Shown here piece by piece: positions 1 to 64,000 of a stretch of DNA of 64,000 nucleotides. The notes beneath the pieces were generated by a model. The model was not told where the DNA came from. It did not search any database and worked only from the letters and a program-made list of their open reading frames with translations. Each line of letters opens with the position of its first letter. Position 1 is the stretch's first letter. The stretch comes from a virus, in the IMG/VR virus record IMGVR_UViG_3300023202_000247, positions 186,001 to 250,000 of that record, one strand, 5' to 3'. The position numbers were made by a program, and so were the translations under genes.

Positions 1-1
1 T

Positions 2-421
2 TCTCAAATTGAAAAGGGCTTGGAAAGACTGCTTGATAGGTTGGAAAAGGTTCGTTCAACGAAGTTCAAAAGAAAAAGCAAGAAAAAGGCTTGGTATGAT
101 GTTGACGATAGTATCGTCAAAGAAGCTCAGAAATCTACAAGAATCAATGGTATTACAATAACAGTTCCATTATTTATCTCAACACTTGCTCGTACTTGTA
201 TCAACGGAATGGTGAGCGCAGGTCATGATATTGAAGATATGTTTCAAAAGCTTGCTAAGAGATACAATTTAACTCCGAGAGAAAAGGCTGAGCTAGTTCA
301 GCTTTTGAGAGATATGGGATATATGCATTCAACTTCTAGAGATAGAGGATTGGAGTTTAATGAAAAATTTGATCCGACATCGGAAGAAAACTTTGACTAT
401 GCGGCCAACTACTGGGGATAA
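2..421 (+). CDS. Partial hypothetical protein, 5' end outside window
   Basis: The reading frame is open to the left edge, so the true start lies upstream. A TTG at position 20 could be read as a start but is probably internal. The visible 139 residues are mostly helical and basic near the left end (a run of Lys/Arg around KRKSKKKAW), then a mixed segment, ending in an acidic, aromatic tail (NFDYAANYWG). It stops 3 nt before the next gene, so it belongs to the same operon as the terminase. No family recognised; its position beside the terminase genes suggests a packaging or head gene, which is inference only. Confidence 0.6.
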   Translation, partial: SQIEKGLERLLDRLEKVRSTKFKRKSKKKAWYDVDDSIVKEAQKSTRINGITITVPLFISTLARTCINGMVSAGHDIEDMFQKLAKRYNLTPREKAELVQLLRDMGYMHSTSRDRGLEFNEKFDPTSEENFDYAANYWG

Positions 422-424
422 TAA

Positions 425-1081
425 ATGAGTAAAGCATTAAAAATTGATGTTCCTGTAACAAGGGATAAAAATGAAATAGAAAGATCGGGAAAGCTTAGCG
501 GTTGGCTTGCGGACTTTGCAGATCATTATAAGCAAATGGAATCGCAGCAAAAAACAGCTGTAGAAGTAAACACTGGCCCGTCTATTCAAGAGAAAATGCA
601 TGCCATTTTGAATGGCAATTCTCGCTACAACAACGTTGAAGAGGCTGTTGCGGATTTACACGAGCGCACCGGACTGAAACAATATTTGGAAGCTAAGGCT
701 TCTGATGTTTCAGATGCTGCTAAATATATTTTAGCAGATGATGAAGGTGGTGACGAAAAAAAAGCTGAAAGGCCGGCATTGCTAGAGCGAGTTCCTGCTA
801 TAGAGCATTACATTCGCAACATGGTGAACAATGGAGCTAGCTTGCCGGCAATACTATTTGGAATAGCTTCAACATTTGTACAAGATGGTGTAAGCGATCA
901 AGATATTGATGACATGGATCTTGCCAGATATATCAATCAGTTCATCATGTCCAGAGAACCATCTGAGACACCATTGGATGATCCAAACATTGGTAGAGAT
1001 GTTGGCCTCAAAGTTGATTTGCATGATGTTGATCAAAACAAAGACCCATTTGTCGGCTTGACTCCAAAAAAGGTAATGTAA
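425..1081 (+). CDS. Hypothetical protein directly upstream of TerL
   Basis: A 218-residue acidic, largely helical protein. The start ATG lies 3 nt after the preceding stop. No conserved enzymatic motif is visible. Directly upstream of the large terminase is where many phages encode the small terminase subunit (DNA recognition), but no helix-turn-helix can be pointed to with confidence and the last 50 residues (DDPNIGRDVGLKVDLHDV region) look disordered. The small-terminase role is therefore a positional guess. It could equally be a head or scaffold-associated protein. Confidence 0.7.
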   Translation: MSKALKIDVPVTRDKNEIERSGKLSGWLADFADHYKQMESQQKTAVEVNTGPSIQEKMHAILNGNSRYNNVEEAVADLHERTGLKQYLEAKASDVSDAAKYILADDEGGDEKKAERPALLERVPAIEHYIRNMVNNGASLPAILFGIASTFVQDGVSDQDIDDMDLARYINQFIMSREPSETPLDDPNIGRDVGLKVDLHDVDQNKDPFVGLTPKKVM

Positions 1082-1112
1082 TCAATAATATGCATAATAT
1101 CAATTATTTTAT

Positions 1113-2963
1113 ATGGTTGATGTTAACATTAGTCCTTTAGATGCATTTAAAAGCAGCATTCTAAATTTAGATCCTGTTGCATTTTGCGAAAATAATTTGA
1201 CGCTTGATGGTCAACAGTTTCGTTTAACCAATAATGGTTACAAACCATTTGCTGATATTTATCGTTATATCGGCATCAAAGCTTTGGAGCCAGATGCATT
1301 GCCGGTAATTCTCGTTAAAGGCAGACAGGTGGGCGCAACTACGATGGCAGCTGCGCTTGCGTGTTATTTCATGGCCAGTAGGTTATTTGGAAATAACGGT
1401 AGGCCGCCAATGCGTGTGATTCACCTGTTTCCTACTTTGGGAATGGCAGCTGCTTATTCCAAAATGAAATTCAGCCAAATGGTTGGTTCTGCAAAGCCAG
1501 CTCCAGGTGAATTTAAAGGAAATGGTGCTCCAAAAACATATATAGAAAAAGAGCTTGATACTAGTAGCCCAGCTAATAACAACCTTCATTTCAAGAAATT
1601 TTTGGGTGATAACCAGTTGGAAATAGAAAGCACTGGTCCTGACGGAAACAGACTTCGTGGACGTACAACAGATTGTATTCTAGCTGATGAAGTTCAAGAC
1701 ATTCCACAGATAGCCCTTGGTGCTATTACCAAGACACTTACCAAGGCTCAATATGGTAAATCAGCGCAAGGTATTCAAGTTTATTTTGGAACACCAAAGC
1801 AAAAAGGTACAGCTTATTATAATATGTGGATGAAATCCACACAGCAATATTACCATTTAAAATGTGAAGAATGTGAATCTTATTTTCCGTTGTACAGACC
1901 AGATGTTGAATGGGAAAGTATATGGCTGTATGGTTACATCGTTAAATGTACCGAATGTGGACACGAGCAAGATAAGCGTGTAGCTGCTGAAAGTGGAAAG
2001 TGGATTAGTTTCAGAGCCGACGAGGAAGAGGCAAAATATGTTGGTTTTCATGTCAACCAATTATATATGCCAGATTTTACACGCGAGATGATTGACGCTC
2101 AACGTCCAGAAAACAACCCAATCAATACTGAACGTATTTATCAAAACGAGGTATTGGGTGAATTTTATGATGGTGAAGCTGCAACTATTACCAAAGAAGA
2201 GATTCACGAAAAATGTTCTGATAAGCGAAAATTTGCTAGAATTATAACTAGAATTGATAACCGTAAAGTTTATGCAGGATTTGACTGGGGTCAGCGTGGC
2301 AACCTTGATCAATTAGCCGGAAGACAAAGAGGGCAGAGTTACAGCTGTGCAGTTATTTTAACAGCTGAAAACAAGAATTTGTTTCACATTCAGTTTGCTA
2401 CAAAAATGAAAAGCGCTGATCCGGGGCACAAAGTTGAAGTTGTTGAAGAGATGTTTCGTAGATACAGCATCAATATGGCCGTTGGTGATATTGGTGATGC
2501 TCATGACTTAACACACATACTTCAAAGAAAGTGGCCTGATACATTTTTGGCAAGCCGTGCAGCTCCAAATGTCAACGGTCATATTAAATATGAAGATGAA
2601 ATATTTCCAAAAGAAATAGTTTTTGAGCGCAATTACTATATTTCAGAGTTAATTGGTTTGTTGAAAAATGGTAACATAAAATTTCCATATGGTAGTTATG
2701 AAAAAGTAATGTGGTTAGTAGAACATTGTGCAAGTATGGATGTTAAGGTTAATATAAATAGATCGGGAGATCCTGTTAAAACATATATAAAAGGACCAAC
2801 TCCAAACGATGGATTCATGGCTCTTTTAAATGCTTACATAGCGTATAAGTTTGACATCACCCAAGGTTTTCAAATTAGTCATCCTAAAGGGTTGAAATTC
2901 GATAATGCTAAGAGAAACAAAGGCGCTCCAGCGTTGTTGGGTTATATGCCAAAATGGAAATGA
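1113..2963 (+). CDS. terL: Terminase large subunit (packaging ATPase/nuclease)
   Basis: The 616-residue motor that pumps DNA into proheads and cuts concatemers. ATPase half: a deviant Walker A, VKGRQVGATT at residues 68-77, has its lysine (K69) at the start of the loop rather than before the threonines, as in the lambda gpA family. Walker B is CILADEVQ, with D192 and E193. Two CxxC pairs (C251/C254 and C279/C282) form a zinc-ribbon-like insert also typical of gpA-type terminases. The RNase H-like nuclease half has the expected acidic residues D391 (FDWG), D459/D462 (GDIGD) and D566 (PNDGF). Length is normal for the family. It starts 31 nt after the previous stop without an obvious Shine-Dalgarno. 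The portal gene follows after 16 nt, the usual partner. Confidence 0.95.
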   Translation: MVDVNISPLDAFKSSILNLDPVAFCENNLTLDGQQFRLTNNGYKPFADIYRYIGIKALEPDALPVILVKGRQVGATTMAAALACYFMASRLFGNNGRPPMRVIHLFPTLGMAAAYSKMKFSQMVGSAKPAPGEFKGNGAPKTYIEKELDTSSPANNNLHFKKFLGDNQLEIESTGPDGNRLRGRTTDCILADEVQDIPQIALGAITKTLTKAQYGKSAQGIQVYFGTPKQKGTAYYNMWMKSTQQYYHLKCEECESYFPLYRPDVEWESIWLYGYIVKCTECGHEQDKRVAAESGKWISFRADEEEAKYVGFHVNQLYMPDFTREMIDAQRPENNPINTERIYQNEVLGEFYDGEAATITKEEIHEKCSDKRKFARIITRIDNRKVYAGFDWGQRGNLDQLAGRQRGQSYSCAVILTAENKNLFHIQFATKMKSADPGHKVEVVEEMFRRYSINMAVGDIGDAHDLTHILQRKWPDTFLASRAAPNVNGHIKYEDEIFPKEIVFERNYYISELIGLLKNGNIKFPYGSYEKVMWLVEHCASMDVKVNINRSGDPVKTYIKGPTPNDGFMALLNAYIAYKFDITQGFQISHPKGLKFDNAKRNKGAPALLGYMPKWK

Positions 2964-2979
2964 TATATTGTAGGTTAGA

Positions 2980-5900
2980 ATGAAGTCAAGAGCAGAACAG
3001 CTAATGGAGTGGAGAGCTTCAAATCCTCCACGAATTACTACAAGTAAAGGTTTGAGTGATTACAGAAAGTTTGCACTCGAACAAGATATTGAAAATGGTC
3101 GATATCAAGAAACAGCTTTTGGTAATCAACATAGAATGGGAGACCAAAATTTTCAGTTTAGCAACTACGTTTTGCCTTCCAAGCTTTCTGACTTTGCAGG
3201 AGATGGACCATCCATTGCTGGAGCCATCACATATAGCAGTAATCGAAAAAGAATAAAAAATGCTGCCGGTGGCGATGCTGGTGCATTTACAACTGATCAA
3301 TCTACATCATTAAATGGTGCAAACTCTGGCTGGAGGGGAATGACGAGCACCACTCGTCAGATACCAGAGGTTTATTCTCCATTGTGGCTCAACAGCAACC
3401 TAAACCTTCCAAGAGATAGAGCCACCATCAACGCTTGGTGCAGAACCTTTTTTGCTCTCAATCCGATCGTACAGAATGCAATCACTTTGCACTCAACATA
3501 TCCAATTGCCAAATTAAATATCAAATGTAAAGATCCTCAAAAAGAAAAGTTCTATGCTCAAATGGCAGAAGAACTTCAATTGATGAACATTTGCAGCCAA
3601 ATTGCACAAGAATTCTGGACGCTGGGAGAGTGCTTCGTATTTGCCGAGTATGATGAAAGAACGGCGAAGTGGAGCAGATTACTAATACAAAACCCAGATT
3701 ACATTACGGTTCAGCGTTCAACGCTTGCTGGAGAACCAATTATTTCGTTGCGTCCGGATGAAAACTTGAGACGTATGGTTAATTCTAATAGACCCGCTGA
3801 TATTCAACAGCGTCGACAGTTGAGCAAAGAAATAGTTGATCACGTTCGTAAAGGCGAAAACATTCCTTTGAATAATTTCAACATAAGTCATTTGGCTCGT
3901 CGCATATCACCATATGAGATTCGTGGTACCGGATTGATTGTAAATAGCTTTAGACAACTCATGTTATTTGATAAGCTTAGGGAGAGTAAATTTGCTCAAG
4001 CTGATAACATGATTAACCCACTTACACTTATTAAAATTGGTGATGTTGGTAAAGGATTTTTTCCAAACCCAAGCGATTTGCAACAATGGCGAGAGATATT
4101 TGAATGCCATGATGAAGAAACTGAGGTTTTAACAAGCGAAGGTTTCAAAAAATTAGAAGATGTTATTTCTTATGAAGAGAAGATGGATGGTACCTTTGGA
4201 ACATCTCACATAAGTAATGTATCTGCAAAACGCGGAGTAAAAATTGCGTGTTTTAATCCAGAAACAGAAAATTTGGAATATCATGAGCCATCAGAAGCAC
4301 ATATTTATAATTATCACGGTGAGATGATTCATTTCAAAAATGATAAAATGGATATCAAGGTAACACCAAATCATGATATGTGGGTTCAATCAAAGAAATT
4401 TACAGGTACTGGTAAAGATAGAACGTGGAAATGGGGAGATTGGAAAAAAATTCCTGCCGGTAAGCTTTCAGATAAACTTTGGGACAAACGTTTTAGATCA
4501 TCTGTTAAATGGGATGGCGATGATTCATTAAAAAATGTTGATGTAAGTGGTACACAAGTTCCTGCCGAATTGTATTTGGAAATGCTTGGATATGTCATCA
4601 GTGAAGGTTGCATATATTCAGATGATAACGATGCTTTTGTTGGAATTTATCAAAATACAAAATTAAACAACGGCTCTGTTAATGAACATTATCCAGTTAT
4701 GAAGCAGTGCGTTGAAAAGTTTTCATCGATTGTGAACAGTAGATACTGTTATGAAAAATGTACACCGGCATCAATAGAGAAAAACACACAGGAAAAGTGG
4801 TCATTCAGAATTCATTCCAAAGAAATATTTGCACATTTTAAAGAACAAGTTGGAACTGATGATGGGCACAAGTCAATGTTTAAAAAGGTTCCAAACTGGG
4901 TTTTGAATTTAAGTCCGAGACTTTTAAAAATATTATTGAACGCACTTGTTCGTGGAGATGGAAGTGATAATCCAAGAGAAAATTATTATACATCATCGAA
5001 AAGGCTTGCAGATGACGTATATGAAATAGCATATAAGTGTGGATATACTCCAACAATGTTTGTAAGAGATGATGACAATTATCTTTACAGATATGGTAAG
5101 TCTCAAGAGGCAAGAAATAAATTATATACGGTTTGTTGGTCAAACTCAGAAATTGGAAATTATCCAATAACTTATAAATATAATGTTGACCCACGTACGA
5201 AAGAAAAAAGAAATCTTGTTGAAAAAGTTCATTATAATGGCAAGGTATGGTGTTTTACTGTTCCAACTGGTTTATTCGTAACTAGACGAAATGGTAAAAT
5301 AACTATACAAGGAAATAGTGCACAATATGACAAAGATTTCAAGGTATTTACACATGACGGTGTAAGTGTTGAACGCATTGGATATGCTCAAGGAATTTAT
5401 GATATCAGCAATGACGTTCAGCAACTTATAAAAGAGATTTATATTGGACTCATGGTTCCATCTGTAGTCATGGATGGTTCAGATACTACTTATGCAACGG
5501 GTAGTGTTGCGCTCGATGTTTTGAGACAGCGTTACATGCAGTTTAGAAACATGTTGTCGCATTTCCTCAAAGAAAAGATTTTTGCACCAATTGCTAAACT
5601 AAACGATTTTTATGAATATGTTGATGGTGTCAAAACTTTAATCATTCCAGAGATTGATTGGAATCACATGTCTTTGTTCGACATGTCTGATTACATACAA
5701 AACATATCAAACCTTGCTCAAGGTGAAGGTCTTGCAAAGAAGGTTTCGTTGCAAACGTTATACAGAAGCCTTGGTCTAGAGTATGATGATGAGATGCGTA
5801 AAATTCGTTATGAAGATATTCAAGATACAATTCGTAGTAAAGAACTTGCCGCATTACAACAGTATCCATTGAACGAACTTCGTGCACTCGGTCGCGATGA

Positions 5901-6195
5901 TGAAATTGATGAGGTTCAAGAAGCGCCGGTGCCGGGTGAAAACCCATATGATGAACCCGATGGTGGTGACATGGGTGGCGGTATGGGTGGCGGTATGGGT
6001 GGAATGCCCGGAGGGGGCGGTGGTTCGCCTTTGGGATTGCCACCACCTCCGGGTGGCGCTCCATCTGCACCGATTGGTGGTGGCGGTGGGCGTCCACCAG
6101 GAACCGGCAGTGGACCCGCTGGAGTTCCGGGACCGCCTGGTGGTGGTACGGGAATCGGGCCCGGAAATATTCCGAAGCCACCGTCTCCAACTTGA
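2980..6195 (+). CDS. Portal protein precursor interrupted by an intein
   Basis: 1071-residue precursor. Residues 1-375 and 780-1071 form the portal, the dodecameric ring at the capsid vertex that binds the terminase and tail connector (667 residues after splicing, plausible for a myovirus portal). The N-extein contains NPIVQNAITLHSTYP, typical of phage portals; the C-extein continues with YDISNDVQQLIKEIYIGLMV, a portal-like helical stretch. Residues 376-779 are an in-frame intein (listed separately). The last ~80 residues are Gly/Pro-rich low complexity (GGGMGGGMGGMPGGGGG onward), probably disordered. The gene follows TerL by 16 nt. A TGATATATTG element 9 nt before the ATG may be a promoter. 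Confidence 0.92.
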   Translation: MKSRAEQLMEWRASNPPRITTSKGLSDYRKFALEQDIENGRYQETAFGNQHRMGDQNFQFSNYVLPSKLSDFAGDGPSIAGAITYSSNRKRIKNAAGGDAGAFTTDQSTSLNGANSGWRGMTSTTRQIPEVYSPLWLNSNLNLPRDRATINAWCRTFFALNPIVQNAITLHSTYPIAKLNIKCKDPQKEKFYAQMAEELQLMNICSQIAQEFWTLGECFVFAEYDERTAKWSRLLIQNPDYITVQRSTLAGEPIISLRPDENLRRMVNSNRPADIQQRRQLSKEIVDHVRKGENIPLNNFNISHLARRISPYEIRGTGLIVNSFRQLMLFDKLRESKFAQADNMINPLTLIKIGDVGKGFFPNPSDLQQWREIFECHDEETEVLTSEGFKKLEDVISYEEKMDGTFGTSHISNVSAKRGVKIACFNPETENLEYHEPSEAHIYNYHGEMIHFKNDKMDIKVTPNHDMWVQSKKFTGTGKDRTWKWGDWKKIPAGKLSDKLWDKRFRSSVKWDGDDSLKNVDVSGTQVPAELYLEMLGYVISEGCIYSDDNDAFVGIYQNTKLNNGSVNEHYPVMKQCVEKFSSIVNSRYCYEKCTPASIEKNTQEKWSFRIHSKEIFAHFKEQVGTDDGHKSMFKKVPNWVLNLSPRLLKILLNALVRGDGSDNPRENYYTSSKRLADDVYEIAYKCGYTPTMFVRDDDNYLYRYGKSQEARNKLYTVCWSNSEIGNYPITYKYNVDPRTKEKRNLVEKVHYNGKVWCFTVPTGLFVTRRNGKITIQGNSAQYDKDFKVFTHDGVSVERIGYAQGIYDISNDVQQLIKEIYIGLMVPSVVMDGSDTTYATGSVALDVLRQRYMQFRNMLSHFLKEKIFAPIAKLNDFYEYVDGVKTLIIPEIDWNHMSLFDMSDYIQNISNLAQGEGLAKKVSLQTLYRSLGLEYDDEMRKIRYEDIQDTIRSKELAALQQYPLNELRALGRDDEIDEVQEAPVPGENPYDEPDGGDMGGGMGGGMGGMPGGGGGSPLGLPPPPGGAPSAPIGGGGGRPPGTGSGPAGVPGPPGGGTGIGPGNIPKPPSPT
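4105..5316 (+). mobile_element. Intein with LAGLIDADG homing endonuclease in portal gene
   Basis: A 404-residue protein intron at portal residues 376-779. Splicing block A begins at C376 (CHDEETEVLTSEGFKKL). Block B has the T462-P-N-H465 pattern. The C-terminal blocks read VWCFTVPTGLFV and end ITIQGN with N779, followed by S780 as the +1 nucleophile. The penultimate residue is Gly (G778), not the common His, a known variation. The two LAGLIDADG helices are LEMLGYVISEG (533-543) and LLNALVRGDGS (652-662), so this is a DOD-type homing endonuclease, apparently with intact acidic residues (E542, D660). It should excise itself and spread into intein-free portal alleles. Confidence 0.92.
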
Positions 6196-6231
6196 TGATT
6201 TCGCAATCTACACATAATAGTCCATATCAAT

Positions 6232-7962
6232 ATGAACTTTATTGAAAAAATTGCGAGCTTAGAAGTAGAACTAAAAAAGTTTTCATCAACCGATAATTTT
6301 CAAATGTCGGTTGATGAATTCTGTTCTTTGTCCAGATTTTTGCTCGAGTCCGATGTCGAAACTCGTTTCGTTACGGCATTGGTTGAAGTTGTTGCTAAAA
6401 ATCCAAAAATTGTAAATATGGACGATGTTTTGGAGAATTCCAATATGATTCTCAGAGCTTTGTTCGATGAGCATTTCGAGGGCAAGATGTTTACAACGGC
6501 TCAGCGTCGTAGTTTGACTCAATGGCTTGGAGAGAAAGTAAATATTCCGCGTCATCTTGCTGAAACTTTCAATAGTGAAGTTTATGGAAAGCAGATGAAT
6601 CTTCTACGTGAAGTTGATGATGTTGTTCGTGATATTGCTAAAAAGATGCGCTCAGATTTGAAAGATATGAAGCGTGCAATGAAGCAAAGAAAATATCTAG
6701 ATGTTGCCCACTTTGTTGGAAACATCAATGATAAATTGAAAGAATTCAACAATGAGCTTTCGGTATTGAATAATAATCGTTCAGATAATATAGACGATTT
6801 TTATGGTGAATACGAATATGCTGATTTAGACAGAGATTATTTTGGTGAGGCGAAAGCTGCTAAAACACCGGAGCAAATTCTAAAAGAGGCAGGGATATGG
6901 GACTCTCTTTCTAGAAGTCAAGCGGCAAAATTGTTGGAAAAAATGTACAACAAGACGCTGGCGGAACGCAAGAGAGATATGCAAAAGTTGGTTAATAATA
7001 CCGAAAAAATGGTTGAACATACTTTAGGCAAACTAAAAGATATGGGTTCTTATCGTAGTAAAGGTGATATTAGTAAATATATTGCTGCGCTCGAGGATAT
7101 TGAAAAAAAGCGTTTAGCTTTTGAATCTCAATTTAGAAATACCTATCAACAGCATATCTCTCCCATGGTTGAACGTATGCGAGAAAGAAAGCAAGAGCAG
7201 AAGGATTTGGAAAGTGTTCGTGAGCAAGATGAGAAAACCAAAGATGAGATTCCTTCATTAGATCCTGATACGGTTGATCAAGAAACTGTTGAAATGGAAA
7301 CCAGGGTCAACGATCCCGACACTGAGCCAGGCGTTGCCCCAACGGAACCCGGTACGGATAGAGAACCATTACGCGATTTGGTCGATGAAGATGAAGAAAT
7401 TGAGCTTACACAAATAAGTCCTAAATATGAACCAGAGCCGGCTACTACTCCTGCTTCGTTACCACCATCTTCTAGAGAAGAGCCTAATAATGATGTTTCG
7501 TTTTCTCGTAGAAATATTGTTCCACCCGCTCCAGATTCTCCAGTGATACACGAAGCACCGGCTGAGGGCACTTATGGTTATTATGCTGAAAGACAAACTG
7601 ATGTTCCAACATCTTCGAAATTGGCTGATCCGAATTATCAGCTAAACGAAAATGATTTTTATGGTTATTGGAAACAATATGGTGAGCCGCCAAGAGTTCC
7701 AAAGAGTAGAATGCCACAAGTTAGAGAGTTGAGATTGATTCCAGATTATTGGCCCAACCCAGCTCCGAATGCTGGGTTCGAAGGTAGAGAGTTGGAGGCA
7801 TCATTTATAAATGAGATAATAAAACAGTCCAAAGATGCTGGGCATGATGATGTCGCAATTTCTGCAACATTCAAAACATTATCAAAAAAATTGAATGAGA
7901 CGGGAAATGAAACGGCCTCATTGCAAGCCCTTGCAATTGCAGAGGGTTTCGAAGATGCATGA
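6232..7962 (+). CDS. Hypothetical head-region protein, helical with acidic Pro-rich linker
   Basis: 576 residues following the portal. Residues 1-330 are strongly helical with coiled-coil character (MERMRERKQEQKDLE region). Residues ~335-440 are a low-complexity acidic, Pro/Thr/Ser-rich linker. The last ~130 residues are rich in Tyr and Pro (YGYYAERQTDVPTSS), then a short helix. The N-terminus NFIEKIASLEVEL carries the IAS-type motif seen in several proteins of this phage. The downstream gene overlaps the stop by 8 nt, indicating translational coupling. No enzyme motif and no family recognised; a head-assembly or minor capsid role is inferred only from position. Confidence 0.75.
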   Translation: MNFIEKIASLEVELKKFSSTDNFQMSVDEFCSLSRFLLESDVETRFVTALVEVVAKNPKIVNMDDVLENSNMILRALFDEHFEGKMFTTAQRRSLTQWLGEKVNIPRHLAETFNSEVYGKQMNLLREVDDVVRDIAKKMRSDLKDMKRAMKQRKYLDVAHFVGNINDKLKEFNNELSVLNNNRSDNIDDFYGEYEYADLDRDYFGEAKAAKTPEQILKEAGIWDSLSRSQAAKLLEKMYNKTLAERKRDMQKLVNNTEKMVEHTLGKLKDMGSYRSKGDISKYIAALEDIEKKRLAFESQFRNTYQQHISPMVERMRERKQEQKDLESVREQDEKTKDEIPSLDPDTVDQETVEMETRVNDPDTEPGVAPTEPGTDREPLRDLVDEDEEIELTQISPKYEPEPATTPASLPPSSREEPNNDVSFSRRNIVPPAPDSPVIHEAPAEGTYGYYAERQTDVPTSSKLADPNYQLNENDFYGYWKQYGEPPRVPKSRMPQVRELRLIPDYWPNPAPNAGFEGRELEASFINEIIKQSKDAGHDDVAISATFKTLSKKLNETGNETASLQALAIAEGFEDA

Positions 7963-9424
7963 AATAAGAAAAATAGCTCTAGAAATTTCAGCTGCTGACA
8001 AATTAGATGTTGTCAAAGTTGCAAGTATTCTTTCGAGAATTAAAAACTGGTGGCGTGCTTTAGGAGATCCGGAGTACAAAGCTCGTGTTGAAGAGTTGAA
8101 AGAAACATCTTCCAAATTTAAAAGTTTGCTAGATGAGGTTCAGCACAGTGTTGATAAACTTCAAAAAACTATAAGCGACACTGATGTTGAAAATTATGAT
8201 TCATCTTTGGAACAAATGCGTAGTGCGTTGTTAGCATTAAATGCTGAGATAGATGATGTGGAGCGTTCGGTGTCCAATGTTGAAGATGCCGCACAACCAG
8301 CAGCAAAACGAGAGAATGTACGCTGGAACTATACCCAGGAAGAGCTTGGTGATGAAAAGGTAGTTGACGAATTAAAAAGTCAGTTTCCAGAAGGTCATGA
8401 TGTTGTCGTAAGCAATAGGATAGAGAAACCGCTCAAGTCATTTGACTGGTTTAAAAAATTTGGGCCCGAAAATATTATCATAAGCGATCGTGTAGAAAAT
8501 ATCATCAACAAACAAGTTGCTGGTGCAATTGCTAAAAAACTTGCAATGTATGGCGACTGGAAGCAAGATTACTACATGTATCTTTTAAAGATGAAAGATC
8601 CAAATGTAGAGACTGAATTTCAAAACAAGTTAAAAGATGCCATATTGAATGGTACACTTGTTGAATATAATTTTGCAAAGCCAAGTAAAGAAGTAAAACA
8701 ACGTCAAGCAAATGAAGTTCATATGAGAGTTTTAACAAAGCCATTTTCATTTTCTATAAAAAGAGATGATGGTGCTACGTTAAACGTGAATGTATTTGCC
8801 AAGTGTTTATTAAATGATATGGCCGCTGCATATGTTGGACGAGACAATCTTGATATGATGGGATTTACAAATGTTCAAGTTGATCCAAATTTAGTTGGAA
8901 TAGTTGGTCCAGAACAACAGCCCGAACCAGAGTCGGATTTACCTCCGGAGGAATTTATGGATTATGAACAACAAGAGTATCCAGATGGAGATGATGGATT
9001 TGCTGACGATTTGCTCAGTTCTGCTGGTCCGATGGAAAGAATGGTATCACAAGCTTTAGCAAGAAAAGCTTTCAAACCAGTTGATTTTACCATCACATTG
9101 AGAGGTGAATCTTTCCACGTACAAAATAGATTTGCTAGAGTTTTAACATCAGCTTTGAGAGCTGAGCTGGGAGCAGAATCATCTGTTCGTTCCGACGGGA
9201 ATAGAATAGAGGTTGAGTGTACCGTTTACGGTCCGGAAAAAACCTCTACGAGTGCGGTCAAATCTCTTACTGAAGGAATATCAGAATTATTTGTTGAACA
9301 AAAAGGTTTCAACGTAAAAGCTTCTGTATATGAAAATGTAATAAGTAAGTATGCGATTATAAAAAATGAAATGAGCGAAGAGGCTTTTAGAAAATTTGCT
9401 CTTCACAATATGAGGAAACGATGA
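7955..9424 (+). CDS. Hypothetical head-region protein with N-terminal coiled coil
   Basis: 489 residues from the ATG at 7955. That start gives an 8-nt overlap with the previous stop; an upstream in-frame start at 7895 would force a 67-nt overlap and is less likely. Residues 1-110 are coiled coil (ELKETSSKFKSLLDEVQHSV). A mixed domain follows, then an acidic Pro-rich stretch (PEPESDLPPEEF) and a C-terminal alpha/beta segment. VVKVASILSRI near the N-terminus again resembles the repeated IAS motif. The ATGA junction to the next gene indicates coupled translation. Function unknown; probably virion-associated. Confidence 0.72.
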   Translation: MHEIRKIALEISAADKLDVVKVASILSRIKNWWRALGDPEYKARVEELKETSSKFKSLLDEVQHSVDKLQKTISDTDVENYDSSLEQMRSALLALNAEIDDVERSVSNVEDAAQPAAKRENVRWNYTQEELGDEKVVDELKSQFPEGHDVVVSNRIEKPLKSFDWFKKFGPENIIISDRVENIINKQVAGAIAKKLAMYGDWKQDYYMYLLKMKDPNVETEFQNKLKDAILNGTLVEYNFAKPSKEVKQRQANEVHMRVLTKPFSFSIKRDDGATLNVNVFAKCLLNDMAAAYVGRDNLDMMGFTNVQVDPNLVGIVGPEQQPEPESDLPPEEFMDYEQQEYPDGDDGFADDLLSSAGPMERMVSQALARKAFKPVDFTITLRGESFHVQNRFARVLTSALRAELGAESSVRSDGNRIEVECTVYGPEKTSTSAVKSLTEGISELFVEQKGFNVKASVYENVISKYAIIKNEMSEEAFRKFALHNMRKR

Positions 9425-9741
9425 GTGAGTCTTATGCTAGCTTTATAGCTAAAAAATATACTGGCAAACTGGTTGAAATATATGTTGGAGATAATGTAGG
9501 TACTCTTTATTATTCTGATTTTGACGTTTCGGAAAAAGCATATATAGTTGGAATAGTTAAAGGTTCTGAAAGCGAAGCTGTAACTGTTGAAGTTGAAATA
9601 GTTACAGGAGATGGAAATTCTCACAGGTGCGAAGTTGATATTCACTCTTGGGCTATAAAAGGGATAATGTTAAAGAAAAACAATGGTATTTCCATTATGA
9701 ATGTATTTGGGAATCAGGCGGCAAGAAAGTTGAAGAGATGA
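9421..9741 (+). CDS. Small hypothetical protein, beta-rich
   Basis: A 106-residue protein that starts inside the upstream stop (ATGA overlap) and ends in an ATGA overlap with the next gene. The pattern of alternating hydrophobics (KLVEIYVGDNVGTLYYSDF, EAVTVEVEIVTGD) suggests a small beta-barrel with a short basic helical tail. No family recognised. Its place in a tightly coupled head operon suggests a structural or assembly role. Confidence 0.7.
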   Translation: MSESYASFIAKKYTGKLVEIYVGDNVGTLYYSDFDVSEKAYIVGIVKGSESEAVTVEVEIVTGDGNSHRCEVDIHSWAIKGIMLKKNNGISIMNVFGNQAARKLKR

Positions 9742-10040
9742 CGGATTTGTACGAAATAAAAAATTTATGCAAAAAATTGAAAATTGCTGGAGAGCATGAA
9801 ATTGCTGACAAGTTATTGTTAGCATATGCTGCATTGGGTGATACCGAGTCTCCACGTGTAGATTTGAGTTATTCGTACGTAATGAGAGAGTTAAGAAAAA
9901 AAGATAAAGACAATGTGCGAAAGTTTCAAACTGTGTTTAGAGACTCTTTTTATGAAGCTTTGGACCAGGGTTTAGAAGATGCAGAAGAAATCGCATTGAT
10001 GTCTGCTTTAAAGGCAATAGATTGGAATGACGATAATTGA
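9738..10040 (+). CDS. Small hypothetical helical protein
   Basis: 100 residues from the ATG at 9738, which overlaps the preceding stop (ATGA). An upstream in-frame ATG at 9648 would overlap the previous gene by 94 nt and is rejected. All-helical. The N-terminal segment LCKKLKIAGEHEIADKLLLAY is one instance of a helix-turn-helix hairpin (xxLxxxGxxxxAxxL) that recurs in other proteins of this window. No family recognised. Confidence 0.7.
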   Translation: MTDLYEIKNLCKKLKIAGEHEIADKLLLAYAALGDTESPRVDLSYSYVMRELRKKDKDNVRKFQTVFRDSFYEALDQGLEDAEEIALMSALKAIDWNDDN

Positions 10041-10353
10041 TAAAAATATGTTCGAGCGCAGAGTGAAGCTTGCTCAAATGACGTTGAACATGGGTGATCC
10101 GTCATTGGCTGGTCGTGGAATTGCTGACATCGTCAAATTTTTGATGCAACGTGTACCACCAGAAGATTACAAACGTTTATTGGGCAGATTGAGACAAAAA
10201 GTTCATTCTTTAAATGAAAGAGAAATTGCAAGTATAAATTTGAACTCAGGCTCTGCAATAGGACAGTCTATTACATTTATCAAAAATGTTTTGATGGGAC
10301 ATAATTCTACATACATTCGACAAGTTATAAACAATATAGTGAGAAATTTATAA
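10027..10353 (+). CDS. Small hypothetical helical protein
   Basis: 108 residues, basic and helical (EDYKRLLGRLRQKVHSLNE). The ATG at 10027 overlaps the previous gene by 14 nt. An ATG at 10048 giving MFERRVKLAQ is the alternative and would leave a 7-nt gap. The stop is joined to the next gene as TAATG. No family recognised. Confidence 0.68.
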   Translation: MTIIDKNMFERRVKLAQMTLNMGDPSLAGRGIADIVKFLMQRVPPEDYKRLLGRLRQKVHSLNEREIASINLNSGSAIGQSITFIKNVLMGHNSTYIRQVINNIVRNL

Positions 10354-11462
10354 TGCCTGTACGATTTGCAAAAGTTGATGATAATCTTTATAGGGGTGGA
10401 GCACCGTCTATAAACGAATTACACACTTTAAACAATCTAGGTATAAAAAAGATAATTAGCTTGGATGGTATAATTGGCAACGGTTTAAAGCCATTTTGTG
10501 AAAAATTTGGTATCGAACACATCATCTTACCTTTGGGTGGAGGGGCCGAGCCTGAAATGAATGCTTTGCCCGGCGAAGTTGTTCAATGGCAAAGTGGTGG
10601 TCCAACTTTTGTTCACTGTAGGCATGGAAAAGATAGAACTGGTGTTGCTATTGCTTTATATAGAATATTGGTTCAAGGTTGGAACGTTGATTCTGCCATA
10701 TCCGAAGCAAAAAGATTTGGAATTGGTGCTGGACTAGATCCTGAAAGTGCGCAGGAATATGTTGATGCGATAAGAAGACTAAGCGGCAATTCTGATTCTA
10801 ATTCTGTTAAAGACATAGTAACTACTCAAAGAGATAAAATGGATTGGGTTCAACCATCTCCCGGTGGAGATAATGCGTCAGACCCAATGTGGGAGCAGCA
10901 AAGCTTTGCACCTTTTTTGGGTAAAGATGATTATTTGAACAGACCTGCTTCTATGTTGGAAAACATGGAAAGGTTGAGAACGATTGCAATGAAAAAGCTT
11001 GCTAAAAATATGTTGGTGTTCAAGTATTGTAAACCGTCCGATGTGTACAGGTGGGATTCAATGTGGTTTACCGATATGACTGCGGCAAGAAAACAAAATG
11101 AAAATGATAAAGATGCTAGAATGTTTTCTGCTGACATAGATGATTTTAATTCAATTGAGTATCCACAAGAATATGATAAAACATTGTTGAAGTCTGCTAT
11201 CATGCATGATGCAGATGTAGTTATTTTTCAACCACGTACCGTAAATTATCAGCAGGTTTTTGCCGTGGATTCAACCGCTTTGTCAAATGTTAGGCAAATT
11301 GGCAAGCCTCCCGGAGATATAAACAATCTTCCATATGTTGGACAGCATGACAATTATACGGGAATGGCACCATTCGTGTTTCCCGGTAGTGGAGGTTCGA
11401 TGGGTGGCGGCAGTGGTGGATATGCTGGTACGGTGCAGCTACCATTCGGTAGAACTAATTGA
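10353..11462 (+). CDS. Dual-specificity/tyrosine phosphatase-like domain fused to phage-specific C-terminus
   Basis: 369 residues. Residues 1-150 read as a cysteine phosphatase of the DSP/PTP class. NLYRGGAPS is the usual first-strand motif, KKIISLDG the second, and the P-loop signature HCRHGKDRTG (H88, C89, R95) fits HCx5R with the following Thr, so the site looks active. Such enzymes remove phosphate from Tyr/Ser/Thr or phosphoinositides; the substrate cannot be told here. Residues ~170-369 are a separate domain of unknown fold with a Gly-rich end (GGSMGGGSGG). The gene is embedded in the head operon (TAATG junction upstream), so the protein may be packaged or act in assembly. A catalytic role is family knowledge; a virion location is inference. 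Confidence 0.8.
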   Translation: MPVRFAKVDDNLYRGGAPSINELHTLNNLGIKKIISLDGIIGNGLKPFCEKFGIEHIILPLGGGAEPEMNALPGEVVQWQSGGPTFVHCRHGKDRTGVAIALYRILVQGWNVDSAISEAKRFGIGAGLDPESAQEYVDAIRRLSGNSDSNSVKDIVTTQRDKMDWVQPSPGGDNASDPMWEQQSFAPFLGKDDYLNRPASMLENMERLRTIAMKKLAKNMLVFKYCKPSDVYRWDSMWFTDMTAARKQNENDKDARMFSADIDDFNSIEYPQEYDKTLLKSAIMHDADVVIFQPRTVNYQQVFAVDSTALSNVRQIGKPPGDINNLPYVGQHDNYTGMAPFVFPGSGGSMGGGSGGYAGTVQLPFGRTN

Positions 11463-11533
11463 TTTTGTGGTATATTTATACATAGTAATAATGGTGTTGT
11501 CATGACAGGTGATGACTTTAAATTGGATTTCAT

Positions 11534-12166
11534 ATGCTTTTGAAAAGAGCTTATTCAGTACAGATGAGTTTCGATGTGCCCGAGGCTGAAAGGCGCATGG
11601 CTGAAAAAGCATATGAATCTTTGGAAGACTTGGTCGGTCTTTTAAAGGAATCAAACCGACATTTGGATTTAATATATGAGCCTTTTAGCAAGGTTCAAGC
11701 GTTAGATCCTAAAATAGTTGTAGAGTACAGAAAAGTACTGAGACGTTATAGAAATCAAATAAAAGAAAACTTCGAACTAGTATTGTCAAAATACAATCAC
11801 TCATTAAAGTTGTTAAAGCCTTTTGCAACTGACACTAAAACTGTTGAGATGATGCGTTCATTTATGGCAAACATAGATGATTTGAAGAAACAAGTTAACA
11901 GATTGCTACAAATTTTTGGTGATTTAGACGATGATAATTTCAAGAATTATTTGTTAAAAGCTATTGATTCTGTAAAAAAGAAAAATAATCAATTGAAACA
12001 ATTGATAAATGATAGAATTTTAGAGCATATAGACACCAATATTCTTGCAAAGAATTGGACGAGTGGAATTTCGGAACAAGAACAAGAAATTTTTTATGAT
12101 AAAGTTCCGATGGTCGTTCAGCTTTTCAAAGAGAGGCAACAAGCTTTAAGCGATGGTCAATCATGA
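11534..12166 (+). CDS. Hypothetical coiled-coil protein
   Basis: 210 residues, almost entirely helical with long coiled-coil stretches (RRMAEKAYESLEDLVGLLKE and DSVKKKNNQLKQLINDRI). It is separated from the phosphatase gene by 71 nt that contain an AT-rich TATATTTATAC block, a possible phage late-promoter-like sequence (weak). The stop overlaps the next small gene as ATGA. No family recognised. Scaffold- or chaperone-like behaviour is plausible just before the protease/scaffold gene but unproven. Confidence 0.7.
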   Translation: MLLKRAYSVQMSFDVPEAERRMAEKAYESLEDLVGLLKESNRHLDLIYEPFSKVQALDPKIVVEYRKVLRRYRNQIKENFELVLSKYNHSLKLLKPFATDTKTVEMMRSFMANIDDLKKQVNRLLQIFGDLDDDNFKNYLLKAIDSVKKKNNQLKQLINDRILEHIDTNILAKNWTSGISEQEQEIFYDKVPMVVQLFKERQQALSDGQS

Positions 12167-12318
12167 TAATTAAGAAGAGCAAAGTAAAAATAGTTGATGT
12201 TATCAAAGATGATGAACATGATATAGATGATGAAGGAACGCGCGATGCTATGAAACGCGCATCTGATGAATTGGAACAAGAGAAGAAAGGCGTCTCTAAA
12301 AAAGATATGGTGAATTGA
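12163..12318 (+). CDS. Small acidic hypothetical protein (51 aa)
   Basis: A 51-residue frame with ATGA overlap upstream and TGATG overlap downstream, so its start and stop fit the coupling pattern of the neighbouring genes exactly; that is the main reason to accept so short a gene. It begins with a basic strand (MIIKKSKVKIVDVI), is followed by Asp/Glu-rich sequence and a short charged helix. No family recognised. It may be a small assembly factor or serve as a coupling leader for the protease gene. Confidence 0.6.
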   Translation: MIIKKSKVKIVDVIKDDEHDIDDEGTRDAMKRASDELEQEKKGVSKKDMVN

Positions 12319-15300
12319 TGATTATCAAATTGGGAGAAGCTATAGCTATTGAACATAGCGATATCAAAACAGCAGATGCTGCATTGTCTGATCCGGATGT
12401 TTTGGAACGATTTAAAAAGTTCGCAAATGAACTAAAAATAATCGCGCCTCGAGCAAAAGACTTTTTATATTTTTCAGCTGTAATGATGCATGCAGCTGAA
12501 GCTTCATTATTGGATGATGAAGGCAATATTAAAAAGCTTGCTGATGGTAAAGAGGTAGAAGCTTATTGGGATAAAAAAGGCAATAGTTGGAAATGGGTTT
12601 GTAATGACCCAAATATAATGCCTTATAAGAATAGCAATAATGACATTTTTCCAGAAGAAGAGCTTTTAAAGGCTCATAAATTATGGAGAGGAAGGCCGCT
12701 CTGCTTGGATCACAAGTCATCGAGCGCCGATTTTGTCAGAGGCTTGGTTTTAGACACACTCTACGATGAGAAAAACAAAAGAGTCGTAGCCCTTTGCGCT
12801 TTGGATAAGAAACTCTATCCAGAATTGGCAAGGAAAGTACAAACTGGATATGCAACATCAGTATCGATGGGTACTGCGGTTGGCCGAGCTGTTTGTTCGG
12901 ACTGTGGAAAAGTTGCTCGCGTTGAGCGTGATTTCTGCGATCACATGCGCAAAAAGAGCTGCTACGGCGAGATTAACCTCGACCTTTCACCCATGGAATT
13001 GAGCATCGTAGTAAATGGTGCAGATCCAAAAGCAAAAATTAAGCATATTATTGCAAAAAAGGTAGAGAAGGCAACAGAACATTTGGAAGAATACTTGCAA
13101 GGTAAGCTTTCCCAAGGTGGATTGAATAAAAACGAGCTACTTCAGATTCAAGAAGAACTCAAAAATTTGTCCACCAGAGTTGCAAAACTCGCAGAGTCGG
13201 ATGAGGATTCGAATGATACCAATTATGGTACGACCGAATCAGCAAAGACGATGATGGGTCCTGGCTACGTTGATAGCGCAAACCCACCACCAAACCCACC
13301 AGAGCAAGTTGTAAGTTACAATGATAATAAATTGCTCAAAGATTTAACAAAGAAACTCTCTGAAATTCAAGCTGGCTTGAATCAATTTAAAACTACTGAT
13401 AATGAGGAATCAATGGGAAACAAAAAGAATGCATATTTCCAAGGCACAGAAGAGCCTACTCCGGGCCAGCCGCAATATCCAAAGGAAGATTACGAAACCA
13501 TTCGTGACACTCAGGACAAGCAAATGGTTGGTCAATCACCGTTTCCCGGTGTTGGACCAGTTGATGGCATGTATCCTGGTTACGATAGCTTTGGTGAAAG
13601 CGAAGAGGCACGCAAGCGTCGTCTCCAGCGCCTAGCAGAGCTAAATGAGCGTCGTTTGGTTCGTCAATCAGCTTTGGAGAAGGCCAAAGAAAATATTACC
13701 AATTCCAAGGAATCATGGTTCCAAGGTGGTGGCGATGTAAATGAGCCGAAACCACAACCAAAGGACAAGCCACGCGGAGAGCCGGGCAGCTATGACCTTC
13801 GTTATCCAAACGAGACTGATTATCGTAAAATTCGTGACACGGAAGATAAGCAAATGGTTGGTCAGAAGCCGTTTCCGGGGGTTGGAGACGTTGATGGTCT
13901 ACACCCAAGCCCAGAGTCGGTTAGTGAAAAGGATGAGGCAAAACGTAAAGAAATGCTTAGCCGTGCCAAGGTTACCGCGAAATTTGTCAAAGCCTCTGAT
14001 GACAAAGGTATCGATGACAAAGCAAATTGTCGTTGGCAGGTGTTTGCTAACAACAAGTTGATTCTCGATGCAACTGTTGATGAGATTTCACGTGGCAACG
14101 TTGACGGATTGTACGATGCAATTGCAACCCGTGATTACGGATTGAAGATTCTTGATACGATTCAGCGTCAAGGTTTTAATAAAGCAAAGGCAATGTTCAA
14201 GGGTGCACAGACTCCTGCTCAGGATATGGGTGCTCCAGGCGTTGCGCAAGACGCAATGCCAGCAATGCCAGACATGCCAGTGGAGCTTGACAAAGAGCCA
14301 AGGTTAGAGGAGCCGGAAGGCGCTGGCGATGTTGATGACAACGTTGCAGGAATTGCAGCTGATGTTCGCGACTTGGCCGATCAGGTATCTCGCCGTGCAG
14401 ATGACCTAGCAGAAGCAGCTGACAAGATGGATAACGAGGAGCTAGCTGATGTTCCTGCCGTCGAGGAAGATGCGTTTACAGAATCGATGCCAAAGGGTGC
14501 AAGTATCGATAAACTACAAGGTATGCGTAAGACTGTAAATGGTATGGTTCGCAATGCTTTGAGAGAGTCCCGCTCGCAACTTTTGTCTCACGCTGAGGAA
14601 TTGCAGTATTGCAAAGAAATCACTTCTGAAAAGAAAGCCTTTGCTAGTTTGAAGCCAGAACAACGCAAACATCTTTCTCAATTACTTTCCGAAGCTGTTG
14701 CTCATGCGAAGGCAGACTTGGATGAATCCAAGATAGCAATGGCTGCGTTCAACAAGTACGCATATGGAACACATCAGTTGGTGAAGTCGGCAGCTGCTCG
14801 TAATCGAATCATGAAGCAGGCTCAAGAAAAGGCTGAAACTATGGATGTCAAGGTCGATGACTCGAACGACATCGACGATTTGCCATCTATCGAAGAAATT
14901 TTGAACAACAAGAAACAGAATCTCTTGGATCCGAAATCAAAGCAAGAGGTTGAGGTTCCAAAGACTGATATTGGTGCAAAGAAACCAGAAGAAGATGTTC
15001 CTGCTCCGGAGCCAACAGCTTATGCAGCTGATGGAACTGTGGTTGAGCTACCAAAGGGTACTCCGGCTAAGGATTTGATAAACCTACCGGAAGGTACCAC
15101 TATAGCAAACAAGGAGTTTGATTTGAATACTAAGGAGGGTCGAGCACAATACAGGGCCAAGCAGGCTCAAACGGGCGTACAGTTCAGCGACATGATTGAT
15201 CGTGCGCACCCACAAGGCGGCCACACACCTGGCATGATGGACATCAAGCCAGAGGGTAATTTGGCAGAGGTTGAAACAATCAAGGGTACTCATGAGGGTA

Positions 15301-15860
15301 TGATGAAGGTTGTCGAGACTGAGCCAAAGGCTGCAAAGCAGGCGCAGCGCATTGCTGAGCTAGTTAGAATTGGTAAAATTTCTCATGATCAGGTTGATAA
15401 CTTGGTCTCTGAGGGAGTTGATCCAAAGGCTGTACAGTATTACAAGCAATACTGGGCCGAGGCTGGCGACAGTGAGAGCAAAGAATGGGCAGCTGATTTG
15501 GTTAAAGAAACCACTCAGAAGAAAGCCGCTGAAGAGCGCGCAGCGTATGAGGTTCGAATCAAACGTTCGTATGATCTGGCGTACCAGATGTTCAACGCAG
15601 GTCTCATTTCCGAGGCTCAGATTCCAAAGCAGGTTGAGGATATGTCCGATTGGTCTGATAGTGCATACGAGAGCACCAAGCGCATCGTTCAAAACAAGCT
15701 TGCTATGAGAAAGCAAGCACAAATGCCCAACGTTGGAATTTTGAACAACGACGGTATCATTCTGCCAGGCCAAGATTCTTTGGAAAAGACAGCTTCGGCC
15801 GAAGGGGATGTGTCTTTCAAGGAACTATTCGAGGATTATTTCGCAGCGAAGGGTCTCTGA
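12318..15860 (+). CDS. Prohead protease fused to scaffold-like region
   Basis: 1180 residues from the ATG at 12318 (TGATG junction). Residues ~110-240 resemble a phage prohead serine protease: RGRPLCLDHKSSS supplies a candidate catalytic His (H132) and GYATSVSMG a candidate Ser (S183), followed by a zinc-knuckle-like C193/C196/C207/H209/C215 group and the family-type ending MELSIVVNGADPKAK. The rest is helical, acidic and Pro-rich like a scaffold. It holds two copies of an IRDTxDKQMVGQxPFPGVG module (near residues ~400 and ~510) and a long alanine-rich coiled coil. Such proteases cleave scaffold and head proteins before packaging. The fusion and the unusual length are noteworthy; catalytic assignment is moderate. 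Confidence 0.78.
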   Translation: MIIKLGEAIAIEHSDIKTADAALSDPDVLERFKKFANELKIIAPRAKDFLYFSAVMMHAAEASLLDDEGNIKKLADGKEVEAYWDKKGNSWKWVCNDPNIMPYKNSNNDIFPEEELLKAHKLWRGRPLCLDHKSSSADFVRGLVLDTLYDEKNKRVVALCALDKKLYPELARKVQTGYATSVSMGTAVGRAVCSDCGKVARVERDFCDHMRKKSCYGEINLDLSPMELSIVVNGADPKAKIKHIIAKKVEKATEHLEEYLQGKLSQGGLNKNELLQIQEELKNLSTRVAKLAESDEDSNDTNYGTTESAKTMMGPGYVDSANPPPNPPEQVVSYNDNKLLKDLTKKLSEIQAGLNQFKTTDNEESMGNKKNAYFQGTEEPTPGQPQYPKEDYETIRDTQDKQMVGQSPFPGVGPVDGMYPGYDSFGESEEARKRRLQRLAELNERRLVRQSALEKAKENITNSKESWFQGGGDVNEPKPQPKDKPRGEPGSYDLRYPNETDYRKIRDTEDKQMVGQKPFPGVGDVDGLHPSPESVSEKDEAKRKEMLSRAKVTAKFVKASDDKGIDDKANCRWQVFANNKLILDATVDEISRGNVDGLYDAIATRDYGLKILDTIQRQGFNKAKAMFKGAQTPAQDMGAPGVAQDAMPAMPDMPVELDKEPRLEEPEGAGDVDDNVAGIAADVRDLADQVSRRADDLAEAADKMDNEELADVPAVEEDAFTESMPKGASIDKLQGMRKTVNGMVRNALRESRSQLLSHAEELQYCKEITSEKKAFASLKPEQRKHLSQLLSEAVAHAKADLDESKIAMAAFNKYAYGTHQLVKSAAARNRIMKQAQEKAETMDVKVDDSNDIDDLPSIEEILNNKKQNLLDPKSKQEVEVPKTDIGAKKPEEDVPAPEPTAYAADGTVVELPKGTPAKDLINLPEGTTIANKEFDLNTKEGRAQYRAKQAQTGVQFSDMIDRAHPQGGHTPGMMDIKPEGNLAEVETIKGTHEGMMKVVETEPKAAKQAQRIAELVRIGKISHDQVDNLVSEGVDPKAVQYYKQYWAEAGDSESKEWAADLVKETTQKKAAEERAAYEVRIKRSYDLAYQMFNAGLISEAQIPKQVEDMSDWSDSAYESTKRIVQNKLAMRKQAQMPNVGILNNDGIILPGQDSLEKTASAEGDVSFKELFEDYFAAKGL

Positions 15861-15867
15861 GTTGAGA

Positions 15868-15915
15868 GGAGGGGCTAACAGCCCCTCCCATCTCATTTGA
15901 TTTTTCCTTTCATTT
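15868..15915 (+). terminator. Rho-independent-like terminator after protease/scaffold gene
   Basis: Perfect 9-bp stem GGAGGGGCT/AGCCCCTCC (15868-15876 with 15880-15888) with a 3-nt loop, 7 nt after the stop. It is followed by a T-rich but interrupted tail, so termination may be partial. Confidence 0.75.
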
Positions 15916-15926
15916 TAAAGGTTAAT

Positions 15927-17165
15927 ATGTTTAAAACAAATAACAGCATAGCTGATTTAGTTGCATCGTCTATGGCAGAGCAGATGGATAGCGATGAATT
16001 CCGTAGAATTCATTCTAAGCCGCAGATTAAAACTGCTGCCAAGAAAAAAGATGACAAAGACGAAGAAGATAAAAGCAAGGGTAAGGCTAAGAGCAAGGGT
16101 AAAGGCAAAGACAAGGAAGTAGCTGATAAAGAAAAGGACAAGGATAAGAAGTCCAAGAAAAAGAAGGCTACTACCGTTGGTCGACGTGTAAAGATTGCAG
16201 TTAGTGCTTTAGACAAGCTTAGCGCTGCTTTGGACGAAATTGGTTTCGAAAAGAGCGCAACCATCACCCTTCGTGCTTTGGAGCAGTTGGTCCTCGAGGC
16301 CCAAGAGTATGTTGCTGATACTCACATGGCTGATGACAAAGAAGATAAAGACGATAAAAAGAAGGACGATGATAAAGACGACAAAGATGATGACAAGGAA
16401 GATAAAGACGACAAAGACGACAAAGACGACAAAAAGGATGATGACAAAAAAGAAAAGGATGATGACGACGATAAGAATGATGCCGGAGAAAAGAACTATT
16501 CTGATTTGACAAGTCCAGATGAGCGTCGTGAAGCCTTGGAGCGCAAGCGTGAAAAGGACAAGTCTCCTTCCGAGCATTTTGATAAAGCAAAGAACGTTCG
16601 CGAGTTTACACCGGGTAGCAAAGATGACCCAAAGAACCGCAATGATGCTGATGACAGTTGTGCTGACGATAATTGTGCAGGGGAGAAGGATCACGGGTTG
16701 GATATGAAAACTCGTCAAGATGCTTTAAACCGTAGATACAGAGGTGAGCATGATCCTTCTAAGAGCACTCCAAAAGCGAAAAACGTTCGTGAATTTACAC
16801 CAGGCGGAAAAGACGACCCAAAAAACAAAAACAAAGATAAGAGTGATGCCGCTGACGGTAGCTCAATCGAAATAAAGGTCAGAGACGTTCCGGGTTATGG
16901 CGATACCAATTACGTTGATGATCCAGATGTGGATTTCCCAGATTACAAGCCATCAGAAGATGAAGAGTTGACCAAGGATGAAATCGATGGTGGAATCGAC
17001 CTAAAGCTTGATATTGACAGTGATGACCTCGAAGAAATTTTGAGTGAGCTTGGTATTGCATATGATGGAGATGATGGAGATGATGAGCCTGATTTTGACA
17101 AAGATGATGAAGAGCCAAAAAGCCTTCATTTTGATGCAAATGATGGTGGACACCCAAAAGCGTAA
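15927..17165 (+). CDS. Highly charged Lys/Asp-rich head protein (0-frame product)
   Basis: 412 residues from the ATG at 15927, preceded by AAAGG; an upstream TTG in frame at 15897 is rejected. Residues 30-80 are Lys-rich. Residues ~85-130 form a helical segment with the recurrent hairpin (LDKLSAALDEIGFEKSATI). Residues ~145-190 are almost pure Asp/Lys (DDKDDKDDDKEDKDDKD). Two copies of a KNVREFTPGxKDDPKN module follow, then an acidic tail. Probably largely disordered; a scaffold or internal head protein is the likely role. The gene ends right after a CCCAAAA heptamer, and a conserved-looking domain continues in the -1 frame (see 17159-17419). Confidence 0.8.
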   Translation: MFKTNNSIADLVASSMAEQMDSDEFRRIHSKPQIKTAAKKKDDKDEEDKSKGKAKSKGKGKDKEVADKEKDKDKKSKKKKATTVGRRVKIAVSALDKLSAALDEIGFEKSATITLRALEQLVLEAQEYVADTHMADDKEDKDDKKKDDDKDDKDDDKEDKDDKDDKDDKKDDDKKEKDDDDDKNDAGEKNYSDLTSPDERREALERKREKDKSPSEHFDKAKNVREFTPGSKDDPKNRNDADDSCADDNCAGEKDHGLDMKTRQDALNRRYRGEHDPSKSTPKAKNVREFTPGGKDDPKNKNKDKSDAADGSSIEIKVRDVPGYGDTNYVDDPDVDFPDYKPSEDEELTKDEIDGGIDLKLDIDSDDLEEILSELGIAYDGDDGDDEPDFDKDDEEPKSLHFDANDGGHPKA

Positions 17166-17419
17166 CTGCCAGTGATAAAGACCGCGGGGGATTCATATTC
17201 CCCGCGTCTCATCCAAAGGTAAAAAAGGGAGATCATTTTCCCATAAATACTGAGGGTAGGGCACGCAATGCGCTGGCAAGAGCAAATCAATATAGTAGCG
17301 CTCCAGATTGGTGGAGTGGTTCGTTGAGTGAATTAGTTAATGCTGTTGCAAGGGCTGTGAAAAAAAAGTATCCGGGCATAGATGTCAGCGAAAAATCAAA
17401 GAAGCCAGGTAAAGGATGA
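17159..17419 (+). CDS. C-terminal extension read by apparent -1 frameshift
   Basis: An 86-codon frame with no ATG/GTG/TTG in a sensible place, in -1 relation to the 412-residue frame. The encoded sequence is clearly protein-like: GGFIFPASHPKVKKG, then DHFPINTEGRARNALARA, then DWWSGSLSELVNAVARAVKK. It matches my recollection of a small C-terminal domain found on phage head and maturation proteins. The 0-frame gene passes through C CCA AAA G (17153-17159), a correctly phased X XXY YYZ slip site, before its stop at 17163. Slippage would give a 497-residue fusion. The stop of this frame overlaps the next ATG as ATGA, the normal junction style of this operon, supporting translation. A one-base sequencing loss in the A run is the alternative. 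Confidence 0.7.
   Translation, partial: SVTASDKDRGGFIFPASHPKVKKGDHFPINTEGRARNALARANQYSSAPDWWSGSLSELVNAVARAVKKKYPGIDVSEKSKKPGKG
17183..17206 (+). promoter_or_regulatory. Stem-loop 3' of slip site, possible frameshift stimulator
   Basis: CGCGGGG/CCCCGCG stem (17183-17189 with 17200-17206) and a 10-nt loop. No T-run follows, and coding sequence in the -1 frame runs through it, so it is not a typical terminator. It lies 23 nt after the slip heptamer, longer than the usual 5-9 nt, so a stimulatory role is possible but not certain. Confidence 0.45.
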
Positions 17420-17634
17420 TAAAATTTAAACAAAGTGAAAGTGCTGATTTAATTGCAGAAGCTATGAGAAGAGTTGAGCTCGAGTCTAAAGCTGAAACAG
17501 CAACACATGCAAACAAAATATCAAGAGCATATGAGTGTTTAAATGAGGCCGCCGAATTGTATGAAAATTTGGGCAATCATGAAATGGCAAAATATATAAC
17601 TGATGCAATGCATTATTTTCAAGGTGGAAAATGA
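17416..17634 (+). CDS. Small helical hypothetical protein
   Basis: 72 residues. The ATG overlaps the stop of the -1 frame extension (ATGA), and its own stop overlaps the following start in the same way. It is essentially one copy of the recurring helical hairpin (LNEAAELYENLGNHEMAKYI) with flanking helices. It resembles the next gene product, suggesting an old duplication. No family recognised. Confidence 0.68.
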   Translation: MIKFKQSESADLIAEAMRRVELESKAETATHANKISRAYECLNEAAELYENLGNHEMAKYITDAMHYFQGGK

Positions 17635-17975
17635 GCGTAAAGTGGTTGCAAAATAACTTCGAAGATGAGATTGTCGATACATTCGAATCGTGTTTGGAAA
17701 AAGTTGCAAACGAATTCGAAACAAGAGATAAGAAAACAGAACTGAAGGCTATGGAGTTGCTATCAGAAGCAGCAGCAAATTTTGAGCTATCTGGTAAAAA
17801 TAAAGAGGCAAATATAGTTAAAGTTTTGATTGCGACTACATGTAAAGTAGAGAATCCAAAAAACCCAGGTAAAACAAAAAAAGAAAAAGAAATGTATAAA
17901 TTCTTTGGTTATAACAATGCAAAAGATAAAGACATTGATGATGCCGATGATGAGGAATATTGGGAAGACGACTAA
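17631..17975 (+). CDS. Small helical hypothetical protein, paralogue-like
   Basis: 114 residues. The N-terminal 70 residues are helical and contain AMELLSEAAANFELSGKNKE, the same hairpin as in the preceding product. A basic Pro/Lys linker and a strongly acidic tail (DIDDADDEEYWEDD) follow. Last gene before a strong terminator. No family recognised. Confidence 0.68.
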   Translation: MSVKWLQNNFEDEIVDTFESCLEKVANEFETRDKKTELKAMELLSEAAANFELSGKNKEANIVKVLIATTCKVENPKNPGKTKKEKEMYKFFGYNNAKDKDIDDADDEEYWEDD

Positions 17976-18001
17976 ATTTGACAATAAAGATAATACAAAA
18001 T

Positions 18002-18034
18002 AAAAGCACATGCAAATGCATGTGCTTTTTTTTT
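18002..18034 (+). terminator. Rho-independent terminator
   Basis: GCACATGC/GCATGTGC stem (18006-18013 with 18018-18025), 4-nt loop, flanked by an A run and followed by nine T residues. It is well formed and closes the 12-18 kb operon. Confidence 0.92.
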
Positions 18035-18083
18035 ATAAATAATCTCATATATTTATGGATATATTGTTTTGAGAGGTTATTGA

Positions 18084-18776
18084 ATGTCACTAAAAATAGT
18101 ACAAGCGGGATATGCATTACCAACGGAGTTTCCGGTTGATCCGAATGCTCAGTTCGAGCCGGGCAACATAGGGCAACTTGGTGTAAATGGTAATAACATC
18201 GTATGTGGTGTTAGCGACGGAACGGCTCCAATAGGAATAATTGATGACATAAAAACTGTTGCTTTTACTGCACAATCAATAGATGAAGAGGTAATTGCAC
18301 CGGCAGTTGGTGTAGAATCACATGGTGAAATTGTTTCAGCAATGGATGTGAAACAAGAGTTGAGAAATCCCAATGTTGTCAAATCTAGTTTCGTAACCAA
18401 CCCTGTCAATGTTATTTTGATTCCTAGAAACGGAATGATTATTTTCCCAGCCGGTACGCCTTTAAATATAGATTTGGATGGAGATGGTATTCCAGATGCT
18501 ATTCGCACGATTGTGAGCTATTCATATCAAGTTCCAAACATTCCCGGCGATGACAGCACACAAGCAAGCGGAAAGGTTACCATTTGGTTTCAAAGAATGT
18601 TTGCTCAAACAGATAGATTCGAAGCAAACCAACGTTACCCAATCAACGCTAACTTGTTTGTAAATGAGAGTGGTTTGTTGACTACCAGGCAACCAACGGA
18701 GACACATCCTGGTGTTGCAATAGTAACAGGTTCCCCAGGACCAATATTTGATAGTTTAGAGTTTATGTGGCTTTGA
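18084..18776 (+). CDS. Putative capsid decoration-like protein
   Basis: 230 residues, beta-rich, with an N-terminus EPGNIGQLGVNGNNIVCGVS and a later ESGLLTTRQPTETHPGVAIV. The ending resembles GDALYATSAGLLT in the gene at 26068 and GDKLYVSSNGLFT in the next gene, so the three appear to be paralogues. This sequence style fits small capsid-stabilising or decoration proteins. It starts a new operon after the terminator; a GGATATATTG element and a GAGAGG Shine-Dalgarno precede the ATG. The exact role is inference. Confidence 0.65.
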   Translation: MSLKIVQAGYALPTEFPVDPNAQFEPGNIGQLGVNGNNIVCGVSDGTAPIGIIDDIKTVAFTAQSIDEEVIAPAVGVESHGEIVSAMDVKQELRNPNVVKSSFVTNPVNVILIPRNGMIIFPAGTPLNIDLDGDGIPDAIRTIVSYSYQVPNIPGDDSTQASGKVTIWFQRMFAQTDRFEANQRYPINANLFVNESGLLTTRQPTETHPGVAIVTGSPGPIFDSLEFMWL

Positions 18777-19180
18777 TGTTTAAAATAGTTGATGGTATTA
18801 CAGATCCTGTTAAAATGTTCGTAGCGCCCGGCGTTAGATTCGAGCCGGGATGCATCGTTGAGTTTAAGGAAATTGACGGTATATTTGTTGCTGATTTGAG
18901 CCACAACTGTGGAACATCCATCGGTATAATTTCAGAGTCAATTTTTATCGATGATAATAAAGTAAGTCTTCATCCAGAAGATAGAGCATCTGTTTTTATA
19001 GAACGAATGGTTTTTAGAACAAATAACTGTGAACCTGGAGATTATAGAACTGGTGATAAATTATATGTTAGCAGTAATGGTTTATTCACTTTGGAAGAGC
19101 CACAAGAAGACTCACCATTTGTTGGAAGAGTTATAAGTAAATTAAAAAAAGACAATGTATTTGAAGCGTTGTGGCTGTAG
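18776..19180 (+). CDS. Putative decoration-like paralogue
   Basis: 134 residues from the ATG at 18776 (TGATG junction with the previous stop); an in-frame ATG at 18767 is less likely. It shares with its neighbour the APGVRFEPGCIVEF opening and the TGDKLYVSSNGLFTLEEP closing module, but is shorter. Beta-rich, no signal or membrane segment. Probably a virion surface protein of the same family. Confidence 0.62.
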   Translation: MFKIVDGITDPVKMFVAPGVRFEPGCIVEFKEIDGIFVADLSHNCGTSIGIISESIFIDDNKVSLHPEDRASVFIERMVFRTNNCEPGDYRTGDKLYVSSNGLFTLEEPQEDSPFVGRVISKLKKDNVFEALWL

Positions 19181-19248
19181 TTCAACAAGGCATAAACAAG
19201 CATTTATTTGTATTTAGCATCTCTCTGGTGAGAGAATAGGAGAACTAC

Positions 19249-19569
19249 ATGGTTGATGAGCAAACCTGGCGTGCGTGTATGGATTCGGAGATATTTTGTA
19301 ATTATCTAGCTGGTGAAATCAACAAAGAGGCGCGCGCAGATATCATCAAAGAACAAGAGCGCATCGCAGCTTTTGAGGCTCGTATCGATGAAGAAACAAA
19401 AGCTGCAAAAGCTTTTGATGAACTAAACGAAAAAATCAAAAGCAACCCAGAGCTTTTAAATTATTACAGACGTGTAAAGTCTGCATTGATTAACGATCCA
19501 GAGTTGAAAAAAAGCACCGATAGCGTTTTTGTCGAAAGCATCATGATGCTTGATTTAGGGGAATACTGA
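19249..19569 (+). CDS. Hypothetical helical protein
   Basis: 106 residues with a good Shine-Dalgarno (AGGAG) behind a small hairpin in the leader (TCTCTC/GAGAGA, 19220-19235). Helical and acidic (IIKEQERIAAFEARIDEETK). It ends 1 nt before the next start. No family recognised; likely co-expressed with the large protein that follows. Confidence 0.68.
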   Translation: MVDEQTWRACMDSEIFCNYLAGEINKEARADIIKEQERIAAFEARIDEETKAAKAFDELNEKIKSNPELLNYYRRVKSALINDPELKKSTDSVFVESIMMLDLGEY

Positions 19570-19570
19570 T

Positions 19571-22500
19571 ATGACTTTGAAGCATGTAAAATTTCACCAA
19601 AGCGAAGTGATGCGCGAGTTGGAAAGACAAGCAACTCGTAAAGGCCACTTCGAACCATCTCCAAAAGAAACTGTTGATGCAGCTGCAAACAAAGCAGCGC
19701 AAAGCTTCATACCAACCAGAACTGGTAATTGGTATAATGATACGATGAACTTAGTTACCGCTCTTCGCAATGCTGGTTATGAAAAATCAGCTGCGGATAT
19801 CGAGGAGAAGGCTACGAACATGAAATTTGCCGAAGTTCATTTGTACAAGGCAATTGATGAAGATGGCGATGCTTTCATGGATTATGCTCATCCGGAAGGC
19901 GACACGGAGATAATTCCGGCTCAAGACGGGCGAGGAAAAGTTGAAAGAACAACCACAACTCATGACAAGATGCTGGATGTTTTGCACAAAAAGCCAACTG
20001 GAAAGCTTTCTGGAGAGGCTAATTTTGTTTTGAATCGTGAGGTCAAAGAAGCCGCTTTGGATGTTTTAAAAACGGCCCAAGATGTGGGTGTGATTGACAA
20101 GATTAAAAAAAAATTTGAATCTATTCAAAATATAATAAACAATGCTGGTAGTATCGTATCTGATATATCATTAAATTTTGGAAATATAATAAATAAAATA
20201 TTTCATGGTAATGCATCTGCCGTTGCATTGTATGTAAAGTATTCAGATGCTACGATGCAACAACTGCAAAATTTAATATACGCTTATAGATTCTTTTATT
20301 GGAATGGTTCCAAGTATGTAGTTAATACAAAGCAAGCAAACAGTGTAATTAGCTCACATGCTTTAAAGAATCAAAATGCATTGAGAGCAGCTTGCAAAGC
20401 TGTAGGTGTTGATGCTGATCCATATCTCAGAGCGCCTGATGGTTCAGGCTCGGTACCTCTCACATCTGCAAATAAGGCGGCAGAACTTGCTGGTAAGGTA
20501 TTGGCAGGTACCAATCATCTTTGGAACATGACATTTGGAGACTCTATTGTTAGAGAGGCAAATGAAAACTTGAAGAAAGTTTATAATGCTTTTGTTGCAG
20601 AGATGAAAACAAGTTTGCCAGTAACATCAGAGGGTATTTTTGATCGTGGTGAAATTAACTATTCTGTAGCTGTGAATAAACTAAGAAATGCAAGAAAATC
20701 ACTAGATTCAGTTTATGAACAGGGAAGCAATGCATCCAAGTTGTTTGAAATATACGAGGTATTTTCGGCGGATGAGGCGATGAATTTGCAAAAGATATTT
20801 ACCGATTTGAAGTCCAATATCGATGAAGCATTGAAGCTCATCGTAACTCAAAGCAAACAATATGGAAAAACATTCGAAGGTATCAACAGCTGGATATCTC
20901 AGGTTGCGCGTCTAAAGAAATTGTCTTTGGAGCAACGCGCAGCTTTGCCCGAAGGTTCCGAGGAACGCAAGGCAGCATATACCAACTATATAGCTGCAAA
21001 AAAAATGGAAAGCATTCTCAATGGTTTGAAAGGTAAGAGCTGGCTCGAGATTCGTTCTGTTTTGCAAGAGAACTATCAACTATATGAAACGCCAGAAGAC
21101 TTTCAAAAAGATATCGATTCCTTCAAGGCAAAGGTTTTGGGAAAAGGTGAGTCAGCAGAGGCTTCTGACGGACTTGCAACAGTTGCATCTTTGGTAAAAG
21201 CAGCCGGAGCATTTGGTGATCAGGCAAAAACTATAAAGCCTGTTTCAACAAAAACAGAACCAAAAGCAGCTCCAAAATCCACACCGGGGCAGTCGGTTCA
21301 ACGCAAAGGTCCGGTAGCAACATCTGCGGTTCCAGAAGAGGAGCAACGAGCGGTTGCACAAATGCAAAAGGTTCTCACCGAGATTTCAACTCAAATGACG
21401 CAAAATGCTGAAAACATCGCGCGTGATTTGGCACCGATGCATGACCAATCATTGCGCGGATTAACACCCGATCAGGTAAGACAGAGTGCTGCTGTAATTG
21501 GAGCAACCGGCAAGGGAACTGGTACACCTTTCGATGGTCTATGGGGTCCAAAAACTATTCGTGCTTTAGAAGAAGTAAATAGTTATGTCCAACGTGTAAA
21601 CAAATTGGAAGGTAAAAATTTACCAGCTGTGCTTCCCGGTAGCCATTATCGTCAAACAGACACCAGTAAAACGCTAGAAGATGCTGATGCGAATGTTACT
21701 GCTTTACTTGAATTTAGCAAAACAATGGGATTCAGTGTTACTGGTCCAGATGGTAGCAAGACTGAAATATCTGATTACGATCATATTCCGCAAACGTTGA
21801 CTCGCCAAAATGTTTTGGATACTGGTGATTTGACTGTTCGAAGTGTTGATGTTCAATCTTTGGAAGCATTTTATGCGTTTCTCGAGCACACCATCAATCG
21901 TACAGCAAACACAAATGCAGAGTTGGTATCCAAGGGACAGTATGGTGAAATTACTGATACTGATCAATCTGGAAAGAAAACAACTCATACCATTCGCACA
22001 ACACTTGATGATGAGCCAAAACAAGAGGGGTTTGGAACAGTTACTTGGAGACAGTTTAATGACTATCTAAAGTGGTTCGCTTATCGTGTAAACATGTTGT
22101 ATAGCAAAGCAAAGCGTGAAGGCGCTGATGCTGCTGATGTTCAAAGACTAACAGCATACAAAGATTCAATCGATGCTTTGAGTATCAAATGGTTGAAGCT
22201 CAAGCGTTGGCTCGAGCAAAACAGAGTTGATTTGGATAAATCATACGTTAGCTTTGAAGCTTTGAAAATTGTTGATACTCACCTTGGACGAAGCGGTCGC
22301 GGTCGTGAAGTTGGTGTAGGTAGAGGTAGAGGTAGAGGTAGAGGTAGAGGTAGAGGTAGAGGTAGAGGTAGAGGTAGAGGTGAAGGAGATATGGAGGGTT
22401 ACCAATATTATGATCCGGGTGTTGTCGGTGGAAGAAGCGGGCCGCTTTATGCTCCATTTTCAAATAATATGAATATGATTCAAATTGCTAAAGATTTTGG

Positions 22501-22849
22501 TTTGAATGACAGTGAAAAATTCTATGATAGAATGGCAAATCCGGTCATCAACTATGACTCGTTTGGTGGTCGGATTGATTCACTCATTAGAATGTATTTG
22601 CCAGAAGATTTGCTTGCACAAGTTGATGCAGGACAAAGAGACCCGCGTCAATTCTTGCTAAGCATGATCCGAAGATTGACTATTGATTTCAACAAAATAT
22701 ACAAAACTTGGATTCAAGAAGCTCAAACCAAGCTTCCGAAAGGTGAAAGGGTTAGCGCTTTGATGAAGAATCAAAGAGGTAACTATAATGCATGGCATCG
22801 TAGATTAGATTACTTGGAGAAGCGTATAAGGCGCAACATGGAGAGCTGA
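19571..22849 (+). CDS. Large probable internal virion protein with peptidoglycan-binding-like module
   Basis: 1092 residues, mostly helical. Residues ~50-80 carry the recurrent hairpin (LVTALRNAGYEKSAADIEEK). Residues ~651-672 read GTPFDGLWGPKTIRALEE, the core of a PG_binding_1-like repeat (GxxGPxTxxAL), here isolated. Around residues 915-940 a hexanucleotide expansion encodes about ten Gly-Arg pairs. No catalytic lysin motif is seen, so this is not an obvious endolysin. Position between decoration proteins and major capsid suggests a large internal or capsid-associated protein, perhaps ejected with the genome; that role is inference. Confidence 0.65.
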   Translation: MTLKHVKFHQSEVMRELERQATRKGHFEPSPKETVDAAANKAAQSFIPTRTGNWYNDTMNLVTALRNAGYEKSAADIEEKATNMKFAEVHLYKAIDEDGDAFMDYAHPEGDTEIIPAQDGRGKVERTTTTHDKMLDVLHKKPTGKLSGEANFVLNREVKEAALDVLKTAQDVGVIDKIKKKFESIQNIINNAGSIVSDISLNFGNIINKIFHGNASAVALYVKYSDATMQQLQNLIYAYRFFYWNGSKYVVNTKQANSVISSHALKNQNALRAACKAVGVDADPYLRAPDGSGSVPLTSANKAAELAGKVLAGTNHLWNMTFGDSIVREANENLKKVYNAFVAEMKTSLPVTSEGIFDRGEINYSVAVNKLRNARKSLDSVYEQGSNASKLFEIYEVFSADEAMNLQKIFTDLKSNIDEALKLIVTQSKQYGKTFEGINSWISQVARLKKLSLEQRAALPEGSEERKAAYTNYIAAKKMESILNGLKGKSWLEIRSVLQENYQLYETPEDFQKDIDSFKAKVLGKGESAEASDGLATVASLVKAAGAFGDQAKTIKPVSTKTEPKAAPKSTPGQSVQRKGPVATSAVPEEEQRAVAQMQKVLTEISTQMTQNAENIARDLAPMHDQSLRGLTPDQVRQSAAVIGATGKGTGTPFDGLWGPKTIRALEEVNSYVQRVNKLEGKNLPAVLPGSHYRQTDTSKTLEDADANVTALLEFSKTMGFSVTGPDGSKTEISDYDHIPQTLTRQNVLDTGDLTVRSVDVQSLEAFYAFLEHTINRTANTNAELVSKGQYGEITDTDQSGKKTTHTIRTTLDDEPKQEGFGTVTWRQFNDYLKWFAYRVNMLYSKAKREGADAADVQRLTAYKDSIDALSIKWLKLKRWLEQNRVDLDKSYVSFEALKIVDTHLGRSGRGREVGVGRGRGRGRGRGRGRGRGRGRGEGDMEGYQYYDPGVVGGRSGPLYAPFSNNMNMIQIAKDFGLNDSEKFYDRMANPVINYDSFGGRIDSLIRMYLPEDLLAQVDAGQRDPRQFLLSMIRRLTIDFNKIYKTWIQEAQTKLPKGERVSALMKNQRGNYNAWHRRLDYLEKRIRRNMES
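22319..22380 (+). repeat. (GGTAGA)n hexanucleotide tandem repeat coding Gly-Arg
   Basis: About ten perfect GGTAGA units inside the large protein, encoding an RG-repeat tract. A 6-bp unit preserves frame, so copy-number slippage would alter only tract length. RG tracts commonly bind nucleic acid; that function is inferred here. Confidence 0.95.
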
Positions 22850-24033
22850 TGAATGATGGTATTTTACAGTACTATTCAGATACGCTTCTAATAGAGAAGT
22901 GGGCAAATGTTGATGCGGCATTGGACATGCGCAAAAGCGCAGGTGTGCTTGATTCAATCGTATCAGGCGCAAAAGGTTTTATAGAAAACTTCGTTGTTGA
23001 TAGATTGGACAAAAGCTCTCCATTAGCTTTTGGTGAAAGTGTATTAAAGCTATTAGCTCCAAGTATTTTGTTTAGACTTTGGCCACCACTTGGTTTGTTG
23101 GAAACAGCAGGTCAAATGCTTTTTGGAATGAGCGTTGTCGATATAATCAAATCTATAGTTTCTGCACTTGCTCCTAAAATTAGCTCAAGTGAAATTATCA
23201 CACCAGAAGAGGTTAACCAAGCAGGTGTGCAGGCAGCGGGCGGTGATTTGCTCGTTAGTGCAAGTACAGATTTGTTGTATCCACTACGCGAATTGGAAAG
23301 AAACGACTCTATAGTTAAAGCGGCTCAAGCCGGCTCTAGAAGCTACAGAGGTTTTCTTGGAGGTAGAAGTCCAGCTGGCGGTGCATTTTTGCGCCCTCAA
23401 AAGGGAACCCCTGCTCTCTATCGAATGCTTGGTTTTTTGGGACCACGAAAAGGTAAAACATTAATTGTAGGTTTTATTGTATGGCTAATCAAAACTGTTC
23501 TAGCAAGTGCAGGTTTGCTCGCTGGTGGAAGCATCATTTCGGGATTGTTTGGCAAGGACAAAGAAAAAGAAACTGAACAAGAGGTTGTTGTTGAAAAATC
23601 AGAGAAAGAGCCGCGACCTTGGGCAGCACCATATCAACAAGATGGTCGTAAAGTATGGAACGTGTCTGAGACAACTCCGGCATCTTATCAAAGACCTGTT
23701 AGATTGCCAAGTGGTAGTTCGCATAATTTGAAACCAAGTGGTGCTGGTGAGAAATTCAACAAAAACGATAGCGCTACTATTTGGATTGTTCCACTGAAAG
23801 GTGGAGTGGAAAACACGGTGTTGAGCTGGGCAACTACTGTATATCCAGAGCTTCAGGGTCATGAAAATGCGATTAGACGCTCACCTTCATTCAATAGAAC
23901 TGTAAATATATTAGAGGGTCATACGGATCCACGCTCACCAAACTACTTATCGATGCCTTCAGGAGTAAACAAGATACGAGATGTTGTAGACTCTTTCGCC
24001 GGAGATGTTGCATCTAAAATTCCAAAAGGATAA
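22849..24033 (+). CDS. Hypothetical protein with hydrophobic/membrane segments
   Basis: 394 residues; ATG joined to the previous stop (TGATG). There are two hydrophobic stretches, residues ~62-100 (SILFRLWPPLGLLETAG) and ~200-230 (TLIVGFIVWLIKTVLASAG), suggesting membrane interaction. A basic Pro-rich region and a C-terminal alpha/beta part follow. Together with its two downstream neighbours it forms a set of probably internal, possibly membrane-active proteins that might form a channel for genome entry; this is speculative. No family recognised. Confidence 0.62.
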   Translation: MNDGILQYYSDTLLIEKWANVDAALDMRKSAGVLDSIVSGAKGFIENFVVDRLDKSSPLAFGESVLKLLAPSILFRLWPPLGLLETAGQMLFGMSVVDIIKSIVSALAPKISSSEIITPEEVNQAGVQAAGGDLLVSASTDLLYPLRELERNDSIVKAAQAGSRSYRGFLGGRSPAGGAFLRPQKGTPALYRMLGFLGPRKGKTLIVGFIVWLIKTVLASAGLLAGGSIISGLFGKDKEKETEQEVVVEKSEKEPRPWAAPYQQDGRKVWNVSETTPASYQRPVRLPSGSSHNLKPSGAGEKFNKNDSATIWIVPLKGGVENTVLSWATTVYPELQGHENAIRRSPSFNRTVNILEGHTDPRSPNYLSMPSGVNKIRDVVDSFAGDVASKIPKG

Positions 24034-24035
24034 AA

Positions 24036-25100
24036 ATGCCAATTATTGAATCAGAAGTATTTGAAGAATATTTAAAGCAATCGGAAAGTGAAGGTCTGGT
24101 AAAAAAGGCAGATTATTCTGAAGCACGCATAGGCTCTGACAATGATGATGTTATATCGCTACTCTATGGTATCAAACCAAACGATAAGGAAGATGACAAA
24201 AGTATTGTTGAAAAGGCTCATTCAGAAACAGCTGTTGTTGGTCCTGCTTATGATGCAATGAATGCAATTGTTGAAAATGTTCAACAGCGTCAAAACATGA
24301 TGGCTTATATTGCGCACAAAACTCCAAGTGGTGATTTGACGATGCGCAGATATGTAAAAGCAAAATCTGAGTTAATTGATTCTATCGTTAGAGCAGGTTT
24401 CGAGCTGGACAATGATAACAACGTTGATTTGATGAAATTCGCAGATCAATGTGTTGGAGACGTAACGAAGCAAGCAGCTTTCTGGATTCCAATTGCAGGA
24501 GCGGCTTTGGCGTTACTTGGCACTGTAGCATGGATAAATAACACAGATGATGTTGTTCAAAACATATACGCAAACTCTGAAAGAGTTATTAACGAGTTAG
24601 AGGATATACAAGAAGAATTTCCAAAGGTATCTTATATCATAAAAGATTTGCGTAATCTACAATCCAAATATGAAAAATATGTTCCGGCAAAACAGAATCT
24701 TTCCGTTTTAGCTTCTGGCGTTGGAAGTGCTGATGATTTAGTTGCAATTGCTGCTGAAGGCAAAGATAGCATTGCTGTTATAGAAGATTATGTGAATGAG
24801 CTTCAGAAAATCAAACCAAGACTAATCCGTTTTGCTTCGATGTTAAATAGCATGCCTCAAAAAGAATGGACGTATGATTGGTTGGCAAAATTAGACGAGG
24901 TTCGTAAGTATCTCGTTCCAGATGACTATAAAGATGTTATTTTGTCAATAAATGGTCTTGTGTCAACAATTGATGTTTCTTTGAAAAATGCTCAGCAGGC
25001 TATGAGTATAGCTTCTCGTTATTCTCATCAAATAAATGATGCTGCTAAAAATGTTGAAGAAGGTAATGTTGGTTCATTCGTAAATGAATATGAGGTTTGA
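24036..25100 (+). CDS. Hypothetical helical protein with one membrane-like segment
   Basis: 354 residues. Residues ~149-170 (AAFWIPIAGAALALLGTVAW) form a good transmembrane helix. The flanking regions are long amphipathic helices (ANSERVINELEDIQEEFPKV) predicted to be coiled coil. No signal peptide. The stop overlaps the next start as TGATG. Similar architecture to its upstream neighbour suggests related function. Unknown family. Confidence 0.62.
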   Translation: MPIIESEVFEEYLKQSESEGLVKKADYSEARIGSDNDDVISLLYGIKPNDKEDDKSIVEKAHSETAVVGPAYDAMNAIVENVQQRQNMMAYIAHKTPSGDLTMRRYVKAKSELIDSIVRAGFELDNDNNVDLMKFADQCVGDVTKQAAFWIPIAGAALALLGTVAWINNTDDVVQNIYANSERVINELEDIQEEFPKVSYIIKDLRNLQSKYEKYVPAKQNLSVLASGVGSADDLVAIAAEGKDSIAVIEDYVNELQKIKPRLIRFASMLNSMPQKEWTYDWLAKLDEVRKYLVPDDYKDVILSINGLVSTIDVSLKNAQQAMSIASRYSHQINDAAKNVEEGNVGSFVNEYEV

Positions 25101-25969
25101 TGCCTGATGCAAATACAAATAATGAACAACTCGTAAAATCTTGGCAGAATTATTTACGCCAAGCACCGTTCGGGGTTTCATATTCTGGAGGTACACCTGG
25201 GATATCAGATCAAAATCTGATAAACGCAATAAAAAATCTAGCAAACCGTGCAGGTCAAGTTACAGGTACATTTGTTATTAACAAGTTATTATCTGGTAAT
25301 AATATAGTTGGTGATCCATCAGTAATACAAGCAATTATAAAAGAGCATGGTGTTGGTCAGCCAAAAAAACCGAACGTTGAACAAACTGTTGTTGAGACTA
25401 ATCAACCAGTAACAACAGATGGTAAAGTATCTAATTTCAAACAATGGTTAACCAAATATGGTTTATACAAAGGTGATATTAACAATGAAACTGATAATAA
25501 GTTTGTAGAAGCCTTGCGTAAAATTGAGCGTTCAATCAGTAAATCATTGGAGACATTGGCAGATGTACCAGCAAATAGCGCGCATAATTTGATTTGGACT
25601 GGCAGTCAAATCAACCCGCGTACATCTCCAAATGATATTGAAAAGGCAATAAATCTAATAAAATCTTTCAAGGAATCACAAGCCAAAAAATCTGAAGGGC
25701 AGGTAAACAGTATCTGGCCTTCGGATGCCTGGGATCCGGAAGAGCCAGTGCCGATGTCGATGAAATTTGTTCCGACAAAGGATGATACGGGCATTCAATT
25801 CGAAAGTGCTGACTATGTAAACACACAGCAAATAGGTGAGATGCAACCCAAGATTCCTGCCGATATGAGTGCTCAAGTACCTGAAGAGGTACTCGAGGAA
25901 GAGAAAAAGAGTAAATTAGATGACAGAATTGTTGATTTAGCAAAGTTTTTTCAAAAATTCTTTCAATAG
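25100..25969 (+). CDS. Hypothetical protein with peptidoglycan-binding-like segment
   Basis: 289 residues from the ATG at 25100. The middle segment FKQWLTKYGLYKGDINNET resembles a PG_binding-type repeat start (YGxYxGxIxxxT), similar in idea to the module in the gene at 19571. The rest is low complexity, acidic and Pro-rich near the end. Last gene of this operon, stopping with TAG. Role unknown; likely virion-internal. Confidence 0.6.
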   Translation: MPDANTNNEQLVKSWQNYLRQAPFGVSYSGGTPGISDQNLINAIKNLANRAGQVTGTFVINKLLSGNNIVGDPSVIQAIIKEHGVGQPKKPNVEQTVVETNQPVTTDGKVSNFKQWLTKYGLYKGDINNETDNKFVEALRKIERSISKSLETLADVPANSAHNLIWTGSQINPRTSPNDIEKAINLIKSFKESQAKKSEGQVNSIWPSDAWDPEEPVPMSMKFVPTKDDTGIQFESADYVNTQQIGEMQPKIPADMSAQVPEEVLEEEKKSKLDDRIVDLAKFFQKFFQ

Positions 25970-26067
25970 AAATGCATAAATTTTGACATCGTGAATTACG
26001 ATGAAAGAAAGATAAGATGTAAGACAATAATTCACGTCAATAATTTAACGTGAGATTGGAATAAAAA

Positions 26068-26757
26068 ATGGCTTTACGTTTACAACAACCAGGCATTCAG
26101 CCTCTCGGACAATTTGATGGTTACGACGCCGATTACTTGAACGTTCTCGGTGGTGAGGTTGGTAGCTTTATTGGAGTCGATGTTAGCGGAACTGATATTG
26201 CTGCTGTTGATGCTGATGGTTCTGACGGTTACGTCGGATTGCCACCAGCTAACACTCGTCCAGCAATCACTGTTCAGTTGGCATCTGGAATGCGTCCGCT
26301 TGGCCTAATCGATGATGGTACTCTCCATTACGGAACCCTATTCGGTCAGGTTGTAGGTGGAGTTGCTGGAAAGGTAGTTACTGGCGGCGCAGTTCTCGGC
26401 CCACACACCGCGGCTGCTTCTGGCAAGCTAACTTTCTGGGACAAGCCAGGAACTTACGCTGTAACTTTGGATGCTGTCGACACCGATTCGGATGGTCTCG
26501 TACCAAGCAACGGTTCGTTGGCAGTTGGCGACGCTCTTTATGCAACCAGTGCGGGTCTATTGACTCCTGCTTCTGCAAAGAGCTTCGAGGCTGGTCCTGC
26601 TATAGTTGTTGCTCGATTCCTCGAGTTCACAACTGATCAGAGCTTGGTCACCACTCCAAATTACCTAGTTTCTGCTTTGAACTCCCCATCTGGTTCAGGT
26701 GCACAGCAGTTGAACTTCACACAAGCAATCATTCACTTCCACCCACCGGGTTCCTGA
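26068..26757 (+). CDS. Capsid decoration-like protein preceding the major capsid gene
   Basis: 229 residues, beta-rich, Gly/Ala-rich, without Cys. Contains GDALYATSAGLLTPASAK, matching the closing module of the two genes near 18-19 kb. Codon use is shifted to C- and G-ending codons, as in the adjacent major capsid gene, which implies very high expression. It ends at a strong terminator and sits directly before the major capsid gene, a classic place for a capsid-stabilising/decoration protein. Assignment by position and expression style; moderate confidence. Confidence 0.72.
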   Translation: MALRLQQPGIQPLGQFDGYDADYLNVLGGEVGSFIGVDVSGTDIAAVDADGSDGYVGLPPANTRPAITVQLASGMRPLGLIDDGTLHYGTLFGQVVGGVAGKVVTGGAVLGPHTAAASGKLTFWDKPGTYAVTLDAVDTDSDGLVPSNGSLAVGDALYATSAGLLTPASAKSFEAGPAIVVARFLEFTTDQSLVTTPNYLVSALNSPSGSGAQQLNFTQAIIHFHPPGS

Positions 26758-26772
26758 TAGCTGAATGAAAAC

Positions 26773-26805
26773 GGGGCACCCGCCCAGGGTGCCCCATTTA
26801 TTTTT
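26773..26805 (+). terminator. Rho-independent terminator between decoration and capsid genes
   Basis: GGGGCACCC/GGGTGCCCC stem (26773-26781 with 26787-26795), 5-nt loop, followed by ATTTATTTTT. Confidence 0.93.
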
Positions 26806-26908
26806 ACTTTAGATTTATATATTGCTCGTTTCGGCGAGATAATAATAAAACAAAATGGCTATTGATTTCAATCGGATAGTCTCACCCCAACAACAATACG
26901 GAGAATAA

Positions 26909-27922
26909 ATGAGTTTATTTACCCAATCAGGCGAGTCGAATGGAGTTAGCGTAAAGGACGCTCTCGACACTCTCGTCAAATATGCAGCAATTATTGAAGA
27001 GAATCAGCCGTCCAATGCGGCTCTCGCTGGTCGTCCAAGTTTGAACGACGACAAGCGTGATGAGTTGATTTCTCGCGCAATCCTAACTAACGAGGGTAAG
27101 GTTGCTCTTGCTCAGGCAATGGCCAACCCAATTCGTCGCAACCTTGATTACCAGGGTATTGCACGTCGTGCCCTAGTCGTTGATCCACTACCACAGGGTG
27201 CAACTCCAACATATGACCGTGATATCGACGTTGCGGCAGTTGTGGTTTCCAGCAATGGTGCTGGTCCTGAGAGCCGTGTGTTCGGCGACCGCGTGGTTGT
27301 TCCAACATTCGAGCTTTTGTCGAACCCAACCGTTCGTATCTCTGAGGTACGTCGTCGTAGGTTCAACGTAATTGACCGTGCCGTTCAGAAGGCGCGTCAA
27401 GAGATCATGGCGCAAGAGGACGCGAACATTTTCGCAGCTCTTGATAACGCTGGTACCGTCGAAAACACCGCACAGGATATTTCGGATGGTGGTCTGTTGA
27501 AGCGTGACCTTGTTGAAATCAAGGTCCAGATTGATCGCTGGGACCTTGTAACAACCAAGTTCTTCATGAACATCAATGAGTTTACTGATATCCTCAACTG
27601 GGGATCCGGCGGTGGTCAGGGACCAACCGGTGGTGAGGTAGACCCGGTTACTCAGCGTGAAATTCTACAGACTGGTTTGTACGCTCACATCTGGGGCGCG
27701 GACCTCATGGTCTCGAAGATCGTTCCACCTGGCACTGTTTACGGTTGTGCAGACCCAGAGTTTGTGGGTGTGATGCCGATTCGCCAGGACATTGAGGTTA
27801 TGCCTGCGGACGAGCCGAAACAGCTAAAACTAGGTTGGGTTGTTTCCGAGGAAATCGGAATCGGCATCGTCAACGCTCGCGGTGTTGCTCTTGGTCGCAA
27901 GAGCACCGTAGTTGGCGCGTAA
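26909..27922 (+). CDS. Major capsid protein (HK97-fold type)
   Basis: 337 residues. The sequence pattern fits myovirus major capsid proteins: a charged helical N-terminal part, an E-loop-like basic stretch (SEVRRRRFNVIDRAVQKARQ), then QEDANIFAALDNAG, an alternating strand region, and the C-terminal EPKQLKLGWVVSEEIGIGIV with ARGVALGRKS. It has its own leader with a strong Shine-Dalgarno (GGAG), markedly GC-richer codons than surrounding genes, and terminators on both sides, all pointing to the most abundant virion protein. No long N-terminal scaffold, consistent with a separate scaffold upstream. Assembles the capsid shell. Confidence 0.9.
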   Translation: MSLFTQSGESNGVSVKDALDTLVKYAAIIEENQPSNAALAGRPSLNDDKRDELISRAILTNEGKVALAQAMANPIRRNLDYQGIARRALVVDPLPQGATPTYDRDIDVAAVVVSSNGAGPESRVFGDRVVVPTFELLSNPTVRISEVRRRRFNVIDRAVQKARQEIMAQEDANIFAALDNAGTVENTAQDISDGGLLKRDLVEIKVQIDRWDLVTTKFFMNINEFTDILNWGSGGGQGPTGGEVDPVTQREILQTGLYAHIWGADLMVSKIVPPGTVYGCADPEFVGVMPIRQDIEVMPADEPKQLKLGWVVSEEIGIGIVNARGVALGRKSTVVGA

Positions 27923-27933
27923 TCTGAGTAAAA

Positions 27934-27957
27934 ACGGCTAGTTAGACGGCTAGTTAG
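27934..27957 (+). repeat. 12-bp tandem direct repeat after major capsid gene
   Basis: ACGGCTAGTTAG occurs twice in a row (27934-27945, 27946-27957), followed by CAAAATTAGCTAG. The GCTAGTTAGCAA part recurs at 30052, beyond the inserted endonuclease gene. Confidence 0.9.
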
Positions 27958-27970
27958 CAAAATTAGCTAG

Positions 27971-28006
27971 AAAAAGGGTCGGTGTTGAAACACCGACCCT
28001 TTTTCG
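27971..28006 (+). terminator. Strong terminator of the major capsid gene
   Basis: GGGTCGGTGT/ACACCGACCC perfect 10-bp stem (27976-27985 with 27990-27999), 4-nt TGAA loop, flanked by A5 and T5 followed by CGTTTTT. Confidence 0.95.
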
Positions 28007-28074
28007 TTTTTCCACACACCCAAATGAACCCAAACAATTTGTCGAGTCATATTATATTATCATGTATATATTGT

Positions 28075-30048
28075 ATGAATTTAGATGAGGTAAAATATCT
28101 AGTTGAAAATGGTATGTCGGTGAGTAAAATTGCCGTACAACATAATTGTAAAACAAATGATATTAAAGATATAATATCGAAATATAATTTATCCTTAGTA
28201 AAAGAGAGCTTTTCTGATGATAAAATTGATGAGATATGTCATTTATATAAACTTGGAGTGAGTGCAAAGCAACTTGGTAAAAAATTTTCAATAGATAAGC
28301 GTAGGATTCAGCGTTGGGTTAAAGAGCGCGGAATTTTGAGAAATAAAAATGATAGTCATCGTATCAAGTTTTTTAATCAAAATTATTTTGATAAAATAGA
28401 CTCAGCAGCAAAAGCTTATTGGCTTGGTTTTTTCTATGCTGACGCTTATAATTCAATCAAAATAAATACATTTTCAATTTCATTGAAACGTGAAGACAAA
28501 GCGCATCTTGAAAAATTATGTAACATATTGAATTTAACTACTGAAAATATATTTGACGGCTATATGTCAGGACATCCATATTCAATATTAAAGCTTTACA
28601 GCAAGCATATTTGTTTAAAAATGACAGAGCTTGGATGTCCGGTTGCGAAAAGCTTTATCATAACATATCCGAACTGGATGCCAAAAAAACTTGAACATCA
28701 TTTTATACGAGGATATTTTGATGGAGATGGTAGCTTAAATTTCACTTTAAATAAATTTAAAAATAAAGAGTGGAAAGTTTCTATTGTGTCAACAGACACA
28801 TTTTGCGAATCGATTTCCAATATATTGCTTCATCAAAATATAAAATTTTCAATAAATAACATATCAAAAACCGGAAAAAATACTAGTAATATAGAAATTA
28901 AAGGAAATGATCAAACTTTTAAATTAATGAATTGGCTATATAATAATTCAAATCAAAATATTAGATTAGATCGAAAATATCAATTATTTTTAGATTTAAA
29001 AAACCAAATGTTTATTAAAAATAACAACATCAGTTTACAACTTGGAAATTTAATTGAAATTGATGGACAAAAATTATCCGCGAAATATATTAAACAATTA
29101 AACAAGAATGAACGTGAATCATTGGTAATGCCAATTTATAACCACTTCAGAAAAACTGGATGGCAATATCCAAAAGTACATAAAGACATTTTAATTAGAG
29201 ATTATCAAAAGCTTATTGATAAAGAGATAGATATTGATAACGTTTATTTAAACAATAATGACAGAGTTTGTACAAATATATGTCATCATTTTTGTGAGTC
29301 ATATTATAGAGCTGGAACTAGAAGTATAATTGATGTGTGGAATGATGATGAAAAATTCTTATCAGTCATAAGAAACAGACTTGTATTAGATTGGCAATCA
29401 AAAACCAATGAAACATTTAATATTACTGGAAGAATGATGATTCAGGGAATTAAAAGTATGATGCTAAGTAACCCTATAAGTATATTTAAGCCGGTCATAG
29501 CAAAATACATTTGTATGAAATATTCTAATCCTGGAGAGTTAGTTGGAGATTATTCGGCCGGATTTGGTGGAAGATTACTTGGTGCTACATCGTGCGGACG
29601 CAGATATATCGGAACAGACCCCTTAACCGTTCCTGATTTAATAGATATGGTTAAATTTTATAATTTAGAAGAAACGGTAAGGCTTCATCAAGTGTGTTCA
29701 GAAAATTTTGCATTGGAAAAAAACTCAGTTGATTTATATTGGAGTAGCCCTCCATACTTTGATAAAGAAAGATATTCTGATGAAGAGTCTCAAGCTTATA
29801 ATCGTGGTGAAAATTATTTTTTTGATGTGTATTGGAAAAATACATTAAAAAATGTATATCATGCACTAAAGCCAAACAAATGGTTCGGATTAAATGTAAA
29901 AGATGTGCCTCTTATGGTTGATATGGCAAAACAATTTTTTGGCGAACCAAAAGAAATTATATATCTCTATACTAGAAGAAATCACTTAAACAAATCTTCA
30001 AATAAATATAAATTAGAACCAATTTACATGTTTTACAAAAATGCGTGA
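28075..30048 (+). CDS. HTH-LAGLIDADG homing endonuclease fused to DNA methyltransferase
   Basis: 657 residues from the ATG at 28075; frames extending further upstream start in the terminator. Residues 1-95 hold two resolvase-like helix-turn-helix units (SAKQLGKKFSIDKRRIQRWV). Residues ~110-330 are a LAGLIDADG endonuclease with AYWLGFFYADA (114-124) and HHFIRGYFDGDGSL (208-221), both acidic residues present. Residues ~340-657 are an amino-methyltransferase: HFRKTGWQYP entry, SAM motif DYSAGFGGRLLGA (492-504), GTDP, and catalytic SPPY (558-561), order as in N6-adenine/N4-cytosine enzymes. Much more AT-rich than the neighbouring capsid gene. It lies between two copies of a terminator module and before a truncated relative, so it is likely a mobile gene. 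A single protein may cut and protect DNA; inference. Confidence 0.88.
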   Translation: MNLDEVKYLVENGMSVSKIAVQHNCKTNDIKDIISKYNLSLVKESFSDDKIDEICHLYKLGVSAKQLGKKFSIDKRRIQRWVKERGILRNKNDSHRIKFFNQNYFDKIDSAAKAYWLGFFYADAYNSIKINTFSISLKREDKAHLEKLCNILNLTTENIFDGYMSGHPYSILKLYSKHICLKMTELGCPVAKSFIITYPNWMPKKLEHHFIRGYFDGDGSLNFTLNKFKNKEWKVSIVSTDTFCESISNILLHQNIKFSINNISKTGKNTSNIEIKGNDQTFKLMNWLYNNSNQNIRLDRKYQLFLDLKNQMFIKNNNISLQLGNLIEIDGQKLSAKYIKQLNKNERESLVMPIYNHFRKTGWQYPKVHKDILIRDYQKLIDKEIDIDNVYLNNNDRVCTNICHHFCESYYRAGTRSIIDVWNDDEKFLSVIRNRLVLDWQSKTNETFNITGRMMIQGIKSMMLSNPISIFKPVIAKYICMKYSNPGELVGDYSAGFGGRLLGATSCGRRYIGTDPLTVPDLIDMVKFYNLEETVRLHQVCSENFALEKNSVDLYWSSPPYFDKERYSDEESQAYNRGENYFFDVYWKNTLKNVYHALKPNKWFGLNVKDVPLMVDMAKQFFGEPKEIIYLYTRRNHLNKSSNKYKLEPIYMFYKNA

Positions 30049-30079
30049 ATAGCTAGTTAGCAATAATTAGCAAGAAGAG

Positions 30080-30107
30080 ATGCTGGTGTTTAGACACCAG
30101 CATTTTT
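30080..30107 (+). terminator. Second copy of capsid-type terminator
   Basis: ATGCTGGTGT/ACACCAGCAT stem (30080-30089 with 30094-30103), TTAG loop, followed by TTTT and CGTTTA. With its upstream GCTAGTTAGCAA it parallels the terminator at 27949-28006. Confidence 0.93.
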
Positions 30108-30165
30108 CGTTTATATATATAAGATAAAATAGTCGAGTGATACCTGCATTTGAGCCATATAAAAT

Positions 30166-30414
30166 ATGTCAAAAAAGATATCCGATATTAAAGTTCATAA
30201 AATTTTAACTTTATATGCTGATGGCAATTCGACGCATGATGTATCTAAGCTTACTGATGTTTCTCAAACGCAAGTAAGAAGAATATTAAAGAAAAACAAT
30301 ATGAATATACGTCAAGTTAAAACCAGTAAAGATATTGAAAGACAAATTTGTGCATTATATGATTCAGAAGAATCATCTGAAAAATTGCCGCATATATGCA
30401 ATAAAAGTATATAA
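30166..30414 (+). CDS. Small helix-turn-helix protein, probable truncated endonuclease N-terminus
   Basis: 82 residues. ILTLYADGNSTHDVSKLTD then SQTQVRRILKKNN is a resolvase/Hin-type helix-turn-helix; a second unit begins (QICALYDSEESSE) and is cut off at the stop, 7 nt before the tail-fibre gene. The arrangement equals the N-terminal two-HTH region of the 657-residue endonuclease upstream, without its catalytic parts. Either a degraded second mobile gene or a retained DNA-binding protein. Very AT-rich, no clear Shine-Dalgarno. Confidence 0.65.
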   Translation: MSKKISDIKVHKILTLYADGNSTHDVSKLTDVSQTQVRRILKKNNMNIRQVKTSKDIERQICALYDSEESSEKLPHICNKSI

Positions 30415-30420
30415 ATATGT

Positions 30421-31947
30421 ATGACCACTTCTGGATTTAACACCGGTAAAAAAAACTTTACAGTAAACTTTACTGTAAAAAATGTTTCATCCAAAAATAT
30501 TAGAGTTTTTGGATTTCCAATTCCACCAGGAAGACAACGCGATCTTCTAGCTATTCCATACGTTGGCGAAGATGATATACGATCTTCTTTGATAAAAGGA
30601 GAATTGTATAATAAATTACAATCTGGTGAAATAAATGTTGTTACAAGTAGCAATAATCTAGTAACATTTGATGATTCTTTTAAAAATTATCTTGGATCGC
30701 GTGGAGTATCTGGAATTACTATTGCTTTACCCGACACGAGCCAGGCGACGTGGTTCATCGACGCGGTGAACGGCGACGATGTGAACGACGGCGCGACTGC
30801 GGCCACCGCACTGGCCTCGTGGGGCGAGTTGGTCGAGCGGCTGGGCCCGAACCCGGTGTTCGCTAACAACAATGTGGCGATCATCATCCTGTCCGATCTT
30901 GAGGAGGTCATCGGCTTCACGAACATGGCTTGTGAATCGGTGCAAGTGTCTTTAACTGGCAATCCCATCGTAACGGCTAGTGGCACTCTCACCGGCGCTT
31001 CCAACGTCAACCGAACGGGAGGATCCGCCGCTCGGCAAGAAATCGAGCAAGCTGCATTTGATTGGACGCCTTACGTGGGCATGTTGATCCGGTTGAGCAA
31101 TGGCGCAATGGCATGGATCGATGAGGTCGATCCCACTGGTGGAGGCGTTTCGACGGCCAGCACGTCACGTTTCTATGACGTTCCTTCGTTCTCAGCATAC
31201 AGCCCGGTCGGAAACGAAACTTGGGAAGTTTTACGGCTCCCCAAGGTTGAGGGGATGGCTCTAAGCGGTAATGCGTTCGACTTCACTCCATCCTTCGATG
31301 CGCCCTTGTCCATCGAATTGCTGGACTTCGAGCCGACGGGCGGATCGGTGTTCGGCCGAGCCTGCTACCAGCTTGAATTTGGGGGAGGAGCATTCCCCGT
31401 CGTCATGAACAATTGCCGAATCAATACTGACTGGTTACGGTTCGGGCAAACGCCTGTTTCTTGCTCGAACGTGTTTCTGACCGATTCTGGAACATCCGTA
31501 TCCATTATTGGCAACAACGCGGTATCCTTCACAGCTGGGCTCATTAGCACGGGGACCCTGTTAGCCTACACGTCGAACATGTCTCATAGTACAGACATGC
31601 TAACGCGCGCGAAAATCGCTTTGCAGCCGGGAAGCACGATAACTGTGCAGGGCAATGGACTAGGAAGTTTCGTGAGCGGTGGAAACGCATTCACCGTATC
31701 GCCGGGCTGTACGTTGAATTGCGGAGATAGAGGCATATATGGTACCGGGGCTGCGCTGGCGTTCAAAAACCAGCCGGGAGGCACGATAACCTACGCCACC
31801 AATCCGCCCACCGGTATCCAAAGTGTGGCCGACCCGGCCAATACGCAAAATGGCGACGCAGCAAACACGCTCACCTATGCCGGCGGTGCGCCCGACTGGG
31901 CCACGGGCGACGTCAATCGCGGCGCTATCGTGCAGCCGGTATTCTAG
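30421..31947 (+). CDS. Chimeric tail fibre/tailspike protein with GC-rich C-terminal domain
   Basis: 508 residues. Residues 1-100 (NFTVKNVSSKNIRVFGFPI, then GRQRDLLAIPYVGEDDI) are nearly the same module as the N-terminus of the tailspike at 34602, so they probably attach the fibre to the virion. From about 30730 the DNA changes abruptly from AT-rich to clearly GC-rich, and the protein becomes a Gly/Thr/Asn-rich parallel beta-helix-like domain starting WFIDAVNGDDVNDGATAATA, a frequent opening of receptor-binding domains. The GC-rich stretch ends near 31975, where AT-rich esterase remains begin. This looks like a recent in-frame domain replacement altering host recognition. No enzymatic residues assigned. 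Confidence 0.78.
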   Translation: MTTSGFNTGKKNFTVNFTVKNVSSKNIRVFGFPIPPGRQRDLLAIPYVGEDDIRSSLIKGELYNKLQSGEINVVTSSNNLVTFDDSFKNYLGSRGVSGITIALPDTSQATWFIDAVNGDDVNDGATAATALASWGELVERLGPNPVFANNNVAIIILSDLEEVIGFTNMACESVQVSLTGNPIVTASGTLTGASNVNRTGGSAARQEIEQAAFDWTPYVGMLIRLSNGAMAWIDEVDPTGGGVSTASTSRFYDVPSFSAYSPVGNETWEVLRLPKVEGMALSGNAFDFTPSFDAPLSIELLDFEPTGGSVFGRACYQLEFGGGAFPVVMNNCRINTDWLRFGQTPVSCSNVFLTDSGTSVSIIGNNAVSFTAGLISTGTLLAYTSNMSHSTDMLTRAKIALQPGSTITVQGNGLGSFVSGGNAFTVSPGCTLNCGDRGIYGTGAALAFKNQPGGTITYATNPPTGIQSVADPANTQNGDAANTLTYAGGAPDWATGDVNRGAIVQPVF

Positions 31948-31971
31948 CCTTCTCTACTCACGCTCCGTGCG

Positions 31972-32500
31972 GAGAACTAGATTCTGGCCAGAAGTTGCAT
32001 CTACTAGCGATAAATTTGTTAGAATTGTAGGAACACAACTTGGCGGTGCGTTTCCATTAGCAGAATTATCACATGAGGGTCATGCTGGTTTTACATCACA
32101 ATAGTTACGAAGTGGTATAAATAATTGGTCAGAAAATTTAGAATATACACCAACTCAAATTTTAATTTATGCTGGTACAAATAATTATCAAAATGGTGAT
32201 AGTGAAGCTGAAGCTGCTAGTGATATTGAAGGTTTATTAAATGATGTTGCTGAATTATTTCCTTCCGCTGATTTATTTTTATCAACGCTTCAGCCAAGTA
32301 CAGATGGTTCTAGAAATACGTGGCATTCTAATTTAAATACATTACTTTCAACGGTTGCATCAAACACTGGAGCAACTTTAATAGATATACAGTCTGGTCC
32401 TAGTGCAATATCATCAGGAGAAATTAGTGGAGATGGTATTCATCCGGATTCTTCTGGTTACCAATTGATTACAGAAACTTTTGGTTCAAATTTACTATAA
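31972..32500 (+). pseudogene. SGNH/GDSL esterase domain remnant
   Basis: One continuous frame (one in-frame TAG at 32102-32104) encoding about 175 residues of an SGNH hydrolase: SHEGHAGFTS, then ILIYAGTNNY (block III), and DGIHPDSSGYQLI (block V, with the catalytic Asp and His). Block I with the nucleophilic GDS serine is missing because the upstream sequence is now the GC-rich domain of the fibre gene. SGNH domains on phage spikes deacetylate surface polysaccharides. The AT-rich composition matches the phage backbone, so this is most likely the original receptor-binding domain, displaced and decayed. Not expected to be functional. Confidence 0.82.
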
Positions 32501-32551
32501 TCATAATGGTCATATATGGTAAGTTAGAATATATGCAGATTGGCATTCTGA

Positions 32552-32630
32552 TGCTATGGTTGAAGATATAGAAAACCGTTTAGCGATATAGTATACTATT
32601 ATTTTCGGTTTATTATGAGTTACCATAGCA
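32552..32630. other. Nested inverted repeats in intergenic region
   Basis: Outer arms TGCTATGGT (32552-32560) and ACCATAGCA (32622-32630), inner arms AAACCG (32573-32578) and CGGTTT (32606-32611), and between them a perfect 12-bp palindrome ATAGTATACTAT (32588-32599). The arms nest symmetrically and could fold into one long interrupted hairpin. The left arm overlaps a short protein-like frame (YADWHSDAMVEDIENRLAI, ending TAG at 32589), possibly another gene remnant. It lies 10 nt before the next gene. Function unknown: mRNA processing, attachment or termination are options. Confidence 0.6.
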
Positions 32631-32640
32631 TGGAGTTTTC

Positions 32641-32946
32641 ATGGTCAATACTATTACATATGGCGTAGATTTTAACTATTACAAAAGTTTTGTAGTAGCC
32701 AGTACAGAGTTTAAAACAAAAGCTGATGTACAATTTAGATTTCGTGGCCAATCGGGTTTTTCTCTTATGAATATGGGAGATAATGTTATTGAATATTCAT
32801 TCAATGGTACGAAAGTGCACGGCACGTTGGTTCCCGACACCGCAAGCGAGGCAATTCAATGGGATTTGAGAAGAGTAGACCACATATGGTTTAGAGTCCC
32901 ATCAGGATCTAGTGAAGTACGTATAGAAGCATGGGCCGGCCTTTGA
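32641..32946 (+). CDS. Small tail-associated protein, anchor-domain only
   Basis: 101 residues, beta-rich. ITYGVDFNYYKSFVVAST, DNVIEYSFNGTKVHG and RRVDHIWFRVPSGSSEV each have close counterparts in the first ~105 residues of the next gene product, so it is a stand-alone copy of that N-terminal domain. It may be a short fibre adaptor or baseplate-attachment module, or the stump of a fibre that lost its receptor-binding part. Confidence 0.7.
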   Translation: MVNTITYGVDFNYYKSFVVASTEFKTKADVQFRFRGQSGFSLMNMGDNVIEYSFNGTKVHGTLVPDTASEAIQWDLRRVDHIWFRVPSGSSEVRIEAWAGL

Positions 32947-32953
32947 TATATAA
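32943..32953 (+). promoter_or_regulatory. TTGATATATAA element, candidate late promoter
   Basis: Ends 9 nt before the ATG at 32963. The same TTGATATATA core occurs 7-11 nt before the starts at 37252, 47602 and 63069. Confidence 0.35.
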
Positions 32954-32962
32954 GGGATAAGA

Positions 32963-34012
32963 ATGGTTGGACCAATAACATATGGAAAAGATGACTCATT
33001 TTTTGATCAATTAACATTTGCAAACACAACTTTTAAACAAAAAGCAGATGTTGTTGTCAACGTAAAATATGTTGATAGCTTTTATATGATTAATACTGGT
33101 GATGAAGTAATTCAGTATTCATTCAACGGTACGGACGTGCATGGTGACATGACACCTGGAAAAGGTAGTGAAGCTTTATCATTTTCAAATCGAAGAGTGG
33201 ATCATATATGGTTTAGGTCTCCAAGCGGAAATAGTGCTAGCGTCTCAGTTGGTGGCTGGGCTGGCGGCGGTAAATTCAAGCTTCGCACATCTAGCAATAG
33301 TGGTCACATCGCCTCTAAGTTTGGAAGCGCCGTCGCTGTTTGGGAGTTGGATGACCCCAATGTTGAACTGAACGGCTCCGATGTATCCAAGGTGCCGAAT
33401 CGGATCAGCCCTGGCACTTATGACTTGGTCCAGACGACGGCCGCGGACCAGCCGCTCTATGAGGCCACCGGGTGGGACGGCTCCGCACCGAGCATGCTCT
33501 TCGACGGCGTTTCGGACTTCATGGAGAGCACTGTTGGGGCCGCCCTCGGAGGCACGGATACTCCGTGGACCATCATCGCAGCTATACAGATCGTTACGGC
33601 TACGGCAGCGTCCAACCAGAGCCTCTGGGCGTTGGGGGACAGCTCTAGCAACACACCTTTTGAGATGACTTTACTTGGTACGACATCTATCTGGACCTTT
33701 AAAAGGGATGATCTCTACACGCAAGATTACTTCAATTATGGTCATAGCTACACGACGTCCCGATCGACTCTCTGTACGGTCACCAGCGGGACGAGCTACG
33801 ATCTCTATGTGGACGGTTCGCTTTCGAGCGGAGGCACGGTAAATGTCGGAGACATGACCGTCGATACGTTGGCCATCGGCATCCTCAAGAGGATCAGCAC
33901 TGGCAATCCGGCCAACATCCGAGTGGGGGCCATCTGGGTCTACGATGAGGAGCTGGATTCCACGGCCATCGCTGACGCTCACGCTGCGATGACCCAGAGG
34001 TGGGCAGTATAA
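32963..34012 (+). CDS. Chimeric tail fibre with LamG/concanavalin-like C-terminal domain
   Basis: 349 residues. Residues 1-105 duplicate the anchor domain of the preceding gene (ITYGKDDSFFDQLTFANTT, EVIQYSFNGTDVHGDMT). From about 33260 the DNA becomes GC-rich and encodes a typical concanavalin-like jelly roll: AVWELDDPN, SMLFDGVSDFMES, WTIIAAIQI, SYDLYVDGSLSSGG, GAIWVYDEELD. Such lectin folds bind surface glycans. The GC-rich segment continues past the stop to about 34090. As with the gene at 30421, an AT-rich anchor carries an imported receptor-binding domain. High confidence for the domain type, moderate for fibre function. Confidence 0.78.
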   Translation: MVGPITYGKDDSFFDQLTFANTTFKQKADVVVNVKYVDSFYMINTGDEVIQYSFNGTDVHGDMTPGKGSEALSFSNRRVDHIWFRSPSGNSASVSVGGWAGGGKFKLRTSSNSGHIASKFGSAVAVWELDDPNVELNGSDVSKVPNRISPGTYDLVQTTAADQPLYEATGWDGSAPSMLFDGVSDFMESTVGAALGGTDTPWTIIAAIQIVTATAASNQSLWALGDSSSNTPFEMTLLGTTSIWTFKRDDLYTQDYFNYGHSYTTSRSTLCTVTSGTSYDLYVDGSLSSGGTVNVGDMTVDTLAIGILKRISTGNPANIRVGAIWVYDEELDSTAIADAHAAMTQRWAV

Positions 34013-34092
34013 CTCGTAAGCAGCAACCTAAGCGTGCAGGTGATGAACCAACAAAACTCTCTAAGTCCAGGGAGAAGTACACGGGCAAATAA
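34012..34092 (+). other. Short non-phage-like coding remnant
   Basis: Directly after the LamG fibre stop a second frame encodes KQQPKRAGDEPTKLSKSREK and ends at TAA 34090-34092. It looks like the C-terminal tail of some other protein carried along with the GC-rich import. No start codon; treated as a fragment. Confidence 0.35.
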
Positions 34093-34343
34093 TGCCAGAA
34101 CATGTTCATTTATTCATTCAAGTCGGTCCTTTGGACCGACCGAATGATATATCAAAAACGTTAAAGAGCATATCAGCAGTACATATATTCGGAAAGTTTC
34201 CTAAATTTTTAGATGAGTATATTCTGCCTTATATGTCAAATGTATTTGTAACATCAAACAATAGAACATATGAAGAAGATTTTATAAATGCATATGAGAC
34301 TCCTGGATGGGGCATAATAACAATTTATAATAAAAAAGTTTAG
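34092..34343 (+). pseudogene. IS200/IS605-type transposase (Y1/HUH) C-terminal remnant
   Basis: 83 residues beginning MPEHVHLFIQVGPLDRPNDI. The HVH is the HUH metal-binding motif of Y1 transposases, where the family consensus reads MPDHVHLL, and the following ISKTLKSISAVHIFGKFPKF fits the helix after it. A late NAYE tyrosine could be the catalytic residue. The N-terminal third of the normal protein is missing because GC-rich fibre DNA abuts. A perfect 8-bp hairpin GTCGGTCC/GGACCGAC (34122-34140) lies within the frame. No TnpB or terminal hairpins are seen. Probably a decayed insertion, possibly linked to the nearby domain exchanges. Confidence 0.6.
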
Positions 34344-34600
34344 ATGATGTTGTTTATTACAATCCATCGGAAACATTATCTGTTGGAGATTATTATGAGA
34401 TATCCAGTGTACAAAATCCAACAAAAGTATTGAAGAGAGATTTTTATGATGGAAAAGCTATTCCATTTTAAATGGGAAATGCGCCAATGCCTCCAATTGG
34501 TGGTAGTATTTTAGCAAAGTATTATATTGGTAAAATAATAGATGCATTTTTAGTTAGATAGAAAAGTTTTTGCTAAGAAAAAAGTTGATAATGGTGTTCA
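34334..34600 (+). pseudogene. AT-rich fibre-gene debris
   Basis: A 45-codon frame without a start (34334-34471) encodes DDVVYYNPSETLSVGDYYEI and then KRDFYDGKAIPF, protein-like but unplaced. It is followed by a 29-residue frame at 34472-34561 starting MGNAPMPPIGGSILAKYY. Neither has a ribosome-binding site. They look like pieces of an older tail gene left between the transposase remnant and the next tailspike. Confidence 0.4.
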
Positions 34601-34601
34601 G

Positions 34602-35879
34602 ATGACAAATTTAAGCTCAGGTGTAAAGAAGTTTCCAATAAACTTTACCGTAAAAAATATATCATCTAAAAAACTTAAAATTTTTGGATATCCAATAGAG
34701 CCAGGAAGACAACGCGACTTATTGGCAATTCCATATGTTAGCGAAGAAGACATCAAACTGTCTTGGATAAAAGGTGACCTTTATGTCAAACGTCAAGCTA
34801 AAGAAATATCGATAGTTTCAAGTTCAATTAATCTCATAACATTTGATGCAGATTTTCAGTCTTATCTTCATAACAATGGTGTTGCAGCTGGTACTGAACT
34901 TGACCTATCTCCAATTCAAGAAAATAAATTAGATAGAAGTTATGATAGATACATCAACGTAGAAGATTTTGGAGCAGTTGGTGATGGCGAAACTGATGAT
35001 ACGGTTGCAGTACAAGATGCAATAAATGCTGCAAATGGTCAACCAGTTATTTTTACTGGTGGAAAGATATATTATTGTCCATCAGCACCATTGACTATAA
35101 CAAAATCATCATCACTTATTGGTATGGGTTTTCCACGTGCAAGATTGGATGGATATGTTATATATGATGCACCATCTGATCAAACCGAGTTGCAGTTGGA
35201 AAACTTATGGATACGCGGAACTGATGAAATATGTTTACTTTTGAAATCTCCAATAAGTAGAAGAAGTATATTTAGAGATTTAGAGTTTGATGGAGGTACT
35301 GATGCTGCTATTAGGATAAATAATAGTTGTATAGGTACGAGTTGGCAAAACATTCTTATTCGCAATGCTCCAAATTATGGTGTTAGAGTTGATGAAACTG
35401 TAAATATTAATGCAACACAATGGCGCAGTTGTAGATTCGTTGGTACTAAAATTGCTGGGTTTAGAGCCGGTAGCACTAAAGGATCGTTGTATGAGATTCA
35501 ATTTCACGGGTGCTTGTTTGAGGGTAACTATGGTACTGGTTTAGATATTGAATGTGGAGTTAACTTTAATGTAACAGGGTGTCATTTTGAACAAAATGAT
35601 GGATATGATATTATAATGGGAAGCAATAACGGTATAGTTGCGTGTAGGCTTAGATTGGTAGACACAGTATTTTCTGCTCAGGGAGATGATAACCCGCCCC
35701 CGCGCAGAATATTATTTAGAAATCATCATTCTGTGTTGATATTAGACAATGCTCATAGTGGCGCAAGTGTAGATGGTCAAAATCAAACGGCAGGTTCTAT
35801 AATTCACATATTAAATTATTTTGGCAGTATATTAATTGATAATTTTCCTGCTGAGAAAATAAAACAATGGCCAGAATAA
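34602..35879 (+). CDS. Tailspike with pectate-lyase-like beta-helix
   Basis: 425 residues. Residues 1-100 are the same virion-anchor module as the gene at 30421 (NFTVKNISSKKLKIFGYPI, GRQRDLLAIPYVSEEDI). From residue ~112, INVEDFGAVGDGETDDTVA is the signature start of the pectate lyase 3/tailspike beta-helix family, followed by helix rungs with regular Asn, Gly and Cys (FRDLEFDGG, NILIRNAPNYGV, CHFEQNDGYD). Uniform AT-rich composition, so this spike seems native, unlike its two chimeric neighbours. Likely binds or cuts host surface polysaccharide; catalytic residues not assigned. Confidence 0.85.
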   Translation: MTNLSSGVKKFPINFTVKNISSKKLKIFGYPIEPGRQRDLLAIPYVSEEDIKLSWIKGDLYVKRQAKEISIVSSSINLITFDADFQSYLHNNGVAAGTELDLSPIQENKLDRSYDRYINVEDFGAVGDGETDDTVAVQDAINAANGQPVIFTGGKIYYCPSAPLTITKSSSLIGMGFPRARLDGYVIYDAPSDQTELQLENLWIRGTDEICLLLKSPISRRSIFRDLEFDGGTDAAIRINNSCIGTSWQNILIRNAPNYGVRVDETVNINATQWRSCRFVGTKIAGFRAGSTKGSLYEIQFHGCLFEGNYGTGLDIECGVNFNVTGCHFEQNDGYDIIMGSNNGIVACRLRLVDTVFSAQGDDNPPPRRILFRNHHSVLILDNAHSGASVDGQNQTAGSIIHILNYFGSILIDNFPAEKIKQWPE

Positions 35880-35902
35880 TTGCAATATTTTAACATATCA
35901 TC

Positions 35903-36880
35903 ATGGCTCTTCCTGAAAAAAAATTGCTTAAATTAAAGCAAAAATATCAAAATATTCTTGCTAAATTTAAAGTAAAACATCTTTGGAAATCTGCTGTTGA
36001 ACTCATCCATTCCGATCCCTCAAAGGGTAAATTTAGAAACTGGATGCTAACTCAATTAAAAAATGGATATGATATTGAAGATATTTTACCAACAGTAAAA
36101 TATCTTCATCAACATCAAAAATCTTTCAAAGATATTAACGAATACTCTGATCTGAAAGAATTAGAAGATGAAATAAAAGAAAGAGAGTTAAAAAAACAAA
36201 AAGATGTAAATGTAAAAAAATCTGGAAGAACTAAAATATGGGAAAACGACTCTTGGACCCTACTAAGAATAAATTCTAAAGCTGCGGCTCAGAAATATGG
36301 TAAGGGGTCTAGATGGTGTATTACCATGCATGATGCTTCGTATTATGAACAATACAAAGCATCAAATATCATATTTTATTACTTAGTACCAAAGTTTGAA
36401 ACAAATGAAAAATATGCTTTTGCTGTAAAAAGAAATTTCGATAATGAAATTATCGAAATTGAAATATTTGATGAAAATGATAATGTTGTAGATTCTGCAC
36501 CAGATTATTCTGAATATGAAAATTTGATGAAACAAGATGCTGAATCTCAGCCTGAAGCTGAGATCAGCAAAATAAAGAGAAAGAACTCAAAATATTTAAA
36601 GTTTATTAATGAAAATTTTAATTTTCATCCAATGTTAATATCATCATTATATGAAAAATATGATGATATTGGATCAATTATTGTTAATAACCCAAATACA
36701 CCTCCTGAAATTTTAGATAAACTTAGTAATGATGAAGATGTACATGTTAGAATGCATGTTGCTGGAAATCCAAATAATAAACAGCAACAAGAGCAACAAG
36801 AGCAACAAGAGCAACAAGAGCAACAAGAGCAACAAGAGCAAGTTCCAAAAATTAAACAGTATTATTCTTCTATTTATTGA
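35903..36880 (+). CDS. WCIT-type domain protein with LRV repeat and poly-QQE tract (frameshifted)
   Basis: 325 residues. A helical N-terminal half leads to YGKGSRWCITMHDASYYEQY (W138, C139), a pattern I associate with phage and mobile-element proteins of the PcfJ-like/WCxT group, with the following strands FAVKRNFDNEIIEIEIFDEN. The C-terminus has one leucine-rich-variant repeat, NPNTPPEILDKLSNDEDVHV, nearly identical to repeats in the gene at 43300, then a QQE tandem tract. It stops soon after, but similar sequence continues in the +1 frame (36886-37202), so the gene is probably frameshifted. Function unknown. Confidence 0.68.
   Translation: MALPEKKLLKLKQKYQNILAKFKVKHLWKSAVELIHSDPSKGKFRNWMLTQLKNGYDIEDILPTVKYLHQHQKSFKDINEYSDLKELEDEIKERELKKQKDVNVKKSGRTKIWENDSWTLLRINSKAAAQKYGKGSRWCITMHDASYYEQYKASNIIFYYLVPKFETNEKYAFAVKRNFDNEIIEIEIFDENDNVVDSAPDYSEYENLMKQDAESQPEAEISKIKRKNSKYLKFINENFNFHPMLISSLYEKYDDIGSIIVNNPNTPPEILDKLSNDEDVHVRMHVAGNPNNKQQQEQQEQQEQQEQQEQQEQVPKIKQYYSSIY
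36785..36838 (+). repeat. CAACAAGAG 9-bp tandem repeat, six copies
   Basis: Six perfect units encoding Gln-Gln-Glu. The 9-bp unit keeps frame, so unit gain or loss does not by itself explain the frameshift that follows. Confidence 0.95.
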
Positions 36881-36885
36881 AGGAA

Positions 36886-37202
36886 TGGTTTTTCCTGAAA
36901 ATATTGATGAAAAAGAAAATGTTTATATTTTAGCAAAATATCCAAATCTTAATATTGAGCAAATTCATGGTTTATTAAAATTTAACGATGAGATCATCAA
37001 TCAAATTTTGATTGATAATCCATCTGTTCCTGAAGATATAAAACAAATTTTAAAAACGGAAGAGTATGTTGAGAAATATGATTCATTATATGAAGATGTG
37101 TTGAGGATGGCAAGTATATATGAAGAGTTATGTAATGATAAGAAAAGGTTATTAAGGTTGCCAAATATGTATGAATATTTGGCAACAAATCTAAATTACT
37201 GA
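36886..37202 (+). pseudogene. Frameshifted C-terminal part of LRV protein
   Basis: 105 residues if read from the ATG at 36886; the same frame is open back through the QQE repeat. YILAKYPNLNIEQIHGLLKF and QILIDNPSVPEDIKQIL are divergent LRV repeats, and YEDVLRMASIYEELCN matches the end of the LRV protein at 43300 (KVLKMASIYEKF). Thus it continues the upstream protein in the +1 frame; the shift lies between about 36838 and 36890. It may be a mutation, a sequencing error, or a separately started small protein (GAAGGA lies too close to the ATG to be ideal). Confidence 0.6.
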
Positions 37203-37229
37203 AATTTTGCGTAACTGAATAGCTAGACT

Positions 37230-37240
37230 TTGATATATAA
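37230..37240 (+). promoter_or_regulatory. TTGATATATAA element, candidate late promoter
   Basis: Ends 11 nt before the patatin ATG at 37252; identical 11-mer to that at 32943. Confidence 0.4.
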
Positions 37241-37251
37241 TTAAATGGCAA

Positions 37252-38247
37252 ATGAAAGCTGTAATTCTGTCCGGTGGCGCGAGTAAAGGTGCATTTCAAG
37301 TAGGAGTTCTTCGAGAACTCTTGAAACAAGATCCGGATTATGATGCTGACATTTGGGCAGGTATCAGCGTTGGTGCACTCAATGCTAGTTTACTTGCAAC
37401 AGATGAGATGAAAAAATCTTTGCCCAAACTCGAATCTATTTGGTTCGACAAAGTAAAGGGTAATCGCTCCATTTGGAATCATCATCTGTTGAAGTATATA
37501 TTGATTGGTATCATTGTAATACTACTATTTACCATAGCAGCATTTGTATCATTTATATTAACATCTCCAAAATGGCTAACATTGATATTTGGTGTATTAG
37601 CAGTAGCTGCATTTTATTTGCCATATTACTCATTGACGCATACTCATTCTATTTATGATACAGCTCCACTCAAAAAGCTCGTTAATGAAGATTTAGATTT
37701 GAGCAAACTTAGAAGTAGTGGTAAAAAGTTAATAGTTGGAGCCGTATCTTTTACATCTGGAAGATATAAATCAGTTAGAGAAACTGAACATGAGATAAAG
37801 AAATGGATCATTGCATCTAGTGCATTTCCAGTATTCTTTCCAATGGTAAAGATAGATGATGAATATTGGACGGATGGTGGTGTCATAGATATCGCACCAT
37901 TTACCGACGCATTGAGATTGGGCGCAACCGACATAGATATCATATTAACTAGTCCAATCAAATCTGGAAACTTTTATGGTAACCCAGGTATCATTCCAAA
38001 ACAATTGATGAGAAACATAGATATAATGTCATCTGAAATATTGAGAAATGATATTGAGGCGAAATGTTTCGATAAAGATATCAAAGTTAGAATATTCATG
38101 CCCGACCACCAACTAACAAGTAACTCTTTGAATTTTGACCCAGTTAGAATAAGAGTCATGTATGATAAAGGTAGAGAAGTTGCCAGGTCTGTATTGGAAG
38201 AAAAAGTCGAGACGCTGGTTGTAGCGAAAAGAAGAATTGATGTTTAA
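37252..38247 (+). CDS. Patatin-like phospholipase with membrane hairpin
   Basis: 331 residues. LSGGASKGAFQVGVLRELL (oxyanion-hole region), GISVGALNAS with nucleophile S39, and DGGVIDIAPF with D208 form the complete Ser-Asp dyad of patatin lipases, which cleave acyl chains from membrane phospholipids. Residues ~82-126 are very hydrophobic (ILIGIIVILLFTIAAFVSF and LTLIFGVLAVAAFYL), two transmembrane helices inserted between the nucleophile and the Asp, which would hold the enzyme in the membrane. Its own promoter-like element precedes it, and the next gene overlaps its end by 8 nt. It could act in lysis, in membrane remodelling or at entry; inference. The fold assignment is strong. Confidence 0.9.
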   Translation: MKAVILSGGASKGAFQVGVLRELLKQDPDYDADIWAGISVGALNASLLATDEMKKSLPKLESIWFDKVKGNRSIWNHHLLKYILIGIIVILLFTIAAFVSFILTSPKWLTLIFGVLAVAAFYLPYYSLTHTHSIYDTAPLKKLVNEDLDLSKLRSSGKKLIVGAVSFTSGRYKSVRETEHEIKKWIIASSAFPVFFPMVKIDDEYWTDGGVIDIAPFTDALRLGATDIDIILTSPIKSGNFYGNPGIIPKQLMRNIDIMSSEILRNDIEAKCFDKDIKVRIFMPDHQLTSNSLNFDPVRIRVMYDKGREVARSVLEEKVETLVVAKRRIDV

Positions 38248-39319
38248 TTTATACTTAGATGCAAACGCTCATTTACCAATGACTCATGCCGCTCTGGCAT
38301 CATTTACGAAGGTCAACAATGGCCAGATGGGTCATGGTCATCCAATGAGTCCCGGTGTAACAGGTAGAGCTGCGGCATGGGCAATCGAGGAGGCTCGTGG
38401 AAATATTGCAAATTATTTGGGATGTAAGTCGAATCAAATCATTTTTACATCGACGTGTAGTCAGGCATGTGAGTGGGGAATCAAAATTGCAAGCAAATTA
38501 GCTCGAAATTTTTTTGTGTCAAAAGCAGAACATCCGGCTGTAAAACAGTCAGTGAGTCGATATATAGACAGGTATGAGAGTATGGAAATAGACTCTCACG
38601 GTCTTTGCAAAATTAATCAAGATTTAGGTGCAGACACTGGAGTCGTTTGTATTCACGTTCAGAATGAAACGGGAGTGATTCAGGATGCACCAACAAAATT
38701 TTCAGAGAATTTGCTATTCTCTGATATGTGTCAAACACCCGGCAAGTTACCCATTAACCTGGGTCAGCTTGACGTTGACATAGCGCCCTTTGCGGCGCAC
38801 AAATTTGGCGGTCCAGCTAGTGTTGGCTTTTTGTATCTCAAAAACATCGAATGGTGGGAAGAGTTCGGAGCCGGCAGCCGGTACTTCACCGACCGAGCAG
38901 GCACGCCAGACGCAGCATCCGTCGTAGCAACAGCTACGGCATTGGGTGAGGCGGTAGCTACGCTCCAAGAACGGTCTGAAAGAGGAAAGAGCTTTCAAAA
39001 GTTTTTGGAAGACGGTCTCGAGGACATGAGTTTAGAAATCGTATCGAAAGATGCTCCGAGGGTATGGAACACGACATTCGTGCACATGCCGGATGGAGCC
39101 GGAATCAAAACCATGTTGAGCTTGGGAGAAAAAGGGATTCATGTGGGATTGGGCAGCGCATGCGGCTCAGCTTACACGGGTACCAGTCCATTAATGCAAA
39201 GTATGAACCGAACGGGTGGTCCTCATGATTACATGAGGATAAGTCAATTTGGTGAATACGGAATAACTGAAGCAAAGCATTTCTTAAAAGTTTTCAAAGA
39301 ATGCTACAAACAACAATAG
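38240..39319 (+). CDS. Cysteine desulfurase-like PLP enzyme (NifS/IscS family)
   Basis: 359 residues from the ATG at 38240. YLDANAHLP opening, SKAEHPAV with H98, QNETGVIQ with N142, SDMCQTPGKLPINL with D162/Q165, PLP-lysine motif AAHKFGGPASVG with H187/K188, and the catalytic-loop cysteine GLGSACGS with C308. All key residues of class V cysteine desulfurases are present, so it should move sulfur from cysteine to a persulfide. Length is slightly short of IscS (~400). No partner (IscU, MnmA, Dnd, ThiI) is encoded nearby, so the sulfur acceptor is unknown: tRNA thiolation, DNA phosphorothioation or Fe-S repair are options. It overlaps the patatin stop, suggesting joint expression. Confidence 0.88.
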   Translation: MFNLYLDANAHLPMTHAALASFTKVNNGQMGHGHPMSPGVTGRAAAWAIEEARGNIANYLGCKSNQIIFTSTCSQACEWGIKIASKLARNFFVSKAEHPAVKQSVSRYIDRYESMEIDSHGLCKINQDLGADTGVVCIHVQNETGVIQDAPTKFSENLLFSDMCQTPGKLPINLGQLDVDIAPFAAHKFGGPASVGFLYLKNIEWWEEFGAGSRYFTDRAGTPDAASVVATATALGEAVATLQERSERGKSFQKFLEDGLEDMSLEIVSKDAPRVWNTTFVHMPDGAGIKTMLSLGEKGIHVGLGSACGSAYTGTSPLMQSMNRTGGPHDYMRISQFGEYGITEAKHFLKVFKECYKQQ

Positions 39320-39326
39320 GTGAGAT

Positions 39327-40199
39327 ATGAAAAATTATCAATTGGAACTACTGAGCGAAAGCAGGCGCAACAAAGGTAGCGTCTTCCGCGCATTTGATGT
39401 CAATGACGAGAAAATCATCGGAGTACACGATGGTGAACCGTTTTCCATCAAATTTAGAAACAACTCGTATGAGAGAGTTCAGGTTAAATTGAGCCTGGAC
39501 GGAACTGACATTTTAACTGGAGATCCGGCATCACTCGAACCATCTGGCAAGATGTGGATGGTTGAGCCGTATGGAATCCTTCATCTCAAGGCGTGGCCAG
39601 AATCAGATGAAGGTGGAGCACAATTTGTTTTCACAGATGCTGAAAGCGGAGTTGCTGTTCATACTCATGGTGTAAAAGAAGGCATCGGAACAATAGGTGC
39701 TGCTATTTATACGGAGGGTCACGTGCAACAATATTTGGGCCCATATACAACTAGTAATCCTTATAATAACATATGGCCAAAAACAAGAATACACAATAAT
39801 TGCAAACCATGTGAGTTTAAACCAGATACTCTTGGTCAAGATGGTATAGTTTATGAATCACATACTGTTTCAACTACTGATTTACGTACAAGAGGTCTTT
39901 CTAGCTGTGTACCATCTGGAGCAAATGAAGTTAGGTTGATTTCTGAGAATTCTTCGAAGAATCTGGCTATCGGAGCTGGCAGCAACGTTATGCAAAAAAT
40001 TTCGCATTCAACAGGTTTGATTAAACCAGAGTTGAGTGGAATGATTCAATTGAAATACGAACCATGGTCCGTTTTGAGAAAGAAATTGGAAAAACAAGTT
40101 GTTGTCAAGACAGCTTTTCCTGGTGACAAGCGTGTTAATCTCAAGGGAGTACCGCGAGTGGACACGGATGAAAATATAAGCATTCCAAGGTTCATGTGA
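39327..40199 (+). CDS. Hypothetical protein, beta-rich N-terminus, probable virion protein
   Basis: 290 residues, 8 nt after the desulfurase, with GGTGAG before the ATG. Residues ~30-125 form a beta-sandwich-like stretch (PFSIKFRNNSYERVQVKLSL, DGTDILTGDPASLEP, ILHLKAWPESDEGGAQFVF), a sequence style I associate with virion-attached proteins of large phages. A Cys pair (NNCKPCEF) lies mid-protein, and the C-terminal part is basic. TGATG junction to the HNH gene. No enzyme motif. Confidence 0.65.
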   Translation: MKNYQLELLSESRRNKGSVFRAFDVNDEKIIGVHDGEPFSIKFRNNSYERVQVKLSLDGTDILTGDPASLEPSGKMWMVEPYGILHLKAWPESDEGGAQFVFTDAESGVAVHTHGVKEGIGTIGAAIYTEGHVQQYLGPYTTSNPYNNIWPKTRIHNNCKPCEFKPDTLGQDGIVYESHTVSTTDLRTRGLSSCVPSGANEVRLISENSSKNLAIGAGSNVMQKISHSTGLIKPELSGMIQLKYEPWSVLRKKLEKQVVVKTAFPGDKRVNLKGVPRVDTDENISIPRFM

Positions 40200-40534
40200 T
40201 GAAAAAAGCTCCTTCACAAATTAGAAAGCGTCCGAAGGAGCAGTGTGAAGTGTGCGGTGAGAGCAACGTAAAGTTGCTCCATCGTCACCACATCGTTGAA
40301 AGGACAGAAGATAATTCTGACAATGATGATTTCAACATAGCAATTCTTTGTGCAAATTGTCATACGTTGACACATGCTGGTGAATTGCGTATAGTAGGAG
40401 TTTTCCCTAGCACCAAGCCACCAACTGGTAGAATGTTGGTATATATACTAAATGGTAAATGTAATGTTCCTGGAATGGAAGATGCTGAACCATATTATGT
40501 TCCTAAAAACAAAAGTATGAAATATTATGGCTAA
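40199..40534 (+). CDS. HNH endonuclease
   Basis: 111 residues from the ATG at 40199. Zinc-HNH signature: C16 and C19 (CEVCG), HRHHIVERT with H30/H31, N46, then CANCHTLTH with C51, C54, H55 and H59. It is a complete small HNH nuclease core with a short C-terminal tail and no separate DNA-binding domain. In phages these act in packaging-associated cutting, homing or host DNA degradation. Lying between virion-like genes and far from the terminase, a free-standing homing nuclease is a fair guess. Overlaps the next gene by 8 nt. Confidence 0.88.
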   Translation: MKKAPSQIRKRPKEQCEVCGESNVKLLHRHHIVERTEDNSDNDDFNIAILCANCHTLTHAGELRIVGVFPSTKPPTGRMLVYILNGKCNVPGMEDAEPYYVPKNKSMKYYG

Positions 40535-40856
40535 AAGAAAACCAAGAATAATTGGAAAAACTCAAGAAGGCAATAAAGTTATATGCGAGCAAGACACTCG
40601 TATGAAAATTTTGACAATGGCCCGCCGGCTTGGAGGCGAAGATTCAGTAACCGAAGTCAAACAAATTTTACATAAATATGATGAAGCGTTGAAAAAATGT
40701 ACCAATGAAGTTGAACGAAAGCATATTGGTCAGGTTGGAGCGGCAGAGCTTCATAGATATTTCTATTGTAGCGGACCTTTGGTACTGGACGGAGAAGTGA
40801 TAATTCCAGGAGAAACGCCAGAAGATGAGAGCAGTGGAAAAATAAAACTGGCATAA
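40527..40856 (+). CDS. Small hypothetical protein
   Basis: 109 residues overlapping the HNH stop by 8 nt. Basic N-terminus (MAKRKPRIIGK), a helical middle (RMKILTMARRLGG, EVKQILHKYDEALKKC) and a short strand-rich end (YCSGPLVLDGEVIIPGE). No family recognised. Confidence 0.65.
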   Translation: MAKRKPRIIGKTQEGNKVICEQDTRMKILTMARRLGGEDSVTEVKQILHKYDEALKKCTNEVERKHIGQVGAAELHRYFYCSGPLVLDGEVIIPGETPEDESSGKIKLA

Positions 40857-40887
40857 TTTGCCATGCATATTCTTTCATCAATTTAAT

Positions 40888-41112
40888 ATGGAAGAAAAGT
40901 TTGTTGGAAAAGTAATTTGGTTCAATAACACTCTTAACTTTGGTTTTATAAAACAACAGAACGGTGAACCAGATATGTTCGTTCATTATTCTGATATCGT
41001 TTGTGAAGGATTTAAAACCTTAAAAGAAGGTCAGACTGTTGCATACTCAATTGGAGTAAATCATAAAGGACAACCAAAAGCAACTGAAGTGGTAATAGTT
41101 GAAAATGAATAG
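40888..41112 (+). CDS. Cold-shock domain protein (CspA-like)
   Basis: 74 residues from the ATG at 40888; longer upstream starts are rejected. GKVIWFNNTLNFGFIKQQNG carries RNP1 (NFGFI), MFVHYSDI carries RNP2, and LKEGQTVAYSIGVNHKGQPK closes the barrel. A full-length single-stranded nucleic acid binding OB-fold. Phage cold-shock proteins probably act as RNA chaperones or help late translation. The next gene starts within its last codons. Confidence 0.93.
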   Translation: MEEKFVGKVIWFNNTLNFGFIKQQNGEPDMFVHYSDIVCEGFKTLKEGQTVAYSIGVNHKGQPKATEVVIVENE

Positions 41113-41317
41113 TAAATTTGAGCAAGCTCTTTCTGAATTTAATTGTATACCACATTTTACAAATTTTAACATTGAAGATGTTCAATTTGATCATGAACTT
41201 TATTGGCTTATAGTTAGAGGGGCCAATTGTTTGGAGTCAGTTGATAACTTCGAAGAGTGGTATAAAGAGGCTAAAGAAACTAAATGCCAATTGAAAAGAA
41301 AAAAGAATTTTGGGTAA
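41105..41317 (+). CDS. Small protein sharing a segment with the neck-like gene downstream
   Basis: 70 residues from the ATG at 41105, overlapping the cold-shock stop by 8 nt. ALSEFNCIPHFTNFNIEDVQ aligns well with SLCEFNETPHFTNFTFEDTS in the 298-residue protein at 42129, followed in both by a similarly spaced hydrophobic helix. It therefore looks like a separate copy of one domain of that protein. Ends with a basic tail. Role unknown, probably the same complex. Confidence 0.65.
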   Translation: MNSKFEQALSEFNCIPHFTNFNIEDVQFDHELYWLIVRGANCLESVDNFEEWYKEAKETKCQLKRKKNFG

Positions 41318-41748
41318 CCAACGTAAGAAGAGATAAAGACATATCTATTGGCGATTTGCGCGTCACGATTCGCGCTGGAAAATCAGTCAACTTGTTGGAT
41401 GATAAACACTATCATTACACAGAAGAACAGTTGATGAAATCGCTAGAAAGCGGAAGCATCAAGTTGAAAAGTCGTTGGATAAAAGTAAACTTTTTTGCGC
41501 CACAACATCGTGTCAAGCCTGGTTTAGCTGTAGCTAAAACGATGAGATTTGCACCAAAACCACGTAGCATGGTAGATGTTGAATATAAACAGTACGATGA
41601 AATTGATGGTGAACTTGGTATAGATGATGAAGATGATTACAAGTTCGCAGAAGAAGAATCAGATATGGTGCTAGAAGATAACGTTCCAGCTCTTGCCGTT
41701 GATAAGGTGTACAAAAAACCACCCAAGTTAGAAGGTGAAGAAGAATAA
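41284..41748 (+). CDS. Hypothetical virion/neck-region protein
   Basis: 154 residues with a 34-nt overlap with the previous gene. The N-terminal half is beta-rich and basic (EFWVTNVRRDKDISIGDLRV), with KSRWIKVNF in the middle. The last 50 residues are acidic and disordered. A similar N-terminal strand pattern is common in small head/neck proteins, but no family can be named. Confidence 0.63.
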   Translation: MPIEKKKEFWVTNVRRDKDISIGDLRVTIRAGKSVNLLDDKHYHYTEEQLMKSLESGSIKLKSRWIKVNFFAPQHRVKPGLAVAKTMRFAPKPRSMVDVEYKQYDEIDGELGIDDEDDYKFAEEESDMVLEDNVPALAVDKVYKKPPKLEGEEE

Positions 41749-41781
41749 TTATTGCTCTGGATATTATAGTATAGATATGTA

Positions 41782-42120
41782 ATGAATGTATCTATGTTTG
41801 CAAATCCAGGGCAGTCCTTATTGCTTCCGGTTCAAACCACCGATGGTTATACTGGAGAGCGAACGGACGGCTATGTGCCCAGAGTTACTAGTGTTTTTAA
41901 CCCATCATTAACAGAACTCATGTCTACACCAGTGGACATGACGAGAATTGGATTGGGACAATATGTATTTGCGTTCAATCTTCCGAGTGGGGTAACATCA
42001 ATAGGCACATACATCGTTAGTGCTTTATATGTTGAACCCGGAACTGGTAAGGAAGTCTGGAATATGTTTACAATAAATGTTGCATTACCTTTTGGTAATA
42101 GTAGCGTTTCGCCACTTTGA
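41782..42120 (+). CDS. Small Ig-like structural protein
   Basis: 112 residues, one beta-sandwich domain: PGQSLLLPVQTTDGYTGE, RIGLGQYVFAFNLPSG and GTYIVSALYVEPGTGKEVWN. The order of strands parallels the first domain of the next gene product (PSQSVQLRAQFSGPDGE, GTYGYVFDVGLQPNIGTWTD), so the two are related. No enzymatic residues. Likely a neck, collar or decoration component. Confidence 0.68.
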   Translation: MNVSMFANPGQSLLLPVQTTDGYTGERTDGYVPRVTSVFNPSLTELMSTPVDMTRIGLGQYVFAFNLPSGVTSIGTYIVSALYVEPGTGKEVWNMFTINVALPFGNSSVSPL

Positions 42121-42128
42121 GGTATCAA

Positions 42129-43025
42129 ATGACTACCGTACCTAGATCATCAGTTGTACAACCGTCACAATCGGTTCAATTACGCGCACAATTTAGCGGG
42201 CCGGATGGTGAACCAGCAGACCTCGATGCGTTTCCCGAAATCACCATCGTGCAACCACCGGGGCTCGTAGTTTTGGGGCCAACCAGCACCGGTGTATATC
42301 GTGAAAGTGTTGGAACATACGGATATGTTTTTGATGTTGGTTTACAGCCAAACATAGGAACATGGACAGATATTTGGGCTGGCACGTTAAATGGTTTCGA
42401 AGTTAGAGGTGAATTCAATTTCACCGTTTACACAACTCAAGTTCCTGCAATAAACACTGATGGATACAAATCTCTTGGAGACGATCCTGGATTTTGTTTT
42501 TCTCAAATTGCTATTTGTAACATCAATGATATGCTGAAGTTACTAAGGGCAAGGTTGAAGAGTCGAGGCTTACACGTAACAACTGATGAATTCGGTAACA
42601 AGATTTATACTGACTGTGACATTTACACAACCGATGAATTGGTTTCATTTTTGGTTATGTCACTTTGTGAATTCAATGAAACGCCGCATTTTACCAACTT
42701 CACATTTGAAGATACCAGTGTAATGCAGTTGTTTTGTGGAATCATTACCCAAGGAGCAGTATTGATGGCACTATCGAGCCAAGCATTAATTGAACGTGGT
42801 AGAGAATGGCAAATCAATGATAATGGTACAGCATTCACTCCTCCGACAATGAGCGAACTGCTCAACTCACAATGGGGCACCGAGCTACAAAATTGGTACG
42901 ATCGTGTGAAAATGATTAAGCACACGATGAAACCAGCTCCACTTGGCCTTGGAACATTGAGACCTTTGGCTGCATCGCCACAGTTTCGTAGACTTAGACA
43001 CTTGAGGGCCAGAAGAATTTACTGA
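42129..43025 (+). CDS. Neck/baseplate-region protein with Ig-like N-terminal domain
   Basis: 298 residues from the ATG at 42129 (GAGG Shine-Dalgarno); an in-frame TTG at 42117 is rejected. Residues 1-105 are an Ig-like sandwich related to the preceding protein. Residues ~115-298 are helical with the PHFTNF segment shared with the small gene at 41105, and the end is Arg-rich (FRRLRHLRARRIY). A helical domain following an Ig-like module, placed between head and tail genes, suggests a connector or neck protein; inference. Confidence 0.68.
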   Translation: MTTVPRSSVVQPSQSVQLRAQFSGPDGEPADLDAFPEITIVQPPGLVVLGPTSTGVYRESVGTYGYVFDVGLQPNIGTWTDIWAGTLNGFEVRGEFNFTVYTTQVPAINTDGYKSLGDDPGFCFSQIAICNINDMLKLLRARLKSRGLHVTTDEFGNKIYTDCDIYTTDELVSFLVMSLCEFNETPHFTNFTFEDTSVMQLFCGIITQGAVLMALSSQALIERGREWQINDNGTAFTPPTMSELLNSQWGTELQNWYDRVKMIKHTMKPAPLGLGTLRPLAASPQFRRLRHLRARRIY

Positions 43026-43050
43026 GAGCCCGTCGAATATACTAATATAG

Positions 43051-43285
43051 AAAAAACCTATTAGAAAAAACAGCGTTATACATATTTTAGAGTATGGTGG
43101 AAATAATGTGTCAAGAAGCATATCTGACTATTTATATGAAAACTCATCAGTATTTCTAGCACGTAAGAAAAGCATTATAGATTTGCATTATAGATGTGGC
43201 AAATCCAATAAGTGGAACTGTCAATCCGAATCGTAAAACTGGCATTTATTGTGGCGTATTTCTCATTCGTAAAACGCCTGCATAA
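43051..43285 (+). pseudogene. Gene remnant disrupted by a 13-nt tandem duplication
   Basis: No start codon. A frame reading LEYGGNNVSRSISDYLYENS then SVFLARKKSIID is broken where a 13-nt unit starting GCATTATAGAT is duplicated (43172-43184, 43185-43197). Past it, the +1 frame continues as DVANPISGTVNPNRKTGIY then CGVFLIRKTPA and TAA. Removing one copy restores one continuous reading frame of about 60 residues. So this is the 3' end of a lost gene, not random spacer. Family unknown. Confidence 0.6.
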
Positions 43286-43299
43286 CTGGATATTATTAC

Positions 43300-45954
43300 A
43301 TGAGTAAGCCAGATATATCTAATATCGATCAGGCGTCACTTCGTCCTTTGATTGATAAGGTAAAAAAGCGAATAAAGAACGATCCAACTATAAAAGAAAT
43401 GTTGGATAAATATGATGTTGACTCTGAGGAGATTGATTTGGTTCCGATGTGTTTTGCTCACATCGATGTATCAGCTCGAACGGATCATGGAATCATCTAT
43501 TTCAACGTTAAACTTGTTGAAGATGGAAACTTCGATAATGACGATCATTATCTAGTGCATGAGTTAACTCATTATTTTCAACAAACTACAGGAAACCAAG
43601 CGACGCAGGGTGCAAATGAAGGCGATTACTTGGAAAATGAAGATGAAATTGAAGGATTTCAAAATCAAACAAAATATCTGAGCGAGACTCGTAGCGAAGA
43701 AGATGCTGAAGAATATGTTGATCAAGTTTTGGACCATCATGAGGTTTCGGACGAAGATGAGCGCGAGGATAAAAAAGAAGAACTTTTGAGTGAAGCTCAG
43801 CTGGAAACTAGAAATTTGACAGCGTTAAGAATGGCTTCGATAAAATCATTTGCAAATGATTTTATCAAATATGCTGGATTAAACGAATTTCTTGCATCTC
43901 TTGGAGTAAATGAAGATGTTATAGCCTTTCTTGATACTCTTCCTAATGACCAAAAACAATATTACGTATCTACACTAAGACAAAATCCAACTCTGTCACT
44001 TGAGGAATTGCAACAATCTGTTGCAATTCCTCAAAAAAAAGATCCCTATACTGACGAAGAAAAAACTCTCGTCTCTGATCTAAACCAAAATCTAGCTGAA
44101 TGGTACCTCATACAACTTAGAAAAAATAGAAATAACCAAAATTATAACTGGCTATACAACAATATAGACCATGTTGCTAGTTGGTATAGTCAGAAAAATC
44201 CCGACTTGCCCAACCATGATCTTGAAGATGTACAGTTTGAGGTTGAGCTGATGAAATCAGCTCAACCAAATCCTCAACTAGATTCATATCTTAGTAGAAT
44301 TAATGAACCTTTACGCTCTTACCTCTACACTATAATACCTCAGCTAACCCCACAAGATTTTGCAACTAATCCTGGACAACTAGAACAAATACAAGCAGAA
44401 GGTAAAGAGTATATAGATCATCTAATGCGTATGTCTATAGATAGTGTATCAGACTATTTCAAACATAACAATATCAAATTGAGAAACTTTGGTTTAGATA
44501 AAGAGAACTTTAAACAGTTATTGGATAATGTTGAACATTGGCATAGAATGCAATGTTCAACATATCCAAGTAATGATTATGATCCCCTAAACCCCGACTT
44601 AGTTGTATATGGACCTAAAGATAATGGCTATTTCATAGTAGAATTAATATCAGAAAATGATCTGATGGTAGAAGGAAAGAAGCTAGAGCACTGTGTTGGT
44701 AGTTATGCAAAAGCAGTTGAGTCTGGAAATTCCAGAATCTTCTCATTGAGAGATTCTGGAAATAACCCACATATAACAATAGAAACTAATCCTGCTGCAA
44801 GTATAATTAGACAGATATATGGTCGTAACAATACTAAGCCTAATGAAGAGGAACAAGCATTAATAGATGACTGGCTAAGTGTATTTAAGCAAGACATAGA
44901 TTTTGATAAGTTAACAGATGATGATAAACTTGATTTAGCAAGAAACTCAGAAACATCTGCTGAGATATTGGATAAGCTTAGCAATAATGAAGATTCAAGT
45001 GTTAGATATTATGTTGCTCAAAATCCAAACACATCTGCCGAAACTTTAGATAAGCTAAGTAATGATGAAGATGCAAGTGTTAGATATTATGTTACTATAA
45101 ATACAAATACATCTGCTGAAACTTTGGATAAACTTAGTAATGATGAAGATGCAAATGTTAGAATGTATGCTGCTGAAAATACAAATATATCTGCTGAAAC
45201 TTTAGATAAACTTAGTAATGATGAAGATGCAAGTGTTAGAGCGTATGTTGCTCAAAATCCAAACACATCTGCCGAAACTTTAGATAAGCTAAGTAATGAT
45301 GAATATGCAAGTGTTAGATATTATGTTACTAGAAATACAAATACATCTGCTGAAACTTTGGATAAACTTAGTAATGATGAAGATGTAAATGTTAGAATGT
45401 ATGTTGCTAGAAATCCAAATACATCTCCTGAAACTTTAGATAAACTTAGTAATGATGAAGATGCAAATGTTAGATGGTATGTTGCTAAAAATCCAAATAC
45501 ATCTCCTAAGATATTGGATAAACTTAGCAATGATGAAAATGTAAATGTTAGAATGTATGTTGCTAAAAATCCAAATACATCTCCTAAGATATTGGATAAA
45601 CTTAGCAATGATGATCGTGAAAGTGTTAGAGAACATGTTGCTAAAAATCCAAATACATCTGCCGAAACTTTAGATAAGCTAAGTAATGATGAAGATGTAA
45701 ATGTTAGAGTAAATGTTGCTAAAAATCCAAATACATCTCCTGAAATTTTAGATAAGTTAAGTAATGATGAATATGCAAATGTTAGACAATATGCTGCTAG
45801 AAGAAATGCTATTGCTAATCTAAATCAACAACAATCACAACAAAGTTTTGATAAAGTATTAAAAATGGCAAGTATATATGAAAAATTTGCTGGTGAAACT
45901 CAGCAGGAAACTAGAAATTTGACGGTCTTAGATGGCTTCGAAGGCCATGCATGA
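43300..45954 (+). CDS. HEXXH metalloprotease-like/PcfJ-like/LRV-repeat multidomain protein
   Basis: 884 residues. Residues 1-150: a small domain with HYLVHELTHYFQ (H87-E88-H91), the zinc-protease motif, followed by an acidic stretch. Residues ~160-200: ETRNLTALRMASIKSFANDF. Residues ~430-530: PcfJ-like region with KKLEHCVGSYAKAV (H464, C465), SRIFSLRDSG, PHITIET and IRQIYGRNN. Residues ~546-835: eleven 26-residue LRV repeats (NPNTSAETLDKLSNDEDASV), a superhelix likely for protein or nucleic acid binding. The end repeats the KVLKMASIYEKF motif and ETRNLTVL. No known protein with this order comes to mind. A shorter relative is at 35903. Possibly an accessory or host-takeover protein; function unknown. 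Confidence 0.78.
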   Translation: MSKPDISNIDQASLRPLIDKVKKRIKNDPTIKEMLDKYDVDSEEIDLVPMCFAHIDVSARTDHGIIYFNVKLVEDGNFDNDDHYLVHELTHYFQQTTGNQATQGANEGDYLENEDEIEGFQNQTKYLSETRSEEDAEEYVDQVLDHHEVSDEDEREDKKEELLSEAQLETRNLTALRMASIKSFANDFIKYAGLNEFLASLGVNEDVIAFLDTLPNDQKQYYVSTLRQNPTLSLEELQQSVAIPQKKDPYTDEEKTLVSDLNQNLAEWYLIQLRKNRNNQNYNWLYNNIDHVASWYSQKNPDLPNHDLEDVQFEVELMKSAQPNPQLDSYLSRINEPLRSYLYTIIPQLTPQDFATNPGQLEQIQAEGKEYIDHLMRMSIDSVSDYFKHNNIKLRNFGLDKENFKQLLDNVEHWHRMQCSTYPSNDYDPLNPDLVVYGPKDNGYFIVELISENDLMVEGKKLEHCVGSYAKAVESGNSRIFSLRDSGNNPHITIETNPAASIIRQIYGRNNTKPNEEEQALIDDWLSVFKQDIDFDKLTDDDKLDLARNSETSAEILDKLSNNEDSSVRYYVAQNPNTSAETLDKLSNDEDASVRYYVTINTNTSAETLDKLSNDEDANVRMYAAENTNISAETLDKLSNDEDASVRAYVAQNPNTSAETLDKLSNDEYASVRYYVTRNTNTSAETLDKLSNDEDVNVRMYVARNPNTSPETLDKLSNDEDANVRWYVAKNPNTSPKILDKLSNDENVNVRMYVAKNPNTSPKILDKLSNDDRESVREHVAKNPNTSAETLDKLSNDEDVNVRVNVAKNPNTSPEILDKLSNDEYANVRQYAARRNAIANLNQQQSQQSFDKVLKMASIYEKFAGETQQETRNLTVLDGFEGHA
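43796..43840 (+). repeat. Direct repeat, copy 1 (ETRNLTxL module)
   Basis: CTCAGCTGGAAACTAGAAAT onward to GGCTTCGA; matches 45899-45941 with few differences. The two copies bracket the PcfJ-LRV part of the gene. Confidence 0.75.
44935..45804 (+). repeat. Eleven 78-bp LRV repeats
   Basis: Each unit encodes about 26 residues of the form VAxNPNTSxExLDKLSNDED. Units are very similar at DNA level, so recent expansion by unequal recombination is likely. Clearly coding and in frame, not CRISPR. Confidence 0.93.
45899..45941 (+). repeat. Direct repeat, copy 2 (ETRNLTxL module)
   Basis: CTCAGCAGGAAACTAGAAAT onward to GGCTTCGA. A 2-nt difference from copy 1 changes the frame, so the coding end DGFEGHA replaces what would be an LRMAS-type continuation. 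Confidence 0.75.
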
Positions 45955-45970
45955 AAACGCATAACAGTGA

Positions 45971-47575
45971 ATGTCGTGCTTTCATCCGCTTCCAGTATAT
46001 GCCAATGACAAGATAAAAGGCATCCAATTCGCCGGCTCCAGAGGAGATGGTTACACCATTGATCTACGTTGGGCTCAGGCAAAGCCTAGTCTAACTGGCT
46101 ATTCCGTTGCTTACAATATATATTGGTCTACAAATCGAGAAGATGTATTTTCCGATGGTGTAAAGTTCGTCATTACAGATGCTAGTGCGACAACGGTTTC
46201 CATTGGTGGATTTACACCTGGAGATGTATACTATTTTGCCGTGCGCGCTACGATGTATCAAAGCGAGTTGTATAGCTTATCGCAACTAACAGTAACTCCA
46301 GACGGATGTCAGATTTACCCAGAGGCTCCGCTTACATCCGATATAACAGCTGACTCTTTACTTGTTCCCATTGATGATATCGATTTATTTCCTGCTACTG
46401 GCATCGTTCAAATCGGTGCGGAATTCATCAGGTATACATCAAAAGATATGCCGGCCGGCAACCTAATTGTTGGAAGTCCGTCGAATAGGGGATTTTACGG
46501 TACTGATCCTAGGCTTCATACAATAGACGGATATGATGGTTATCGTACATATGATAACCCATTTGTAAGATTCTTTTCTGGATTTGATGATTTGAACATT
46601 GGCGTTCAACTCGAAGAGAATAAATTTGACTATCCGAATTATGCTCGTACCGATGCTGATGGTTACAGAGTTCGTAAAGATATTTTAACGACAGACCTTT
46701 CGAGCACTGATGCTGATCAGGAAGGTTTTCCTGCTTTTGACTTTGCTGGATGGTATAGAAATGATCCTCGAGATATTTTGGATGGTAAGTGCGTTGGTTC
46801 ATACTTTGGTGGAGAATATAACTGCGCTGATGGGTATGGGGGCATTGGACGTCGTGTTCGTGGTTACAGTGTTGATGATGTAAATAATATGCGTGAAGAG
46901 GTTCTTCTTCAAAACACAGGCGAACCTGTTGTGCTTGTTCGTAGACTATGGAAGGGAATTACATGTTCATGTGTAAACTCTTCCCGAGAAACACCAGAAT
47001 ACAGATGCGCTTGTTGTTTCGGTACCGGTTTGGTAACCGGATACGAACAGTTTTACAATCCGCGTCGTAGTGACGGACGTATATTGGTTCGCTTCGATCC
47101 AGCTGTTGAAAATTTCACCCGTAACGAACCTGGCCTAGAAAACGAATACAAACCAAACTCTTGGACTCTTAGTATTCCATCTATAAAAGATGGAGACTTT
47201 TTAATTCGTTTTAATAAAGATGGAACTGAAGAATTTAGATATGAAGTTTTAGATGTAACTAGAAATAAGATAGTTGAAAACAATTATGGTAGACAACAGT
47301 TATCTCTTACTAGAGTTCGTAAAACAGACCCTATTTATATGTGGAGATCAATTAGGGATACATCTACTATGCCACAAGAGTTGATGACGACATTGGGAAT
47401 GGTTCCTGGTCCTGGTGGTATTCCTCCGCACACACACACTATAGTTATAAATGAAAATATAGTTTCATTGGTTCAAATAAATCAAACAACTAGTGTAGAT
47501 CAGGACCATAATCATCCTATAGAGAACGGTGTTGTGATTCCGGTGTTGGGGCACCAGCATTTGATCATTTTATAA
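45971..47575 (+). CDS. Virion protein with FN3-like domain, Cys cluster and His-rich end
   Basis: 534 residues. Residues ~12-110 form a fibronectin-III-like domain (KGIQFAGSRGDGYTIDLRW, GFTPGDVYYFAVRATMYQ). Residues ~335-365 carry Cys-x-Cys and CxxC motifs (GITCSCVN, YRCACCFGTGLVTGYEQF), a zinc-knuckle-like pattern I associate with phage head-neck or baseplate proteins. The C-terminus has regularly spaced His pairs (PPHTHTIVIN, DQDHNHPI, GHQHLIIL), reminiscent of metal-binding fibre tips. Several DGY turns are present. Position before the big fibre genes suggests a neck or baseplate component. Confidence 0.72.
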   Translation: MSCFHPLPVYANDKIKGIQFAGSRGDGYTIDLRWAQAKPSLTGYSVAYNIYWSTNREDVFSDGVKFVITDASATTVSIGGFTPGDVYYFAVRATMYQSELYSLSQLTVTPDGCQIYPEAPLTSDITADSLLVPIDDIDLFPATGIVQIGAEFIRYTSKDMPAGNLIVGSPSNRGFYGTDPRLHTIDGYDGYRTYDNPFVRFFSGFDDLNIGVQLEENKFDYPNYARTDADGYRVRKDILTTDLSSTDADQEGFPAFDFAGWYRNDPRDILDGKCVGSYFGGEYNCADGYGGIGRRVRGYSVDDVNNMREEVLLQNTGEPVVLVRRLWKGITCSCVNSSRETPEYRCACCFGTGLVTGYEQFYNPRRSDGRILVRFDPAVENFTRNEPGLENEYKPNSWTLSIPSIKDGDFLIRFNKDGTEEFRYEVLDVTRNKIVENNYGRQQLSLTRVRKTDPIYMWRSIRDTSTMPQELMTTLGMVPGPGGIPPHTHTIVINENIVSLVQINQTTSVDQDHNHPIENGVVIPVLGHQHLIIL

Positions 47576-47581
47576 TTTTTT

Positions 47582-47591
47582 TTGATATATA
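47582..47591 (+). promoter_or_regulatory. TTGATATATA element, candidate late promoter
   Basis: Ends 10 nt before the ATG at 47602, which has no Shine-Dalgarno; preceded by a T-run. Confidence 0.38.
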
Positions 47592-47601
47592 CCTTCATGA
47601 C

Positions 47602-47994
47602 ATGAAAAATAAAAACAAAATAAAAGCACAAAGAGCATATTTCAAATATTATTTGGACAATCCAGGAAGACAGGCTGGTCATACAACTAGAATGCTGGAT
47701 TCCGCAGCAGACATTTTAAGGGACGGGAAAAGATGTGCAATCATAACACACAGCATTGATAATGCCAAAAGATTAAGAAGTCTTTTAAACAAACGAACAT
47801 CTTTCTTCGAGTATCCAAAAGAAAATTTGAGAGTATTGTCTTTATCAGAATATAATAGATTGAAAGGGTTACAGCAGTATATCCTTCTTTTTGACAATGT
47901 TGCCTTATCAGCATTGTTTGAAGATGTTAAAGAGAAAGAATGCGATCAGGCATTCTACATAGAAGCAACATCTAAGAATTCATCAGAGCTTTGA
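47602..47994 (+). CDS. Degenerate P-loop-like protein (0-frame product)
   Basis: 130 residues. NPGRQAGHTTRMLDSAADIL (22-29 as a Walker-A-like loop with His in the usual Lys place) followed by GKRCAIITHSIDNAKRLRSL and QQYILLFDNVAL (Walker-B-like) resembles the first half of a packaging- or helicase-type ATPase, much shortened. It ends at CTT TGA, after which protein-like sequence continues in the +1 frame (see 47993-48154). An active ATPase is doubtful. Confidence 0.62.
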   Translation: MKNKNKIKAQRAYFKYYLDNPGRQAGHTTRMLDSAADILRDGKRCAIITHSIDNAKRLRSLLNKRTSFFEYPKENLRVLSLSEYNRLKGLQQYILLFDNVALSALFEDVKEKECDQAFYIEATSKNSSEL

Positions 47995-48154
47995 AGGTGA
48001 TGTTACAGTAGATAAATACAAAAATCTTGTTAAATTCGAAAGTCTCTTGCAAGACCGTTTTATTGGAGAAACTATTTGTGCTTTAAGTAAATTACTTGAT
48101 ACTGAAGATGAAACTGAATTCAATGATAAAATTAACCAAATATTTTACGATTGA
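47993..48154 (+). CDS. +1-frame continuation of P-loop-like protein
   Basis: A 53-residue frame without a start codon: EGDVTVDKYKNLVKFESLLQ, then DRFIGETICALSKLLDTEDE, ending QIFYD. If the ribosome slips +1 at CTT TGA (47989-47994), the same hexamer that gives the +1 shift in bacterial release factor 2, the two frames join into one 183-residue protein. Only the slip codon and stop are seen; the internal Shine-Dalgarno that helps RF2 shifting is not obvious. A disabling 1-nt mutation is the alternative. Confidence 0.5.
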   Translation, partial: EGDVTVDKYKNLVKFESLLQDRFIGETICALSKLLDTEDETEFNDKINQIFYD

Positions 48155-48163
48155 TAACATTTG

Positions 48164-48865
48164 GTGATATTTACACATTTTTATGTGAAAAGTAATCTTC
48201 TAAAACTGCTTGATATTTATCAAAGATTAGTATCTGAAGCGGTTGCGACTCCTGAAGCTCCAGAGTGGGCACCGTTCGGCGAATATGCTTGGGCACCTCA
48301 TCGAGAAGGAGTGCCCGCTGAGCCAGACAATGCCTTGGAAAAAATCATATTTAAACAGTTGAGCGATCATTTTGGTGATTATCACAATCGTCGAAATGGT
48401 TTGCCACAGATGACATCCAATTTTTTGCTGACGTTGGTTGAGACTGGTTGGTACAAAAAAGTATTGCATCCTCCTCCGCACAAGACATTGTATCGTGGGT
48501 TATTCTTCAAAACATCAAAAGAATTGGCAAAATTTCTCGGCATAACTGAAACTGAGGTTAAAGAGGAAAAATGCAAAGTTTTTGTGCCACCAAAGGTATT
48601 TAAAAACAAAAATGGCTGGAGCACATCTTGGTCATATAAGAAAAACGTGACGCGCGATTTTTCAGAGTCTGGCAAAAAAGGTTGGGCAATAACATTAATT
48701 GCTGATGTCAAAGACAATCCAAACAGATTTCTTGCAGGGCCTGGAGGCTTGTATGATGTGCGTGGTATAAGTGAATTTCACTTGGAAAAGGAAACTGTGG
48801 GGCTCGAGCCGATAAATGTTAGGCGTGTAGAGTGGAAAGAAATTAATAAATTAAAGAAATATTGA
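48164..48865 (+). CDS. Putative ADP-ribosyltransferase
   Basis: About 233 residues; the start is uncertain (GTG at 48164 or TTG at 48161, no ATG upstream of the domain, no clear Shine-Dalgarno). The order of motifs fits the R-S-E class of mono-ADP-ribosyltransferases: KTLYRGLFF (Arg, ~111), GWSTSWSYKKNVTRDF (STS, ~153-155), and EFHLEKETVGLEPINVRRV (ExE as EKE, ~208-210) ending in the usual strand. Such phage enzymes (T4 Alt, ModA, ModB) modify host proteins, often RNA polymerase or translation factors, and some are injected with the DNA. Substrate unknown. Reasonable but not certain. Confidence 0.68.
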   Translation: MIFTHFYVKSNLLKLLDIYQRLVSEAVATPEAPEWAPFGEYAWAPHREGVPAEPDNALEKIIFKQLSDHFGDYHNRRNGLPQMTSNFLLTLVETGWYKKVLHPPPHKTLYRGLFFKTSKELAKFLGITETEVKEEKCKVFVPPKVFKNKNGWSTSWSYKKNVTRDFSESGKKGWAITLIADVKDNPNRFLAGPGGLYDVRGISEFHLEKETVGLEPINVRRVEWKEINKLKKY

Positions 48866-48890
48866 ATCAATATCAAAGCATAAGATTGTT

Positions 48891-49505
48891 ATGAAAAAAG
48901 TTTATAAATTAGCAGCAATTTTCGCAAAATTGGCTCAAACTTTTGAAGATGAGTATGAAACTCCTGAAAGCGAACTTGATTTTCAAGAACACATCGATGA
49001 AACATTCGAGCATAACAAAGAAGTGGATCCTTCGATGCAAGAATTTGAGCTGGGAGAAGTTCCAAATTCTTTGAATGAATCTTTAAATTCAGCAATTGCT
49101 CCTTTGATGGGTTTTTATAGAGGCTCAGATTTAGAAGCCCATCCTGGAAGTACGCGCGAAGGAAACTCTCAAACGATGGGGCTTCTCGGCTTGATAAACG
49201 ATTATGCCGGAAAGCTTTTGGAAAAAATTGATAGCGATGATGGATTTGATAATGATGAGTCCGATGATGTTTCTGTTATAACGGGTACTATTGCACATTT
49301 AAATGAATTATCAGAAAAACTAGAATTAAAATTTGGAGACCCGAGTAAGTTTTGGTCTTCATTAAAGGGTATTGATTTGAGTTATTTAAATACTACGAAT
49401 CCAAACTCAAAATTTTTAGAATTTAAAAAATTCACAGAAGTAGAAGTTAATCCTGGATTGGTTCAGATTGTTATGAGTTTAGAGTCTAAGCTTGATGATG
49501 AATAA
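48891..49505 (+). CDS. Hypothetical acidic protein
   Basis: 204 residues, acidic, helical. It begins MKKVYKLAAIFAKLAQTFED, similar to the LRMASIYEE-type motif found near the ends of the LRV proteins. A central segment (GFYRGSDLEAHPGSTREGNS) is Gly-rich, followed by helices. No family recognised. It precedes the large fibre gene by 14 nt. Confidence 0.68.
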   Translation: MKKVYKLAAIFAKLAQTFEDEYETPESELDFQEHIDETFEHNKEVDPSMQEFELGEVPNSLNESLNSAIAPLMGFYRGSDLEAHPGSTREGNSQTMGLLGLINDYAGKLLEKIDSDDGFDNDESDDVSVITGTIAHLNELSEKLELKFGDPSKFWSSLKGIDLSYLNTTNPNSKFLEFKKFTEVEVNPGLVQIVMSLESKLDDE

Positions 49506-49519
49506 TTTACCATAATCGT

Positions 49520-52500
49520 ATGGTAAAGAAATTCATAGGTTCCGGCCGTGCCAGAGAGGGTGGCTTGGCAGCGGTACATCGCCAAGATTTCAAGGCTCAC
49601 ACGACCGGCGGTGATTGGCGTCACAAAGCCAAACAGATCGACATGAGTCCTGGTATCAGCACGTTCAACAACGTGTTCAATTCCTCGACGGTTCAAGGAA
49701 CCTTGGAGAAAATGGCCAGCGTCATCAGCACGCTCGGACAAGGTTATATCACCATTGGTGATGGTTATGATACTGGCATATACAACGCACCACCATTGGA
49801 TCAAGCATTTGCTGATGCTCTAACAAATTCACGTTTGCAAAGTGGCGGCGTTATTCTTGTTAAAGCTGGTGTTTATTATTTGAGTGAAACTGTAAACATA
49901 CCAGCTGGAATAACCGTAATGGGCGAGCCAGGAGGAACATACATTTTTGGTCAAATGAATGAAAAGCCAATGTTTCATTTGAGAACCGGAAATGATAGAT
50001 TCAACTTGGCCGGCGGTTCTTTTGGTACCATTCGTAATGTTGAGCCAATTGATCAGATTAAATTTTACAATCTAGTACTTGGTGACAATACAGATGGCTA
50101 TTTCGAATCTAGTGGCGTTGCAATTCCGACAATGACAACTACTGGTTTTCTAGAGTGTGAAGTTGGATCCAATGTTGTTGTTGAGGATTGTACGTTTTTA
50201 GGAAGGGTAAATCCAACGTTTCCACCATTAGAAATTACGAAGCGCGGCATTTTCTATGCTGGGACAAACCCTGGTAAACCAACAGCACTGTTCGTCAAAG
50301 ATTGTTATTTTGATATGCTTCAGAGTGCTGTTGAGTTCGATGGTCCAACGGAAGGTAATACTGACTCTCTTCGTGTCGAAAGTTGCCGTGCAAGATTGTT
50401 TGGAGATACTACGAGCAGCAACAGGGAAGACGTTTGTTTCGTATCTTTCAATCTGTGTAATGCTCACTTTGAAAGCAACTTACATACAGCTGCATCAAAT
50501 AACTTTCAAACAACATGTTTTTACTTGAAAAATACAGTTGTTTCTAATCCAGAACGTGTACGTGTTAGCATGGTAAACAACACTGGCGGAATTACCAATA
50601 GCACATCAACATATTCCACAAATGAGCTTTTAAATTTCTTTTACAATGATTATACTACAACTGATTTTGAAGCTGTAAAGATAGGTAATAGTTGGGGTAG
50701 AGATTATAATAGTTCTTGGTTTTTCACCGTTGGAGATGGAACAAGCAGCGTTGGCGATCTCAATGGATCAAATGCTTTGGAAATTGCATTTCAACGTTCC
50801 GATATTGGAAATATCACAACGGGTGAGGGAACCCAGGATGTTTGCATAGTAAATCCTGGTACTTACACGTTGACAACCGGTGGAACTTCCAACATGATCA
50901 AACTAGTTGGAAACGACCGTAACGGTGTAAAACCAGTTATAAATTTAAACTCTGGTAGTGGGACTGATGCTAATAGTAATCCAACAACATCAGTTGGTCA
51001 TTTGGTGAAGAATATTGAATTTGCATCAAATGGTGCAAGTTTCAATACGATTACTGTGATTGCAGGTTCTACATCTTCAAATAGATATGCGCTGGTTGAA
51101 AATTGTAAGTTCAGCAATTCTGGTATAGATTTTGATGGAATGAATGGAAGCATAGACAATGTCGTTGATATTGAAGTAAAAGATACTCAATTTGATCAGG
51201 ATGGAACGTACAACGATAATATCGGAATGTATTCTTCTGGAAATGCTTCAAGCATTTTGCTCGAACGTTGTAGCTTCACAAATCTCGGTTATGCGTTGCA
51301 AATATCTAGTGGGTCATCTGTGCGTGATAGTCAAATCACATTGAGAGATTGTAATTTAAATCAAAACCCATATTCAACACCTGCTGAAAAAATTGGAAAT
51401 GCTAGTCCGTCAGGCAATGACAATTATGTATACATAAGCGATACGAATGCAAGAGTGTTGTTGGAAAACACTACCATATTGTGTAACGCACCAGGATTCT
51501 TTTCTACATCCAGGATAAATTCATCATTGGCAGTTTTAGGAGATTTTGATAAGTATATTTATATATTTGCAAGAGATATTATAATTGAAAGTTCTGAGCT
51601 GACAGGACCAGCTCAAACATTTTCCGATGGTGGAACACCATATGCATTACCAACGTTGAGCGTGACACCCGGAAGGTTTTTAACCGTTTCCAACTCTGAT
51701 TTGACTGGTTCTCTTGCATTGCAACTAACAGGTTCTGCTTTTACAAATATTGGCGGAACAGATACAACTGGTATCAAGTTTCATAATTCTAGGTTTAATG
51801 GAACCGGTCTTGGAAGTGTTGATGGAACGTGTGTCGATTTGGATTGTCCAGATTATGTGGTTGGTTCCAGCGATTTTAGAAGACCAACCATATCTATAAG
51901 CAATTGCTTCGTAGATAACAAAAATGGATCAAACACTGGTTTGGGAGTTCGCCATACGAATCAGACTACTGCCAAAGGGTATGATGCCGGTGGTGCTTTG
52001 CAAGTATATGCTCCTGGATGGCAAGTTTTTTGTGATAGCATGTATTGTGCTGCGGAATTTAACGGAACTTCCACAGCAACAGGTATCGTTCAGCTTGGCG
52101 CAGCTGTTTTTGATGTTATAGGTGATGCATCAACGGCCAACTTCAATTTTGCTTCGGTAGAGTTGTCCAATAATGAATTTTTACTTGATAGGTTTGCAAG
52201 CGCTGGTTTGGCAGAAAGCACCAATGTCGTTACGAGAGCACCATATATAAACATCAATGGTAATTCGTTTTTCAGAGATCCAAATGCTTCTAGCGCAACC
52301 AATCCAAATAATTATCTGGAAATTTGGAACAATCCTGTATCCACTGGTGGATCGGGTTGTACCGTCACCGGAAATATATTTAGCAATAGAAACGCTACTG
52401 GTGGTCTCGGACTACAAGCAATATTCGTTGCATCTGGAAGTGGTGAGAATGGAATCATAACAGATAATGTTTTTGACTCACCTTATGTTAATAGCACCAG

Positions 52501-53080
52501 TGTTACAACTTTGATAACTGGTGATTTGACCGGGTGGATTGTTGAAAGAAACAAAAACCAAACGGTAACCACCGAAATTCGTACGGGTTCCGTTGGAACG
52601 CATGCTGTTCACAACCCGTTGAACGATCCATTATTTGTTGGTTCCGGAGTTGTAGACCTCAACTTCCGTGGTGTTGATGGTGATGAAAGTGTGATAAATC
52701 CAATGACCATAAATTTTCTGAGCAGCGGTTCTGTTTTGAGAGCTTTATGGTCGGTATCACTCAACGATGTTCTTCCAAATGATACATACGTTGTTAGTTT
52801 GAATATCAATACGAGATGTACCGTGAACCCAACAGACGGAGATGCAACTCTTTCGTTGGCCAATCAGGGTTCATCCACTTTAACTGATACTGTGGATTTT
52901 ACATCAGGAGCTGGTTATACACCAGCTGCGGTTGAAAACCTCATAATCACACCAGGCACACCCACGGATTATAGAATTTCAGCCTCGGAGCAAACTACGG
53001 TTATTTTTGCAGCTGATGGTCAAGACGGTTCCAACTTTATTATATATGGCGGAAACCTTTCGATAACATATAGATGGTAA
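49520..53080 (+). CDS. Giant beta-helix tail fibre/tailspike
   Basis: 1186 residues. Residues 1-60 are a basic start (KKFIGSGRAREGGLAAVHRQ). From about residue 85 a right-handed beta-helix begins (GGVILVKAGVYYLSETVNIP, AGITVMGEPGGTYIF), with rungs continuing past residue 1000 (VENCKFSNSGIDF, VLLENTTILCNAPGFF). The C-terminal part has an INGNSFFRD/ITDNVFDSP rung set and then a NKNQTV module and a beta-sandwich tip (DGDATLSLANQGSSTLTD), both closely similar to the end of the protein at 53504. A trimeric fibre or spike with polysaccharide-binding function is the likely role. Catalytic residues not identified. Confidence 0.82.
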   Translation: MVKKFIGSGRAREGGLAAVHRQDFKAHTTGGDWRHKAKQIDMSPGISTFNNVFNSSTVQGTLEKMASVISTLGQGYITIGDGYDTGIYNAPPLDQAFADALTNSRLQSGGVILVKAGVYYLSETVNIPAGITVMGEPGGTYIFGQMNEKPMFHLRTGNDRFNLAGGSFGTIRNVEPIDQIKFYNLVLGDNTDGYFESSGVAIPTMTTTGFLECEVGSNVVVEDCTFLGRVNPTFPPLEITKRGIFYAGTNPGKPTALFVKDCYFDMLQSAVEFDGPTEGNTDSLRVESCRARLFGDTTSSNREDVCFVSFNLCNAHFESNLHTAASNNFQTTCFYLKNTVVSNPERVRVSMVNNTGGITNSTSTYSTNELLNFFYNDYTTTDFEAVKIGNSWGRDYNSSWFFTVGDGTSSVGDLNGSNALEIAFQRSDIGNITTGEGTQDVCIVNPGTYTLTTGGTSNMIKLVGNDRNGVKPVINLNSGSGTDANSNPTTSVGHLVKNIEFASNGASFNTITVIAGSTSSNRYALVENCKFSNSGIDFDGMNGSIDNVVDIEVKDTQFDQDGTYNDNIGMYSSGNASSILLERCSFTNLGYALQISSGSSVRDSQITLRDCNLNQNPYSTPAEKIGNASPSGNDNYVYISDTNARVLLENTTILCNAPGFFSTSRINSSLAVLGDFDKYIYIFARDIIIESSELTGPAQTFSDGGTPYALPTLSVTPGRFLTVSNSDLTGSLALQLTGSAFTNIGGTDTTGIKFHNSRFNGTGLGSVDGTCVDLDCPDYVVGSSDFRRPTISISNCFVDNKNGSNTGLGVRHTNQTTAKGYDAGGALQVYAPGWQVFCDSMYCAAEFNGTSTATGIVQLGAAVFDVIGDASTANFNFASVELSNNEFLLDRFASAGLAESTNVVTRAPYININGNSFFRDPNASSATNPNNYLEIWNNPVSTGGSGCTVTGNIFSNRNATGGLGLQAIFVASGSGENGIITDNVFDSPYVNSTSVTTLITGDLTGWIVERNKNQTVTTEIRTGSVGTHAVHNPLNDPLFVGSGVVDLNFRGVDGDESVINPMTINFLSSGSVLRALWSVSLNDVLPNDTYVVSLNINTRCTVNPTDGDATLSLANQGSSTLTDTVDFTSGAGYTPAAVENLIITPGTPTDYRISASEQTTVIFAADGQDGSNFIIYGGNLSITYRW

Positions 53081-53116
53081 GCTCGGCATAATCATATATC
53101 TAATTGAGGTAAAAAT

Positions 53117-53494
53117 ATGGATAATCTCTCACAGCTATTAACTCTTGCAAACTTCGTTTTCGCTTTGATAATTTGGGCTCTGGTTTGGGTTCAAAGGAAA
53201 GTGGTGAAATTTTTCTGGAAAGATGCAGAAAATAATAAATATTGGAGAGAGCTTCTTTTACCGCTGGGACCACTTTTTACAGGTGGTTTCTTGGGTCTTT
53301 TGGTTACGAACTATCCATATCCAGAAGATTTCAGTAGCGGTCCTGCAAGAGTTTTCTTTGGTATTGTTTGTGGTTTGCTCAGTGCACATCTATACAAGAT
53401 GGTCAAAGGATTCGTTAAAAAGAAGTTGGAAGAGGCAAATGACGGACAGGGTCCAGATTTGCTTCCAGAGTTAACTGATAAATCTGAAAAGTAA
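53117..53494 (+). CDS. Holin-like small membrane protein
   Basis: 125 residues with a good GAGG Shine-Dalgarno. Three hydrophobic segments: ~10-25 (ANFVFALIIWALVWV), ~48-66 (LLPLGPLFTGGFLGLLV) and ~80-95 (VFFGIVCGLLSAHLY), with a charged C-terminal tail. Size and topology fit a class I-like holin or other small phage membrane protein. No endolysin gene is adjacent, and it lies between two fibre genes, so a holin role is only a suggestion. Confidence 0.65.
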   Translation: MDNLSQLLTLANFVFALIIWALVWVQRKVVKFFWKDAENNKYWRELLLPLGPLFTGGFLGLLVTNYPYPEDFSSGPARVFFGIVCGLLSAHLYKMVKGFVKKKLEEANDGQGPDLLPELTDKSEK

Positions 53495-53503
53495 AGGTAA
53501 TAC

Positions 53504-56500
53504 ATGACGGTTTACCCGTTTGATTTCGATGATGATGAGACAATCATCAGAATCGATGATAACATCAGCCAGCTTGGTGGCACAGCAATAAACCAGATTC
53601 GTGATGCTATTTTTGCGATGCAGCAAGAATATGGCATCAATCCCGCTGGTAGCGCTGGAAGTGTAGCTAATAGACTAAATAAAAGCCTAGATGCAAATGG
53701 AAACATAAAGGCATCTGCTCTTACGTCCATAGGCTTAGCTACACTTCCAATAGTTGACAATCAAGTTGCATCCAATGCCGGAATAAAAGAAACAAAATTG
53801 TCATTGGATTTTAGCACCGGTGACTTGAAAACTCTAATAACGACAAACAAAGCGTTAATTGACTCATTAGTTACTTTTACATCAACAACTAACGGTAACT
53901 TACTTACACACATAGCTGGTGGTACACTTCTTGCAAATGGAGACCCAGCTCGTCACGTTGCCAGTCAGATTGATTTGAATGTAGTTCCAACGGATCCTAG
54001 AGATACATCGTATTCATGGACCGGCCTATTGGATAAGGATGGTATTCAACGTGCGGCGACACAGGTTGCCCAAGCATTGCTTTTGATAAACAATGCGTTG
54101 GTAACACACGAAAATCTTATATCAAATGGTGAGGCTCATCCGGCAGCAGCTATCAGTGTTGATACTGATCCATTTACTGAAATTCCGGTAACAGCCACTA
54201 CGGTTCAGTCGGCATTGGAAGCGATTGATGATTCCGATCGTTTGACGATGGGTGTTCACAGAGCAAGCATGCACTCGAATGGAGTGATGAAAGAGGTTCG
54301 CAGTGAATCACTCGTATTACCAGATGGTTACAGTCAAAATATCGTTCCACCAACACCGGTAAGTGCCTTCTTGGTAAAGTCACCAGCAAACACGCCCATA
54401 GACAACAATGTCACTGGTGATGACGTTGTTGTATTTAATCCAAATAATAGTGGATTTATATTTGACGGATATTTTGCAGCAGTACAGCCAGGCGATTATC
54501 TACGCATCAATTATGGTGACGGTTTCGAAGCTCTTTACATGATTGAGTCCAAGCGCTTTCAGCCAGATACGGAATGGGTTGTTAGACTCAACGGTGTCAA
54601 TATATCGAGTACGGATGGTTATGATGGCTATGCTAGAATAGATAGACGCTTGTATGACAATAACACCGCTGGTGTTCTTGCATGTGCAGCTGCAAATAAT
54701 GATATAGACAGTTCCATTCGTGGTAGCGTTGTAGTTGGAAATCCAAGAGCTGCAAATGCTTTGGGCATAGGGTTCGAACCAAACCAGCTCGATGCAGATC
54801 ATTACAAACTTTACCTACATTTATACCCATCTGGAAATCCAGTAGATAAGGTAATTGAACTTCCAGCTATCGATGTTACTGGTAACGCCGGTGCAACACC
54901 TGGACAGTATACGCTCGAAAGAGTTGTTGCGGCAACCAATGATGGTTTGAGAGCAGCTGGTTATAATTATAGATTCCTTGCATATGGTCACAATGGTGAA
55001 TTTGGTATCATGTTAACTGATACTATAAATAATGCAGGCTTTTCAATAGTTAGCGGTATTCTCTCTGGTGCTACATTGGGAATAGGTTCGTTTACTGAAA
55101 ATGTGGTTGGAGATGCCAATGATGGATTGGATCCATTGGGCTTCGGTAGTTCCAGGGCAGGCATTGCAAGTCCGAAGTTTACACCAACGTTTAGTAGTGA
55201 ACTTGGTGCGGCAAATCTTCCGACCATTGTTATTCCGCCATTAAAAAATAGATTTTATGTTGCAGATGGAACAAGGCTCGACACATTTGCAGACACATAC
55301 CTTGCAAATGAAGATGGCTACTGGGATGCAAATCTAACCGCTCGCACTCCAGTTGGAACTACAACTGTTGAAGTTACATATATCGTAGAACTCGGATTAG
55401 AAGCAGCAGGTCTTGCCCCTGGTAAAACAATTACAGTTGCTCCAGCGGTTGATTTTGATAACTCGCTTTATCGTGATGTTGATTATGGTAGATTCATAAT
55501 CAAAGATGTTACATTTCCAAAGCCATGCCCACCAGGATCGGACGGCCAAACTATCATTACGGTTATAAATGGTATTCATGCTGCGGCAGCTCCGGTGACA
55601 ACTTCGTCATCACCAACTGTACCGGTTAGATTGTATTTTGGTGAAGATTCGGTTGGATTCAATGAGTTGAATATCATAAACAATGTCCAACCGGGCGTTG
55701 ACTATTTGAGATATCATGAAGTTTATATAGATAAAAATGGTAATACATTTAGTCATGAGCGTGCTCGATTGCCAGAGCAAGATGAAAGCTCAGAGCTTTT
55801 GGAAACAAACTCTAATTGGACCATCAAAAACGTTTCACCAAAGTTACTTGGTTGGCGTGATAGCAGCACATCGTCTTCATTTAGACGCTATGTTAGATTT
55901 TATGTATTAGATTATGATACAATTAGCGGAGAGTTTGACGGCTATATTGGTAGACGTGTTAGTGGATCGCCAAATGTAACCGATACTGGCCCAGTTGTTA
56001 GAGCGCGTAAGAATCAAACCACTCGATTCTATGATGGGTCAAATATAGATTTTGTAGAATTGGAGTTCTTTGATGATGACGTTTCACCCGGAACCGATAT
56101 CATGTTAACATCATCACCAAGATATGTTGATATAGAGTTGTTTCCAAGCTTAGCACTGGATGATGAACTCTTCTTGCTGGCCAGTTGTGAAGTAGAAGAC
56201 AATGTTGTTCAGTGTGTTACGGACCGTAGAGAATTTGGAAACACGAGTGAACAGAACTTTACAGAATCTGCCAAGAATTTCATAGAAGCTGGAGAACGTT
56301 ATCTACATGCGAATGGTGTGATTCGTGGACTTGGGTTCCGTGGAACGGATTCTAGCAACGATGGAGTGCTGTTGTTCGATGGTGGACTTGCAGTTGTTAA
56401 CGGAAAATTTATAGCTATTAACTCTCAAAGTGTTGAGATACCACAAATCAGTGAAGATGGTGTGTCACTACCGGATCAGGTTGACTGGGCAATATGTATC

Positions 56501-58690
56501 AATGAACATGGTTTGTATGAGCCAGTAATCATCACACCAGACAAGATACAGTTTTTTGCGTTGCTTGGTGGTGCTGGAACCAGTTACTATGTTCCATCCG
56601 TTACATTTAACGAACTAATTACAAAAAGAAAAGACCTGACCCCGGTTGCATTTGCAACTGTAACGATTGCATCAATAACAATCAATCAGGTTCTAGATGC
56701 TAGAAGATTCGTTACTGATGAAACAGCAAGCATTCCATTTAGCTGGGTGCCAGTATTGGATGATGATTCTTCATTTTCCAGATTAGAAGAGGTTATTGGT
56801 CACTTCAAATCATTCGAAGCGGTTCGAACGTGGGTTAACAATTATGGAGCTATAAACAACACTATCATTGTTCGCGGCCAACATACATTTGCATCAACAC
56901 TTGACTTATCTTTACTCGAGCAGGGAGTTAAATTTGTCGGAGATGGTTATGATGTTGAATGGTTATTAAGAGGAAATGCTGGTGTTACTCTTGGCAGCAA
57001 TGTTTCTATGGAAGGCATTAAGTTTATTTATTCTCCGGATAGTCCAACCACTACCGGCGGAGATTTCGTTAATGCAACAAATGGTGAAGGAGCATTAACT
57101 AGTACATCTGGTAACTTGGTTAATGTTTCTATAACAAATTGCAAATTTGAAATTGCAGAGTCGCTACACCCACCATTCATCAACATAGCGGGTGCATCTG
57201 GAGAATTACTGGAAAATATTGTAATAGATAACAACTATTTCTGGGACGATCCAGACAGTCTTGCAAGTGAAGAAGATTTAACTGGAGCTATTGTTATAGC
57301 TTGTACGAGCGCCGGAGGCTCAACTCCAGCTGTTGCATCCAATGTTAGAATAACAAATAATAGATGTAATCTTTCACAGGGAATTTATGTTACATCATGG
57401 GATTATACAGACCCTGGATTATCATGTATCGATGTTCTAGTTGAAGGCAACGCATGTGGAAATATCGGTTATCTTACAACGAGTGAACCAAATGATGATG
57501 TAATTTATCCTGGTAGAAATTCGAGCTTGGGTATAGCTCATGCACCCAATTTGACAATCCGGGGCAATACTTGCCGTCTGATACAGACATGTATTGCAAC
57601 GGGTGTCGCGACACTTGATGCAACAACATATGGGTGCGGTCATGTAACCATAACAGAAAACTCTGCAAACTGGATATTTACAGAGAATAGAAATGATTCT
57701 GGTATAGATGGATACTCTAGCTGTAATGTAAGCAACAACAAACTACAAGCTTTTGATGATACTTATGTTACACAATTCAACTCAGCAATGGGTCTGGTGA
57801 ACGCAGCTATCTTTACAAATGGAACTAGTGATTCAACTGATACAGCAGTTGTTCACGGCAATAACATTTGTGGTGGTACATTAAGCGGATCAACATATAC
57901 TTATGGCTACGGAATTTACGCTAGAAGTGGCGGTCCGGTAACGGATAACACCATTAGAGATTTTACTACTTCTGGTATTACGTTTGCATTTGGAGCGGAT
58001 GGTTATACGGTATGTACCGGTAATATCATTGATAGAAAAAATATTTCAATATCTTCATACATTGCCTATGGCGCTGGCTCCGGTCTTATTGTGAACAATG
58101 TTTTCAGCAGTCCAACGATTGATGGAAGCAGCACAGCCACGTTGAGCAATGTTGGTGGCGGCTCATTCGTTGCTGAAAAGAACAAGAATCAAACCGTTGA
58201 GGTAAATGTATCTGCATCATCTATAGGCACGTGGTCGCTAGAGAAATTCAACGATGGATTTGCATATATTTTAAACCCATCAAACTATAGTTCTTCTATT
58301 TATAGATCGACATTTGGAGCAACAGCATTACTGTATGCACAGGCCGATGCAGATGCAAGTGAAAGAATGATTTTCCAATGGTCTGTACCATTATCTGCAA
58401 TCATTCCTCAAGGAACACGAGTCATTGGTGTATCGGTTGATATTGCGAACATCGGCGCAATATCAGTGCCACCCGGTTATGGCGTTTCGTTGGCTCTGAG
58501 AGAGTTTGATGGAGTGCCCGTTGATTCAGTAGCTGATTCTTTTGACAATACGGATCATACGGTAACGTTGTCATCTTTGACCCAGACCTGGACGGCTGAA
58601 AATAACGAGCTTGTGTTTACAGCTGATGGCGATCAAGCTATCACATTTAGGGGATTTGTTTATCAGTTTATAGTAACTTGTCGTTGGTAA
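53504..58690 (+). CDS. Giant tail fibre protein with beta-helix C-terminal half
   Basis: 1728 residues, the largest gene here. The N-terminus TVYPFDFDDDETIIRIDDNI and ASNAGIKETKLSLDFSTG are typical of long tail-fibre or baseplate-wedge proteins of large myophages. The middle comprises beta-sandwich modules rich in DGY turns (STDGYDGYARIDRRLYD). From about residue 1130 a pectin-lyase-like beta-helix appears (NNTIIVRGQHTFASTLDL, GVTLGSNVSMEGIKF, ITNNRCNLSQGIYV), and the tail shares EKNKNQTVEV and the final sandwich with the preceding fibre. Probably forms the main receptor-binding or baseplate-anchored fibre. Paralogy of the two C-termini points to duplication. Confidence 0.82.
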   Translation: MTVYPFDFDDDETIIRIDDNISQLGGTAINQIRDAIFAMQQEYGINPAGSAGSVANRLNKSLDANGNIKASALTSIGLATLPIVDNQVASNAGIKETKLSLDFSTGDLKTLITTNKALIDSLVTFTSTTNGNLLTHIAGGTLLANGDPARHVASQIDLNVVPTDPRDTSYSWTGLLDKDGIQRAATQVAQALLLINNALVTHENLISNGEAHPAAAISVDTDPFTEIPVTATTVQSALEAIDDSDRLTMGVHRASMHSNGVMKEVRSESLVLPDGYSQNIVPPTPVSAFLVKSPANTPIDNNVTGDDVVVFNPNNSGFIFDGYFAAVQPGDYLRINYGDGFEALYMIESKRFQPDTEWVVRLNGVNISSTDGYDGYARIDRRLYDNNTAGVLACAAANNDIDSSIRGSVVVGNPRAANALGIGFEPNQLDADHYKLYLHLYPSGNPVDKVIELPAIDVTGNAGATPGQYTLERVVAATNDGLRAAGYNYRFLAYGHNGEFGIMLTDTINNAGFSIVSGILSGATLGIGSFTENVVGDANDGLDPLGFGSSRAGIASPKFTPTFSSELGAANLPTIVIPPLKNRFYVADGTRLDTFADTYLANEDGYWDANLTARTPVGTTTVEVTYIVELGLEAAGLAPGKTITVAPAVDFDNSLYRDVDYGRFIIKDVTFPKPCPPGSDGQTIITVINGIHAAAAPVTTSSSPTVPVRLYFGEDSVGFNELNIINNVQPGVDYLRYHEVYIDKNGNTFSHERARLPEQDESSELLETNSNWTIKNVSPKLLGWRDSSTSSSFRRYVRFYVLDYDTISGEFDGYIGRRVSGSPNVTDTGPVVRARKNQTTRFYDGSNIDFVELEFFDDDVSPGTDIMLTSSPRYVDIELFPSLALDDELFLLASCEVEDNVVQCVTDRREFGNTSEQNFTESAKNFIEAGERYLHANGVIRGLGFRGTDSSNDGVLLFDGGLAVVNGKFIAINSQSVEIPQISEDGVSLPDQVDWAICINEHGLYEPVIITPDKIQFFALLGGAGTSYYVPSVTFNELITKRKDLTPVAFATVTIASITINQVLDARRFVTDETASIPFSWVPVLDDDSSFSRLEEVIGHFKSFEAVRTWVNNYGAINNTIIVRGQHTFASTLDLSLLEQGVKFVGDGYDVEWLLRGNAGVTLGSNVSMEGIKFIYSPDSPTTTGGDFVNATNGEGALTSTSGNLVNVSITNCKFEIAESLHPPFINIAGASGELLENIVIDNNYFWDDPDSLASEEDLTGAIVIACTSAGGSTPAVASNVRITNNRCNLSQGIYVTSWDYTDPGLSCIDVLVEGNACGNIGYLTTSEPNDDVIYPGRNSSLGIAHAPNLTIRGNTCRLIQTCIATGVATLDATTYGCGHVTITENSANWIFTENRNDSGIDGYSSCNVSNNKLQAFDDTYVTQFNSAMGLVNAAIFTNGTSDSTDTAVVHGNNICGGTLSGSTYTYGYGIYARSGGPVTDNTIRDFTTSGITFAFGADGYTVCTGNIIDRKNISISSYIAYGAGSGLIVNNVFSSPTIDGSSTATLSNVGGGSFVAEKNKNQTVEVNVSASSIGTWSLEKFNDGFAYILNPSNYSSSIYRSTFGATALLYAQADADASERMIFQWSVPLSAIIPQGTRVIGVSVDIANIGAISVPPGYGVSLALREFDGVPVDSVADSFDNTDHTVTLSSLTQTWTAENNELVFTADGDQAITFRGFVYQFIVTCRW

Positions 58691-58768
58691 TAAAAGTATT
58701 TATCATATTCGGGCGCGGGCCACGACATCAAGATTTCCCATAATATTTTCTTGAAAAGCTACCAGCTA

Positions 58769-58855
58769 CTCAGCTCACTGCGTTCGCTTCGTAGCAGTAT
58801 TACTGTGTAGTTACTCATATTTGTTTCTCAACTCGAGCTGAGCGAACGAAGTGAG
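58769..58855. repeat. Overlapping inverted repeats
   Basis: CTCACTGCGTTCGCT (58774-58788) pairs with AGCGAACGAAGTGAG (58841-58855) with one mismatch in 15. CTCAGCTC (58769-58776) pairs with GAGCTGAG (58835-58842). The two pairings overlap and are mutually exclusive, so two alternative hairpins are possible. Confidence 0.8.
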
Positions 58856-58910
58856 CGAAGCTTGTCAGAAAAGGAATATATCCAGCTGGCCCGCTGGCTG
58901 ATAGCGATTT

Positions 58911-58986
58911 TTGTAATTTGATGTACTCAAATGTAAAAGATTGTAATTTGTGTCATCAAATGTCTGCGAAATGTAAAAGAATGTAA
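58911..58986. repeat. Iteron-like direct repeats
   Basis: TTGTAATTTG at 58911 and 58941 (30-nt period), each followed by a similar ACTCAAATGT/CATCAAATGT. AAATGTAAAAGATTGTAAT and AAATGTAAAAGAATGTAAT (58929 onward and 58969 onward) differ at one base. A further TGTAAT follows near 59003. Repeats of this kind bind initiator or regulator proteins in other replicons; here that is inference. Confidence 0.75.
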
Positions 58987-59049
58987 TCTGGTATCACCAT
59001 AATGTAATTGCCACGCCGGCCGGTTCTTGGAATAAAATTGTAAACTTAT

Positions 59050-59853
59050 GTGGTAGCCACTGGTAATAAATATAAATCTGATCTTTATTTACTAAATAAC
59101 ATAGTTCAAAATACTCAACTGACATATCCAAAAGAGTTGATTATTGGTTTGTTGAGGGATGAGTTTAGTAAAGATTCATACTATCACTATGTAAAAGATC
59201 CGTGGGGATTTCCTTTAACCCCAGATCATACTGATTTACCGTCTGATGCTGGTATAGAAGATGATACTACAACGCGCGTTTATATAGGCGAAGTATATCG
59301 TAATGATGTGGTTTTTTATCCAGCGCTCATAGTAAGAAATACTGGCAGTACATATAATCCGATTTCTTTCAATAGAAACCGTGAAACTGTCAAATATGGG
59401 ACAACATTTTTTGTTGACGGGTACGGCAACAAAACCGTCATGACCACGCCCACACATTATGTGTTTGCCGGAGCGTGGGATGGTTCATTTGCCATTGATG
59501 TTTACGCCAGGGGAATTAGAGCCAGAGATGATTTAGCAGAATTAACATCTTTGATAATGGCACACCTTCGTCATGACGAAATGTTGCGTTCCGGATTGTT
59601 GATAAAGGGGGTTTCGCTTAGCAGCAGCACCGAGACAGAGGACCGCGGCAATGAAAAACTTCACAAACAGACAGTTAATTTACAGGTGAGAAGTGAGTGG
59701 AGAGTGGAAATACCAGTAGAAAGCGTTGTTGATGCTATAAATATATGTGTAGATTTTGGAAATTTGAAGGAAGAGCCGCCAGTATTTGCTCCAAATATAA
59801 GTATAAATACAATCGTAAATCTACAAGAGTCTATAGTGGAGGTAGAGGCATAA
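59050..59853 (+). CDS. Tail terminator/neck-like protein
   Basis: 267 residues with a GTG start at 59050; the ATG at 59048 is in another frame and stops at once. The alpha/beta layout with a central strand region (TTRVYIGEVYRNDVVFYPAL), THYVFAGAWDGSFAIDVYAR, then helix and strands (LHKQTVNLQVRSEWRVEIPV) resembles tail terminator or tail-completion proteins that cap the tail tube and sheath. Position directly before the sheath gene supports this. No motif proves it. Confidence 0.65.
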   Translation: MVATGNKYKSDLYLLNNIVQNTQLTYPKELIIGLLRDEFSKDSYYHYVKDPWGFPLTPDHTDLPSDAGIEDDTTTRVYIGEVYRNDVVFYPALIVRNTGSTYNPISFNRNRETVKYGTTFFVDGYGNKTVMTTPTHYVFAGAWDGSFAIDVYARGIRARDDLAELTSLIMAHLRHDEMLRSGLLIKGVSLSSSTETEDRGNEKLHKQTVNLQVRSEWRVEIPVESVVDAINICVDFGNLKEEPPVFAPNISINTIVNLQESIVEVEA

Positions 59854-59945
59854 AAGCCTATAACTATATGAAAGGGTTATTGCTTGTAAAGGTAATAATT
59901 CAACATCTTAAATGAAATCATTTTACAAATTCAATAGGATTATAA

Positions 59946-62405
59946 ATGGCAGCTAACTTTCCAGGCGCAGGTAACGCAGTACCTCAATCAGTTGTTCAGG
60001 TTGATACTCTGAGTCAAGGCGCAAGTATTCCGAGCGGCTCACGAACCGCAGCAATCATGGGTGAAGGTCTTCGAGAAGAAACTTTGGTTCTAGATGCAGT
60101 TGGTGGTGGTAACGACGGTTTGAATCCATCTTACACATCAACAAATGGCTCTGATGGTCGTCACTTTGCCACAAGTGTTTTTCCTTTGATATCAAATAGA
60201 ACACGTTTGTTCAAAAATGGTATCGAGTTAAATCTTTTAGAAGACTCGATAAACTCCAATTCATTTGATGGTAGATTCGACGCGAGAGTTGAAATATCAA
60301 CTGGTCATATTGAGCTTCAGAGAGCACACCTCGTAGATCAAGGTGGTGAATATTTCAGAGCTAGTGGTTCTAATGTTGGTGACGGCACCATATCAAACCT
60401 AACATTGGTTGACAACAATGCTCCAGCTGAAACATGGACGGTTAGATGTTCAACCGTTAGGCGTGACGGATATGGAAATCCAATTGATGGCTATGCAATT
60501 TTTACAGTTCGTGGCAGTGTTAGTGGTGTAATTTTAGATGGATATGGTAATCAAATTACTTGGCAGTCAAATGGTACACTAACTAGCAATGGAATATTAC
60601 AGTTCTCAATTGGAGAAGGCTCTGTTGCTTTTAGAGAAGGTGATACTTTCATCATCGAAACTGATGACGGTGCATTGGTAGAAGGTGATAGTCTTACAGT
60701 GCGTTACATAGCAAGCACTGATATAGATGATCCAGAGTTTTTTACAGATGTTAATGTTCTTGCTGCAAAACACGGTAGAGCTTCTTTGGACAATACTTTG
60801 GCACTTGGTGCTCAACTTGCCTTTGCAAACGGGACTCCCGGCGTTTGGGCGATTCAAGCTGCACCAGCTTTGCCGAGACGTGTTTCATATACTCTCGTTA
60901 CCAGCGCAAATGGTGAAGATGATGAAGAAGATTTGACATTCAATCTTCCACTCAATGTCACACCGGATGTTGATTCTCGAATCAACTTCTTCGTAACAGA
61001 TCCTGTTACTGGTGTAGAAAGTCAAATATTACCAAACAAAGTTGACTTTTATGATCCGGCTATTACTTCCAGCCCATCAAGCTTCATTTTTGGTCCATCA
61101 TATTCGTATTCTTATACAGTTATCTTGGATGATGCTGTTGTAAAGAGTGCAAATGATGGAGTATTGACATCTGTAACTGGTACCACTGCTACATTGAGTA
61201 GTGCAACGGTTGCATTTGGTATTGATGATTTGAGTGGTACCAGAAGCATTCGCATTAAAAATTCTGGCTCTGGAAATGATGGAACTTATAGTATTGTGTC
61301 TATTTCCAACGGTGTGTTGACCATCAGTGATGCTGGAGGATTTGTCACCGAAAGTTCAGTTGAGTTCGAGGTATTGGACAGTGTTGCAACAAGTGCAAGA
61401 ATATTGTTTACAGATGACTTGGCGTTGAGCCTTGGTCAGTCACTTCGCGCAACTGTTGTTGATAACAAAGATGCTGATTTCTTTGATGCTGGTTGGACCA
61501 ACGCATACGCATCTGCTGAGAAGATTGAAACAAGCATGATTGTTCCGCTTCCAAAGCAGACAATTAGCGTAATCTTCCAAAATGGAAAAATTCACGTTGA
61601 GAAGATGAGTCAAATCAAGCAGAAGCGTGAGCGTTTGTTGTTCATTGGAGCAATTAGCGGATTGACCCCGGCCAATGTTATTGGAACCGAGCCAGCGGCT
61701 GTAGAAGATATCGGAATTTTGGAGGGAATCCAGGGAGACGATGTTGAAGAGATTTTAAGCGGAAGCATCGAAGACTTGGCCGATTATGGTGTGCAGGATG
61801 CATTTGGCGATTCATTTAGGGTTGTTTACTTCTATCCGGACCAAATCGTTGTTCAGGTTGGGTCGAGTCAAGAATTGATTGACGGCTTCTATCTAGCAGC
61901 AGCGGCAGCTGGTTGGTTTAGTGGCAAGAGCCAAATCAACTTGCCATTGACGAACAAAACGCTGTCTGGGTTTACAATTTTGAGAGATAAATTGTTTGCT
62001 CCAATAACTGTTGAGAATATCACAGCAGCTGGAATTACTTTGCTACAACCGGTAATTGGTGGTGGTAGGGTTATCTGGGGCAAGACAACTACAACAAGTG
62101 GTTTTGCGGAAGAAGAGGAAATTAGTGTTGTATTTATCAGAGACGCCATTGCTCGAGACCTGAGAAATACATTTAGAGGGTTCATTGGTCAACCTGAGAG
62201 TCCAACGTTCCAGTCAACGCTTTATGCACGTGCTGTTGATGCTATGCAAGCATTTCTCTCTAGGCGTTTGATTACAGATTATCGAGACTTGGTTGTTGTA
62301 CAGGATTCATCTGAGCCTCGTCAATGGAACATTAGAGTTGGTGTACAGCCGGTGTTCCCAGTGAACTGGATTTATATCCGCGTTGATTTTGGATTCTTCG
62401 GATAA
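59946..62405 (+). CDS. Tail sheath protein
   Basis: 819 residues. The C-terminal domain is typical of contractile sheath subunits: VVFIRDAIARDLRNTFRGFI, then FQSTLYARAVDAMQAFLSRR and QWNIRVGVQPVFPVNWIYIR. The N-terminus FPGAGNAVPQSVVQVDTLSQ is the usual threading arm followed by a long insertion region of beta domains (residues ~100-480) that makes it larger than average. A Shine-Dalgarno (AGGA) precedes the ATG. It forms the contractile sheath around the tube encoded next, which defines the phage as a myovirus. Confidence 0.9.
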   Translation: MAANFPGAGNAVPQSVVQVDTLSQGASIPSGSRTAAIMGEGLREETLVLDAVGGGNDGLNPSYTSTNGSDGRHFATSVFPLISNRTRLFKNGIELNLLEDSINSNSFDGRFDARVEISTGHIELQRAHLVDQGGEYFRASGSNVGDGTISNLTLVDNNAPAETWTVRCSTVRRDGYGNPIDGYAIFTVRGSVSGVILDGYGNQITWQSNGTLTSNGILQFSIGEGSVAFREGDTFIIETDDGALVEGDSLTVRYIASTDIDDPEFFTDVNVLAAKHGRASLDNTLALGAQLAFANGTPGVWAIQAAPALPRRVSYTLVTSANGEDDEEDLTFNLPLNVTPDVDSRINFFVTDPVTGVESQILPNKVDFYDPAITSSPSSFIFGPSYSYSYTVILDDAVVKSANDGVLTSVTGTTATLSSATVAFGIDDLSGTRSIRIKNSGSGNDGTYSIVSISNGVLTISDAGGFVTESSVEFEVLDSVATSARILFTDDLALSLGQSLRATVVDNKDADFFDAGWTNAYASAEKIETSMIVPLPKQTISVIFQNGKIHVEKMSQIKQKRERLLFIGAISGLTPANVIGTEPAAVEDIGILEGIQGDDVEEILSGSIEDLADYGVQDAFGDSFRVVYFYPDQIVVQVGSSQELIDGFYLAAAAAGWFSGKSQINLPLTNKTLSGFTILRDKLFAPITVENITAAGITLLQPVIGGGRVIWGKTTTTSGFAEEEEISVVFIRDAIARDLRNTFRGFIGQPESPTFQSTLYARAVDAMQAFLSRRLITDYRDLVVVQDSSEPRQWNIRVGVQPVFPVNWIYIRVDFGFFG

Positions 62406-62422
62406 GGATAAAAAGGTAACAA

Positions 62423-63046
62423 ATGGTAGCACCAAATACACAATCAATTATTGAGGATCAGGACGGTAGAAACCGCACTGGTACTTCTGTCAGCACTAAT
62501 ATAATCATCGAGGTTGATGGTAATCCCGTTGGAGCAATCAAATCATTGAGTGTTGATGAAAGTCGAACGATTACTCAAATAGATGAGGTTAGTACTGACG
62601 GCCATATTGACTCCGTACCAAGTAAATCTACAAATATAGGTGGAAGTTGTCAACGTGTTAGATATGATAACTTGAGAATTGCTGCGGCATTTAGCAGACC
62701 ATTCATTCATGTTGCTGCCCAAAGAATACCATTTAATATCGTAATTAAAGATATTTTTGCGTCGAGTGATCCTAACACAGTTTTGATAACTACTATTAAA
62801 AATGTATGGATTAGTAAAATAAGTTATACATATAGCGCAGATGATTTTGTAATTATCGAAAATATGGATTGGGAAGCAGAAACTATTTACTCTCAAATTA
62901 ACAACAACAACGCAGTTACCAACGTTAATGGTGCTCGTAACCTACCGCTTCAGACAGTCAACCCATTCGAGTTGGCAGCTGACCGTGGAGACCGTCGTGG
63001 TGCTTTGGATGCTGCTGGTCTGTTGGTTGCAATTAACGAAGCATAA
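62423..63046 (+). CDS. Tail tube protein
   Basis: 207 residues, 17 nt after the sheath. IIIEVDGNPVGAIKSLSVDE, RTITQIDEVSTDGHIDSVP, then VRYDNLRIAAAF and DDFVIIENMDWEAETIY are typical of myovirus tail tube subunits (a beta-barrel that stacks in hexameric rings). The sheath-tube-chaperone order supports the call strongly. Slightly longer than T4 gp19-type proteins. Confidence 0.88.
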   Translation: MVAPNTQSIIEDQDGRNRTGTSVSTNIIIEVDGNPVGAIKSLSVDESRTITQIDEVSTDGHIDSVPSKSTNIGGSCQRVRYDNLRIAAAFSRPFIHVAAQRIPFNIVIKDIFASSDPNTVLITTIKNVWISKISYTYSADDFVIIENMDWEAETIYSQINNNNAVTNVNGARNLPLQTVNPFELAADRGDRRGALDAAGLLVAINEA

Positions 63047-63051
63047 TCTAG

Positions 63052-63061
63052 TTGATATATA
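63052..63061 (+). promoter_or_regulatory. TTGATATATA element, candidate late promoter
   Basis: Ends 7 nt before the ATG at 63069; no Shine-Dalgarno is visible for that gene. Confidence 0.38.
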
Positions 63062-63068
63062 GTTTAAT

Positions 63069-63752
63069 ATGGGAAAAATAGAAAGTGATATTGGTGGCCG
63101 CTCTTTCGAGGGCGGCGGCCAGAGAACATTTACTGTAAGCGATGAAACTGAAATTTCGGATGCTGAGTTGAAACAAATGATTGCTGATCGTCATGCAGCG
63201 CGTGCTGTACATGCTCAGCAACAAGCTTCTATTCCAGAAGGTGCAGTTGAACATACACCGGAAGAATTCAATGCGATGAGACGCAACAAGGTGATGCAAG
63301 ATAAAGTTGCGACACCTGATGTTAAACAACGTATTGAGATGTTGACTGGTATCGGTCGTATGACGAAGAATGTTCCAGTTAATACTGGGGATCAAGTAAT
63401 AACATTTACTTTGAAGACTTTAAAAAGTAAAGAGTCAAAAGCATTGGCTAAAAAATCAACAGAGATTGCTAACAGCGGAGATGCTTCTCAAATTTATGAT
63501 ATTCGCGCTCTTGCACTTGCATTTTCTATAGAAAAGATAGATGGTGTAGACGTTGATGATGTTTTAGGCATTGGTGATGTTCAAGACACATTCAATGCTC
63601 GCTTCATGTTTATCAATGAATTAGATGAAACCGTTTGTACTTATTTGATGAATGAGTATCAAAAAATGGTAAGTGATAATAAAAAACGTTTCGGAATTGA
63701 AACGGCTGAGGATGCCAAGGAGGTTGCTCAGCAGATGAACAAAAGTAGCTAA
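63069..63752 (+). CDS. Tail assembly chaperone, short form
   Basis: 227 residues following the tube gene, the normal place of tail assembly chaperones (lambda gpG-like) that coat the tape measure before tube polymerisation. The N-terminal third is charged; residues ~110-205 are a compact domain (MTKNVPVNTGDQVITFTLKT, YDIRALALAFSIEKIDGVDV). It ends AAC AAA AGT AGC TAA, and a second protein-like frame without a start continues at once in the +1 (equally -2) frame, as expected for a G/GT frameshift pair. Confidence 0.8.
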   Translation: MGKIESDIGGRSFEGGGQRTFTVSDETEISDAELKQMIADRHAARAVHAQQQASIPEGAVEHTPEEFNAMRRNKVMQDKVATPDVKQRIEMLTGIGRMTKNVPVNTGDQVITFTLKTLKSKESKALAKKSTEIANSGDASQIYDIRALALAFSIEKIDGVDVDDVLGIGDVQDTFNARFMFINELDETVCTYLMNEYQKMVSDNKKRFGIETAEDAKEVAQQMNKSS

Positions 63753-64000
63753 CGATCCTGAGCATCAGTTTTTATATCATTTATGTGAAAAATGGAATGT
63801 ATTGCCGGATGATCCATTGTTTGAGGAAATGGATCCATTCATAAAACTATGGCTTTATGAAGGATGGCTAAATAAAGAAAAAAGACATCATGAAGCTTTG
63901 AGACATCAAGCAATCTTGATTGGTTCGTTTACCAATCCAGAAATGGCAAATAAGATGGTCAAACGTGAAAATCCTGACCATTATTCTACAGACGAAGAGT
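63745..64000 (+). CDS. Tail assembly chaperone extension (frameshifted, 3' end outside window)
   Basis: Open to the right edge, at least 85 residues: VANDPEHQFLYHLCEKWNVL, then PLFEEMDPFIKLWLYEGWLN and ILIGSFTNPEMANKMVKREN. GSFxNPExAxxM is a motif I associate with the T-part of myovirus tail assembly chaperones. The frame begins after a TGA at 63736 and has no start until an ATG far inside the domain, so it must be reached by frameshifting from the upstream gene. A lysyl-tRNA on AAA (63741-63743) can move +1 to AAA (63742-63744), giving K then V. A -2 shift reaches the same frame. Confidence 0.78.

Follow-up and report, generated by a model that had tools for sequence, protein, structure and literature searches.

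The stretch of DNA analysed here, termed the window, covers 64,000 nucleotides of a 321,461-base virus record. Directly downstream of its major capsid protein (MCP) gene, a single gene of this giant phage encodes a predicted nuclease and a predicted methylase within one chain. The locus comprises the following features, with residues numbered in the fused protein:

26909..27922, + strand: MCP gene, the conserved neighbour on the 5′ side (phrog_2522, 1.4e-74)
27970..28005, + strand: terminator after the capsid gene
28075..30048, + strand: fused HTH-LAGLIDADG-methyltransferase gene, 657 aa (ORF, Pfam, PHROG, AlphaFold2)
28075..28359, + strand: two helix-turn-helix (HTH) units, residues 1-95 (HTH_7, HTH_23; helices in the AlphaFold2 model)
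28372..29004, + strand: monomeric LAGLIDADG nuclease domain, residues ~100-310 (phrog_4645, LAGLIDADG_3; two helix-strand-strand-helix repeats in the model; Foldseek)
28441..28443, + strand: catalytic Asp 123 of LAGLIDADG motif 1 (conserved in 21/21 fused and 32/32 separate sequences)
28726..28728, + strand: catalytic Asp 218 of LAGLIDADG motif 2 (conserved in 20/21 fused and 31/32 separate sequences)
29020..29034, + strand: interdomain linker of low confidence, residues 316-320 (pLDDT <50; separate methyltransferases begin at the equivalent of residues 318-321)
29035..30045, + strand: complete predicted amino-methyltransferase domain, residues 321-657 (end-to-end alignment with the stand-alone methyltransferases L102, L180 and L151)
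29548..29574, + strand: methyltransferase motif I, DYSAGFGGR, SAM binding, residues 492-500 (no variation at the D, the two G or the R positions across 29 fused sequences)
29743..29757, + strand: methyltransferase motif IV, SSPPY, catalytic, residues 557-561 (of 29 fused sequences, all keep the second S and the second P and 28 keep the first P; the motif ends in Y or F)
30076..30107, + strand: terminator downstream of the fused gene; the preceding GCTAGTTAGCAATAATTAGC is similar to what lies ahead of the MCP terminator
30166..30414, + strand: HTH-only ORF, 82 aa, which probably derives by decay from a further homing endonuclease gene (match to the N end of the HEG profile at E 6.6e-6; HTH_23)
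30421..31947, + strand: resident structural gene; in L219, a relative with an empty site, it comes next after the capsid gene, 128 nt away

The fused gene is a single open frame of 657 aa counted from the ATG at 28075; its stop-to-stop frame begins at 27967 and includes an alternative in-frame ATG at 28024. The gene is intergenic, with one terminator on either side, and has a G+C content of 26-33% versus 51-53% for the capsid gene. Relative L219, whose capsid protein is closely related, provides the empty site: the two resident genes that stand so close together there are separated by 2.5 kb in the window. The flank repeat GCTAGTTAGCAANAATTAGC was located only after the fused gene in a search allowing up to 3 mismatches, and therefore no target-site claim is drawn from it. 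A search of the 321 kb record returned no second copy of the fused gene. Elsewhere in the window, the ORFs at 30421-31947 and 34602-35879 have a homologous N-terminal region (NFTVKN...) and are apparently paralogous structural genes, a short IS200-like (Y1) transposase fragment lies between structural genes at 34092-34343, and a 1092-aa ORF at 19571-22849 carries a long Arg-Gly repeat run (RGRGRG...) close to its C end.

The original prediction described two HTH units, a LAGLIDADG pair and an amino-methyltransferase joined in one uninterrupted frame. This architecture is confirmed by the ORF, in which no stop or frameshift falls between the halves, and by Pfam and PHROG matches, motifs and an AlphaFold2 model. 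Pfam places HTH_7 at residues 3-25 (E 5.6e-4) and HTH_23 at residues 57-83 (E 1e-3), and the model has the corresponding helices at 3-11/16-22/27-36 and 48-60/64-71/75-84. The PHROG 4645 ‘endonuclease’ profile spans residues 12-308 (2.9e-51), and LAGLIDADG_3 exceeds its Pfam gathering threshold at residues 209-272. The first LAGLIDADG motif of the window protein reads LGFFYADAY, its final G replaced by A as in 13/21 fused members; the second reads YFDGDG. The model (mean pLDDT 89.6, pTM 0.53) predicts two well-folded parts whose relative placement is uncertain. Foldseek matches the nuclease part to the LAGLIDADG endonucleases I-Tsp061I (5e-8), I-AniI (3e-7) and I-OnuI, and the model and these matches agree on a monomeric two-repeat LAGLIDADG fold.

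Judged by its motifs, fold, PHROG matches and threshold-passing relatives, the C half is an amino-methyltransferase. The window protein itself scores 18.9 bits against Pfam N6_N4_Mtase, below the gathering score of 26.7 (E 1.6e-3), and the relatives L004, L268, L281 and L297 exceed that score. Its PHROG matches are phrog_12517 (1e-10) and phrog_498 DNA methyltransferase (1.2e-10). Both a SAM motif I and an [S/D/N]PP[Y/F] motif IV are present, together with a Rossmann fold, and the single exception in motif IV among the 29 fused sequences is one P-to-T change. Foldseek matches this part to class I methyltransferases (for example Trm11, 4e-8) and to viral N4-cytosine methyltransferases; since several of the top PDB matches are tRNA methyltransferases, RNA may also be a substrate. 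The LAGLIDADG and methyltransferase matches come separately, one half each, and none of the 50 matches listed in predicted viral structures covers both halves well. An intein or a methylase-internal insertion is ruled out, as stand-alone methyltransferases begin at the fusion joint and Pfam finds no intein domain. A group I intron-encoded endonuclease was likewise rejected: there is no Rfam match in the window, and the gene is intergenic between terminators.

The recurrence of the fusion was assessed in viral contigs, which were scanned with the capsid protein, reading the downstream regions, and separately with methylase-only alignments. Downstream of the capsid gene, the capsid-protein scan found fusions, nucleases only, separate nuclease and methylase genes, and empty sites. 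All scans together recovered 70 distinct related methylases, 58 of them within 3.5 kb of an MCP gene and 34 fused, by profile, to a LAGLIDADG or PD-(D/E)XK nuclease; for some methylases outside this fused count, which lack a profile hit, a nuclease was recognised with Pfam or on visual inspection. A separate homing-type nuclease gene adjoins nearly all remaining MCP-adjacent methylases. The nuclease comes first and the methylase second in every fusion, and one fused unit (L123/L226) is encoded on the opposite strand. Several of the contigs are identical across samples (L096/L097/L002; L259-L261; L254/L255). The original prediction had allowed that homologues might only ever be separate genes and this one an assembly join. 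Fused homologues occur in more than 30 other contigs, and because these are independent, an assembly join or chance frame is ruled out.

Three scans with methylase-only queries again landed directly 3′ of the MCP gene; because the query was the methylase alone, this linkage was not selected for. Within the window's methylase clade, 21/27 members lie near an MCP gene and 26/27 near a nuclease, compared with 0/76 and 1/76 in a control set of 76 distinct general phage relatives of the methylase. Methylases with neither neighbour (L277, L298-L300, L315) resemble ordinary phage methylases. The counted set comprises 74 non-redundant MCP loci, each with 3.5 kb or more of downstream sequence; 16 of them carry a methylase and a nuclease, 0 a methylase alone and 18 a nuclease alone. 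At the other 40 neither was detected, and thus the insertion is absent from some related genomes and present in others. A nuclease is found at 16/16 methylase-bearing loci versus 18/58 methylase-free loci (Fisher p 3e-7), a value that is merely indicative because fusions are scored as both partners by definition, methylase loci supplied the seeds for the HNH and PD-(D/E)XK profiles, and the loci are related by descent. The fusion used as a single-protein query gave no matches on viral contigs because its relatives are only ~50% identical, and profile scans were required. A genome scan returned just four weak, partial matches; thus, no bacterial source was seen.

The original prediction knew of no described fusion of this order. 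None of this homing endonuclease-methyltransferase kind was found in the literature searched, which covered little of the subscription journals, or among annotated phage records; a set of 50,697 phage records held no such fusion except an unannotated relative in LR745208.1 (485 kb, public). The fusion may be new.

On sequence grounds, members of one methylase family are found with nucleases of at least six types at the same spot, a placement at the capsid-gene flank across many phages that the original prediction had not seen. The paired types are phrog_4645 LAGLIDADG, LAGLIDADG_2, a third LAGLIDADG group, HNH_repeat/PD-(D/E)XK, zinc-finger/Vsr-like and HNH, with partners at the following loci:

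LAGLIDADG_2: L002, L098, L279-L285, L308-L314
third LAGLIDADG group: L296, L297
HNH_repeat PD-(D/E)XK: L174 (fused); L164, L167, L169
PD-(D/E)XK-like with NUMOD3-like repeats, by eye: L289-L295, L322-L330
zinc-finger/Vsr-like: L265 and L007 (fused); L331
HNH: L159, L271, L273
nuclease without a profile match: L286 (LAGLIDADG_2); L265 and L331 (zinc-finger/Vsr-like); L273 (two HNH genes)

Other genes also gather at these loci. Many separate methylases adjoin an LPG_synthase_C/GNAT-like gene of ~250 aa, a possible base-modification partner (L102, 2571-3323; L148, L149, L151, L169, L244-L250, L265, L267, L270, L271, L273). In L246 (3044-4978), a LAGLIDADG nuclease is fused to a GNAT-like protein and the methylase is separate. 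Second methylase genes lie beside the module in L159 (6662-7321), L152 (8203-8880) and L274 (755-1429), an arrangement found in restriction systems with asymmetric sites. A gut-phage homing endonuclease in L005 (2995-3882) carries one in-frame stop, for which decay or stop-codon reassignment are possible explanations.

Phylogenies and substitution rates indicate mobility combined with constraint. Of the 18 rows in the window-type methylase clade (support 100/98), 11 are fused and 7 separate. The starred branches require at least 3 changes of fusion state on the methyltransferase tree and at least 6 on the HEG tree, where, for example, the sister nucleases of L123 and L179 are fused and separate, respectively. 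MCPs that are ~90% identical may carry nuclease domains only 23-47% identical, and other such pairs 60-70%; low nuclease identity beside ~90% identical capsids is the pattern that mobile-gene turnover would give. Both catalytic acids are retained in 20/21 fused and 31/32 separate nucleases. Pairs similar enough for measurement give dN/dS of ~0.05-0.4 for each half (L279/L280: N 0.072/0.915, C 0.070/0.911; L208/L257: N 0.159/0.933, C 0.075/1.451), values that are rough because dS is near or above 1 and close to saturation. These ratios indicate that purifying selection acts on the nuclease half and the methylase half alike. One fused nuclease, in L106 (7139-9070), has a dead second motif (FDGKG) and lies right after a separate nuclease with intact motifs. 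The capsid genes of L243, L251, L252 and L257 are split at two different positions by HTH-LAGLIDADG_2-type ORFs, and no Rfam intron match was found in the split-MCP loci. These LAGLIDADG ORFs, which interrupt the MCP gene in several relatives, suggest the capsid region as a homing target.

Homing nucleases cut alleles that lack them and are then copied in by repair; their carrier is believed to escape cutting because the inserted gene disrupts the target. We give roughly even chances to the reading that the fused gene is a self-protecting homing endonuclease, its methylase shielding the carrier's own target. The HTH and LAGLIDADG part would recognise a long site, either within the capsid gene or next to it, and cleave it wherever a related co-infecting phage carries it unmodified. 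The insert and its flank would then be copied by repair templated on the carrier genome, or the rival would simply be excluded. Guided by the same DNA-binding part, the methyltransferase half would modify the site in the carrier genome and its progeny. A nuclease aimed at the capsid region, which cannot be lost, would need protection if the gene's own insertion leaves the site intact; with that site modified, the nuclease would be free to attack conserved, essential DNA without having to disrupt it by inserting there.

The original prediction had likewise proposed a selfish gene with its own protection, to which the survey adds that the methylase here nearly always accompanies a homing-type nuclease of whatever family; cleavage, methylation, shared specificity and the protective role we infer. 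Directly supported are the architecture, its recurrence at one locus, the exchange of nuclease families with the methylase kept, the intact catalytic residues, purifying selection on the two halves, and empty versus occupied sites. Retention of the methylase while the nuclease family changes at one locus appears to fit self-protecting homing best. Against it, a methylase is missing from 18/34 MCP-set loci that bear a nuclease, so a nuclease can persist without one. The L106 fusion with its dead second LAGLIDADG motif also counts against it, though an intact separate nuclease lies upstream. The acyltransferase-like gene beside unfused methylases (L148, L197, L246) hints at another modification role.

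The main rival remains a methylase carried as cargo: at times with an acyltransferase-like partner, it would guard the phage genome against host restriction and spread through linkage to homing nucleases at a hotspot, fusion tightening the linkage without the two targets being shared. Orphan methylases are common in phages (PMC11855218), the separate methylase genes at this site also accompany the LPG_synthase_C/GNAT-like gene, and in L246 the nuclease is fused to an acyltransferase-like protein instead. We nonetheless consider cargo carriage rather unlikely, since relatives of the methylase elsewhere in phages are unlinked to nucleases (1/76), and a repeated, same-order, in-frame fusion with catalytic residues conserved in both halves calls for joint function.

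Alternatively, the LAGLIDADG/HTH part could now guide a site-specific methylase whose product marks DNA with no cutting, by analogy with LAGLIDADG maturases that have lost cutting. L106 would suit such a role, as it retains a fused LAGLIDADG domain with GKG replacing the catalytic GDG. Both catalytic acids are kept in 20/21 fused nucleases, however, and dN/dS indicates constraint, making targeting without cutting improbable. We think it just as doubtful that homing genes merely landed beside a resident methylase at a recombination hotspot and that stops were lost with no functional coupling. The MCP flank does gather many mobile genes, and fusion and fission recur, but in the counted set a methylase is found at 0/40 nuclease-free MCP loci. 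The invariable nuclease-then-methylase order, the constraint on both halves and the fused unit on the opposite strand in L123/L226 argue further against such an accident.

Building on self-protecting homing, it is conceivable, if somewhat short of probable, that these genes form a new selfish class, the homing-modification module: a capsid-flank methylase family of giant phages that recruits at least six homing nucleases by fusion or adjacency, attacking an essential gene of rivals while the carrier is protected by methylation. If true, the module would be restriction-modification and gene drive in one gene and would directly connect homing genes with restriction-modification systems. A built-in methylase would release homing endonucleases from the need to destroy their own target by insertion. 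The protein would be, maybe, the first LAGLIDADG enzyme with a modification partner, and would provide a readable mechanism of giant-phage competition. On the horizon is a possible tool, a long-site cutter that brings its own protecting methylase.

Several known systems share parts of this design. Single-chain Type IIG/IIC restriction-modification enzymes have an N-terminal nuclease and a C-terminal methyltransferase, as does the window protein, whose nuclease is instead LAGLIDADG (or varies by relative) and which is phage-borne at a homing-type locus. A Type II review names PD-(D/E)XK, HNH, GIY-YIG, PLD and half-pipe, and the word LAGLIDADG is absent from it (PMC4081073); the window nuclease thus falls outside the catalytic classes listed there. 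The N half belongs with the free-standing HTH-LAGLIDADG phage homing endonucleases (PHROG 4645) by profile, motifs and fold. Many unfused examples are found in staphylococcal, crAss-like and Bacillus phages, and unfused relatives also lie at the same capsid flank; the window protein differs in the complete methyltransferase attached to it, which is absent from annotated database hits. Bacillus phage G, a cultured jumbo phage whose MCP is 55% identical to the window's, carries a homing-type nuclease, gp28, directly 3′ of the MCP gene (L305, 5961-6893, annotated merely as gp28), but no methylase partner at the locus. The intron nuclease gp210 of PhiPA3 holds back a rival in the same infection by cleaving one of its essential genes (PMC11620839), and is likewise a jumbo-phage homing nuclease turned against a co-infecting relative. 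In contrast, gp210, an HNH nicking enzyme encoded within an intron, attacks the homologue of the site where it is itself inserted, and ‘methyl’ is absent from that paper (PMC11620839). The nearest case found in the literature is the ShiLan type, which also places a homing gene and a phage methylase at one locus; there, an HNH gene lies inside a mycobacteriophage methylase gene in another frame (PMC11855218), whereas the fusion in the window is end to end and in frame.
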